Below are positions 1-64,000 of a stretch of DNA of 64,000 nucleotides, piece by piece. The notes below the pieces were generated by a model. It did no database searches. It was not told the DNA's origin and was given only the letters and a program-made list of their open reading frames with translations. The first letter of the stretch is position 1. Each line of letters opens with the position of its first letter. A program made the translations under genes and the position numbers. The DNA is from Mucor racemosus (lineage: Eukaryota; Mucoromycota; Mucoromycetes; Mucorales; Mucoraceae), in contig JAPEHQ010000011.1 of the NCBI GenBank assembly GCA_027405735.1, forward strand, positions 1,550,001 to 1,614,000, read 5' to 3'.

Positions 1-1462
1 AAATGGTGAATATGATAATCATGACCAAGGGCACTAGCTGAAGGCCCATCAATCATTTGATTACATTGATGACAAACCTTTGCTGAAGGTCTGGTCTCGG
101 CTGTCGATTTAGCATTTATATTTGACAATGAAGAACGATTGGAAATATCAGGTCTTTTATATGATTCTTCTGTTCTAGATGGTGAAGGCGAGGGAAGATC
201 AGGTTTTTTACCAATAGATGGCTTTGGTTTGAGTGGAGGTGGTTTTCTTTGTTCCACATTTTGTTGTTGTGGTTGTTGTCTTTGTGTTGGTTTGTTGGTT
301 ATTGGATGATGATAATGTTCTTCACAATATGGCGTATTATCACGTACTAAAAATGATCCTCCAGTAAATGGTTTTTTACAATCCTATATACACAATTAAA
401 ATCAAATGTCTATTCAAAATATGTCTATAATATCAACATACTGTGCACACAAAACATGATTTATGCCATTCCTGATCTAAAGCATTAATGTATTCACCAG
501 ATATATATTGTCCGCAACCACTACATTTCTTTCCACAAATTTTCATGTAGTCCTCTTGACAATATGGTTTATCTTCATGTACCATAAATGCACTGTGATC
601 TCCAAACGGTTCTTTGCAAGCTGTACAACAGAAATGGCCTTCGTGATAATGTTTACCTAATGCACTAATTGCTTGCTGTATATAGAGCATTTAATATCCA
701 TACAGCAGCTCTTAATTTGTATATTACCTGTTCAATAGGATCATGGCAAAAATCGCAATGCAAACTGAAAAGATTCTGATAATCCTTTTTACAATACGGC
801 TGTTCGTTCTTTTCGAAGAACTGCTCTTTCTCCAATGGTTTATGACATGTTGAACAAGTGAAGCAATGTGCATGCCATATTTGATCTAGAGCTGATACCA
901 CAGAACCCTCAATTGGTTCATGACATTTTGGACAATCGAGACCAGCATAAATAGGGTTTAAAGTGCTTACTCTTTCCTTTGTTGGTTTTTGGGGTCTTGG
1001 ACTATTGGGTACAGCGGGTGGTGGTGTTGAGGGTGAAACAGTAGGCAATGGAGGAGGTAAAGGCGGTGATAATTTTGGTTTTGGTTGAACAGGTGGTTTG
1101 TAAGAATACGATCTCGGTGTTAAAGACGCTTCAAAAGCATCTGGTCGAGATTTAGTATTAAAATTAGGTTTTGTTGAAGATATGGCTGGTTTTGGTGTTT
1201 CGGGGAACGCAGGCGTAACGGTTTGAGTTGCATTCATTACAGTACCAGTAGCATTGCGTAAACGTTTCATTCTATCTTGTATAGTTCCATAAGCTTCCTG
1301 GTCTATTTCTTGTTGTTGTTGTTGCTGTTGTTGTTCTTGAACTGATAACTTGCTCATGGGATATATAAGCTCGCTACGAATACTATTATAATTATTTTGG
1401 CTTGGCTCCTTTTTACCATTATTGTTGCTTGAAGGTAAGCCATTGAGATAATTCTCTGTCAT
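1..1462 (-). CDS. Paxillin-like LIM-domain protein (3' end outside window)
   Basis: Three visible exons on the minus strand: 1462-728, 675-442 and 383-1 (continues past the window). Introns are GT-AG and phase 0. The first ~175 residues are low complexity: a polyQ run near residue 44 and a proline-rich stretch near 130-160. Then follow LIM domains at about 177-232, 236-292 and 295-350 with regular Cys/His spacing (for example CPKC...HCFTC...C and CSGC...CFVC). A second proline-rich linker leads to a fourth LIM motif (CHQC) cut by position 1. Multiple LIMs after a proline-rich N-terminus resemble paxillin/Pxl1 scaffolds that link actin and Rho signalling at growth or division sites; that role is inferred. 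It could also be another multi-LIM fungal protein, such as a Rga/Lrg type whose RhoGAP domain would lie off-window. It diverges from the GH9 gene. Confidence 0.85.
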
Positions 1463-2617
1463 TTTGAAAAAGATGAGTTACTTGTACAAAATCAAAGAAA
1501 AAAGATAAAAAGTTGCTCTTTTACCAAGTTGGTCTTTGGTCATATATGACATAATGATTATTAAGTCTGTCTTGGAACCGAGGCGAGATTTGTTGAAAAA
1601 TAAAAAAAATAAAAGAAACTTTCAGGATTCACTTTTTTAAACCCTTTTATGGAGATCCTAAACAAAACAACTATTTTGCATCTCCGTGTTTCTTTTGCTC
1701 TACAACATCTTGGCAATCTGCATACAAACTAATCTTTTATAATGGTCTAAGGTGTAGTTTTGGTTGTTATTATCCTCTTATAATTTGTTATTTTTTATTT
1801 CGTAGCTGTGCAACATTATATTAGGACATTTTGTCGTTTTTTTCAATAGATTTCAGGAGATGGCTAAACTTTAAAACGTTTTCCTGGATGTTTAAGCATG
1901 TATAAATAGGTTTCAACAATTTTATTACATTTATATACAAGTCTAATGTATATTAACATTTTTCTAATTTTCTATTTCAATATTATAAACTTATTTGATT
2001 TGCATTTATTTGTTCAAAACTTGGTTTTTACACGGAATGGCTTCTTTCGGATGATTGAAATTCCGGTTTTTGATTCTATATCAATGCAATCATTCATGGC
2101 CATAAAACTCTGAGAACACTTGCATAATTTGATCAATGAATATATTGTTGTATTTAGTATACTAGTTTGAGTATAGTGAATGCGAAAGAATAATGAAACA
2201 TTATTATATAGTTAAGTATTTGAGTCAAAGGAACTTTCCAGGAACTGAAAAAATCGGATTTCATCGAAGATTTATAGCAGAAAACGGCCCTTTATACTAT
2301 AAAAATTATCTAAATTATAAAAGTATTTACTTTGAATGTACACAATAATGGTCACTCATATTTATGAATATATAATATGCATGTATGCATGGCTGATGTA
2401 AGACTTGATGAATGTGGATTCCCCTCAAAATGATATTATATAAAATGCCATTTGACACTTCAAAAAGTTAATTGCTCTTTTCTCGTTTGGATATAGCTTG
2501 TTCTAAATCTGTAATCTGTGATTTGTAGTCTTTTATCTATTATATATATATACATAAATTTTTAATTTAAAGCATTAATATACAGCCATCAAATTGTCAA
2601 CATATTCAAATCATTTT
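1463..2617. other. Intergenic region between divergent LIM and GH9 genes
   Basis: No convincing coding sequence. AT-rich spacer that must hold both promoters. A TATATATATA run lies at about 2541-2550, some 70 bp upstream of the GH9 start. No repeat family recognised elsewhere in the window is present here. Confidence 0.6.
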
Positions 2618-5364
2618 ATGAAGCTAAAAGTTTTCATTGCCACTATAATATCAGTAATTTGGCATTCAATTGCCATTCATGCAGCAATAATCGATAGACG
2701 ATCATCGTTTACCCTTTCTCCTACTGTACAAATCCCTAGTCCTGAATATGTAAAGCTCCTGAATCATTCCATCTTATTTTTTGAAGCCCAACGATCTGGA
2801 AAGTTACCTGATGATAATCGAGTTTCATGGTAAATTTAGAAATGTGTGATAATCTGTAAAAACGCATTGACCTTTGTATAATCGAATAGGAGACATGATT
2901 CTGCTCTTTCAGACGGATCTGATGTCGATATTGATCTTTCAGGTGTAAGTTTTGGAAATGTATGATCTTTTCCCCCTTTTTTCAAATTTCATTTAACATT
3001 TGTAGGGATATTATGATGCCGGCGATTATTTAAAGGTAATTTATAATGTTTCAATCTGATACGTACCTAAAAGTTAAAACTATTGTATGTGTAGTTCACA
3101 TTTCCTTTAAGTTACACGACGTTCGTGTTATGCTGGGGAGGTATTTGAATATAATAACAACAAAGGGTAATTCCTTAATATCTGTTAATGAACAACGTGT
3201 ATATTTAGGCACTGACTACATTCAGGGCTATCAATTAGCAAATCAAACAAAGTACCTAACAAGTCAAATAAGATGGGTATATATATATCTTACGCTCGAA
3301 TTATTGATATAGTTTTAAATATGTGTGTATAGGCGACAGAGTGGTTAATAAAAGCTCATCCGTTGCCCTCTACATTATTTGTTCAGGTATAAAATTGATC
3401 ATTCATCAACGAGAGTCTTATTAATGCTTATATAGGTTGGAGATGTTGAAATAGATAATGATTCTTTTGGTATTTTCAATATAATCTTATATATAATTCA
3501 ATAATAACGGTTTATGTGTAGGCCCTGATTCTGAAATACAAAATCCTCGACCAAGTTATCAAATTAATGAAACAGATTTTGGTACAGATGCAGCGGCAAT
3601 GGCAGGTATAACAGACTCATTGCTATGCTAGTAATGATCTCATGATATGTCGAATATCAATTTTTAACATGTACCTTACTGTAGCCACGGCATTTGCAAG
3701 CGCTGCAATATTTTTCAATAATTTAGCGGATGTAACGAACGAAAACGAGGATGACGGGAAATATGCAGATACATTGCTTGAGCATGCAATTCAACTCTAT
3801 TCTGCTGCTCGTACTATATTACCCTATTCGAGATATCACAAATCTGTACCCACCATGAAACATGTTTATAGCAGTTCAGGTATAATTAAAAGAACTTATC
3901 CAAGCGTTAGTTTTCTGTATATTTAGTGTTATTTTTTATTAGGGTACGTGGATGAACTACTACTGGCTGGCGTTGTACTTTACAAAGCTACGAAACAGCA
4001 ATCGTATCTAGATGAAACTTTAAAAATGTACAGAGAAACAAAAGGATTGAATAGCCATACAGAACCTTTAGATTGGGATAACAAGGTTTTTATTGCATAA
4101 TGTTTTAAAGAAATTATGAGTATTAACTATACATGCAGTGGGGAGCACTTTATCTTTTATTAGCAGAAGTAACATTAGATTATCCGGATCAGGATGAAGC
4201 TTCGCTGGCTCGTGTTGATGCAGAAATGTATTTGGATGGAATTGTGAGTGGTACAACAGTAAATAAAACTAATGGGGGATTACTCTTCTGGGACGAATAT
4301 AGGTAATCACATCTTTAGATTTTGTAGTATCTATTGAACTGATATTTACTTATTTATAGTATAGAGAATAGTAATTCGATTGCAATGAGCACAAGCTTTT
4401 TGCTTTTATCCTACTCGGCTAAAATTCTTCGACCTTTAGTGGAAAATAGTTCAGATAAAGATTCATTTCTAACAAAAGCTCAAGGATATGAAGGTAATTA
4501 ATTTGTTGTATGTGTATTTACTACATGATAACAAATTATTTACAATTACAGACTTTGCAAACAGCCAGATCAACTATATATTTGGAAAGAATCCCTTAAA
4601 TCAAAACTATATAGTGGGTGAGAGATCAAATTCACCCAAGTTTCCACATTCTGCACCAGCGAGTGGATTTAGTTCCCTGAAAGAAGCTTTGAAACACCCT
4701 CAAGACATTTCCCGTGCTCATACAATATATGGAGGTAAGGCGCATAGCCGAAATTGAAGTTTTCTATACTCAAAACATGAAAAAAAAATTCACAGCACTA
4801 GTTGGAGGACCATCAAAAAATGATTCGTTTGCAGATGTTCGATTAGATTGGTCTCAAACTGAGGTAGCATTAGATTATAACGCTCCATACCAAAATATTC
4901 TGGCATATCAAGTAATGTTTCATGCAGAAGATCCATTTTATATGACAGGTAATGATGGAAGCTCTCCTTATGTGGGCGAATTCCAAAATTCTGGTAAACT
5001 ACCTGCTTGGGGCTTCGCATTAGCTATTGTTCTTCCTGTAATGGTTCTTTTGGGCATCGCTGTTGGAGCATTCGTACTGATTAGACGTCGTCAAAGAGAT
5101 CGCGAAATTCAAGAAGAAGTTATTTATGCTATTCATAGTGCCAAGAATAGACATCATTCAAGAGAAATGGAGGAACAAAGAAGACCTGTTAAACAGTTAA
5201 ATGTCATGAATGATTCTTCCAGCCAAATGCCTTTGAACGCTACCGTAGGCGGCGTTGGGTCAGCAAGTATTTCAAATGAGAAGATTGATTTACCGGTTTG
5301 TAAGAATGAAAACATTTCTTCGTCTTCAATGTTGGATAAAAAGAGTGAACACGAACATCTTTAG
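2618..5364 (+). CDS. Glycoside hydrolase family 9 endoglucanase with C-terminal membrane anchor
   Basis: Fourteen phase-consistent exons give 656 residues: 2618-2829, 2890-2944, 3006-3035, 3095-3140, 3209-3276, 3333-3386, 3436-3469, 3522-3605, 3685-3879, 3943-4085, 4139-4302, 4360-4493, 4552-4734, 4796-5364. I start at the ATG opening MKLKVF, which gives a signal peptide. GH9 hallmarks: VSWRHDSALSDGSD, then GGYYDAGD with the catalytic base/nucleophile aspartates, later NPLNQNYIVG, and TEVALDYNAPYQ with the proton-donor Glu. The family inverts beta-1,4-glucan bonds. After the catalytic domain comes one hydrophobic span (LPAWGFALAIVLPVMVLLGI) followed by RRRQRDR and an ~85-residue Ser-rich cytosolic tail, so the enzyme is probably displayed on the plasma membrane. 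The intron after 4085 has an atypical donor (GTTTTT). Confidence 0.93.
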
Positions 5365-5629
5365 AACAAGCATCATAAGTACATTATTTTTTATATGAAT
5401 ACAATAATATCATTGTACATTTTGTTTATATGCAACCAATAAATTATCTCGATATGAAATAACTTTGCACTCACTTAGCGTTTTGGCAACAAGTAAAGTA
5501 TTGTATCATTTAAGACATATTATTTATATAGTGCATCATTTTATTTGTCAAACTTCAATGTTTGGATCAATATGAACCAAAAGTGTAATTATACATATAT
5601 ATTTATGATCACTGTAGCTCAAATTTTTA

Positions 5630-7560
5630 TTTTTGTAGATATCTGGTCGAGCAAAAATGAAATTTTCATAGTTTTCAATCTTCAACATCGGAGCGTGCTC
5701 TCTTTTCTATAGCTAACTTCATACTAAACATTTTTAGAATATACTTTAGACACTACTAAACAGACATAAATTGGTCGCATTATGCTACCTATTCCTAAAT
5801 TTATTTTATATCTCACAAAGGCTAAAAAAAAAAACGCGTAAAATTCACTGCTTTTTCCTTGAAAACTGGGTCTCACTTTTCATCTCTGCTCTACTTTTTG
5901 TTTTCACTAGATAACACCAAGAAAAAATTATATGCCAATGTACCTGAGATGAACAGCTTTAATTTAAAAATAAATATTCCGAAATATCCTATTTTTTGCA
6001 GTTGGTATTAATTTTTCAGTGCTAATGTTTCAGATTTTTTACGTGTATTTCACTGCTAATGGATTGAAAACTTTGAGGTTTCATATCTCTAGGAACAATT
6101 AAGCTATACTAATACTTCCTAATAATAAAACTTACTTGTTTTAAAGCGCTCTATAACATATTTTAATATAAAAAGATTCTGAGCACTTTTATTTTTTTTC
6201 ATTTTTTTGGCATTTCTATAGTAGATTTCAAAATATTGGTTAAATTGAGCAATGCTTTTTTTACATTTATATCATCAAGCTTGTTGAGCTCTTTTAGACC
6301 CAATTTAGTTTTTTTAAAAATATTGATTTTTCGTGGAGATATCTTCAAAAATGTGTACAAAAAGGTACCTCCATTTCTGGCGTCCATTTTCCCCTTGTAT
6401 ACCCTCATCCCAAATTCTGAAACTGAAAAAAAATTGGACAAAACTTTTGATTTCTCTACGAAAAATGTAGCTAAAAACTTAAATAATAGCTCGATCGATA
6501 GATAATTTTTTTGCACATCATTACCATTTATTATATTTTAAATATACTTATAAAAAGTGTTCTGTATCTTCAAAAAACCTTCAAATTTTCAATTGCATTT
6601 TGCGCAAACTTTTATGTGAAACATTTTTTCAAATTTTATATAGATGGATTTAGAATTTAAAACTGTACAAAAACCATTTAATACGCTAGGTCTACTCACT
6701 TTGCAGTTCATGAGCATTTAAACAATTTTGTTTTTTGAATCATTTTTCGTCCTTTTTTTCATAACGATTTTGGGGCCCCGTTATGATAGGTTATAAGCTG
6801 TGATAAAAACTATTATTTTAATTATTTCGACGAAAAATCAATATTTTTTGCTGAAACAAAAATTGCAGAGTAGTTTTGAGCTGGATCTATCTTTTGAGTA
6901 TAAAAAATTAATACCTCAATTTAAGTGCTCCATTTTCCATAATCAATTTTAGGTCAATCTTAGTCAATTGTCTGGTCAATATTTGGCCAGTGCGCTTATA
7001 TACTGGTATTGATATTTCTATTTCCCGAGAGATATCAATGATCTATAGAAGGAACATACATCTACGTTGAATGTTTTACATAATTCGACTCAATATTGGT
7101 CGAAACCTTTTGAAAGCCATTTAAAACTCACTTTTCACAACCGTAAAAAATCGACAACGAAAACCAATATTTCAGCAAATTTCGAACCTAATAACTTCCG
7201 ACTTTAGGTTAGAGTAGGGACACATCTCTGAGACGCCGATCGCAAAGGGCAACGTTCATAATCTACAGTCTACTGTGTGTCGAGTGTCGAGAAAACCATC
7301 GCCAAAGTGCACATATAGCGCTTGCATGAGCGCATCCATTTGCGGAGAAAAAATGAGCTTATATAAGAACATCGGTGCTCTCAAAAGCGCATCCAGGAGG
7401 CCATAGTGGATATATGTATGGGCTATTCTAGATATTTTTTGAAAGTTTTTAATATAAAACCAAATAATGGTTTGAAATTGAATTTTGAAGTTGCATTTAA
7501 TTTGCAATAAAGTTATAAATAATATACCTTGATCTGATTATCTAACAGCTGTTTTTGAAG
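5630..7560. repeat. Dispersed repeat family A, copy 1 (most complete uninterrupted copy)
   Basis: About 1.9 kb that recurs at 19013-24545 (interrupted), 33030-35030, 41146-42845 (interrupted) and 53911-54945 (partial). Shared landmarks are CTTCAACATCGGAGCG near 5682, TACCCTCATCCCAAATTCTG near 6400, and a CGACGAAAAATCAATA block near 6828. Copies differ by point changes and small indels, so this is an old family. No transposase recognised. A minus-strand reading frame at about 6199-6516 is kept open in other copies (see findings). This copy gives empty sites for several later insertions in its relatives. Confidence 0.8.
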
Positions 7561-8513
7561 GAATTTAGCACAGGTTTCAAAAAAAAAAATCTCTCTTCCT
7601 CTGCTTAAAAAAATTAAAGCAGCTGGAAAAAAAATGCTCGTATACAATCAATGAATGTCGATTTAAATAATCGCAAGCAAATTAATGAAAGAAAAATATC
7701 AAAAATTGTAAACCTTTATTTCTCAAATGAGTTGATTTATACTGATAATCCGCAATTAATAGTCAAATGAATAATAAACTGGGTACCTTTTAAATTTTCA
7801 AAAGATATAAGCTTTTTATGGCATTATTGATAAACAAAGATATTATGACTTAAATACAAACCTAAATGGTATAGAAAATCTGTATTTATAAAAGTAGTGC
7901 TGTAAATTGTGTTTTCGTGGAGATACACTGCAGCGAAAACCTAACTTTTAATCTATAAAAAATCAAACCCCAGGGTTTAGAAAATTTATAGTAGCTCAAA
8001 ATCAAGTAAAATACAAAAGAAAATTAACTAAACTTATTTAAATTATCTGCAGTGTATTATCGAGTTTTTTATTTTGCTTTTTTTCCTTAAAAAGTTGGTG
8101 AAAAATGATCATAATATGGCCTTGTTAAATTTTAAGAAATAAGATTTTGGCTCCAATTTATGCAGTTGAAAATTCAAGTTTTATACAAATTAGTATTGGT
8201 GTCGAGCCGGGTTTTGCGAGCCAAATTTACTAGTATAAGCTGGGCTCGACTACAACCCACTGGCTACTATAAATAATGGAATCACTTATTTTGCACAGTG
8301 CCTTATGAACATTCTCAAAATATGGATTATGTATAACAACATGCTTCGATTTTGAAAAAAAAAGGATCGAGATTTATGTAAAAATACCAATAACCACCTA
8401 CAATTCTTCATATGGTATCACGCTATTGTTAAGTCAAGGGATAATTGATTTGAAAATTGAAATTCGTTCAATTGATTTTTATTCGCAAGCTAATTTAGTA
8501 AACACTCTTTCAT
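7561..8513. other. Gene-free spacer with a short hairpin repeat
   Basis: AT-rich, no supported gene. At about 8200-8240 lies a ~40-bp sequence containing GTCGAGCCGGGTTTTG that recurs with few changes at about 43576-43618. In this copy GTCGAGCC pairs with GGCTCGAC at about 8246-8253, giving a potential hairpin. Its identity is unknown. Confidence 0.5.
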
Positions 8514-9892
8514 TTATATTCCACATTTTGACAAAGTATCCTTCCACAATGCATCAATATCATTTTTCTTTCCATTAATGTTGACATCAGGGACAGTTTG
8601 AGTACGTCCATTAGCCCAATAAGTACCACTTTCTCCTACATCCTTCTGCAAACACAATTGCAACGGTGTTTGACTTCCTTCTTTTGGTGTCAGCATGATG
8701 AAATCAAATAATTTGGATACAAATGGTAAATTAAAAACTGTTGTATGAGCAAATAATCTTGTACGAACTGTTCCAGGATGATAAGCTGTTATATCAATGT
8801 TAATTTGCTGCTACAAATACGATAGTTTCAAATACCCCTACCGTATACTTTCACACGAGTTGATTTAGCTAATCGTGAGACAATTTGAGCAACACAGGCT
8901 TTACTATAAGCGTAATGTTCCAATCCATCTAATCCATATGTGCAAGATGGAAAAGTAGTATCAAGGTCGTTGATAGCATATAACGTAGAGCTAGACGCAA
9001 ATAAAACCCTTCCAGATTTAGTATCCATCCATGGCAACAGTGATTGTGTTAATAAGACTGGAGATAGAAAATTCTGTTGTATTGTTGTTTAAAAAACAGC
9101 TGCTTTTGTACATTTTCATGTTACTTACTGTTTGACATTGTGTCTCGTATCCGTCTTTTGTCGATTTACATGGAATATTCATGATACCAGCATTATCTAT
9201 TCAAATGAAGTATGAATGAGATTCATGTAGATAATTAAAGAGTTAATGCTTACTAATTAGCAGCTGTATCTCATATTGTGGAGTTCTCTTTTTGATCTGT
9301 GCCACGAAATTCTTGACAGATTTGAATAGAGTTAAATCAACGTCAATACATGACACTTTATCTGATCCAGTTTGTTTCTTTAAATCGTCCATCACATTTT
9401 GACATAATTCCGTTGAACGAGTGCCTTTTTTTTTCATTTTATCAGATCAAATTCCATTGCTTTTCAATTAATATTACCTATAATGACATGAAATCCAGCA
9501 TCAAGTAAACCTTTGCATATCTCCACTCCAATGCCCGAGTCCCCGCCTGTAATTACTGCTGTCTTTGGTTTTGTATTTTCATATGATTGAACCAACGTGT
9601 CGACTTGGTGTTCATTCATCTGTTGAGAAAGTGAATTTTTAAGCAATCCACGTTTACATAAAGCAATATAAATTGTTTCAAATATACCAATTAGGTAAAC
9701 TCTAATAAAAACTGGAGCCCATGTCCATCTATTACAGACAATATTTATTGCTTCAAGTCTACAATCTGATTCTCGTACAGAAGATGTAATAGATGTGTGT
9801 ATTTTCTTGGATATTTCATTAACCTGAATGATGTTTTGTATCAAAAAATAAAGAAATAATGAAATACTAAAACTAGAAAGTAGTAAAAGCAT
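8514..9892 (-). CDS. Membrane-anchored short-chain dehydrogenase/reductase (retinol dehydrogenase-like)
   Basis: Five exons, minus strand: 9892-9478, 9424-9254, 9196-9129, 9073-8849, 8810-8514; 391 residues, all phases consistent. A hydrophobic N-terminus (LLLLLSSFSISLFLYFLI) suggests a membrane anchor. Classical SDR motifs follow: TGGDSGIG for cofactor binding, NNAG created by splicing exon 2 to exon 3, a catalytic SSS, YAYSK with the Tyr-Lys pair, and HPGTVRT. The family uses NAD(P)(H) to oxidise or reduce alcohols/ketones, often retinoid- or lipid-like substrates; the real substrate cannot be read here. The exon 4/5 junction uses GTATAC and is the least certain. Head-to-head with the m-AAA protease gene, 176 bp apart. 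Confidence 0.88.
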
Positions 9893-10068
9893 ATTTATTT
9901 GTTTGTTAAGGTGAAAAGCAAACTTTTCCCATTATCATTTTGGTTGCGATCTTTATAATTGATTCACCCCGACCACCAAAAAGAAAAAAAAAAGAAAAAG
10001 CCCAGCATAAACTTATATTTGCTGGTAACAAAACTGAATGCCTTTATTTCACTTTTACTCACAATTAA
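9893..10068. promoter_or_regulatory. Shared divergent promoter region, SDR / m-AAA protease
   Basis: Only 176 bp separate the two start codons. The stretch holds an A-rich tract (about 9978-10001) and CCCCGACCACCAAAAAG. No specific factor site can be assigned. Confidence 0.5.
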
Positions 10069-12315
10069 ATGTTAAACCGTTTATCTGTATCAAAAAATAA
10101 ATGCTTGAAAGATATTTCAATTCTGAAATATCATAAACCTTTAATTTCTAATCAATGTCGAATTAGACAATTCACAACGTCAAAAAGTAATGCTGCAAAA
10201 AATGAACACCCGAACAATGTGCCCAAAGGATTCGAAAAGTTCTTTAATAATAGTCGTAAAAAGTATAATGGTAAAGCGTCTTTTCAATCAAATCAATCAA
10301 AGCAAGGCAATGGCAAGCCACCAACACCCAACAATAATAATAATCTGGTTACATTGGGCCCAATTCTTGCAGCTTCTATCCTGCTTTGGTCTCTTCTAGG
10401 TATCAACAGTAAAGGAGGCTTCCGAGAAGTAACATTTCAAGACTTTAAATCAGCTTTACTAGAAAAGGGGCTTGTTAAAGAACTCAATGTAATGAACAAG
10501 AGTTATGTTCAAGTAGTATTGCGACCAGAATCAAAATCGTATCTAGCAGAAGATCCCAATACCATATTTTATTTTAGTATTGGATCTGTTGATCATTTCG
10601 AGAATCAAATGGAAAGCTGTCAAGATAAATTAGGCATTCCAGATAATGAGCGTATACCTATTTCATATCATACCACTGGAAATCTCGGCAACGCATTAGT
10701 CCAGTTTGTACCCACGTTATTACTCATTGGTTTTTTCATCTATATGGGTCGTCGTGCTGCAGGAGCTGGTGGTATGGGCCAATCAGGTGGTATATTTGGC
10801 ATTGGAAAGAGTAAAGCTAAATTATTTGACAAGGAAACCGATGTCAATGTAAAATTTAAAGATGTTGCTGGCGCAGATGAAGCCAAGGAAGAAATCATGG
10901 AATTTGTCAAGTTTCTGAAAGATCCCAAACGATTTGAAAAATTGGGTGCTACCATTCCTAAAGGTGCCATTCTATCCGGTCCTCCTGGAACAGGAAAAAC
11001 TCTTTTAGCCAAAGCAACTGCTGGTGAAGCTGGTGTTCCGTTTTTTAGTGTATCTGGTTCAGAGTTTGTAGAAATGTTTGTGGGCGTTGGCTCGTCTCGG
11101 GTGCGGGATCTTTTTGATACAGCAAAGAAAAATGCACCATGTATTATCTTCATTGATGAAGTTGATGCTATTGGAAAATCAAGAGGAAAAGGGGGACAAA
11201 TAGGAGGCGGAAATGATGAACGAGAAAGTACACTGAATCAATTATTAGTAGAAATGGATGGCTTCAATTCCAATGATCATGTTGTGGTCCTTGCAGGCAC
11301 TAATCGACCTGACGTATTAGATCCAGCATTACTTCGACCTGGACGTTTTGATCGACATGTTGTTATCGATAAACCTGATATTCTTGGTAGAGCTGAGATA
11401 TTCAAAGTTCATTTGAAACCATTAAAAGTCGATAGTTCATTAGATATTCCAGATTTAGCGAAAAAATTAGCATCTTATACACCTGGATTTGCTGGAGCAG
11501 ACATTCATAATGTGTGTAATGAAGCAGCCCTTTTAGCAGCACGTAATGGTAAAGATGAAGTAACGGAAATTGACTTTGAAGCGTCGATCGAAAGGGTTAT
11601 TGCAGGCATAGAAAAGAAATCTCGGGTACTTTCACCAGAAGAAAAGAAAACTGTAGCATATCATGAAGCTGGTCATGCAATTGCTGGATGGTATTTGAAA
11701 TATGCAGAGCCACTATTGAAAGTTTCAATTATTCCAAGAAATAGCAGTGCACTTGGATATGCCCAATATTTACCTAAAGATCAATATCTTTATTCCAAAT
11801 TGCAACTTTTAGACAGAATGTGTGTTGCACTAGGCGGAAGAGTATCGGAAACCTTATTTTTTGAGTCAATTACTACGGGAGCTCAAGATGATTTGAAAAA
11901 AGTAACACAAATGGCATATTCCCAAGTTGCTGTTTTTGGTATGAATAAAGAACTTGGCCCCATGTCTTACCAACAAGATGATAATGAAGCTCATTTCCAA
12001 AAACCTTACTCTGAAAAAACTGGATCACTAATTGATGATGAAGCTAGAAAGATGGTATCTCAAGCATTAGATAGAACGACAAAATTATTAACGTCCAAAA
12101 AAGATGAGATTGAAAAGGTTGCTCAATTATTATTGACAAAAGAGGTGCTTACGAGACAAGGTAAATGTACATTTAAGAAAGAATCTGATAACTCAAACTG
12201 ATGAAAAATTACTATTCTAGATATGGAATCTTTACTAGGTAAACGTCCTTTTTCCTCAGATACAACACCTCTAGAAAAGTCTATTACAGAAATAAAAGAT
12301 CAAGAAGAACAATAA
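10069..12315 (+). CDS. Mitochondrial m-AAA protease subunit (Yta10/Yta12/AFG3L2-like)
   Basis: Two exons, 10069-12160 and 12221-12315, give 728 residues. The second exon matters: reading through gives an unlike tail, whereas splicing gives [15 protein letters not shown], the conserved end of this family. Features in order: basic N-terminus suitable as a mitochondrial presequence, VPKGFEKFF motif, TM1 about 94-111, TM2 about 213-226, AAA domain with Walker A GPPGTGKT (304-311), Walker [10 protein letters not shown] (359-367) and [11 protein letters not shown], then the M41 peptidase site HEAGH (532-536). The inner-membrane hexamer degrades misfolded membrane proteins and processes bL32m and other substrates in yeast and mammals. 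Which of the two fungal paralogues this is cannot be settled by eye. Confidence 0.96.
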
Positions 12316-12357
12316 AATAAAAACAAATATTTTTTTTTCAGTTCAAGGATAATTTAG

Positions 12358-12385
12358 CACCCGGTGGGCACACCCGGTGGGAACG
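12358..12385. repeat. CACCCGGTGGG direct repeat upstream of the DUF423 gene
   Basis: Two adjacent CACCCGGTGGG copies lie in otherwise AT-rich DNA about 100 bp before the next start codon, followed by a G-rich run (AACGGGGGAGAAGG). CACCCGGTG is itself palindromic (CACCGGGTG on the other strand, offset). Could be a promoter element; function unknown. Confidence 0.4.
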
Positions 12386-12478
12386 GGGGAGAAGGAGAGT
12401 GGGGGTCAATTACATAAATTTGCATTTCTCGTGAAATTATTTTTCTCTTTTTCCATCATATATATTAATTCCAGGAAA

Positions 12479-12959
12479 ATGGCTTCACAATTCTATTGGA
12501 GAGCAGGCAGTATTTTAGGTAATAAGCGATAAATTATTTAGAATTTATTAAGTTTTTACATTGTAATGGTATACAATAGGTGCTTCTGGTATTGCTTTGG
12601 GCGCTTACGGTGCACATGGTCTTGTTAAAGTTGTAGGCGATAACCCAACTAAAATTAAGGTTCGCTATTTTTCGTATGTTAATGAAAGACATTTGTATTG
12701 ATATTTCATTTAGAATTGGGCTACTGCTGCTCATTTCCAAATTATCCATGGTGTCGCGCTTTTGGCATTATCCTCAATCCCTCCTAGTGTTCGTCGTATT
12801 CATCCTGCCGCTCAACCATTGATATTAGGTGGTACTGTCATGTTCAGCGGCACCATGTATCTTTTGACTCTTGACCGTGAAAAGTTCCGCTCATTGGGAC
12901 CCATAACACCATTGGGTGGTGTAGGCTTAATTCTTGGTTGGGCAGCTCTTATGCTTTGA
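12479..12959 (+). CDS. DUF423 / TMEM256-family small membrane protein
   Basis: Three exons, 12479-12518, 12580-12659 and 12714-12959; 121 residues. The N-terminus MASQFYWRAGSILG joins GASGIALGAYGAHGL, the signature of DUF423/TMEM256 proteins, and the rest contains further hydrophobic helices (ALLALSSIP, GGTVMFSGTMYLLTL, GGVGLILGWAALML). The whole protein is close to the usual size (~110-125). Molecular function of the family is unknown; eukaryotic members are predicted membrane proteins. The second intron donor GTTCGC is unusual; an alternative in-frame donor (GTTAAT) lies 21 bp downstream and would add seven residues. Confidence 0.85.
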
Positions 12960-13282
12960 ATAGCTATTTCCTATTCTACTTGGTTGCTTGATTAAGGTTA
13001 TTCTCAAGTAAGATCTTATTTCAACTTTCAACCCAACTCAAGTGACAAATGTAGACATTTATTTTCGTTAACTAAAATGCCCAATAACTCTTGGTCGAGG
13101 AAAATCCTCTTTTTAAATATGTAAAATATATGAACTTATCTGATAAAATAGTGTCTTTTAATATACACTCGAATTACAGCATATATCCTCTATTATTTTG
13201 TGTCGAAGTCCTCGGAAGTCCCGGAAGTCCCCTACACGATTAGAACCCAGTATGCTAATAAGCTCACTTATTTGAGAAACAA

Positions 13283-13308
13283 CCGTAAATAAGTGCACTT
13301 ATTTACGG
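13283..13308. repeat. Perfect 26-bp palindrome near the Crypton end
   Basis: The sequence from 13283 to 13308 is its own reverse complement, centred on GTGCAC with arms CCGTAAATAA / TTATTTACGG. It lies about 90 bp from the element edge and downstream of the recombinase gene. The second unit has the same palindrome at 16189-16214. It could bind a recombinase dimer or help 3' end formation. Confidence 0.8.
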
Positions 13309-13526
13309 ATCAAGTCCCCAGGGAAAAAATAATAAATTTATGTCAATACAATCATGGCAAGATCGACTTTATTTTGTAAAATGTTATGCTTAGACTTCAA
13401 TATGATATTATGATACTTGTTGTATTTACAGTAAGCTGAATGATGTTTATTTATTGAATATATATGTATATATATAAAAATAATAATAAAATATAAAGAA
13501 ATGCAAAGAAAGAATAGAAAAAGCTA

Positions 13527-15886
13527 TTACAATGAGCCATCATTGACTCCAAAGATTTCAATTTTGTTATTCGCCAACCAATGCAACGAGTATCCTTTCT
13601 GTGATCTTCTTCGTTCTGCAATATTTACTGCAGTTTCTAAACTAATGTTCCTTTTCATGGCGTAATCCTCGATTGTCTTGATGATAAGTTTTCTTCTATT
13701 GAAGAACTTCTTTTCCTTCTCTGCTCGTCTCCATCTTGTTCCAAACTTTTCTTCCAAATCTTGTACCGCATATCCACCGCACAAACTATGTTTCCACTCT
13801 CTCCACAAGTCTTTGATGGACACAATTCCTCGACTCATTTGGTAATGTGGTACCTTTTCTGTAACTTCAAGAGAATTTGATGATGATGAGGATAATGTTG
13901 GTGGTTGTGGATTGGAATTTGACATCAAGTTTTGTTGTGGTTTTGTGGTTGCTGAGATGTGAGATTGGCCATTTTGTAAATCTGGTAAGTTCACGCTGAG
14001 GTTTATACTTGCTTGACCTGTAATTAGACGGGTTATATAATCATTAGTTGTTTCTTGAGTAGTGAGATGATCATTCAATTTTGAAGAAAGGTCATTATGC
14101 ATTATGCGTATCTTTTCCTCTAAAATTGGAACACAACGTTGGAGCAAAATGTTTGCAGGGTCATTGTTATCTTTCATGATCACTGTCATGCGTCTTTGAA
14201 GAAGATTTATTAGTTTATACTATATAAAACACAAACAAGTGCTTACTCTTTATATTCTAAAAACATAGGATTAGAAAACAATTCATTTTGCCATAATGGA
14301 TGATTGGGGAATTTCTCCATCATCACAATTGAATCTTGAATAATAATTTTTCTCAATATAAAAAACAGTTGAAAGCAAGCTTTTGCAGCCACGGTAACTT
14401 CCATAGGGTCACCATTATTCTTACCAACATTCTTAGCTAGTAATCGATCGTTCCATTCATCCAGTAGAGGAAAAATCAACTTGGTCAAATCTTCAGGAGG
14501 ATCCAGTGAGGCCCTGGGAATGTAAAATTGTCCTTGCTGAATAGTAAAACCCGCCATTGCTCGCATTGCTTCCCTGGGCAAACCAGTAAGGTAAGCACCA
14601 TTCATTGTTGTGTTATTCCAACGACCGAGACGACGAATTTGGTCTTCGTGAACACCAGCAAGATCAGCCATCCTCGCAGAAGAGCCACGGTTTATATGTG
14701 TTTTTGTTTTAGAGAAAATTTTTGCTCCATCTAATCCTCTTATAACGGCATCACGATGGCTGTTGTAGCTCCAGATTTTCTTTAAATCCTGGTTATCAGA
14801 TTTAAAAAGCTTTATAAAATACCAATTATGAGAAGTAGTGAAGTCGGGAAACGGCTCATTCTCAACATGAAAACGCCAAAACAAATATAGGCCAAGAGAC
14901 ATTATAGGGCAAATTTCAACGCGAGTGTTACGGATGCAGCCACCAAGTTCCAAGCGGTTATTTTTGTTTGTTTTTCCCTGTCGCAACACCATCACCAGAG
15001 CAGGACATTCTATGTCAGGCCTGATACTCTCATTATCTAAATTAACTGTTTGAAAATCTGTCAATTCAGCATGCCTGATAGATTGTCCTCGTAGTAGAAA
15101 ATAATGGGAGAAAAGAAATGCGGCAGCATCTCTCAAGTTTTCTCCATGATTTCTTTGGCTATTCAAATAGAACTGTATGACATTTGCTACTTGATCTAAT
15201 GAAGTATAACCATCGGCAAGTGTTCCTTCTCCACGATCTTCGCAATTAGATCTTTTGGTCTGGAATTCTCGTTCTTTAGCACTTTTCAATACGCTTGCAA
15301 TTACTTTTCTTGGATTTTTATTACAATTTATTTTCTTTATAACTTGTGTCTTGTATAGATCTGTAATTGCTGCTATGTATTGTTCGACAGTTGAAAATTT
15401 GATTCTTTGAGCTGCTTTTGTTTTCGTTTTTCTGCGAGAGAAACGATTTAAAACCTGGGATAATAAGGGCGTACAAGACAGTTAGTATCAAAAGCTAAAG
15501 TCATTAGCAATATTCTTTGCTTTCACCTCCTTGTGTAGAAAATAATTTAATTTTTCCCCAGAAACAATTCCTCTTTGCAATTTATCTTCATGTACAAAGG
15601 TTTTCTCTGCCCATGTAAGAAACTCTTTAGCTTTCGCTGAATATGCTTTTTTAGTGTTTATGGGCCTATTATCTTGAGCTTGTTCAGCAGTAATTTCAAG
15701 ACTCCTTGCCATGTCATATATTACATTGGAACCATCATTTTGGTTGTTGTCAACCATATCAGTATTGACCGTATCAATATCATTAGTGACAATCATATTG
15801 ATCATATCAATATCATTATCAATCAAGGTAGAAGATGAAGCGGACATTCTACTATCAATAGATGCAGCTGCAGTTTTCTTAGTCAT
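13527..15886 (-). CDS. Crypton tyrosine recombinase with GCR1_C DNA-binding domain (unit 1)
   Basis: Three exons: 15886-15527, 15454-14247, 14193-13527; 744 residues. Introns have good signals: TACTAAC branch site then CCCAG for intron 1, GTAAGC donor and CTAAT branch for intron 2. Tyrosine-recombinase residues, by my numbering: Arg at 242 or 247 (LLRGQSIR), Lys 281 (RQGKTN), H373-x-x-R376 (THINRGSS), Trp 399 (GRWNN) and nucleophile Tyr 408 (NGAYLTG). The C-terminal part (about 637-704, KVPHYQMSRGIVSIKDLWRE) matches the GCR1_C DNA-binding fold found in fungal Cryptons. No stop or frameshift interrupts it, so it could be active. Cryptons are thought to move by site-specific recombination through a circular intermediate. 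Confidence 0.88.
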
Positions 15887-16096
15887 TGTATAAGTGGATT
15901 ATTCTTTTTCAAATGGTTTGTTTATTATTTATTTGTTAAAATTAAGAATATTCTCTTCGATGACAGCTCTCAGTAATATTTATTTGTGAAACATTTCATG
16001 CAGAAAGCTGATCATAAGACATTTATTGATTTGAAGTCCCTCATTAGGGTGGGACTTGAGTCCGGGACTCAGTATGCGAACTTGAAGATAAGTCCC

Positions 16097-19002
16097 TATT
16101 ATTTTGTGTCGAAGTCCTCGGAAGTCCCGGAAGTCCCCTACACGATTAGAACCCAGTATGCTAATAAGCTCACTTATTTGAGAAACAACCGTAAATAAGT
16201 GCACTTATTTACGGATCAAGTCCCCAGGGAAAAAATAATAAATTTATGTCAATACAATCATGGCAAGATCGACTTTATTTTGTAAAATGTTATGCTTAGA
16301 CTTCAATATGATATTATGATACTTGTTGTATTTACAGTAAGCTGAATGATGTTTATTTATTGAATATATATGTATATATATAAAAATAATAATAAAATAT
16401 AAAGAAATGCAAAGAAAGAATAGAAAAAGCTATTACAATGAGCCATCATTGACTCCAAAGATTTCAATTTTGTTATTCGCCAACCAATGCAACGAGTATC
16501 CTTTCTGTGATCTTCTTCGTTCTGCAATATTTACTGCAGTTTCTAAACTAATGTTCCTTTTCATGGCGTAATCCTCGATTGTCTTGATGATAAGTTTTCT
16601 TCTATTGAAGAACTTCTTTTCCTTCTCTGCTCGTCTCCATCTTGTTCCAAACTTTTCTTCCAAATCTTGTACCGCATATCCACCGCACAAACTATGTTTC
16701 CACTCTCTCCACAAGTCTTTGATGGACACAATTCCTCGACTCATTTGGTAATGTGGTACCTTTTCTGTAACTTCAAGAGAATTTGATGATGATGAGGATA
16801 ATGTTGGTGGTTGTGGATTGGAATTTGACATCAAGTTTTGTTGTGGTTTTGTGGTTGCTGAGATGTGAGATTGGCCATTTTGTAAATCTGGTAAGTTCAC
16901 GCTGAGGTTTATACTTGCTTGACCTGTAATTAGACGGGTTATATAATCATTAGTTGTTTCTTGAGTAGTGAGATGATCATTCAATTTTGAAGAAAGGTCA
17001 TTATGCATTATGCGTATCTTTTCCTCTAAAATTGGAACACAACGTTGGAGCAAAATGTTTGCAGGGTCATTGTTATCTTTCATGATCACTGTCATGCGTC
17101 TTTGAAGAAGATTTATTAGTTTATACTATATAAAACACAAACAAGTGCTTACTCTTTATATTCTAAAAACATAGGATTAGAAAACAATTCATTTTGCCAT
17201 AATGGATGATTGGGGAATTTCTCCATCATCACAATTGAATCTTGAATAATAATTTTTCTCAATATAAAAAACAGTTGAAAGCAAGCTTTTGCAGCCACGG
17301 TAACTTCCATAGGGTCACCATTATTCTTACCAACATTCTTAGCTAGTAATCGATCGTTCCATTCATCCAGTAGAGGAAAAATCAACTTGGTCAAATCTTC
17401 AGGAGGATCCAGTGAGGCCCTGGGAATGTAAAATTGTCCTTGCTGAATAGTAAAACCCGCCATTGCTCGCATTGCTTCCCTGGGCAAACCAGTAAGGTAA
17501 GCACCATTCATTGTTGTGTTATTCCAACGACCGAGACGACGAATTTGGTCTTCGTGAACACCAGCAAGATCAGCCATCCTCGCAGAAGAGCCACGGTTTA
17601 TATGTGTTTTTGTTTTAGAGAAAATTTTTGCTCCATCTAATCCTCTTATAACGGCATCACGATGGCTGTTGTAGCTCCAGATTTTCTTTAAATCCTGGTT
17701 ATCAGATTTAAAAAGCTTTATAAAATACCAATTATGAGAAGTAGTGAAGTCGGGAAACGGCTCATTCTCAACATGAAAACGCCAAAACAAATATAGGCCA
17801 AGAGACATTATAGGGCAAATTTCAACGCGAGTGTTACGGATGCAGCCACCAAGTTCCAAGCGGTTATTTTTGTTTGTTTTTCCCTGTCGCAACACCATCA
17901 CCAGAGCAGGACATTCTATGTCAGGCCTGATACTCTCATTATCTAAATTAACTGTTTGAAAATCTGTCAATTCAGCATGCCTGATAGATTGTCCTCGTAG
18001 TAGAAAATAATGGGAGAAAAGAAATGCGGCAGCATCTCTCAAGTTTTCTCCATGATTTCTTTGGCTATTCAAATAGAACTGTATGACATTTGCTACTTGA
18101 TCTAATGAAGTATAACCATCGGCAAGTGTTCCTTCTCCACGATCTTCGCAATTAGATCTTTTGGTCTGGAATTCTCGTTCTTTAGCACTTTTCAATACGC
18201 TTGCAATTACTTTTCTTGGATTTTTATTACAATTTATTTTCTTTATAACTTGTGTCTTGTATAGATCTGTAATTGCTGCTATGTATTGTTCGACAGTTGA
18301 AAATTTGATTCTTTGAGCTGCTTTTGTTTTCGTTTTTCTGCGAGAGAAACGATTTAAAACCTGGGATAATAAGGGCGTACAAGACAGTTAGTATCAAAAG
18401 CTAAAGTCATTAGCAATATTCTTTGCTTTCACCTCCTTGTGTAGAAAATAATTTAATTTTTCCCCAGAAACAATTCCTCTTTGCAATTTATCTTCATGTA
18501 CAAAGGTTTTCTCTGCCCATGTAAGAAACTCTTTAGCTTTCGCTGAATATGCTTTTTTAGTGTTTATGGGCCTATTATCTTGAGCTTGTTCAGCAGTAAT
18601 TTCAAGACTCCTTGCCATGTCATATATTACATTGGAACCATCATTTTGGTTGTTGTCAACCATATCAGTATTGACCGTATCAATATCATTAGTGACAATC
18701 ATATTGATCATATCAATATCATTATCAATCAAGGTAGAAGATGAAGCGGACATTCTACTATCAATAGATGCAGCTGCAGTTTTCTTAGTCATTGTATAAG
18801 TGGATTATTCTTTTTCAAATGGTTTGTTTATTATTTATTTGTTAAAATTAAGAATATTCTCTTCGATGACAGCTCTCAGTAATATTTATTTGTGAAACAT
18901 TTCATGCAGAAAGCTGATCATAAGACATTTATTGATTTGAAGTCCCTCATTAGGGTGGGACTTGAGTCCGGGACTCAGTATGCGAACTTGAAGATAAGTC
19001 CC
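16097..19002 (-). mobile_element. Crypton-type transposon, tandem unit 2
   Basis: Exact 2,906-bp offset from unit 1 in every landmark I checked: all three exons, the palindrome, the end motifs and the core. I saw no base difference in the stretches compared, so the duplication is very recent or kept identical. The right edge is the core at 19003-19012, after which the sequence changes to CGTCAAATG, an older repeat (family A-like). Confidence 0.85.
16433..18792 (-). CDS. Crypton tyrosine recombinase with GCR1_C domain (unit 2)
   Basis: Same three-exon gene as in unit 1, shifted by 2,906 bp: 18792-18433, 18360-17153, 17099-16433; 744 residues with the same R, K, H-x-x-R, W, Y catalytic set and the same GCR1_C region. 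Because the units are head to tail, transcription of this copy runs toward the promoter of unit 1, and read-through would pass the internal junction core. Confidence 0.87.
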
Positions 19003-19012
19003 TATTATTTTG
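19003..19012. other. Crypton attachment-like core, right boundary
   Basis: Third copy of TATTATTTTG. Left boundary reads CCTC-core-TGTC, internal junction TCCC-core-TGTC, right boundary TCCC-core-CGTC. This is the pattern expected when circular DNA recombines with a short matching site: outer cores hybrid, inner core element-only. The predicted empty site is ATATATCCTC-core-CGTCAAATG. Confidence 0.7.
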
Positions 19013-19672
19013 CGTCAAATGAAACCTTTTAGACGCGTGGTTTTCTTTATGATCACTGCTTGATTTTTACTTTTTCAATGAAAAACGACAAAATAGGGAT
19101 TTACGTAAATGTACTGGAGATGTGCTAATTAAACACAATGTTTTGATATATTAAATTACTATTGTTCACTATAAGATAGAATAAATCCCTTAAAGAATTG
19201 AATTTAGGGTTTCACTGTTTTACCACTGCTAAAATTAAAAACTTTGAACCTTCATATCTCTACGAAAAACTAAGCTATACTAACACTTTCTAATAATAAA
19301 ACTTACTTGCTTTGATGCACTCTATAACATATTTCAGTACGAAAAATGCAACTAAAGGGTTCATCAATGGCTCGATTGATAGATAATATTATTGTGCATA
19401 ATTTGCATTACTTATATTTAAAATATGCTTATAGAAAGTGTTATGTATCTTCAAAAAACCTCAAGAATTTCAATTGCATTTTACGCAAAATTTAAGGTAA
19501 CAAATCTGTCTAAATTTTATTTAGATGAATGCAGAATCCAAAACTGTACAAAAACCATTTATTACGTTAGGTCGACTTCCTTTGCAGTTCATGAGCTATC
19601 AAAACATTTTGTTTTTGAATCATTTTTGGACCATTTTTACAAATCAATTTTAGACCCCAGTTATCATAGAAA

Positions 19673-20157
19673 CTGCAGTAAAATATGGGTGTAAAAAGCG
19701 ATAAAGAATACTGTTAAAATCCTTTTTTATTAAAATATGGATAATGTGCAATAAAATGGTTATTCTACGTCTCTATTTATATTATTTGGTGATTATTTAC
19801 TATCTTGCAATTGCATTGCAATTGTCAACGATTCCATTAATTTTTAGTATAAATGTTGGGTTGTTTGGTTATTGATTTGGTGGATCAAGAACGGTGTTTT
19901 AAATATAGTTTGTCAATCATGCTTTCAGAACAGCCCTTACTTGTTCTACTTGATAAGCATGTACTTTTTGTATCTTTTATTTACGATATCCCACATTACT
20001 TTAGTATTTTAGCATCTCTTATTTGAGTATTATACCCTTGCTATCTTTATGCAATTGTCTATTTACTATATAGTCTTATCTTTGATAGCATGGTTTCAAA
20101 TAAGATGACATTTAATTTAGGTATTTTATGATGGGAATCTAGCTTAGTTCACTCCAG
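19673..20157. mobile_element. 485-bp MITE, copy 1
   Basis: Ends CTGCAGTAAAAT and (reverse complement of the right end) CTGGAGTGAACT form imperfect terminal inverted repeats. It is flanked by AAA at 19670-19672 and 20158-20160. The uninterrupted family A copy at ~6790 has the same spacing without the insert, supporting a 3-bp target duplication. A second copy of exactly 485 bp lies inverted at 53951-54435. No coding capacity. Confidence 0.75.
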
Positions 20158-20983
20158 AAACAAAGCTGTAATATGAACTATTATTTTGATTATCTCGACG
20201 AAAAATCAATATTTTTTGCTGAAACAAAAATTGCAGAGTAGTTTTGAGCTGGATCTATCTTTTGAGTACAAAAAATTAATACCTCAATTTAAGTGCTCAA
20301 TTTTTCATAACCAATTTTAGATCGATCCTAGTCAATAGTCTAGTCAATATTTGGCCAGTGCGCTTATATGCTGATATTATTATTTCTATTTTCCGAGAGA
20401 TATCAATAGTGTATAGAAGAAAGAAGGAAAATACATACATCTGCGTTGAATATTTTACTTAATTTGATTCAATATTGGTTGAAGCTTTTCGAAAACCATT
20501 TAAAACTCACTTTTCACAACCACTACGGCCGAACTATTATGCTTCCCATAGGCATAATAATCTGCACAGATGGACAGAATAAAAAATTTTGTGCAGATCA
20601 GGCAGCCCAGATGATCAGAGCAATGAGGCCAAGGTTTTTTAGTCAATTTATTAAAGTATATCAATCATAATATAATTAATAATGAAGATAATTTGAATGG
20701 TTTAAAGCAGACGTGAGTTACTCTGATTCAACAGAATTGCTTTATTGACGAGATATACCGATTTGAAATTTGGGGTTTGAAAGAGTTCTGCACATGTTCT
20801 TCTTTCGGGGACCAAATGGGAACAACGACAGTAACCTGTTTGGGAACACTAAACGTATTTATGCCTTTGTAAATTCCTGTTTGTAACACACAAAATCTTT
20901 TTTCCTCTCTACTCTTTCCTCAGCTCTTTTATTCACGTTTAAAACTACAACAAAAAGACGAATATTTTTTTATAAACTGAAAT

Positions 20984-21516
20984 TGTCGTATATTTTCAGG
21001 ATTGATAAATAGTACTTAAAAAAGAATACAATTATAAAAGAATGAGTAATTAATCAGTTCTTTAACTGTATAATAAAAACAAGATATCGTTTATTTAGAT
21101 GTAAAAGTATGGCCTTTTATATTGATTTGACATTGAGATCCTGAGATGTAATTTAAGGCACTATTGAACCATTGGATCTGTTTGATAGTAATCTATGGAT
21201 TGAAATGGATCAATCATAATTTAACCGTTCTTGCAGAGCTTGTGAGTTGTCTTGTTTCAATGCTGCGCTAAATATGCTTGGATGTTGATTTGATAACTAC
21301 TTGATTGGTTAACTGCTGGGATGAAATAATGTGGTGTCATAATTGAGGTCGAAGCGTTCTTGGTAATTACTGGATTAAACTTGATATGCTAGGAGTTTCT
21401 TATATCCGATATCAAGACTTGCACTTCAATACATGTCGTAGTCAATAGATTGTAAGATGTATTGATAATGTAGAAGGTGATAATGTATGATACTAGTAGG
21501 TGGAATACAACAGAAC
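20984..21516 (-). mobile_element. Solo LTR, family C, copy 1 (inside CACTA copy B1)
   Basis: About 530 bp, reverse orientation, TGTCGTATATTTTCAGG at its left edge and GGAATACAACA at the right (so TGTTG...CGACA in its own sense). It is absent at the matching point of CACTA copy B3 (~49237-49245). GAAAT occurs at 20979-20983 and 21517-21521, a plausible 5-bp duplication, although four bases (GAAC) sit between the TG/CA-type end and the duplicate. Related LTRs are at 42846-43377 and 53367-53906. Confidence 0.7.
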
Positions 21517-21945
21517 GAAATCAAAAAGCAGATACAAGTCCATGTTTTCCCTATTTTTTATTTGGAAATAAATTATTAATTGTTAATCTTAGGGCGCATT
21601 ATATTATATTTTTCGAACAAAAAAAGCATCTAGTAGGACTTAATCATTTTGTTCCATTATCTACGTTATAATCAATGCTTTTTTGGTCTAAAGTCAATAT
21701 CTACCTGGATAAAAACTGGTGATTATAAAAGTACAGTATGTATAGCATCATTGACTTGATTTGAATGAATGAATAAACTCATGTTAGTCTATTTAGTGTC
21801 CAACTCCTAAGAAGAAGAGGAACACAAGTTGTTGTCTTGTATATCACTATCAATTATCAAAGGTACACCATAATTATTATTACTTATTAGCTTGTTATTA
21901 ATAATTGATTTTATTAATAAATCAATTTTTATAGGTCAAAAGTAA

Positions 21946-22059
21946 GTTTGTTCTGGTAAAGCATTGAATAAATTGGTTTGGGACAAAGAGGGTAAAAAGG
22001 TGGCGGCAATAGGTTCCAGTGATGACCATGTTTATGTTTATGTTTACGATATTGGAGAG
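21946..22059 (+). pseudogene. Captured dynein intermediate chain WD40 fragment in CACTA copy B1
   Basis: Open frame reading ...SGKALNKLVWDKEGKKVAA then IGSSDDHVYVYVYDIGE and stopping at a GTAAG donor. The sense resembles the C-terminal WD repeat of cytoplasmic dynein intermediate chain, where similar ALN-x-W-x-x-x-G-(R/K)-x-x-A-x-G-x-S-D-G-x-V-x-V-Y-D words occur. There is no start codon or upstream exons, so it cannot be a working gene here. Confidence 0.6.
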
Positions 22060-24545
22060 GTAAGACTAAAACTCAATGTAAATTATCTCTAGTGCAATAA
22101 TTATAAAGTAAGACTATATTATTATCAAATAAACTATCAAACAATATTAACATGTATAAAGACTTACAATAATAAGCTTGAATCATATGGATATAGCATC
22201 ATAAATTCTTGAAAAAGTTCTCAAGTATTATAAAATCTCTTATTTTTAAGACGTACAAGGCTTATAAGCGGAATATTAATTTAGAAAATTATTTTTGTCC
22301 AGATCGTCAATTTTGACATTTTTTAATTTTTTTTTTCTGATTTTGCAAATTTAGAGTTAATTATACTACCAATTATAAAAACAAAAAATATACACATATA
22401 GAGAATTTAGCGCTCTATTTATACAATAAAAAATAACAAATATTTTTATTGCAAAATATTGCATGAAAATCCTTTAATTAAAAAACCGTTTTTGGGACAA
22501 AAGTACAAATTCTCATTACTTAACATTTAATATTAAGCTTTAATATAATGTGTATTAGTCATGGCTACAATTTTCTCTCACAATGTAGTATGTTTAAACG
22601 TCGATTTTGGTATCAAAATTTGATTTTTCTGTTTTTTGTTCAAAATCATGAGTGTTGGTAAGGATAAAATGAGTCCCGAAAATGTCCGCTACAAAAACTG
22701 AATTTTCAGACCGTACATGGTTAAATATAAAAAAAGTCAAAAGAAAAACGCATTTTTATTTAAAACTTAGATATATACCATAGTATAAGAGACTTAGCAA
22801 TTCAATCTTGCTATGCTCAATTACGGCGTCGTTCTACGGGTCGACTTTTGCAATGTTTTAATGAATGTATGATATGACAGATGGTTTTTCTGGTAGAAAA
22901 ATGTATGTTTCTATGATAACAGATATTGCCTATTTTGTTTACATTGGCTGAAATGAGCAATTTAGCAGGGTTTTAATTGCGCTAAATAATGTAAAGCTTT
23001 GAAAATTCTTTTCTATGTGTGTTGTTTTTCTCTTTTTGTTTTCATATTCCAATGATGTATTGACCGTTTGATAAGGCATATTAGACTATCAAGCTGGTAT
23101 TCTTTTGCTTTATCTGAATATGCATTCTAACAACATAAGGAACTAATGTTTTTAATATATGTAGCAGTCTATATTAAAGACGACTGATATTTTTATTTAA
23201 ACGCACTTTAAGATCAAATATCATTATTTACTACTGTATTGTTGAACGTATTTCTTGATTACCAGATCAAACCGAAGGCATTATTGATATTTATATCTAC
23301 TCAATGAGAAGCTAGAGTTGGATACAAACCCTTGAAATCTTCCAGAAAAGTGATAAAATTTCAAATGATATAGAAACAAAAAAAGAATAACCTAGTGTCT
23401 TGTCTAATGACCATAGTTTTGATCGTAGCTATACTTGAAAACAAATCTTTTTACAGTTGACAATAGTAAACTAAAATAGTAAATTCAAAGAAGGTTAACT
23501 TGTTTAAATTTTATGAGTGATAAAGTAACATTTATAGCTTTAAATTTGGCTTGCATATAAATTTAAGCAGTAAGTATTATCTAATTTTATGCTCAAGCAA
23601 AAACCATTGTTGCTGTAAACATTATTATAGCTATAAACATATTTACAGATAATAATAATCGTAATATATTGGCTCTTGCATGTATTGCTCTACATCTCTA
23701 CATCAACAACGCATTGAATTATATTATTATCTATAATCTATATTAATAAAAGCAAATGTAATTTAGAGCCCCATTATTCCAGTAAAAAAATGCAATAGAA
23801 TTTTGAGAACGGCACGATGCTCATGTACAAACCAATTTGTGCCCATACAATCAGCACATTATGCTCATGGTCACATTTTATTGTTATACACAAATAGGGA
23901 TAATGATATGATTATGGGCAATTCCACTATTATGCACACATGGTATTAATGTCATGCACACGGACAGGATCTATAATTCTGCATATAAGGGCTTTTCGTT
24001 ATGCTCGTGTGCAGTTTCTTTTGTTGTGCCCATGTGCATATTGTTATCTTTTTAATCATATTCAGTGGGCACAACGAAATCATCTTGTGCAACACAGGTC
24101 GGCCGTAGTGAACCGTAAAATTCGACAACGAAAACCAATATTTCAGCAAATTTTGAACCTAATAACTTCCGACTTTAGGTTAGAGTAAGGACACAACACC
24201 TCTGACACGCCGATCGCAAAGGGCAACGTTCACAATCTACAATTTACTGTATGTGGAGAAAACCATCGCTGAAGTACATATATAGCTTACTGCGCATTTT
24301 TATTGAAAACAATTTAATATAATCTTTATAAATATTGATCCAGGTAAGCTGTCATTCTATATGGATATAAGTATGAATAAGTATTACAAGTATTTACGAT
24401 ACCATCTTCCATGGGTCCTTTTGCATTCGGTAAGTTTGAACAACAAGTTAGTTACCTACTATTTGTACCTACTAAGACCAGTAAACACACCAGCTCTCGA
24501 CGAAGATGAATCCAAATGAGCTCCCGTTGCAATGGTAAGTATAAC

Positions 24546-25600
24546 ATATATATTATTAATGCAAATTAGTACAGCTTTATATCATAGATGTCATGTTGTA
24601 GAAGGTTGTATTTCGATCAGGAATACTTCCTTTTACCGGCACCAGCAATATAGAGTTTTGTCGTTATGCTTGTTGGGATCTGATTGAAACTCAATCTTTA
24701 TGGAGCGAGATTCAGGTACGAATCGAGATCAGTTATTTGTATGAAATGACAATGGCAATGTTGGTCTATAAAGGATGTCATTTCATTGCAATGATGATTA
24801 CAATTATATACCAAAAATAATAAAACACGTCATTTTTATGTATAACCAAAATTGTATAATGCTATTTGTTCTACATCTATTTGAATGTAAAAATCACATT
24901 GGGCAATAATACGAATATTTTTTAATCTACCACAAAAAGATGAAAAACACAGAAAGAAGAAAAGTGCTTGAAATTCCTTAATATTCAAATGTATTAAAAA
25001 GTACCTCAAAAGAAGTAAGTTTTATGATTAGAAATTATATGTCAAAAAATTTATTGAGATATATATTAAGGCTCAAACTTTCGACCTTTCAGCAGTGAAA
25101 ACCCAAAACCAAATATTTAAAAAGGGGTTTATTCTATTGCATACGAACAATATAACGAAATACTGTATTAAATTGGCACACCTGCGGTACACTTCCGTAT
25201 TTTCTACTTTGCCATAAGTGCTTGAAATATACAGTAAGTATTGAGATTGTGAATCAGACATATTTTAAAAGCGCTTTCCATTCATGTTTTGCTACATAGC
25301 AATGCCTGATATGAACCGATTTTCGATTTCTTTGATAACAGTCAGAAAGCCAATGAACAACCTCGTATGCCCTATATCATAGAATTGAATTCAGCAAATA
25401 TATAAACGCAAGCAACATATTGAAAAAAAATTTCAAAGAGACAATATATCTAACAGGTTTTCTATTTGGCAACCAAATGCTTCTTATTTGTTCTTTTTCA
25501 AACTTGCAATGCTTTTGTCGTGATTTAAAAATAAGAATTCTTTCATTATCTTGCTCTATTTTTTTCCTGGCCACCTTTGCCTTTTTTCAATACTAAATAA
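24546..25600. other. Spacer with one exon-like open stretch
   Basis: Mostly AT-rich without supported genes. From 24602 (right after a TAG) to about 24820 there is an open plus-strand frame whose first part, FRSGILPFTGTSNIEFCRYA and CWDLIETQSLWSEIQ, looks protein-like and ends at a possible donor (CAG/GTACGA). No start codon, no recognised family. 25262-25600 holds only short chance ORFs. Confidence 0.4.
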
Positions 25601-26200
25601 ATGAACCCTACTGTATCAGATACTCAAAAAACCGATCATAAAAAGTCCTGGAGATGGTGGCAAAATAACACAACAAATACGTCTACAGCAACAAAATCCC
25701 CCGATATTGTGATCTGCTCAGAAGAGCTTGATGATGAGGACGATCAAGTTGAAAGTAATAAAATAGACGGCTCCTCTTCTATTGCACAATCATCGTTAGT
25801 CGTACATCATTCTATCCATTCAAAAGAATCAGAAGATATTGCATCTACCACATCAATTAAAAGTAAACCTTGGGTGTCTAAAAAGTTAATGCAGCCGACA
25901 ATTGCTAGTCAGGATGAAGCAGAAGACGATCAAAACACATTGGGGGCAACTCAATCGATAAATAAAGTCGAAACTAACTCCACAAAGATAAAAAATAATG
26001 ATAAAACAACACCGTCTTCTTCATTGCTGAATACGACACCTTCAATCACTTCATCAACCGTTCCTGTGTATAATTTTAATCCTGAGGCGCAACAACCTCG
26101 TCGTAAAAGTACAGAAACAGCACTATTCTCCGGTATTAAAGTAGGTTGGGATTTTTCTAGATTCCCGCATCATTTTATTTATCAAAATACAATAGGCTAA
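25601..26200 (+). CDS. Hypothetical Ser/Thr-rich acidic protein
   Basis: A single uninterrupted 199-codon frame starting at AAATAAATGAACCC. The protein is low complexity and hydrophilic: acidic cluster EELDDEDDQVE near residue 41, many S/T and N, and a terminal segment KVGWDFSRFPHHFIYQNTIG that is more hydrophobic. No domain, signal peptide or membrane span is visible. It converges on the ICT1-like gene with 39 bp between stop codons. It may be a real fast-evolving gene or the first exon of a truncated one; I do not recognise it. Confidence 0.5.
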   Translation: MNPTVSDTQKTDHKKSWRWWQNNTTNTSTATKSPDIVICSEELDDEDDQVESNKIDGSSSIAQSSLVVHHSIHSKESEDIASTTSIKSKPWVSKKLMQPTIASQDEAEDDQNTLGATQSINKVETNSTKIKNNDKTTPSSSLLNTTPSITSSTVPVYNFNPEAQQPRRKSTETALFSGIKVGWDFSRFPHHFIYQNTIG

Positions 26201-26239
26201 ATTTGGAAAATGGGTCAATCGAAATGATAATAATAAGGA

Positions 26240-26862
26240 TTAGTAGTCTTTCCCTTTTGACCTTCTGTCACTCTTCTTTTGAGATTGCTTCTTTTTGAAA
26301 TCCTTGCGATTGCAATCTTGTAATTTTCGTCTAGATTTCACGAGGTTAAATCCAATTTGTTTTAAAACACTGATTCTACCTACAATTGTTCAATCCTTAA
26401 TAAAGTTGCTTGATCTGGCTCTTTTGTCACTGCTACAGACTCTTTGATTATGCTTGTTAATTTCTCATAACAGTCTTGAATATTTTTTGCCTGGGACCTT
26501 GTCTTGTCAGAAGTTATTATAATCTCATTGTCTTTACTCTTTCGCAATTGTGTTGCTTTTTTTAGATTTTCAATAGCATAATCAGGAAGCCAATTGTTGG
26601 CTTTAGATAATGCTAATCTCATGTCTACCTTTGTACTCACTACTAGGTGTTAATTGGTAATACTTGGGTACGTTATGAATATCGTCTAACCTTTATTTAC
26701 ATTTTGTCCTCCAGGACCACTACTCCTACTAAAACTAATAGATATATTATCTTTTGGTATATGGGCTTGATTGAAAGATAGCTGCCAAGCAGTTGCTTCT
26801 TTAAATGTCCAGGGTTTTGATGAATAACATCTTTTAATCAAAAATTTGCAAGATTTCAACAT
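26240..26862 (-). CDS. Mitochondrial class I release-factor-like protein (ICT1/mL62, YaeJ family)
   Basis: Three exons: 26862-26691, 26639-26384, 26330-26240; 172 residues, phases consistent. The N-terminus MLKSCKFLIKRCYSS is basic and suits mitochondrial import. Exon 1 ends in SRSSGPGGQNVNK, containing the GGQ peptidyl-tRNA hydrolysis motif; exon 2 continues VSTKVDMRLAL...LPDYAIENL and the SDKTRSQAKNIQDCYEKL region typical of ICT1/YaeJ; exon 3 supplies a Lys/Arg/Gln-rich tail, which in the family inserts into the mRNA channel of stalled ribosomes. It probably rescues stalled mitoribosomes or is a large-subunit component. The last intron (GTAGGT...CTAG) is inferred from the need for the basic tail. 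Confidence 0.9.
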
Positions 26863-27932
26863 TTGTAAGTGGTAAAATAGTTCTTAAATTCATCATGTCC
26901 GAACCATTATAATGCGGAAATTTCGTGCTCATTTCATCGGCCCGATCTGTGGACCATTAAATTTCTTTATAATGAAAAGAGTTGATTGTGGCCTTTCCTC
27001 CTTCACAAAATATTTAATGTGGATTTTTGATTTTTATTATTAAGAATCAATCTTCTCTTGGTGATTAGGTTGTATTTTTTGTTCGAAAAAGTTTAAATCT
27101 TATTATATTATCGCATAATACTGATAGTAGTAACGCTAGCTAGGAATCTTTATCACTCACCTACACAAAATCTATATGTCTGTATCCCTAGTATGAATAA
27201 TTTAATAATTTATCAAGGACTTACATCTAGTTATTGCTATGTAGTAATAGCTCATTTCGAGAAAAAATTACTGCATATTTGTGAGCGTCATGCTATGTAG
27301 AAAAGGACACTCTATAAACCATAAAATTGGTAGTTTTTCATTCCAAAAAAAAATTGAAACATGTATTCAATGTTCTAAAAAAGCATTTTCGTAAATTTAT
27401 GTATGTATTTTAAGCATAAATATACGTTTGAAAACTCTTTAAGAGTAGATCCATCACCAAATTCTAAAATGCACAATTTAACCACCGATATACAAATTTC
27501 AGGTACCAAAAAGATTGAAATTACTTGAATATCGACATTTTCATGGATCGAAGCATCAAACTGATCAAGACAGAAGGTTGGCAAGATAATGTACTTATTT
27601 TAAAATATACAAGTGATGAATACTGCTATAAATCTTTGGAAGCGATAAAAATAATAATGGATTTAGATTACTCGTGGATTTGATGATTCTGGTTTACGGC
27701 TCATCTGTTTCGATGATATTTTGTTATATTAAATTAAGAGCAATATGCAAAGCTCATTGACATTAAACATTGCAATATTTAAAGAACAGCTAGAAATAAG
27801 AACAAGTGATTATATTAAAAAGTAAATTAACAGATATCAAATAACAAGTATTCATAAACTGTAATATTATCCTTCTTTTTTTATTTCTTCTTTATTAAGG
27901 GGGGGTTTTGAACAAAAAAAAAGATCCAGAAT
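26863..27932. other. Intergenic, nothing recognised
   Basis: AT-rich spacer between the head of the ICT1-like gene and the 3' end of PAB1. Short ORFs only; no repeat shared with the rest of the window was seen. Confidence 0.5.
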
Positions 27933-30003
<2,071 letters not shown>

Positions 30004-30198
30004 TTATATATGTTAAAGTGTCAAACCCAAAATTATGAGATTAGACAATTAATTGAAGAAAACGGCGAATAAACGTCGAAAAGAAGAGAGAAAAAAAAGA
30101 GAGAAAGAGAAAGAGAAAGAGCAAGAACTTGGAACTAGTAAAAAAATTTGCTTTTTTGCGCCTGTTCCGGCACAAATCTTCATTGCAGGTAGGCTCAA

Positions 30199-30390
30199 AT
30201 GGCTTCATTCCAGCCTCAGAGACAATCCTCAAAGGCTTTTTTGGCCCTATATGAAAAAATTTTCGGTCGGATTTTCAAGATTACATCAAAAAGAGTTCTT
30301 TCTCGAAACAAAATCAATGAATACAAAGGAAAACAGGTCACTGGAAAGACAAGCCATGCTGAAATGTCAAACTACCAAGCGCATGTCTGA
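30199..30390 (+). CDS. Small ORF upstream of PAB1, doubtful
   Basis: 63 codons starting MASFQPQRQSSKAFLALYEK, basic, preceded by a CATTGCAG that could be a 3' splice site. It lies between the divergent PAB1 5' region and the OYE gene 3' end. No family recognised. Could be a small mitochondrial-type protein or chance. Confidence 0.25.
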   Translation: MASFQPQRQSSKAFLALYEKIFGRIFKITSKRVLSRNKINEYKGKQVTGKTSHAEMSNYQAHV

Positions 30391-30518
30391 AGGAAGAAAA
30401 AAAAATATGAAGACATGATTCAGGTGCTAAATTTTATTATGATAATAATGTGTACTCGGTTTATCAATGTTCAAAGTTTGAAAAAATTCTTCAAAGAATT
30501 GGTCAAATTACAACAGAT

Positions 30519-31622
30519 TTATTCATAAAAAGGGTAATCAATATAACCATTGGCTTCATGAGTATAAAATGTGCTGCGGTCATATTTGTTCAAACTCAAA
30601 TCATGTGCTAGACGATGTGGTAAATCAGGATTAGCAATAAATGCTCGACCGAATGCAATCAAATTTCCAGTTTTCTCGGAAAGATCAATAGAATGCTCTC
30701 TTGCCGTCGAGAATCCACCAGATGATATAAATGGTCCTTTCCAAATCTCACGATAAGGTTCGAGCGAATCCTCAGTATTTGTTTGATCTTCCACATGAAC
30801 ATTTGATCGAGATTCAATAAAATGTACGTAAGCCAGATCAGGGTGTCTTGATTGTAATTGGGATGTCAAATAGCTCCAGGTATCTACTGGTGTCTCATCA
30901 TGCATATCTTGAAAAGTTTCACCTGGAGAAAAGCGAATAGCTGTACGATGTACTCCAATAGCATCAGCAATTTCATCTACAAGCTCTAATGCAAACCGAG
31001 ATCTATTTTCGATACTACCACCATACTTGTCGTTACGTTGATTGCTCGAGGAGTTAATAAATTGATCTACAAGGTAACCAAATGCACCATGAATTTCGAC
31101 TCCATCAAATCCAGCCTCTATAGCATTAATAGCGGCATGACGATAGTCTTGAACAATTGATTTAATCTCGGATATTTCAAGAGCGTGAGGTGTCTCATAC
31201 TCTATACCGCCCAGTTGAGGGCTTTTACCGGGAACACGGATTGCAGAAGCAGAAACAATCGTCTCACCATTGGGATTAAGCTTTGAGCTTCCTACTCGAC
31301 CTAAGTGCCATAATTGAAGAAATATCACACTTTTCTTCTTATGAACAGCAGTAGTAACTTTTTTCCAACCATCAATTTGAGCTTGAGTGAAAATACCTGG
31401 CACATGTTTGTAACCACCAGCAAGTGGAGAAATAAACGTAGCTTCAGTGATTAATAAACCGCCTTCACTTGAACGTTGTTGGTAATATTCCACTAATTTT
31501 TCATTTGGTATGCTATCAGTTGCTCTTAATCGACTGGCAGGCGCTAGAACAACTCGGTGTTGGAGTTGATGTTGGCCGATTTTAATTGAAGAGAACAAGG
31601 TTTTTTTTGTTAAATAAGTCAT
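30519..31622 (-). CDS. Old yellow enzyme-family NADH:flavin oxidoreductase
   Basis: Single exon, 367 residues from the ATG at 31622 (MTYLTKKTLFSSIKIG). OYE/TIM-barrel landmarks: RVVLAPASRLRATD, GGLLITEATF, QLWHLGRVG, GVEIHGAFGYLVDQF, DKYGGSIENRSRF, RFSPGETF, and a C-terminal FISSGGFS / FGRAFIANPDLP that binds the FMN phosphate. The family reduces alpha,beta-unsaturated carbonyls with NAD(P)H via FMN. The substrate-binding pair His-Asn (or His-His) is His178 and Phe181 here; Tyr183, the usual proton donor, is kept. Phe at the second position would remove one hydrogen bond to the substrate carbonyl, so substrate range may differ. Confidence 0.92.
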   Translation of the reverse strand: MTYLTKKTLFSSIKIGQHQLQHRVVLAPASRLRATDSIPNEKLVEYYQQRSSEGGLLITEATFISPLAGGYKHVPGIFTQAQIDGWKKVTTAVHKKKSVIFLQLWHLGRVGSSKLNPNGETIVSASAIRVPGKSPQLGGIEYETPHALEISEIKSIVQDYRHAAINAIEAGFDGVEIHGAFGYLVDQFINSSSNQRNDKYGGSIENRSRFALELVDEIADAIGVHRTAIRFSPGETFQDMHDETPVDTWSYLTSQLQSRHPDLAYVHFIESRSNVHVEDQTNTEDSLEPYREIWKGPFISSGGFSTAREHSIDLSEKTGNLIAFGRAFIANPDLPHRLAHDLSLNKYDRSTFYTHEANGYIDYPFYE

Positions 31623-33029
31623 TGTATATTTGGTATAGATCAATCATATTGCAGGTATTTATATGATTTCTGAGCTTTTGGTTAAAGACTCCGTTCCTTA
31701 TCTTCTTGTCATTCTGTCCCTTGATCTTTTACTCGATGTTTTTAAATCGGATGCATTTTTTAATCTTGCACATAATATTCAATGGCCTATTCAATTTTGA
31801 TTACAGTTATTTTAACCTTTCATCAGCCGATTTGTTACAATAAGGACTTTTTCAAGTAAAATGTTATTCGGCGCGCCCATTCGGTAATATATTGTGAAAC
31901 AAGATTATTCTACAAATTCACAAACTGACATTATGAAGGTATTTATTCGAACAAGTCTTAAATACCTATACAAAATACTATTGTATATTGTGCATGAATC
32001 GAACGTGTATTGATATTATTATATTCTGGATTATATGAAAAATGTATTGAATGATTACTCTGCATTGAACGGAGCGGATAAATATACGCATTTGAGCTGT
32101 TGCTTCGAGCTTGTTTCATATGGATCAACGGTATTTTGATTAAACCGTCTGCCGCCTTTCTATAGATTCGCCTGATGTGGTTAAACTTCATCTCTGCGAA
32201 AACAGAACCAACAGAAGATACTCGTCATTTTATTGGGCACTTTTATATACAAATTCCCTAAATTGTATTTGAGGTAAAAGTATTTGCTTTTATGAATTTA
32301 ATAGTCAAAATATGATATCAATAGCACATTAATTTGAAAACTTTCAAATTTAGCCACTACTGCATAAAGTGGGGGTTTGATCTTCAATTAATTAATTACC
32401 CCGATAGGCCCATTTGGGCTGATCTTACTAAATGAATTCCTCCCTACACAAGATACTTATCAAATAAAGGTTAAGTTTACCAGACGAAGGGGGCTCCTCT
32501 ATCCATGATTATTTTTGTTTTGTTTTTTCGAAAAAAGTGGAAAATGGGTCACCAGCCATTCATTTTATAAAGGGTGTTTTTCCAAAAAAAGTAAATCGGC
32601 CCAAATAGGCCAACCTATGATCGACGATGGCATTCGTACATTTCAATATTTCTATTAAAAAACACCATGTAGATACGTGCCAAAATCTGCAGTATTTGAA
32701 ATCCAAAATTTTAAATGTAAAATTTAACAGGATATAATTAATTAATGAAAATAATTTTTTTTAAAGAAAAGATATTTACTGTAGTCATGAACAATGTAAA
32801 ACAACTCGAGATTATAAAAATTGGGTTCTTCTCCGTTCAAACACTGTCATTTTGTTGTCGGCCCAAATGGGTTGGCCTAATCTCTACTTAATCAATAAAA
32901 AATAATATACTCTTTACAAAATTTCATGTAGTTTGATAAAAGCTACACTCTATAGCTAGCAAACTTTATTAACGATCTGATATACTCAAAAAACATTACA
33001 CCCCATAAGTTAAAACGGATTTTGTATTC
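31623..33029. other. Gene-free region with inverted GGCCCATTTGGGC-like motifs
   Basis: No supported gene. CCCATTTGGGC at about 32410-32420 and its inverse GCCCAAATGGG near 32864-32874, plus CGGCCCAAATAGGCCAACC at about 32597, suggest a small inverted-repeat element of roughly 480 bp. Target duplications were not found. Confidence 0.4.
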
Positions 33030-35030
33030 TTTTTTGTAGGTACCTACTCGAGCAAAATTTGAAATTTTAAAAAATTGAGCTTTCATAATAGTTTTCAATC
33101 TTCAACATCGGAGCGTACTCTCTTTTCTATAACTAACCTCATACTAAACATTTTTAGAATATACTTTAGACGCTACTAAACAGACATGAATTGGCCACAT
33201 TATGCTACCTATCCCTAAATTTATTTTATATCTCACAAAAGACTCAAAAACGCGTAAAATTCACTGCTTTTTTCTTGAAAACTGGGTCTCACTTTTCATC
33301 CTTGATCTACTTTTGTTTTCACTAAATAACACCAAGAAAACATTATATGCCAATGTACCTGAGATGTTCAGCTTTAATCCAAAAACAAGTATCCGGAAAT
33401 ATCCTACTTTTTGCAGTTGGTATTAATTTTTCAATGTTAAGGTTTCAGATTTTTTACGCGTATTTTACTGCTAATATATTGAAAACTTTGAGGCTTCATA
33501 TCTCCAGAAAAAATTAAGCTATACTACCACTTTTTAATAATGAAATTTACTTGTTTTGAGACGCTCTATAACATATTTCAATATAAAAAAATTCTGAACA
33601 CTTTTATTTTTTTTCATTTTTTTGGGCATTTATATAGTAAGTTTCAAAATATTGGTTAAATTGAGTAACATTTTTTTTGCATTCATGTCATCTAGCTCGT
33701 TGAGCTCTCTCAGACCCAATTTAGAGTTTTTCGAAATATTAATTTTTCGTAGAGATATACTCAAAAATATGTACAAAAAGGTACCTCCATTTCTGGCGTC
33801 CATTTTTCCCTTGTATACCCTCATCCCAAATTCTGAAACAGAAAAAATTTTTGACAAAAATGTTGTTTCCTCTACGAATAATGCAGCTACAAAATTTTGC
33901 AATAGCTCAATCGATAGATAATTTTTTTGTGCATCATTTTAATTTATTATATTTTAAATATGCTTATAAAAAGTGTTCTGTATTTTTAAAAAACCTCCAA
34001 AATTTCAATTGCGTTTTGCGCAAAATTTTACGTGAAAAAGGTTTTCAAATTTTATATAAATAGATGCAGAATTTAAAACTGTACAAAAACCATTTAATAT
34101 GCTAGGTCTACTTATTTTGTAGTTCATGAGCATTTAAACAATTTTGTTTTTTGAACCGTTTTTCGTCTGTTTTTTCGTAACGATTTTGGGACCCCGTTAT
34201 GATAGGTTATAAGCTGTGCTAAAAACTATTATTTTGATTATCTCGACGAAAAATCAATATTTTTTGCTGAAACAAAAAATGCAGAGTAGCTTGGAGTTGG
34301 ATCTATCTTATTTGAAGATTTTACATAATCCGACTCAATATTGGGTGAAAACATTCGAAAATCATTTAAAAACCATCCGAAACCTACTTTTTACAATTGT
34401 AAAAAATCGATAACAAAACCCTATCCCAGCGAATCTCGACCCTAATAACTTCCAACTTTACATGAGAGTAGGGACGCATCTTTGACACGCTGATCTCAAA
34501 GAACAACTTTGACAATGTACTGTGTGTCGAGAAACCCATCGCCAAATTGCACATATAGCTTACTGCACGTATATCACACATTTTATTGAAAACAATAATT
34601 AAATGCGATCTCTATGAATAATGATCCAAGTAAGCTATCGCTCTTCATGGATATAGGTATAAATGTGTACTACAAGTTTCTCGGATATCAGCTTCCATGG
34701 GTCCTTGTGCATTCGGTAGGTTTGGACAAAAAGTTAGCTGCTTGCTATTTACGGCTACTAAGATCAGTAAGCTCACCAGTTCTCGACGAATATGAACCCA
34801 AATGACCTCCCGTTGCGATGGCAGGTATTTCTAGTGTTGACCCATAGAATTGAAAAAGGTTTAGTCTCCTGATTTGCTGTTGAAATGGAGAAAGAAAATT
34901 CGTAATTGTCTAAACTATGTTGTATGAATTGTTTTAGATATTCTTTATAAAATGAAATAACGGTTCAAAATTGAATTTTAAAGTTGCACTGAATGTACAG
35001 TAAATTTAAGAAAAACACATCTTGATCTAA
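33030..35030. repeat. Dispersed repeat family A, copy 2
   Basis: Aligns with copy 1 from GAGCAAAATTTGAAATTTT through the CTTCAACATCGGAGCG and TACCCTCATCCCAAATTCTG landmarks, with a ~200-bp internal deletion around 34305 relative to copy 1. It adds a right part with an open frame 34647-34805, then the ATTGAATTTTAAAGTTGCACTGAAT block also seen near 7475 and 54855. The minus frame 33902-33630 stays open. Confidence 0.8.
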
Positions 35031-35255
35031 TTAGGCGTAATTCCAAAGAAATGCCACCTAAATAGTTTACATGGTTTACAAATGTATGATAAAGCAAATA
35101 AAGCATTTTTAACATATACTGTAGCATATCTAGTTTGTGCAAAAAAAAATCTTTTTAAAAAAGTATATATAAAATACTCACTTGAATCACTCTAATGCGC
35201 AAATAAAAATTACTCAAAACAGGAAACAAGGTTTATTTATACATAAAGAAATTAA

Positions 35256-36336
35256 TCAGCAGCCCTTATAAACTGGCTTTCTCTTCTCTTTGAAGGCTTT
35301 AAGACCTTCCAACCTATCTTCTGTAGGAATAACTTGAGCATAGTAAGATTGCTCAATTTCCAATCCAGAATCCCTAAATACAACGAAATATTTGTTAGTT
35401 CTGCGTTGAAGAATACGGACAAGATCAAAAACTTACATGTCTAAATGTGCACCTCTATCAATAGCCAATTTAGCCATACGAATAGCAACAGGGCCCTGAG
35501 GTAAAATAGACTTTGCAATTTCGATTGATTTTTCGATTGCACTGTCTTCAGCAGCATGATTGACAACACCATATTCTTTGGCTTTTTGATAATTCATAAT
35601 CTCACCAGTGAAAATCAATTCTTTGGCCTTGGGGATGCCGATAAGTCTTGGTAATCTTTGAGTTCCTCCTGCACTATAGAATTTTATTAATACCTATGTG
35701 TCTATATGTGGATAAAATATTATTACCCAGGAATAATGGCTAATTTTGTCTCGGTCAACCCCATTTTTGCATTTGGTCCTGAATGAATGAGCATCAGATC
35801 AGTACGCATTTTCAAAATATAATTAAAACTTACCAGCTACTCGAAGATCACATGATAAAGCCATTTCCAATCCTCCTCCAAATGCAGGACCATCAATAGC
35901 AGCAATAGTAGGAATAGGGAGTGTCTAATTGGCATTTTAAGATAATTGTATAATGTTACAAATCAAGGTTTACCTCGAGTTCTCTATAAGCTTTTCTCAA
36001 AGAATATAAAAATTGAGTAACTTGAGATGGGCTCATAGTAGCGCGTTCCTTTAAATCAGCACCAGAGCAAAATGCACCAGGCACAGCACTTTGTATAATC
36101 AATACACGGGATTCACCAGAGAATCTGACATCAGCTAATGCTTGTCTAAATTCAGTCAATAAGTTTACAGACAAAGCATTTCTTGATGCAGGACGATTTA
36201 ATTTCAAAATCGAGATACCGCCTTCAATATGTTCTAAATAAGCTTCTTTAGAAACATCAGTTGAGATGGATCTAATAGCAAAAGATTGTCTTGATAAGCT
36301 ACTATTCAAGATAATTCGACGTGCAGCAATAAACAT
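35256..36336 (-). CDS. AUH-like enoyl-CoA hydratase (3-methylglutaconyl-CoA hydratase type), mitochondrial
   Basis: Five exons: 36336-35974, 35924-35834, 35778-35727, 35673-35437, 35373-35256; 286 residues. The N-terminus [19 protein letters not shown] is a plausible mitochondrial presequence. Crotonase features: [10 protein letters not shown], oxyanion-hole CSGADLKER and GPAFGGGLE, with Glu in GGGLE and Glu in [12 protein letters not shown] as catalytic pair. [16 protein letters not shown] and [17 protein letters not shown] are especially like AUH, which hydrates 3-methylglutaconyl-CoA in leucine breakdown and can also hydrate itaconyl-CoA. The next gene upstream on the same strand, 116 bp away, is CLYBL-like. 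Confidence 0.93.
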
Positions 36337-36452
36337 TTTAAAAACGTGAGAAAAGGGTAAAAGAGTTCAATGGGACGCTACCGATGAACCCGCTTTAATA
36401 ACATGTACCGTGAGAAAATAGTAAAGGAGTTTTATTATTTCATTTGTATCAA

Positions 36453-37939
36453 CTATTTCTTTTCTTCTTTATCCTTTTTCTCAATTTTGGGTATTTGCAT
36501 TTGACCAGCAGTTGCTCGAGCAATTACTTTTTCGGCCCATTTAACTACAGGCATATCAATCATTTTACCATCTAAACTAAATGCTCCAATGCCTTTTTGT
36601 GAGTTTGTCTGAAATCCATCTACAATGCGAACTGCTCTTTCTAAATCAGCAGGATCAGGTAAAAATGCCTTTTGAATTATATCAATTTGATCAGGATGAA
36701 TAGCTTGTTTTCCTGCAAATCCAAATTCTCTGCCTTCTTTACATTCCTGTAAAAGTACTTCTTGATCTTGATAATCTACACACACCAAGTCAATTGCTTG
36801 TAAACCATAAGCTGCTGACGCATTGACAATTAATTGACGTGCAAATAGCATTTCTTCTCTTGTTTTTGTTCTTACTAATCCTAAGTCTGCACAATAATCC
36901 TCTGCAGCAAACTATATTGCTATAAGTTTTTTTAATCTTTTAAAAATGACATGTAAAACTTACTATTAATGCATCCAATCGAGGGTCTGCTGTAACAATT
37001 TCTTTAATATTCATCATTCCGAGGGCACTTTCGATAGAAGCAATTAACCGAATACGCTCACGTCTAGGAAAATGAGAATTATGCCAAAACCAAACATCAA
37101 TAGAAAAACTTACTGTGATTCCACTGCAACAGAATCAATCATTCTACTGACAAACTGTATATCTTTTGCGCTTTGAACTTTAGGAATCACAATGGCCTGG
37201 AGTCTTTTCGAGTGAAGCTAAACAATTGTGATTAGAAATGACATCATGAGCATGCAATAAAGATTCTATTATTTACAATGACATTGAGATCATCCAATTC
37301 GTGTCCTAAAGATGTAATGAATATATTATCAACTGTAGCAATTTTAAAACGCCATACCTGATCCGACAGCATTAATTCTAACTGCTTTTTCTGCTTTTCC
37401 ATGTTCTGATGCCTATATATTGCATTAATTTCCTCAAAATTACAAATTATTTAAAAAATGACCTACCTCTAGAGCATCAATCACCATATGTCTAGCTGTT
37501 CCTTTCTTACTTGATGATACACTATCCTCGAGATCATAAACAACGCAATCTGCCCCAACTGTGATAGATTTATGGATTTTTCTCTCATCACTACCCGGAA
37601 CTAATATTAAATTTTAGTTAATCACACAACATTTAAGAGTTTTTACTCTGTATATATATTACCATAAAACAAAGCTCTTCTTGATCTAACTGTGTTAAAT
37701 TTATCTGTTGTTGATGCCGTACTAAATACGCGCCATAAAGAGCCTGCTTTATTATTCATGCCTCCCATTCGAGTTCCTGCTAAAATACATGAAATACAAG
37801 TTTAATACCCGCTTTATCAAGACATCAATGTAGCCCCCCCCCTCTCATCATTATCTTTAAATGAAAATAATATTTTACCTGCACTGAAATTTACAGAAGT
37901 CTTTGGTGTGATACTAATTATTCCAGCTATACGAAACAT
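36453..37939 (-). CDS. CLYBL-like citramalyl-CoA lyase (HpcH/CitE family), mitochondrial
   Basis: Eight exons: 37939-37879, 37776-37663, 37600-37467, 37412-37358, 37305-37277, 37217-37114, 37063-36964, 36911-36453; 351 residues, or 352 if the alternative acceptor at 37780 (tandem TAGCAG) is used. Features: presequence-like MFRIAGIISITPKTS, RRALFYVPGSDERKI, DLEDSV with metal-contacting acids, AVRINAVGSG, VIPKVQSA, LIASIESALGM, and GKQAIHPDQIDII. This is the CitE/HpcH TIM barrel; the eukaryotic CLYBL member cleaves citramalyl-CoA to acetyl-CoA and pyruvate. Ends in a Lys/Glu-rich tail. Confidence 0.92.
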
Positions 37940-38679
37940 GATTTCGTTTGTTTAATTGCAAGTGTTTATATATAAAAAAGTGTAAAGAAATAAAAAGAGG
38001 GTGGGGAAATAGGCAATCTTGCTGTTTTCCATTTGAAAATATTTTTCAGCTTTTTGTGACCCCTGTTTGCACTTCTCAGTTGGAAAACATCATATGCTAT
38101 TGAAAGTACTAAAGGGTTTTCCCGAGATAATCCGAATAATACAAAGTTAGATGTATAATTTTAATCAAAATTTCGTTAAAACTTTCACTGTATCGTCTGA
38201 AAGGTGAAAGTTCTGGCATTAAATCTATTGTGTTTGTGTATTTTTGTTTGCATTGAGCAATTGAAAATCAAGTTCAAACTCAATGTTTCCAAAAGTAACC
38301 ATCATGTCCTCAGATTCATGTAAAAAGAACGACTAGAAACAACGAAAAATCACAATTGCAATGGATATAAACATAATTTAAAATGAAATAAAGCTTTTAT
38401 ACACTGCCGCTAATCAATATGTATCTGATATTTGACGTTTGAAATAGATAGAGTCAATTAAAAAACCTTTATTATCACATTGACAGTTTGTAATTCTTGA
38501 TTAACCAAATATATATATATATGATAAACAGCATTTAACTCTCTACTAATTTGTATAAAAATTTACTTCAAAACCGTGCTAGTGATTATTAAATCCAGAA
38601 AAGTGGTAATAAAAAAATCTAACTATTTTCTTGTACATCTTGAACTACTTTTCGCTATTATTATTTGTCAATCAAGTCA

Positions 38680-39740
38680 ATATTTTAGCTATAAAAAATC
38701 ATTCAAATATTGGCCCTCTCCTGTGTTTTTACGATAAAAAATGGGCGGTATGTCAATTTGTGGAATGCCAATTTTGCTCATCCAGAATACACTTTAGCCG
38801 CCTGTTACATTCAGAATAAAGAAGCAACAAACAATCCTCGTTACAGGTAATAAGTGTTCTCTTAATCACTTGAATCATTGTCTTATATATGTTAGCTGAA
38901 AATACATTTTCCATAATTTAAATGATATTCAAAAATAAGAGGTTAATTTTTACTGTTGACAAACTACTTTTTAAAGAATTTTTCGACCCTTTTAACAATC
39001 GCTAAAATGCCAAAAATTGCTTTAAATTGTTTTTAAACCTTTGTAAATAATATTCAAGTTTTTTGTTTTTAGATATCAAAACGTCGAGATGTTTTTTCAT
39101 CCTCTTTCAGGATGAGTGCAGGTTTTTAGTATAAATCTGTCGCTTGAAAAGCAATTGAACGAAAGGGGATACTTGGCAAACTTTTTCCTAAGAGAACAAT
39201 ACAAAGGGAAATATTTGAAACCTGCTATTAGAGCATACAATTTTTCTTATAATGAGCTAACTTTACATACAATGCATAATTTATATTTTCAAAATACACA
39301 TTTGTAAGAGTCTCATTTTCCAATGAATTATTACTTACTTTGCGAGAATTAGTTTTGGGAGATCGTTACCTACATTATAAACATCTTCGTAAACGACTCC
39401 ACTTGTATTATAATAATTACTTCGAAATTTCTCAAAACCTGATGTGAATTTAGGGATTAACGTTCAATATTTGATGGAAAAAATATTATACTTCCATCTA
39501 TTTAATTCACTAATTTCCTGCAAATTAACCCGCCAAATGATCCTGAATTCGAAACGCATTTGTGAAACTTACCTGGATCAGCTAAAAATACTTTGCAAAG
39601 GAACAATAGAAGGGTTGATTAAGCACGGGATTGGCGGAATCAAATGTGGAAAGTTTTCCTGCCCCCGCAAATCTCCAAAAAATCTGATGTGTTTGTTCAG
39701 TCAGCCAATGGAATCAACTACTCAAGAGACACAATAGTAC
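38680..39740 (+). pseudogene. Possible decayed gene of unknown family
   Basis: Several protein-like frames follow each other with stops or frame changes between them: ~38688-38846 (GRYVNLWNANFAHPEYTLAA), joined by a plausible intron to YQNVEMFFHPLSG near 39071, then LEKQLNERGYLANFFLREQY (39116-39307), FSNELLLTLRELVLGDRYLH (about 39316-39450) and 39444-39737 (SCKLTRQMILNSKRI...). No family recognised; splicing could rescue part of it. Low confidence that this was one gene. Confidence 0.3.
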
Positions 39741-40005
39741 TTTTTAGGGATTATTTGTTGAATTAAATAAAAATATCAGGCCACTGGAATATTAAATCGT
39801 TCGATATTACAAAAATAAGCTTGAAACTGCTTTCACTTATTGATGCCATTGTCATTATGGAAGCAGTAATAAATTTTTAATCAGGAACCAACATGCATAT
39901 TTTTTGTGGTGTGATTTTTTTCTTTTTACTTTGTATAAATACTGCTATCACTTTTTGCATTCTTGATTTTGATCCATATTATTATACTACTATAACAAAA
40001 TAACA

Positions 40006-40251
40006 ATGACCGCTCTCTCTAGTTTCCTTAAAGCCTCCAAGAAGCCCGAAGTCTATCCTATTGTTGGTATTCTCGGTATTGCTCTTTCTGGTGCCGTTTT
40101 CTTTAGTGCTCGTGCTATCAGAGCTCCCGATGTTGCTTGGAACCACAAGTCTAATCCTCACCCTTGGCAAGAAATCAAGGATGGTGAACAAGTCAAATTA
40201 ATTGCATTAAACCAAAAATACGATCATCGTTGGGAACGTAAGCAATGGTAA
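40006..40251 (+). CDS. NDUFA4/B12D-family (MLRQ) respiratory chain subunit
   Basis: Single exon of 81 residues. One membrane helix (VYPIVGILGIALSGAVFFSA) is followed by the family signature APDVAWNHKSNPHPWQEI and a short hydrophilic end (LNQKYDHRWERKQW). Size and layout match NDUFA4/MLRQ-B12D proteins, which associate with respiratory complexes (complex IV in mammals, first assigned to complex I). Codon use is biased to C/G-ending codons, suggesting strong expression. A CTTTCTTTCTTT run lies in the 3' flank near 40368. Confidence 0.85.
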   Translation: MTALSSFLKASKKPEVYPIVGILGIALSGAVFFSARAIRAPDVAWNHKSNPHPWQEIKDGEQVKLIALNQKYDHRWERKQW

Positions 40252-41145
40252 AATTTGCTCGCCTGCAGTGAACAACAACAACCCGACTTCTATTTCTTAC
40301 ATACATGACATTCTATTTACATTTTAATTTAAACTTTTTACATATCACGCTTTTATACATATCTCTTTCTTTCTTTCTTTCTTTGAAAAAAGTTGAAAAT
40401 CTTCACTTTTTGTATCTATTGTATTTCCCACTTTTTTTTTCCTATAAAAATTAGAAATAAATATATAATAATTTTATCAATCAAAAGATTTTCAAGTAAG
40501 CTCCAAGCAATTAATTTTTAAAATAAAGTAATTTAGCAAAATCAAGCAACCCACCAATCTAACATTTAGATTCAAAATTACGGAATAACTGACAGTCGAT
40601 GGAACAACTACCAGAAAATATTAATGACCAGATAATATAAATAAAGTAGTATAAGTGGTGTTTTATTCATACTATAATAAATAATATAAACAATATCTCT
40701 TTTAGAGATCTTTTATCAAAATTAACTCCCTTTATAGTACCTCCCTTAATGGCTCAGTGAGCTGTATATATTTGCAATTCCAGAAGACAGAAACAAACAT
40801 CTACTCAATGAAGGTAACCGTATGTATGGCACCAACGGTCTTGATTTCAGCTTTTACTGGCCATTGTGCTTTGAGTAGACTAAAAGACCTCGTTAATAAC
40901 GTGTTATTTACATTTACTGAAAACAGTAATGAAAACTCATTTTCAACCCAAATTAGCTCAAATTATTCAACGATATATAGGTAATAGTCAAAAGTATCTT
41001 TCACAATCGGTCCAATGTTCAGCCTCCATGAACTGTTGTGAGATGTGTAAAAGGGAAACGCCGAATTGACAAGCTTTATTAGCATGCTCTAATACGCAAG
41101 GAAAAAGTTACAATCTACAACTTAAAATGTATTTTGACTTTTTTT
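40252..41145. other. Intergenic, nothing recognised
   Basis: 3' flank of the NDUFA4-type gene, pyrimidine-rich near 40365-40445, then AT-rich DNA with only short ORFs up to the start of family A. Confidence 0.5.
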
Positions 41146-42845
41146 TTTTTTTGTAGGTACTTGCTCGATCAAAATTTGAATCTTCAAAAATTCAACTTTC
41201 GTAGCTTTCTTCAAAATTGGACCGTGCCCGCTTTTCTATAACTAGACCATACTAAACAGACATGAATTGGTCACATTATGTTACCTATCCCTAAATTTAT
41301 TTTATATCTCACAAAAGACTCAAAAACGCGTAAAATTCACTGCTTTTTCCTTGAAAACTAGGTCTCACTTTTCATCCTTGATCTACTTTTTGTTTTCACT
41401 AAATAACACCAAGAAAACATTATATGCCAATGTACCTGAGATGTTCAGCTTTAATCCAAAAATAAGTATCCAAAAATATCCTACTTTTTGCAGTTGGTAT
41501 TAATTTTTCAGTGTTAAGGTTTCAGATTTTTTACGCGTATTTTACTGCTAATGGATTGAAAACTTTTAGGCTTCATATCTCTAGAAAAAATTAAGCTATA
41601 CTAACATTTTTTAATAATAAAACTTACTTGTTTTAAAGCGTTCTATAACATATTTTAATATAAAAAAATTCTGGGCACTTTTATTTTTTTTCATTTTTTT
41701 TGGCATTTCTATAGTAGGTTTCAAAATATTGGTTAAATTGAGCAACATTTTTTTTGTATTTATGTCATCCAGCTCGTTGAGCTCTCTCAGACCCAATTTA
41801 GAGTTTTTCAAAATATTAATTTTTCGTGGAGATATCCTTAAAAATGTGTACAAAAAGGTATCTCCATTTCTAGCTTCCATTTTTCCCTTATATACCCTCA
41901 TCTAGGAATGGGCTTCGATTCGAGTTTGAATCGAGTTTTAACGGAAACGGCCATTCGATTCGAGTTGGAAAACGGCCCGTTCTTTTGTAACCCAGATAAA
42001 AAACGGGGTGGGAGCAAGTATTGGTTTGCCTTAAGGAGGCTGTTAATAGCAACATTGTCAAGTTAATATGGGATTATGAATTGATAATAGCATATTTGAC
42101 AGTTTCACAACTTGAAGTATTTTTTCAATCCTGTTTTCGAGCTTAGCTAACAAAAAAAGAAAAGAAGAAACTCGAATACCCTCATTCGAGTTTGCATAAA
42201 AAACGGCCCGTTAAAGCAGTCAAACTCGGTCAACCGTAATACGATGCGTTGTTTGCGAAATCCTACCCTCATCCCAAATTCTGAATCTGAAAAAAATTGA
42301 ACAAACATCTTGTTTTCTCTGCGAAAAATGTAACTAAAAAGTTAAATAATAGCTCGATCGATAGATAATTTTTTGGCGCATTATTTTAGTTTATTATATT
42401 TTAAATATGCTTATAAAAAGTGATGTGTATCTTCAAAAAACCTTCAAAATTTCAATTCCATTTTACGCAAAATTTAATGTGGAATGCTTGTCTAATTTTT
42501 ATTTAGATGGATGCAGAATTTAAAACTGTACAAAAACTACTTAATACGCTAGGTCACCTTACTTTGCAGTTCATGAGCCATTAAACAATTTTGTTTTTTT
42601 GAATCATTTTTCGTTCCTTTCAACAAATAAATTTTGGAATCCCGTTAGATAGATTATAAGCTGTGATAAGAATTAGTATTTTAATTATTTCGACGAAAAA
42701 TCAATGTTTTTCGCTGAAACAAAAAATGCAGAGTAACTTAAGAGTTGGATCTATCTTGTGAGCACAAAAAGTTAATACCTCAATTTAGATGCTCAGTTTT
42801 TTATAACCAATTTTAGGTCAATAATTTTGGTCAATTTTGGCCGAT
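41146..42845. repeat. Dispersed repeat family A, copy 3 (interrupted)
   Basis: Matches copies 1 and 2 from GGTACTTGCTCGATCAAAATT to about 42845, with the hAT-type MITE inserted at 41903-42265. Its right end is replaced by a family C LTR, and a right-end piece of family A reappears inverted at 43388-43567. Confidence 0.78.
41903..42265. mobile_element. hAT-type MITE, 363 bp
   Basis: Starts TAGGAATGGGC and ends AAATCCTA (inverse TAGGATTT), so short TIRs TAGGA. Flanked by an 8-bp duplication CCCTCATC at 41895-41902 and 42266-42273. The uninterrupted site TACCCTCATCCCAAATTCTG in family A copies 1 and 2 has it once. 8-bp duplications and TAG-type ends are hAT hallmarks. Internal CATTCGA(T)TCGAGTT and AACGGCCCGTT motifs occur near both ends. 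Confidence 0.85.
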
Positions 42846-43377
42846 TGTTGTATTCCACCTACTAGTATTATACGTTATCACCTTCTACAGTATCAATACA
42901 TCTTACAATCTATTGACTACGACATGTAGTGAAGTGCAAGTCTTGATATCGGATATAAGAAACTCCTAGCGTACCAAGTTTAATCCAGTAATTAGCAAGA
43001 ACGTTTGGACCTCAATTATGACACCATATTATTTTATTCTAGCGGTTAATCAATCAAATAGCTATCAAATCAATATCCAAGCACATTTAGTGCAGCATTG
43101 AAACAAGACAACTCACAAGCTCTGCAATCACGGTTAAATTATGATTGATCCATTTCAATCCATAGATTACTATTCAACAGAACCAATGGTTCAATAGTGC
43201 CTTCTTAAATCACACCTCAGGATCTCAATGTCACATCAATATAAAAGGCCATACTTTTATATCTAAATAAACGGTATCTTGTTTTTATTATGCAGTTGAA
43301 TAACTGATTCATTACTCATTCTCTTTTAATTGTATTCTTTTTTAAGTATTATTCATCAAACCTGAAAATATACGACA
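42846..43377 (+). mobile_element. Solo LTR, family C, copy 2
   Basis: 532 bp from TGTTGTATTCCACC to AATATACGACA, i.e. TG...CA ends. Contains a TATA box (AATATAAAAGGCC near 43238) followed by AATAAA (near 43263), the usual LTR promoter/polyadenylation layout. Flanking 5 bp differ (CCGAT / AGGCT), so it may mark a rearrangement between elements. Confidence 0.7.
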
Positions 43378-43387
43378 AGGCTAAACC

Positions 43388-43567
43388 TTTTGCAATTCTG
43401 TGGATCAGCGCTAGAAGTGCCTGCCATTGCAACGGGAGGTCATTTGGATTCATATTCGTTGAGAAGAACTGATGGGGGGCTTGCTGATCTTAGTAGGTGT
43501 AAGTAGCAGGTAACCAACTTGTTGCTCAAACTGGCTGAACGTACAATGATCCATGGATGCTGGTAGT
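43388..43567 (-). repeat. Inverted right-end fragment of family A
   Basis: Reverse complement of the region around 34690-34860 in copy 2. It holds a frame on the minus strand ending LRSASPPSVLLNEYESK, the counterpart of the conserved small ORF. Confidence 0.7.
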
Positions 43568-43678
43568 ATTCGTGTTTGGTGTCGAGCCGGGTTTTGCCAG
43601 CCAAATTTACTAGTATGCATATTATATACATTAATGAAAAAGGAAAAAATTTGCTAGACATATGAAAAACTTACTAAG

Positions 43679-43850
43679 AAAAAAAAGGAGGATCATATTC
43701 GATGAGAAGCAAGGGTCATCGGAGATTCTCTTTCGAAATTCATATCCTAATACCAAAGGGCTTCCCCTTTGGTGGGTTTGAACTCACGAATATGTGTGTC
43801 GCACTCAATTTGTAGCGCATGCGCTACCCGTTAAGCTTGTCACTCTCCTT
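43679..43850 (-). ncRNA. tRNA-derived SINE-like or pol III RNA gene
   Basis: On the minus strand an A-box-like AAGCTTAACGGG (43838-43827) is followed ~45 bp later by a B-box match GTTCAAACC (83-75 of 437xx), then a hairpin CCAAAGG...CCTTTGG and a run of eight T (43686-43679), the usual pol III stop. A 16-bp palindrome GTAGCGCATGCGCTAC (43812-43827) overlaps the D-arm position. T-arm pairing is imperfect and I could not fold a normal cloverleaf, so a SINE head or pseudo-tRNA is more likely than a working tRNA. Confidence 0.4.
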
Positions 43851-46001
43851 TGTGTAATGAGTCAAACATTTCAGTTTCATTCATGCAAAACCTTGCCTCA
43901 TTCCTTATATAAATACTACAAGGAAATCATTACATGATCCCTTGTAGATTTATCTGTCTTGTTACACTCCCTTTACTTATATTTATTCACTAATAAATAT
44001 CTAATTTACAAATAAGAACACCAACCTTCATCAATCCAGTGATCACAAATTTATAACAGCAAAAATAATATCTATAAGCATATTATCCACCTTTGTTGTT
44101 AGTCCAAAATTATAGATCATTACACTTTGGTCTACAGTTTTAATCCACATACATGTGAACATGTATTTGTCAGTTTTTCACTATTTTAGAAAATGCAGCA
44201 AATTAAGGTGTATTTTTCTTTTTGGAAATGATAATAAAGCTTTCCAGAAATTGGTAGTAAAAATCATCTGAAAAGAATGCCAATTTGTGATGGAGATATA
44301 AACAAAACTCAATGTCATTAGTTATTACCGTAGTACATTAATATTAAGCTGTATAACGTAAAAATTAAATGTGGATGAATGTGGATGATGAATGTAAAAC
44401 AATCTTTTTTGCCAAAATGAGAATTAGTTGATTTATCGAGACTTTGTAAATTAAAATCAACGTAAAAAGTACCGTTTATTAGAATGAATTAAATATGGTT
44501 TTATATAGTTATTGGAATTGTGTAATAAGATCTAATGGACAGGGATACATTAGATGTGACAATAGATATTATTATTAATGTGTATGGATATAACATGTTA
44601 TGTTTCATTATTAGTTCCTGGGTGACAGGAACCAGTTACTGGATAGATAAGATCTTGTAATGATTCACATTACATGATGTTTCAACGATAATTGCATGAA
44701 TTAGTTTCAGTTAGATAATCCATATAAATATGTAAATGTTGAATCAGATATTGAACATTAGTGAAAATATCTGTTTCTTTCCTTTGTTAATAATTTTAGA
44801 TCAAATAAACTTATTATCACAACCCCAACTGATCTATTACTTAATACTACTTGTCCAATATTAATTACATTTAATACATAGTAAGTATTGACCAAAGTAA
44901 TAGTCAACTACAGTTATTAACACCAACAACGTCCACCTTTTGTACTTCTTTCTTAATAGGCTCAACCTATTACAAGATCATAGTACTCATTACAGATCTG
45001 CTAAATTTGTCGGAGATCTTCTATATATCGAATGTTGTAATTCTGATAGATCATTAGTATAACATCATCTACAACGCATAGAAATTCAAGTGATATTCAA
45101 CAGATGTAGTTGCATTAGACAATTCAGTTTTTAGGAGTAGAAACACCTAGTATTATACTGGAAAACCAAAGTACGCATTATTCATCAAACTAAAGACAGA
45201 CATCAACTTTCCAATCCACCAGTGTTAAATGCAGACATTAATTATATAATCTTTACCAATGCAAAATAGTAATATGATATACTGTATGAATCAATCATTT
45301 CGACAAATATAAGTAATGATAATAATAATAATAATAGGATCAAGTTTTTAAAGCAATAACAAATAACTATCAACAGTAAACAACTAGTAAATTGTAATTT
45401 AATACACTATCGTTCAATATAACTGAATATTAATAAATCATAGAAAAAGTAGCCGGTAAAAAACTGACGCCCAATGTACATCTACTAGCTCAGGATTGAT
45501 AAAAAATGCATTCATTGTGTAGTGTAAATCGCAACATTTTGATGGATAGAAATTACAGGACCAAGATGTTGCATTTGTCTCAGGATTTTTAAAATGGTTT
45601 GAAAACATACTTTATCATGTTATGACAATACTCATCATAGGTCTCACATCCAAGGTCACAGTCTATAATTAGTGTTACAGTAAATCAATGCGAATCATTG
45701 ACTTACATCATATTCTTAGATAGTAAAACCCTAGTAATAGTTATAACTAATGTATATAAATATATCCAAAGGATGTATTGTTAATAAAAGTGTGATATTC
45801 TGGCAAGATTATTTATATAGACTCTTTTGACATTTCATATTAACCTTGCTTAGATGTTAAATACTCACCATATGCTATTAGTAACATCTTGTTTTTTTAT
45901 TTAATTGCTGTATTATTAAAAATCAAGCCTTTCATAGCTTATAAAAATGACAATAATAATGGGATGTTTCTGATGTTATTTTGACACTTATCATAAGGCG
46001 G
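43851..46001. other. Gene-free AT-rich region, LTR-like fragments possible
   Basis: No gene supported. 44505-44931 (ATTGGAATTGTGTAATAAG... to ...AACACCAACA) has copia-LTR-like edges but no matching flanks. A TATATAAATACTACAAGG motif near 43916 looks promoter-like. Apart from this, nothing recognised. Confidence 0.4.
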
Positions 46002-46220
46002 ACTGATGATACTACGTTTGATACAACTGTAAATGGAACCAGTCAATTTAATTTATGGAATTTGAGTGCAAATACCGAAGAACCATTTGTAAGTACTACT
46101 TATTAGGTTGGTTCTAGTAATAAAGCATTGAATCAATTGGCTTGAGACAAAGAGGGTAAGAAAGCGGCAATAGGTTCCAGTGATGGTCATGTTTATGTTT
46201 ATGTTTATGATATTGGAGAG
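46002..46220 (+). pseudogene. Captured dynein intermediate chain fragment, longest copy (B2)
   Basis: Frame TDDTTFDTTVNGTSQFNLW, NLSANTEEPFVSTTY, TAG (probably CAG once), VGSSNKALNQLA, TGA (probably TGG once), DKEGKKAAIGSSDGHVYVYV, YDIGE, then GTAAG. NGTSQFNLWNLSANTEEPF corresponds to the dynein intermediate chain word DGTG-x-(F/L)-DLWNLN-x-DTEVP that precedes its last WD repeat. Two in-frame stops show it is non-coding now. Confidence 0.65.
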
Positions 46221-47281
46221 GTAAGATTAAAACTTAATGTAAGTCACCTCTAGCGCATTAATTATCAAGTAAGACTATATTATTATCAAATAAACTACCA
46301 CGCAATATTAACATGTATAAAGGTTTACAGAAATAAGCTTCATACAAGTGGGTACAGCATCGTAAATTCTTGAAAAAGCCCTCAAGTATTATAAAATCTC
46401 TTATTTTTAAGACTTACGAGGCTTATAAGCGGAATATTAATTTAGAAAATTATTTTTGTCCAGATCGTCAATTTTGACATTTTTTAATTTTTTTTTCTGA
46501 TTTTGCAAATCTAGAGTTAATTATACTACCAATTATAAAAACAAAAAATATACACATATACAGAATTTAGCGCTCTATTTGCTCAATAAAAAATAACAAA
46601 CATTTTTATTGCAAAATATTGCATGAAAATCCTTTAATTAAAAAACCGTTTTTGGGACAAAAGTACAGATTCTCATTACTTGACGTTTAATATTAAGCTT
46701 TTATAAAATGTGTATTAGTCATGGCTACAATTTTCTCTCACAATGTAGTACATTTAAACGTCGGTTTTGGTATCCAAATTTGATTTTTCTGTTTTTTGAT
46801 CAAAATCATGAGTGTTGGTAAGGGTAAAATGAGTCCCGAAAATGTCCGCTACAAAAACTGAATTTTCAGACCTTAGGTGGTTAAATATAAAAAAAGTTAC
46901 AAAAAAGAAACGCTTTTTTATTTAAAGCTTAGATTACCATAGTATAAGAGACTTAGTAATTCAATCTTGCTATGCTCAATTACGGCATTGCTCTACGGGC
47001 TCGCTTTTGCAATTTTTTAATAAATGTATGACATGACAGATGGTTTTTCTGGTAGAAAAATGCATTATGTTTCTATGATAACATATATTGCCTATTTTGT
47101 TTGTTTGACGGTTGATGCGCTGTAATTCTGCTTTTACATTGGGTGAAATGTGCAATTTAGCAGGGTTTTAAATGCGCTAAATAATGTAAAGCCTTGAAAA
47201 TTTTTTTATACGTATGTTGTTTCTCTCTTTTTGTTTTCATATTCCAAGGAGATATTTACCGTTTGATAAGAAGGCATATTA

Positions 47282-47520
47282 TGTCGGTTTTCGAGGATAT
47301 TAAACAGCCAATTTTGAAGCCAATTCCATTTCTAACTCATATTGAAATGTAATTCTTATAAATAGTCTTTTAAACCAAGTCCTAGAAGGTCTTGATTCTT
47401 TCTTTTACCATTAGTTTTTCTAATAATAAAGCCTACGTTCTCCATGATGATAAATGTTACTAATCTTTATTATTATTCTTTCTATATATAAATAAGATTG
47501 TATGTATTCATAAACTCTCA
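47282..47520. mobile_element. Solo LTR, 239 bp
   Basis: TGTCGGTTTTCGAGG...AACTCTCA with TG...CA ends, flanked by TATTA on both sides (47277-47281, 47521-47525). CACTA copy B1 has the site once without insert (GGCATATTAGACTATC near 23085). Contains ATAAATAG and AATAAA-type signals. No other copy in the window. Confidence 0.8.
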
Positions 47521-48545
47521 TATTAGACTATCAAGCTGGTGGTATTCTTTTCTTTTATCTGAATACGCATGATAATATAAGGGACAGATATTTTCATTTA
47601 ACCCCATTCTAAGATCAAATATCTTCATTATTTGTTACTGTATTTTTGGACGTATTTCTTGATTACCAGATCAAATCGAAGGCAATGATATTTATATCTA
47701 CTCAATGAGAAGCTAGAACTGGCTACAAACCCACGAAATGTCCCAGAAAAGTGATAAAATTTTAAATGATTTAGAAACATAAGAAACGAATAACCTTCTT
47801 GCCTAATAACCACAGTTTTGATCGTAGCTATGCTTGAAAACAAATCTTTTTACAGCTCACAATAGTAAACTAAAATAGTAAGTTTAAAGAAGGTTAATTT
47901 GTTTAAATTTTATGTGTAATAAAGTAACATCTATAATCTTAGATTTGGCTTGCATATAAATTCAAGCAGTAAGATTTATTTAGGTTTATGTTCGAGCAAA
48001 AACCATTATTGCTGTAAACATTATCGCTGTAAACATATCTACAAAAAATGATGATAATTGTAAATATATTGGTTCTTTCATGTATTGCTCTACATCAACA
48101 ACGAATTGAATTGTATTATTGTGTCTATAATTTATATTAATAAAAGTAAAAGTGATTTAAAAACCCATTATTGCAGTAAAATATGCAACGAAAATTTAAG
48201 AACGGCACGATGCTCATGTACAAACCAATTTATGCCCATACAATCAGCTCATTATGCTCATGATTAGATTTCTTATTATGCACAAATAGGGATGATAATG
48301 ATATGCTTATGGGCAATTCTACTACTATGCACACATGGGATTAATGTTATGCACATGGACAGAATCTATAATTCTACACATACAGGCTTTTCGTTATGCT
48401 CATGCGCAGTTTTTTTTTTTGTTGTGCCCATGTGCATATTGTCATCATTTTAACCATATTCAGTGGGCACAACTGCTCAGGCTATAGTGTGCAGCCCACC
48501 TGGGTACAACAAAATCATCTTGTGCAGCACAGGTTGGCCGTAGTG

Positions 48546-48769
48546 TACGTTACGATATTGCATGATGGTGTAAATAATGATATGGAAATTGAGGTTATAG
48601 TATTATATGATACTGTAAGAATTATCTTTTTTGAGTATTGTGAGAATTGCCCTCTTATTTTTATGATCATAAATGTGAGAAATAATAAGTTTGAATTACA
48701 CCATAGTATTACGATAGAAAGAGGTGGACAGACATAACTGATAAATACAAACCATTGTTTATAGTTATA
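48546..48769. other. Spacer between CACTA copies B2 and B3
   Basis: 224 bp with an open plus frame (TILHDGVNNDMEIEVIVLYD...) that runs on from B2; no family recognised. Confidence 0.35.
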
Positions 48770-49638
48770 CACTACGGCCGAACTATGCTTCCCATGGGTA
48801 TAGTGATCTACACAGAAGATGGGCAGAATAAAAAATTTTGTGCAGATCAGATAGCCTTGGTGAGCAGAGCAATGAGATCAAGGATTTTTAGTCAATTTAT
48901 TAAAGTATATCAATCATAATATAATTAATAATGAAGATAATTTGAATCGTTTAAAGCAGATGTGAGTTACTCGGATTCAACAGAATTGCCTTATTGACGA
49001 GATATATCAATTTGAATTTGGGGTTTGAAAGAGCCCTGCCCATGTTCTTCTCTTGGGGACCAAATGGGAACAACGACAACAACCTGTTTGATAACACTAA
49101 AAGTATTTATGCCTTTGTAAATTCCTGTTTGTAAAGCACAAAATCTTTTTTCCTCTCTACTCTTTCCTCAGCTCTATTATTTACGTTTAAAACTACAACA
49201 AAAAGACCAATATTTTTTTTATAAACTGAAATCAAGTAGCAGGTACAAGTACATGTTTTTCCTATTGCTTCTTTGGAAATGAATTATTAACTGTTAATGT
49301 TAAGGCACGTTATAATATCTTTCTCAAACAAAAAGGTGTCCAGGAATTAACCATTTTGTTCCATTATCTACGTTATAATTAATCCTTTTTTGGTCTAAAG
49401 TCAATATCTACCTGGATAAAAACTGGTGATTATAAAAGTATGTATAGCATTGACTTGATTTGAATGAATGAATAAACTCATGTTAGTCTATTTAGTGGCC
49501 AACATCTAAGAAGAGGAAAACAAGATGTTGCCTTGTATATCACTACCAACTATCAAAGGTACACCATAATTATTACTTATTAGCTTGTTATTAATAATTG
49601 ATTTTACTAATAAATCAATTTTTATAGGTCAAAAGTAA

Positions 49639-49761
49639 GTTTGTTCTTGTAAAGCATTGAATAAATTGGTTTGGGACAAAGAGGGTAAAAAGATGGCGAT
49701 AGGTTCCATTGATGACCATGTTTATGTTTATGTTTATGTTTATGTTTATGATATTGGAGAG
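49639..49761 (+). pseudogene. Captured dynein intermediate chain fragment in CACTA copy B3
   Basis: Same fragment as in B1 (KALNKLVWDKEGKKMAIG), ending in an expanded GTTTAT run (five units, reading VYVYVYVYVYDIGE) before GTAAG. No start codon. Confidence 0.58.
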
Positions 49762-50727
49762 GTAAGATTAAAACTCAATGTAAATTATCTCTAGCGCAAT
49801 AATTATAAAGTAAGACTATATTATTATCAAGTAAACTGTCACATAATATTAACATGATATATAAAGGTTTACAGTAATAAGCTTGACTCAAGTGGGTACA
49901 GCATCATAAATTCTTGAAAAAGTTCTCAAGTATTATAAAACCTCTTATTTTTAAGACTTACGAGGCTTATAAGCGGAATATTAATTTAGAAAATTATTTT
50001 TGTCCAGATCGTCAATTTTGACATTTTTTAATTTTTTTTTCTGATTTTGCAAATCTAGAGTTAATTATACTACCAATTATAAAAACAAAAAATATACACA
50101 TATACAGAATTTAGCGCTCTATTTGCTCAATAAAAAATAACAAACATTTTTATTGCAAAATATTGCATGAAAATCCTTTAATTAAAAAACCGTTTTTGGG
50201 ACAAAAGTACAGATTCTCATTACTTGACGTTTAATATTAAACTTTTATAAAATGTGTATTAGTCATGGCTACAATTTTCTCTCACAATGTAGTACATTTA
50301 AACGTCGGTTTTGGTATCCAAATTTGATTTTTCTGTTTTTTGATCAAAATCATGAGTGTTGGTAAGGGTAAAATGAGTCCCGAAAATGTCCGCTACAAAA
50401 ACTGAATTTTCAGACCTTAGGTGGTTAAATATAAAAAAAGTTACAAAAAAAGAAACGCTTTTTTATTTAAAACTTAGATTACCATAGTATAAGAGACTTA
50501 GCAATTCAATCTTGCTATGCTCAATTACGGCGTCGTTCTACGGGCCCACTTTTGCAATGTTTTAATGAATGTATGATATGACAGATGGTTTTTCTGGTAG
50601 AAAAATGTATGTTTCTATGATAACAGATATTGCCTATTTTGTTTACATTGGCTGAAATGAGCAATTTATTAGCAAGGTTTTAATTGCGCTAAATAATGTA
50701 AAGCTTTGAAAATTCTTTTCTATGTGT

Positions 50728-51455
50728 AGTAAATTACGATGTTATTTACTAAAATAAAAAAATATAAAAATAAAAGCAGTAGAAATACAATTATAATCAG
50801 CTAAAGTTTTTATTACAAAAGATTTCCGAAGAGTTAAAATAATTGAAAAGTATGAGGGTATTTATAGTGATTTGGAGAACTTGGATACCATCAGACTTGA
50901 ATGGATGTATATTTAGTAATCTTCCAGTTTTGAGTACATTGCTATTGATTTGATATTTTAAGGGGTAAATTGTATAGAGCATTGACCATAAGGGATTGTA
51001 TGTCAAGTGTGACAATATCGACCTTTTGGGAAATGGTTGTTTTTGTTTATTTCTGTTATATCTATTTTATGTAACCTTGATTTTTAAGGGGTAGTTTTTA
51101 TATGCTTGAATCTTATTTATATTGATAGTGCAACTACGATATAGATGAGTAGTTGACTAAATTGATATCTTTGTTTATTATCATTATTGATTTGGATAGA
51201 ATCCTGTTTTGATATATATGTCATTTGTGTAATTGATTGCGCCGTGATCAAGGGTGCTATCATCTACACGACATGTATGGTTCAAAAAGGGTATTTCATA
51301 TTTTTAGCATGCGTTTGTTATTGTGTTCAATTGAAGCGTTTGTTTATTATCGTTGTTCACATTTCAAGTGGCATCATATTTTATGAGCGACACTTGAAAT
51401 TTAGGTTGTTTTATTTTTATCAAGCGTTTTTAGTATGTAATTCCACTGCACTATC
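50728..51455. mobile_element. 728-bp insertion in CACTA copy B3
   Basis: Absent from B1 and B2 at the matching point. Flanked by TGTGT on both sides (50723-50727, 51456-51460). Left end AGTAAATTACGATGTTATTTACT can form a hairpin (AGTAAAT/ATTTACT). No protein family recognised; the class is not clear. Confidence 0.5.
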
Positions 51456-52600
51456 TGTGTTGTTTCTCTCTTTTTGTTTTCATATTCCAATGATATATTC
51501 ACCGTTTGATAAGGCATATCAGACTATCAAGCTGGTATTCTTTTGCTTTATCTGAATACGCATTCTTCTAACAACATAAGGAGCTAATGTTTTTAATATA
51601 TGTAGCAGTCTATATTAAAGACTAATATTTTTATTTAAACGCATTTTAAGATCAAATATCATTATTTACTACTGTATTGTTGAACGTATTTCTTGATTAG
51701 CAAATCAAATCAAAGACAATGATATGTATACACTATCTACTCAATGAGAAGCTAGAACTGGCTACAAACCCATGAAATTTTCCAGAAAAGTGATAAAATT
51801 TCAAATGATATAGAAACAAAAAAAGAATAACCTAGTGTCTTGTCTAATAACCATGGTTTTGATCGTAGCTATACTTGAAAACAAATCTTTCTACAGTTGA
51901 CAATAGTAAACTAAAATAGTAAATTCAAAGAAGGTTAACTTGTTTAAATTTTATGAGTGATAAAGTAACATTTATAGCTTTAAAGTTGGCTTGCATATAA
52001 ATTTAAGCAGTAATAAGTGTTATCTAATTTTATGCTCAAGCAAAAACCATTGTTGCTGTAAACATTATTATAGCTATAAACATATTTACAGATAATAACA
52101 ATCGTAATATATTGGCTCTTGCATGTATTGCTCTACATCTCTACATCAACAACGCATTGAATTGTATTATTATTGTCTATAATCTATATTAATAAAAGCA
52201 AAAGTGATTTAAAACCCCATTATTCCAGTAAAAAAATGCAATGGAATTTTGAGAACGGCACGATGCTCATGTACAAACCAATTTATACCCATACAATCAG
52301 CACATTATGCTCATGGTCAAATTTTATTGTTATACACAAATAGGAACGAATAATGATATGCTTATGGGAAACTCTACTATTATGCACACATGGGATTAAT
52401 GTTATGCACACGGACAGAATCTATAATTCTACACATACAGGCTTTTCGTTATGCTCATGCGCAGTTTTTTTTTTGTTGTGCCCATGTGCATCTTGTTATC
52501 TTTTTAGCCATTATTTAGTGGGCACAACAACTCATCAGGCTATAGTGTGCAGCCCACCTGGACACAACAAAATCATTTTGTGCAGCACAGGTCGGCCGTA

Positions 52601-53366
52601 GTTATTTTATATATAAATCCTTTAAATTTGTGATTTTATAGACTTTTTTTGAATCCGGTTGTATCATATTGTACTTTTCAAGTTAAACCCATTATTAGGC
52701 TAATAACGTTGTGGGTTGTACTTATGCTTTATGATATATCAGAAGTTTACCCAAATGTAGAAATCCAGGGACAGCTATTGAAATCTAACATGGCATGACA
52801 TTTAGTAACTCATACTAAATGTCATACATAAACACTAGCATTAACAGCGACTATCAGAAACATTCAGAAACACTTGGCAATAATGAAACATAAGCAATCC
52901 TACACCCTATCCAAATGATACAATCACAGATTCCCAATTTCACAAATTCCATTGTATATGATTTGTTCCCAAGTTATATCAAGTACCTCAATACCCGGCA
53001 ATTCATTAATAATATTAATAATCATATAACCACCTAGAAAACATATAAATATAAAGCATCAATGAATTAGTAAAATGTATCTTTTAGCAGAATATTTTTA
53101 TATTAGTATCTTTTGATATAATGCTTTACTTAAAATAAGCCTTTGAATAATTAATAGCAATACAGTCGAACCTTAATTTTTGTATGAAATTTCGATACCT
53201 GCATCTTATAGCTGTTTGGGATATTTAAAAAACCGCATCCGGGCTGTCCGGTAATTTTTTCTAAAAATTTAAAGCTTGGAAATATCATTAGATGGCCGCT
53301 TCCGGAGATTGTTCGGCTGCTTTTTTTGGAAGAGTGACCATTGGCAAAAATATGGATCATATACTA
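52601..53366. other. Gene-free stretch with a pogo-like terminal motif
   Basis: AT-rich. TACAGTCGAACCTTAATTTT at about 53161 resembles pogo/Tigger-type TIR starts (TA-CAGTCGAACCT), but no opposite end was found before the LTR at 53367. Confidence 0.3.
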
Positions 53367-53906
53367 TGTTGTATGCCACCAAGTACCATATGTATCACCT
53401 TCTACAGTATCAACACATCTTAAAATCTATTGACTACGACATGTATTGAAGTGTGAAGACTTGATATCGGATATAAGAAACTCCTAGCGTACCGAGTTTA
53501 ATCCAGTAACTACCAAGAACGCTTGGACCTCAATTATGACACCATATTATTTCATCCCAGCGGTTAATCAATCAAGTAGCTATCAAATCAACATCCAAGC
53601 ATATTTAGCGCAGCATTGAAACAAGACAACTGACAACTCACAAGCTCTGCAAGAACGGTTAACTTATCATTGATCCATTTAAATCCATAGATTACTATCA
53701 AACAGATCCAATGGTTTAATAGTACTTTAAATTACATTTCAGATCTTAATGTCAAATGTCAAATCAATATAAATGGCCCTACTTTTATATCTAAATAAAC
53801 GAGATCTTGTTTTTATTATGCAGCTGAAGAACTAACTCATTATTCATTCTCTTTTAATTGCATTCTTTTTTTAAGTATTATTTATCAATCCTGAAAATAT
53901 ACGATA
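53367..53906 (+). mobile_element. Solo LTR, family C, copy 3
   Basis: 540 bp, TGTTGTATGCCACC to ATATACGATA (terminal CA changed to TA). Same TATA/AATAAA layout as copy 2. Flanks TACTA and AGCAT do not match. Sits at the truncated left side of a family A copy. Confidence 0.68.
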
Positions 53907-53910
53907 AGCA

Positions 53911-54945
53911 TTTCAATTTAGGAGCTTGATTTTTTATAATTGATTTGAGACTGAAGTGAACTAAGCTAGATTCCCATCATAAAATACCTAAATTAAATGT
54001 CATCTCATTTGAAACCATGCTATCAAAGATAAGACTATATAGTAAATAGACAATTGCATAAAGATAGCAAGGGTATAATACTCAAATAAGAGATGCTAAA
54101 ATACTAAAGTAATGTGGGATATCCTAAATAAAAGATACAAAAAGTACATGCTTATCAAGTAGAACAAGTAAGGGCTGTTCTGAAAGCATGATTGACAAAC
54201 TATATTTAAAACACCGTTCTTGATCCACCAAATCAATAACCAAACAACCCAACATTTATACTCAAAATTAATGGAATCGTTGACAATTGCAATGCAATTG
54301 CAAGATAGTAAATAATCACCAAATAATATAAATAGAGACGTAGAATAACCATTTTATTGCACATTATCCATATTTTAATAAAGAAGGATTTTAACAGTAT
54401 TCTTTATCGCTTTTTACACCCATATTTTACTGCAGAGACCAATTTGAGGTCAATATTAGGCCAGTATACGTATATTCTGTTATTAACAACACTTCTATTT
54501 TGGTACAAGTATTAATAGCCCATGATATATTACAAGTATTTCAGATACCAGCATCGATATGGGACATTGAGCATTCGATACATTTGAACAATTAGTTGGT
54601 TACCTGCTATTTACATCAATTAAAGTCAGTAAGCACATCAGTTCTCACTGAGTATTATGGATCCAAATGAGCTCCCGTTGCAATGGTAGATATTTCTACG
54701 GTTTATCAACAGGATCATAAAGTTTCCACCTCCCCGAGGAGTTCCCTTGAGGATGGAAAAATGGAAGCAGCCGCTTTCTCCACCTAGTTTGTCTGGGTTA
54801 TTTCAGATATTTTTTGAAATTTTTTTACAAAATCAAACAATAGTTCGAAATCAAATTTTGAAATTGCACTTGATGCGCAGTGAAAATACGAATAACTCAT
54901 TTTAATTTCATTTGCTAACAGCTTTTTTGAAAGAGTGTGCTGTAT
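53911..54945. repeat. Family A copy 5 (right part), split by a MITE
   Basis: Family A sequence at 53911-53950 and 54436-54945, interrupted by the 485-bp MITE. Its counterpart of the small conserved frame is broken by a stop (TACATTTGA region near 54580). Confidence 0.68.
53951..54435 (-). mobile_element. 485-bp MITE, copy 2 (inverted)
   Basis: Same length and ends as the copy at 19673-20157, opposite orientation: CTGAAGTGAACT at the left, ATTTTACTGCAG at the right. Flanked by AGA on both sides (53948-53950, 54436-54438). Confidence 0.75.
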
Positions 54946-56748
54946 ACGCTTTATTTGTAAAAGTATCCAGATTTTCAAAAATCAAAAATTAAAATTCAAG
55001 TAAAAAATATATAAATTGAATCAACAACAGAGGATAAATATAGAGAAATATGGAAAAGAAAAGGTTAAGACATTGCTATTAATTTAAAATAACTATGTAT
55101 ATATCACTTACACTTAATGTATTTAGTGATATTAAATTTATTTATTGTTTACTAGTGGCATATACACACAACTTTGGGCATTTTATGCTAAAAATATTGT
55201 GTAATTTATGAAATGAATTTATATAAAAGTAACGGCATATCACAAGTCATTGTGGTACTATTATAGCAAATTTATACTGTAAATTTTGGTATATACTATA
55301 ATGAAAGCAAGTGTTGGGTGGACCTCTCAATGAAGAAATATGACATATACATTTTAAATGTAGAATAGTTGTAGTTGGGTTTCATCAATGTACGGTCAGT
55401 ATTCAGAAGATAGATTAGAACTAAAAGTGCTATTAAAAAAGGGGAAACGGGTGTAACGGGTTGATTACTAGGTTTTTGTCCGTCTTCGTTATTAGCTTTC
55501 TAAGCCTGCGGCACATTTAAATGTGTGCACATTAATTTATCTAACCATACTCAACCTCATTTTTTCTTTTTTTGGAAAAAAGAAATAAACTTCAGTTGAA
55601 AAAATCCGGCCATTCATCTCTATTTGACTTGGCATTTATACTATTTACAGACTAAAAAGAATAATAACTCCATGCATATTCGAAAGGTACGTGTATCACA
55701 TTATCATATACAATTGCTCCGCTTCCTTTTAGACGGCAACAAGGTCTGTTTTAGAAGGTCATTTCTTTTTATAAATGTCCTGGGGTCCTTTTTCTTATAT
55801 GTATATGACAAAAGTCAGTACTACCAAAATGATGCACTCTAAAACGGATCAATTTTAGTAAAATATTTGGAAGGCAATTGTCCGCTAAACTATTCATATC
55901 TATTGGAAGTGCTGTAATTACAATTTATTGTAGCACTTTGTTTCTCGGGTAGCACAAATAAAAGGCTAATGTAAAAAAGATCTTCACCATGTACCTTGCT
56001 CTGTGAAATACGTTTTGTAGATTACATGATGCACATGGGTGCATGATTATTAAAACAATATGTTGCAGAAGAGCACTTTACAATACCAATGCAATCATAC
56101 TTTTTAAGCATGTAAAATCGACATGAATATACGATACTACCCTATTCGATCATATAAACATCAGTTGGCATGGTCTTTCTTGGTGTTGTTTGGATACAAA
56201 TAATCTCAATGAAGATCTTTTTGAACTATAACCATTACAGAGGATCTTGTGCCGATAAACAACAACAACAACAACAATAGCAACAGCAAAAAAAGGCTTT
56301 TCTATAAAAGGAGTTTACCGAAGATGTAGATGTAATAAATCATCATCGTCAATAAAATCAAATATTCGGGTCGCAATCAATTTTAGTACCGTGTACAACC
56401 ATTGATTCGCTTTTTTAGTTACCTATATACCACTCCCGTTTAATGTTGTGTTTCTTCAAATACAAAATTAATATAAAAGTATGGAAACCGAGGAAAAATT
56501 TGTGTTGAAGGCTTTTGTTTATTTCTCTCTCTTCTTTCACTCTTTTTTTTTTTTTTTTTTTTCCCCTGGATTTTTGAGATTAGTATTTTTTTTAAAAAAC
56601 TATTTCTTTCTTCTTTTTCCATTTACTCGAAAACTAGAGACATTTGACTATAATAAGCAATTAAATAATTTTATATACTTTTATAGTATTATATACCACT
56701 GTTTAGGATTATAAACAATATACATATACCAAGTAAATTATACTTTTC
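54946..56748. other. Gene-free upstream region of the LtrA-like gene
   Basis: No gene or shared repeat recognised. Includes AACAACAACAACAACAATAGCAACAGC-type triplets near 56259 and a T-tract at about 56542-56562 upstream of the start codon at 56749. Confidence 0.5.
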
Positions 56749-59700
56749 ATGGCACAAAATAGAGGATATCAAGGTCCGGCATTTGGACATCGTGGTGTTG
56801 GTGGAAGACAACGACAATCTCTTCAACCTGATGATGAATTAGCTTTAGAAGCTGGTTATATCAGTAACAGATCTAATCTCAGCGCAACTACAGAGAGAAG
56901 TACTGATGGTGCTCGCAGACCTTCTCATACTAGTCATATCAATTTTAACGAAAGTAATATCACAAGCAGATCAGCTGGTGCTGGTGCTAGTTCTATACGA
57001 TCTGGAGTCCGTGTCCATACCAATGAACATGAAGCAGTGTCTCCTCTTCATGACCCTGCTGGAAAACCTCTTCGTAGACATGGCGCTGAAACTGTTGGTG
57101 ATGTGCTTTTGCACCCTTTGAAAGAGTTTCAACTTCATCAAAAGCGTGCTGAAGCTTATGAAGCTGAAAAGACTGCTTGGAATGAAAAACATCCAGACAC
57201 CATTGCTTCTGTACAAGATGTCGAAAATTTGGCGGATGAACCAATTGTGTAAATATTCTTCAAATGAAAAGATAAATGTCAGTTTTATTAACATAATATT
57301 TTAAATTACATAGTGAGGATGTTAGAACTAGACTGAGTAAGTGAAACAGATTGCAGATTTGCAATTTTAGGTGATACTCATGATTTTTTATAGCGATGCA
57401 TTTCCGTCATTTGGTCGGTGATCAAGACTTTAAGCTTAGCGATGAACAAATATCTATATTAGAAAATCCTGTAAGGCAATGAATTTGCTGTCTATTATAT
57501 CCATTATTTTTTGACAGATTTCTTGTATATAGTTGCAACTTTCACCTGAAGAAAAGGAGCAATTGAAAAACTTTAAAGATACCGATGATTTCATTGATTT
57601 CTTGGAAAGAACTCGAAGAGATTTTTCAGTTAAAGTTCATAAAACTGTGAATGTTCGAGCTCAATTAGCTTCAGCAAAAAATGATTTATTCCACGATTCT
57701 TCTAGTAAGATTTGTATATATTTATAAATACAAAATGACATTAACCTCGAAACTTTTCAATAGAGGGCTCTTTTGATTTAGGTAAAAAATCAAACACATT
57801 TTCATCTGACAAAACAAATACCACTAGCAGTACAGAAAAGCCAGTAGATGAAAAGGAAAAGGACAATTCAGGCACAATCAAAGAATCAGATTCAGGCACC
57901 TTTAAAAAGTCAGATTCGGGCAATTTTAGCGAAATTCCTAAAACACATCCTCATACTAATCATTCACCTACTGACTTATTAATTGATTTGAATGATAATG
58001 TTTACGTTCAAGTGCAATTTATTCCCATCGTACAACACAAACATCATAATGTTAGAAGAGCTATTTTCTCTGTCCCTGATCCAGATTTATCTGATGAAAT
58101 TGGCGAAGAAACGTCTGCTACATGGGTTGAATTGTTGGGTGATGTTTTTTATGTTGGCTGGCTCAGGTAAAATTTGCAGAATTCCATTATATTTTAGTTT
58201 TATACGATTACTTACTTGGCTATTACAGCCAATTTACACATTCAGTACATATCAACAGCCATGCTACCCTCAATACATATGCTGCATGGTTTGTGGTAAT
58301 GTGGTGGACTTGGTGTTCTAGTGCTTTATATTCATCTCGTTATGATCGACAAGGTAAGCTTGGTTAAATTACATTTAAAAAGATAACATCTAATCTGATT
58401 CTGCTTATAGATGTTGCTCATCATATTTACAAGATTATCGAACTCTGTGGTCTAAGTAAGTTTTATATATATATAAATATATACTGTATTTCTGAATATG
58501 TTTGATTATTAACATTACATTACACAGTTCTTATGGCTGGCTCTAGTGATAAGCAAAAGTTTGAATCAGAACCTAAATGGTTTATTATTGGTTATATCAT
58601 TATGAAAGCTGTTGTTTTATTTGAATATTCTATTGTATTTATTGTTTCTCTCGGCGCTCATTTCAAATCATCTCGTAGACCCTTGGGTGCTTATGTTACT
58701 GCTAGTGCCATATCGATTGCCATGTGGGGAGCCTCTTTATTATATCAATCTCAAGCCGATATGACCAAAAGATATGCTCTCTGGTATACCAGCATTGGCA
58801 TGGAAATTATCGTTCATATTTACTTGCAAGGCAATAGCCGTGTATCATTAGCTGCTAGTCATTTAGGCGAGAGATTTGGTTTATTCACTCTTATTATTCT
58901 TGGTGAAAACTGCATGGGCTTTATCAAGATGGTTGCTGAATCCAATTTTACATCTAGTGTCATTGCATGTAATGTTTTTGGTGTTACTATTATCTTTTGC
59001 TACTTTTTCATGTACTTTGATGATTTTAGTGGGGAATTGATTAATCAAACCAAGCTCAGTCAACTCTGGATGTATCTTCATTTCCCACTTCATTTATTCC
59101 AAGTTGCTTTTGGTATTGCATTAACTGAAATTATTTCTAATCATAATGAAGGTGTCGATACTGCAGCTAGTTATTATGAAACTTTACAAACATGTGCTGC
59201 TGCTGCTGCTAATCATTCCACTGAAACTGCATCTACAAGTACAACATCAGAGCATGCTGTTACAGCTGCAGCAAACAGCAGCATTGTGGAAAGCGCTCAT
59301 TATACAGTATTATCATTAGCTACAGAAGCTACAACTGCCTCATCTGAAGAAAGCAGCCATGATAGTGGTTGCAGTGATCCATTATTTTCCATCAAGATTT
59401 TCTGGATCACTGCTGGTTTAATTTTATGCTTTAATGCCTTTATTAAACTTGTAAATACACCTGTAAACCGAGGTATGTATCTGTATAAATTATTTAACAT
59501 GTATCGTTATTAATCATCCTTTATGATTTACAGGAAGCTTAAAATCTTATATCATTTGCGCTTCTCGCATTCTTAATGCTGTTGTATTCTTTGCCCTTTC
59601 AACCATTACATATGTAAATATGAATAGTTTAGGAATGGTCTCAGTCATGATGGCATGTCTCTTATTCCAATGTAAGTATTACAAATGACCTAATGCTACT

Positions 59701-59760
59701 AGATTAAAAACTAATTTGTATCTTTTTAATGTAATAGCTGGTGTTGATTTATTGGACTAG
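56749..59760 (+). CDS. LtrA-like (low temperature requirement A family) multi-pass membrane protein
   Basis: Ten exons: 56749-57248, 57314-57336, 57394-57470, 57533-57704, 57764-58166, 58229-58353, 58411-58455, 58528-59472, 59534-59671, 59738-59760; 816 residues, every phase consistent. A long hydrophilic N-terminal half (RPSHTSH, TDDFIDFLERTRRD, repeated ESDSGTFKKSDSGNF) precedes the membrane domain, which starts at TSATWVELLGDVFYVGWLSQ and includes YAAWFVVMWWTWCSSALY, the LtrA signature GERFGLFTLIILGE, and about eight to ten helices. A Ser/Thr/Ala-rich loop separates the last helices. LtrA proteins are widespread in bacteria and fungi, with no established biochemical role. Confidence 0.88.
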
Positions 59761-61031
59761 TTTGGTCATATTTTCTTTATATAACTCTTATCAATGTTGT
59801 CTCCCCCCCCCCCCTTTTTTTTAAAAAAATTTATGTAAAACTATTAATACTATAAAAATGTGATTTTCTATTGTCCAAGACTAAATCTGTGAAATTTGCA
59901 TAAATGTACAGTAACAGGATTTAAATGCTCAATTATGCATGGATATTTTGCATGAAAAACCCTGCGCTCAAAAAATATTTTTTATGGTATATAAACTGAT
60001 TGACCTAGAAAAACATATTTTCCTATTTCCTGGCATAAAAAAAATTATCATGTCAATTTTGATATTATCAGCAACTATTCGAATGTTTCTAGTCCTTTCC
60101 ATCAACTTTGTAGCATTTAAAAAAATTCTTCAAAGTTAATTTTTGTGCTAGTTGACGACTTTTTTTTAGGGTATACATTTTATCATATGCGAAAATGATA
60201 TAATAATCATGCGCATTTGTATCAATTTAACTGACACACCATCTTACTAGCAACCTAACTAATTAGTTTTGAATAACGTAAAAAGATGCTTTCTAAATAA
60301 AAATAGAAATTGGCGACAAATATCTGGTTGAAAGGAGGACTCGAGTTCGCGGACTCGAGAATTCAAATGATGATTATCATATATATTTCAGATAAATTGC
60401 ATGTATTAATTACATGTATTTTCTTTTTAAAAACAGAAAAAGAATGGTTCATTTATTTAATAATTTTAATTACGCGTTATTTTTCGCAAAAAGTGCATTA
60501 TTAACACAAAAATGTTGAAATCTGATATCTCCAAAAAAAAAAACTTCTTTATCAACGTTTGATCTGTTGGGATAAGCCTCATGTTATGATATTGTCCCGA
60601 GCTTAGGCAAATTTATCGGAGCCATTCAATGCGTGTATTTACATGTTATTTTGACGGATCAAAAAGATCAAATCAAATAATGATATGGCCTGATATTGGA
60701 AAAAAAAAAAAAAAAGATTAGCAATTTTGATAAGCAATTTTTTCTGGATTTTCTTCCTTTTCTTAATCAATAGGGATAAATAAAATCTGTTTATATATAC
60801 TGTACAATATAAATCTTAATCAAAATGACATCAGATTAAGAGTACTCAAGTACACTAAAATACAGAGGCATTTCAATTATATTACAACTAAACCAAAAAC
60901 AAATTATCGAAAATAGACCCCAGCACATGAGAAACACGTTTTTGAGTCAGTTTCAAAGACATTGATATAAAACCAACATGTTACAAGGAAAGCGCACCTT
61001 CTTCTTCTTGTTTTTTCCTTAATAAATAAAG
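59761..61031. other. Intergenic, nothing recognised
   Basis: C8-10/T tract just after the stop (about 59802-59821), then AT-rich spacer. A direct repeat of GGACTCGAG around TTCGC at about 60337-60358 is notable. Short ORFs only. Confidence 0.5.
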
Positions 61032-62419
61032 ATGACTACTCCTACCATCAACACTCCCACAACTGAGTTTGCTTCTGTTGACGAAACCCGTGATTTGGCC
61101 GCTTCTTTTGCTGCCTCCCTCGGTCAACAACAAAATCAACAACCACAACAACAACAACAACAACAACAACAGCAACCACAAGCACAACAACTACCACCAC
61201 AACAACATGGTGCTGTCACTCCTCTTGGCAATGAAGATGGTATCTCTGCTAGAGATTGGGCTTTGTTCCGTGATCCCGTTCTTCACAATGAACGTCTTGA
61301 AGCTATTCGTCAAAAGAAGGGCTTCATTATTGATATGGATGGTGTTATTTATCATGTAAGTATTTGACAATATGGTATCACAAAAAGCGGACAGTGCATT
61401 TATACATGTTACAGGGTTCCAATTTGTTGCCTGGTGCTAAAGAATTTGTTGATTTCTTGGAAAAGAACAACAAGAAGTATCTTTTCTTAACCAACAACTC
61501 TGCTCCCACTCCTCGTGAATTGCAACAAAAGTTGCAACGTCTTGGTATTGATGTTACCGAGGATCATTTCTTCACATCCGGTCAAGCCACCGCTTACTTT
61601 CTTCACTCTCAAATGCCCGAGGTAAGTTTAACATTTAAATTGCATAAAAAGGAAGAGACTTAAACCATATGTAAATTAGGGTGGAACTTGTTATGTCATT
61701 GGTGAACCTGGCCTTGCTTATGCTCTTTACGACAAGGGTTTCTTTATGAATGACCACAATCCTGATTATGTCGTTTTAGGTGAATCTGCTGTTTATAACT
61801 TTGAAAAGTTGACCAAGGCTGTTCAACTTGTTCAACAAGGTGCCAAGTTGATTTCCACCAATTTGGATGTTGAAACTCTTGATTCCAAGGGTCGTAAGAT
61901 TCCTGCTACTGGTGCTTTCACTGCTTGTGTTGAATTGGTCACCAAGACCAAGGCTTTCTTCTGTGGTAAGCCTTCCGCTTTGATTATGCGTTATGCTCAA
62001 CGTGTTCTCGGTTTGTCTCGTTTGGAAACTTGTATTATTGGTGATCGTATGGATACTGAGTAAGTGTTTTTATTATTATTATTATCATTATTATTGTTAT
62101 TATTATTTATTATTCAAAAACGGCATATCTAATTTGCCTTATGCAAAATTTAGTATTGTTGCTGGTATCTCATCTGAGATTGACCCCGTTCTTGTTCTTT
62201 CTGGTGTCACTGAAATGAGTGACCTTAACCTCTTTGCTTATCATCCTTTCGTCATTTTGGGTGGTGTTTATGAAATCCCTAATGATGATGACAAGAACAA
62301 GCTTACTGATAGTGATCTTGAAGAAGCCAGCAGACGCGTAAGTTATAATGAAACATACTAAAAGGTGTCGGCGATATTCATCAATATGATTTTCTTTTTT
62401 TTAGGCTTCTTACCTTTAA
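61032..62419 (+). CDS. HAD-IIA phosphatase (PHO13 / p-nitrophenylphosphatase / phosphoglycolate phosphatase type)
   Basis: Five exons: 61032-61355, 61415-61621, 61680-62059, 62154-62337, 62405-62419; 369 residues. The first ~60 residues contain a polyQ tract (about residues 32-55) encoded by CAA repeats, unlike the family core. Core motifs: GFIIDMDGVIYHG (motif I, nucleophile Asp and acid/base Asp), FLTNNSAPTP (motif II), the FFCGKPSALIM Lys, and IGDRMDTDI (motif IV), with a C2 cap between. PHO13/PGP enzymes dephosphorylate 2-phosphoglycolate and similar by-products of metabolism. The last exon adds only ASYL and the stop. Confidence 0.93.
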
Positions 62420-64000
62420 ATGATTCTTCCTCGGTTGAAAAATCTTATTGTATAGAAACACACATTCATTAAAAATCAAGTTTTGCATATATATCTTTTT
62501 TTTTTAAAATAAAAAAAAAATAAAATAAAATAAAATAATTCTACCATCAAATTTCTGAGGTCCTCCCAGAAATGCTACCAATTGATCCATTTTTGTTGCA
62601 TTTTTGAGCTACATAAAATGCATGCATCAACTTGATATCTTACATAATACTTATTACTCCCAAATCATTACTGTAAATGCTAAAATTTTAACACTACGAG
62701 GTTCTTTTAAGCGCTCCAAAGCATACCATTCAGCAAATCTGGTTTAAAGCATTTTTTCCTTTTCCATTACTTCTACCTTGATTTTTGCCTTACAACACCT
62801 CGTCCAAAATCTTAATTTTTCAGTCGAAAAACGCGGTTTTTTACCAAGTTAATATTCTAGAAGATATAACTGAAATAATGCTATCTCTTTAATGACATTG
62901 TCTATTTTGAGCTTGCAAGCCAGCTTTTTTTTTTATATATATTTCTTGGAAAAACTGAAATCCCACTTTATTAAGGATATCTAAATATTTTGCTGGAAAC
63001 TTATACAAAAAATATTACTAAAATATAAAACATTTAAATCATATTATTGATCCAACTAAAACATTTTATAGCCTCACTATACAGTTTTTGCTGGAAAATC
63101 CCTTGAAAATTTAATTTTTTGGCACGAGATTCATACCTGGAGTTAAGAATTTTACAAAAAACATATACGAATATGCAAATAAAAAACATATACGTGGTTT
63201 ACAAATAATTTTCAACATATTATAACCCAGAAATGTACTATACACTGTTTGCTAAATATCTAGTAAAAATTCCTTGAAGTGTAAAAGATGCCCAAAATAT
63301 GAATAAACGCCAAAAAATCCTCTATAAAGTGTATATAATTAATCAATAATATTTATATCCTGTATATAAATAAACATACGGCTCAATATAGTATATATAC
63401 CGGTAATAGGATACATTTTTGCCTTTGCTTTCAGTAATAGTTTAGAAATCGTTCAAGAAAGAATAGCCAGTAGTTTTGAAATATTGTTTTATCAACAACT
63501 CCATCAGAAATTGAAATTTAAAAAGTATCCAATAGATAACAACACTGTCTACTGTTTGTTTTATTATAAACTGCAGACCATCTAATAAAGCAACTCATGT
63601 AAGAAACAAATGTTTACGGTTCTTTGATATTTTTTCGGATATCTATTTGCTTTACAGTTATTTAAATCAGTATTTGAAACCTTTTTTTTTTTTTTTTGCA
63701 AAAATGACCGTAAAACAAATTGCACTTCAACCTTAATTATGCATAAATAGGATGTTTTCTTATTAATTTCTGTAGTCGTCATTGTCATATATGCTGATTT
63801 TCGGTGATTTAGCGCTATTTCTAATTTTGAAATAGTCCGCTGAGCCATAAAACCTACTAAGAAAAAGTGGGCGTTTGATTCCTACGATATAGCCAGCAAA
63901 TCAATAGAATTCTAAAATTATATCATGGATACTGTTACAGCTGTAGTATATATTTTGAAAATTGCAGCCCATTTGGATCAGTATTCATTGATTTCAGGCA
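62420..64000. other. Gene-free end of window
   Basis: AT-rich DNA with homopolymer runs (about 62500-62540, 63680-63696). No gene, RNA or shared repeat recognised. Confidence 0.5.

Follow-up and report, generated by a model that had tools for sequence, protein, structure and literature searches.

How the tyrosine-recombinase transposons of eukaryotes move and multiply is an open question. It is posed in a concrete form by the window analyzed here, a stretch of 64,000 nucleotides of the Mucor racemosus genome in which two Cryptons lie head to tail: by what route did two units come to stand side by side, and what does their arrangement say about the way in which such elements integrate?

The tandem pair and its recombinase gene

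An identical 2,917-bp tract is present twice in the window, at 13190-16106 and 16096-19012, with an offset of 2,906 bp, and the two units show 0 differences in 2,895 aligned positions; the two 2,906-bp units at one exact offset reported in a preliminary description of this DNA are thus borne out. An 11-bp core, CTATTATTTTG, lies at 13190, 16096, and 19002. The preliminary description had placed a 10-bp core at the three boundaries; the three sites are as it gave them, but the core is longer by one base. Exact matches to CTATTATTTTG number five in the window, compared with 0.17 expected from shuffling, and the two that fall outside the Crypton pair are both in a dispersed repeat. The order of the sites is host/core/left end, right end/core/left end, and right end/core/host, and the flanks agree with the earlier proposal that the outer sites are hybrids while the inner one is derived from the element only. 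The features of the pair are as follows.

13190..16095, minus strand (gene strand): Crypton unit 1, 2,906 bp with one core counted; exact repeat at offset 2,906
16096..19001, minus strand: Crypton unit 2, identical to unit 1
13190..13200, plus strand: left outer core, hybrid (attL-type); host flank ATATATCCT, core, element left end
16096..16106, plus strand: middle core, element-only (attP or circle-junction type); element right end, core, element left end
19002..19012, plus strand: right outer core, hybrid (attR-type); element right end, core, host flank CGTCAAATG
13283..13308, no strand: 26-bp perfect palindrome CCGTAAATAAGTGCACTTATTTACGG, near the unit 1 left end; again at 16189-16214 in unit 2

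The unit has no terminal inverted repeats and carries short direct core repeats at its ends. When the ends inside the cores are compared as inverted repeats, 5 of 20 positions match, and the best local inverted match within the end 100 bp of the unit was equaled in 117 of 500 shuffles. Around the core, arms in inverted repeat are weak (7/11 at best), and we claim no arm sites for the recombinase. The unit contains the hexamer AAGTCC six times, always at most 125 bp from an end. The count of the most frequent hexamer near the ends was reached in 46 or 121 of 5,000 simulations, depending on the model, and is thus unusual to a modest degree only. The 26-bp palindrome, which also surfaced as an opposite-strand self-match in the genome search, could be an operator or a hairpin. 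A promoter and terminator scan with a bacterial tool gave no excess over shuffles, and neither a tRNA nor an RNA family scoring at the gathering threshold was detected in the window.

The gene runs on the minus strand and is predicted to have two GT-AG introns, of 72 and 53 nt, with the branch-point-like sequences CTAAC / CTAAT; their removal preserves the reading frame and connects three open frames, which together encode a 744-aa protein. The predicted exons are these.

15527..15886, minus strand: exon 1, unit 1; GT-AG introns, frame kept
14247..15454, minus strand: exon 2, unit 1; tyrosine-recombinase (NDC10_II) domain with R247, H373, R376, and Y408
13527..14193, minus strand: exon 3, unit 1; GCR1_C DNA-binding domain
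18433..18792, minus strand: exon 1, unit 2; unit 1 coordinates + 2,906
17153..18360, minus strand: exon 2, unit 2; unit 1 coordinates + 2,906
16433..17099, minus strand: exon 3, unit 2; unit 1 coordinates + 2,906

Once the two predicted introns are removed, the coding region is uninterrupted in both window units. The protein matches NDC10_II (Pfam PF16787, 2e-55) and, at its C-terminus, GCR1_C (Pfam PF12550, 4.1e-23). The three ORFs scanned contain no other transposase family, two weak matches (E 0.13 and 0.28) falling below the cut-off, and DUF3435 is absent from the Pfam matches up to E 1. In an alignment of 17 proteins, comprising the query and 16 of the 18 homologs found, the column of R247 holds 13 R and 4 gaps, that of H373 15 H, 1 S, and 1 gap, that of R376 15 R, 1 C, and 1 gap, and that of Y408 15 Y and 2 gaps; by the usual motif rules, we take these residues to be the R-H-R-Y tetrad. 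An AlphaFold2 model of exon 2 (mean pLDDT 83) has the DNA-binding domain of yeast Ndc10 as its best fold match (E 9e-9, TM about 0.5, rmsd 12). The three fold matches with E < 0.001 are all Ndc10, and Cre/Tre recombinases come next, from E 0.003. The catalytic tyrosine is located in a low-confidence stretch of the model (279-286, ending at the tyrosine). A PDB sequence search with the recombinase returned nothing credible, although the fold search did match.

Homologs with both domains are present in Mucor saturninus (57% identity) and Absidia glauca (51 and 47%) and also in Rhizopus delemar and Phytophthora nicotianae; every named match that combines the two domains comes from a fungus or an oomycete. 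The CryptonF elements have been described in fungi and oomycetes, mostly with terminal direct repeats of 6 bp and without terminal inverted repeats (Kojima and Jurka 2011, PMC3212892). As they are described there, the present element is like them in its protein with a tyrosine recombinase and GCR1_C, its lack of terminal inverted repeats, and its short direct repeats. Each unit reads as an intact fungal Crypton and probably belongs to CryptonF, of which it shows, as predicted from sequence, the defining features that are open to testing. The earlier claim of intact Cryptons holds, since the coding region is complete in both units and the domains match. Among the best 120 of 292 matches, the adjoining AFG3-type protease is 91% identical to a Mucor plumbeus protein (98% covered), 92% to a Parasitella parasitica protein (85% covered), and 98% to one further protein; these matches mark the host as Mucor-like.

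Junctions and target sites across the genome

The window is part of a 53.2-Mb assembly of 54 contigs, in which a one-unit query has at least 41 near-full-length matches, a count that includes both units of pairs and contig C33 (40 of 42 candidates were scored). Across the genome, the left end of the unit is matched exactly 42 times and once more with 3 mismatches, and the right end exactly 41 times and once more with 1 mismatch. All 41 near-full-length matches were retrieved, together with four partial or diverged places, and 40 of the 41 were aligned; L040 was omitted, its left end being without 10 bp and hence without the exact end string. The recombinase frame is intact in 36 of the 40 units. 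Copy L041 (C13:744054-751617), which an insert of ~1.6 kb splits near unit position 1032, contributed only to the reading of junctions. By the preliminary description, other copies with boundaries elsewhere or without the core would have counted against its reading, and this is not the case: ends and core are shared.

More distant Crypton-like recombinase matches, at 27-38% identity, lie at C8:1675934, C5:909471, C8:1696434, C2:693776, C13:890703, C4:2644648, and C26:258932, among others, and because of them other Crypton families seem to exist in this genome. In these seven, the matched stretch is interrupted by stop codons, possibly because it includes introns.

Both junctions were read at 33 loci, a set from which C33 (a second version of the C2 locus) and L040 are excluded. 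At the left junction, position 1 differs from the element core in one of the 33 loci and positions 2-11 in none; at the right junction, positions 1-6 differ in none, and one or more of positions 7-11 differ in 11. Because target bases persist on the outer side of each junction, strand exchange can be placed inside TATTA (core positions 2-6), the left limit of the interval resting on one locus, L019/L021. The core is indeed shared, but judging from the 33 loci, only TATTA, rather than the whole core, would be exchanged. Direct repeats of 4 or 6 bp have been described for Cryptons, and the TATTA interval fits these (PMC3212892).

The junction anatomy at most loci is that the core ends up on both sides and target bases are not lost. 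Flanks joined by a script align through the core in one piece to empty copies in the window at three of the four loci tried. At L023/L024 (C1:3700557-3706378), the joined flanks break at the core and ~27 bp of the repeat is missing, so that precision is not demonstrable for every insertion; in the right flank of this locus, the core is joined to a point ~27 bp later in the repeat, which could reflect a small deletion in the target or during the event.

Left flanks lie in a dispersed repeat at 30 of the 33 loci and both flanks at 29, and the repeat-borne insertions, when compared on one strand, are at the same base and in one orientation. The loci outside the repeat (4 of 34) are the window pair, L009, L019, and, by eye, L040. 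By eye, three older or partial copies (L042, L044, and L047 at C7:73533) likewise have a left end within the repeat, which points to a preference of long standing. The window itself contains both empty sites and copies of the repeat.

20178..20188, plus strand: empty target site in the dispersed repeat, with the same flanks as filled sites
34226..34236, plus strand: empty target site in the dispersed repeat
6810..6820, plus strand: empty target site in the dispersed repeat, last core base A
5653..6893, plus strand: copy of the target repeat, 89% identical to 33071-34309
33071..34309, plus strand: copy of the target repeat

Five ORFs, from the copy at 5653..6893 and the other copy, have no Pfam match. 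Fragmented copies of the target repeat and neighboring repeats occupy 5653-7319, 19224-20521, 33071-35033, 41070-42836, and 53393-54435 of the window. An empty version of the window pair's own site has no match in the assembly at up to 3 mismatches.

The signature of the repeat site occurs 1,967 times in the genome with at most 3 mismatches (reversed control, 0) and is thus far commoner than the filled loci found. The exact core occurs 1,325 times (reversed control, 387), in 760 cases with the repeat signature, and 34 to 41% of exact cores lie outside the repeat. An exact right core is present in 22 loci, of which 21 are in the repeat; this bias has a binomial P of 0.0014 or 0.00016. Further contributions to the specificity may come from flanking bases, from chromatin, or from selection against insertions elsewhere.

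The predominance of a single repeat position could also be read passively: a repeat that already held a Crypton would have been amplified, carrying the element along. However, the left flanks of the other repeat loci are only about 75-92% identical to that of L003, while units from different loci differ by a median of 8 in 2,895 positions, and the site signature is present far more often than it is filled. We consider passive amplification extremely improbable, and it was rejected because the flanks have diverged while the units are nearly alike. For the same reason, the repeat-borne insertions appear to be separate events.

Origin of the head-to-tail pairs

Tandem Cryptons had been regarded as rare, and in this genome they are not, since head-to-tail pairs occupy 7 of the 33 loci. 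In all seven, the middle junction is identical and lies exactly at the core, where the two units are joined without any host DNA in between. Furthermore, the units within a pair are identical in 7 of 7 cases, compared with 21 of 496 pairings between loci (32 loci, which carry 21 unit haplotypes), and none of 100,000 permutations with random pairings gave five or more identical pairs. Two of the pairs have variants that are found at no other locus (one and three variants, respectively) and are present in both units. Since 12 of the 25 single loci also have private variants, their sharing does not separate local duplication from the relocation of a dimer. Unit-specific changes, in turn, are absent from the 14 paired units. 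The 25 single units average 2.16 private changes (median 0), with 13 having none and L039 alone having 20, and when single units were resampled, sets of 14 draws were all zero at a frequency of 9e-5, with units treated as independent. Given this absence of unit-specific change, the pairs would be young or would be kept alike by turnover or conversion.

One locus has been assembled in two versions. Contig C33 (26,814 bp) has one unit where C2 has two; its ends map to C2:1577102-1579107 and C2:1549372-1551382, a C2 span of 29,736 bp, so that the difference in length is about one unit. The 1.5-kb flanks in C33 match C2 except for one homopolymer-length indel on each side. Either both the one-unit and the two-unit states are present in the sequenced culture, or C33 is a by-product of assembly. 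This discrepancy could be taken to mean that the tandem arrangement is itself an assembly artefact, and identity within pairs can be a product of polishing. However, there are pairs at seven separate loci that differ in their flanks, and in every one of them the middle junction falls on the same base; these pairs lie in contigs of 1.1 to 7.1 Mb, and two of them hold the variants absent from all other loci. Consequently, we regard an artefact as very unlikely.

The model that we favor, with a probability of roughly 0.8, is that the element is an autonomous CryptonF in which a circle-type site recombines with a chromosomal core by exchange in TATTA, that the repeat is the preferred partner, and that the pairs arise from one parental molecule. 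In this model, the substrates of the tyrosine recombinase would be a circle-type site (right end-CTATTATTTTG-left end) and a similar core in the chromosome. Strands would be swapped inside TATTA, leaving the core on both sides without loss of target bases. Integration would mostly take place at one position of the high-copy dispersed repeat and occasionally at another site whose core is similar, as with the window pair. A pair might then form by the integration of a dimeric circle, by action of the recombinase on the left outer site of one sister chromatid and the right outer site of the other, or by re-integration of a sister's circle, and pairs may convert between one and two units. The action of the enzyme, the circle, and the order of events are what we infer here; the circle-type junction is seen only inside the seven pairs.

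The junctions of a pair would be the same whether it came from a dimeric circle, from two successive circles, or from exchange between the outer sites of sister chromatids. The preliminary description had offered a dimeric circle or the repeated integration of circles. Of these, the dimeric circle fits; repeated circles from unrelated copies are disfavored because the units within pairs are identical, and sister-chromatid exchange, which was not among its two routes, fits as well. Thus, although the successive integration at the same core of two independent circles from different source copies would leave the same three-site anatomy, so that junctions do not exclude it, it must contend with identical units in every pair despite the many haplotypes, and with locus-private variants held by both units of two pairs. 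We judge it quite unlikely. Identical units could also result from gene conversion, from assembly polishing, or from several integrations from one active source.

A further alternative is that the recombinase has no part in making pairs, which would come from homologous unequal crossing-over or from a generic segmental duplication. The units are tandem and identical, as this would predict, and once a pair exists, repeats of 2.9 kb recombine readily; recombination of such direct repeats could also reduce a pair to one unit with no involvement of the recombinase. However, the short core repeat that flanks a lone unit is too short for ordinary homologous exchange, and the middle junctions of all seven pairs fall precisely at the core without intervening host flank, so that this origin seems unlikely. 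An origin of each pair from a single molecule, on the other hand, is in our view quite probable, with no firm choice made between a dimeric circle and sister exchange. More speculatively, and with the odds rather against it, pair formation by either of these two routes might be a regular step of the life cycle, through which a nominally conservative recombinase would gain copies, with the site in the high-copy repeat serving the element as a safe haven.

Relation to known systems

In phages and other integrative elements with tyrosine integrases, recombination of attP with attB yields attL and attR, tandem copies may occupy one site, and where core homology is partial, the sites are told apart by the origin of their flanks. 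The present element differs from these systems in its eukaryotic host and in the number of its partner sites, roughly two thousand. Starships are defined by their giant size, their cargo, and a captain with DUF3435. As far as published descriptions of them were covered, they are like the element here in being fungal tyrosine-recombinase transposons with short direct repeats, but they are giant and carry cargo, whereas this element is 2.9 kb long, with one gene found, NDC10_II, and no DUF3435. Their recombinase domain has been described as very distantly related to that of Cryptons (PMC12134995), and the circular intermediate proposed for them has, according to PMC12506042, not been shown by any work to date.

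For Cryptons, a circle has been proposed by analogy with prokaryotic elements (PMC3212892). Compared with the CryptonF elements as that paper describes them, the present element, with exchange inside the 5-bp TATTA, is alike in its short repeats; what differs is that its insertions are concentrated at one position of a high-copy repeat, that pairs are present at 7 of 33 loci, and that its ends are fixed by 33 loci in one genome. Related behavior is known from TATE, a kinetoplastid tyrosine-recombinase retrotransposon that forms clusters of tandem copies, all at one relative position within telomeric repeats (PMC6681497). TATE, however, is a retrotransposon in telomeres and not a Crypton, and the likeness drawn here is one of clustering. 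The literature searched, covered in part (PMC3212892, PMC12810828, PMC12506042, PMC6681497, PMC3522703, PMC12134995, PMC2699053, and PMC3627910), yielded neither Cryptons in tandem nor a Crypton restricted to a single repeat, a mention in the body or supplement of a paper being possible.

For the question of how these transposons move and multiply, this genome provides seven instances of a circle-type junction, a large supply of naturally empty targets, and a candidate crossover interval of 5 bp. With copies that are mostly intact (36/40) and one locus assembled with one and with two units, each step becomes directly testable, and the recurrence of tandem pairs in the genome makes the supposed circular intermediate itself testable.
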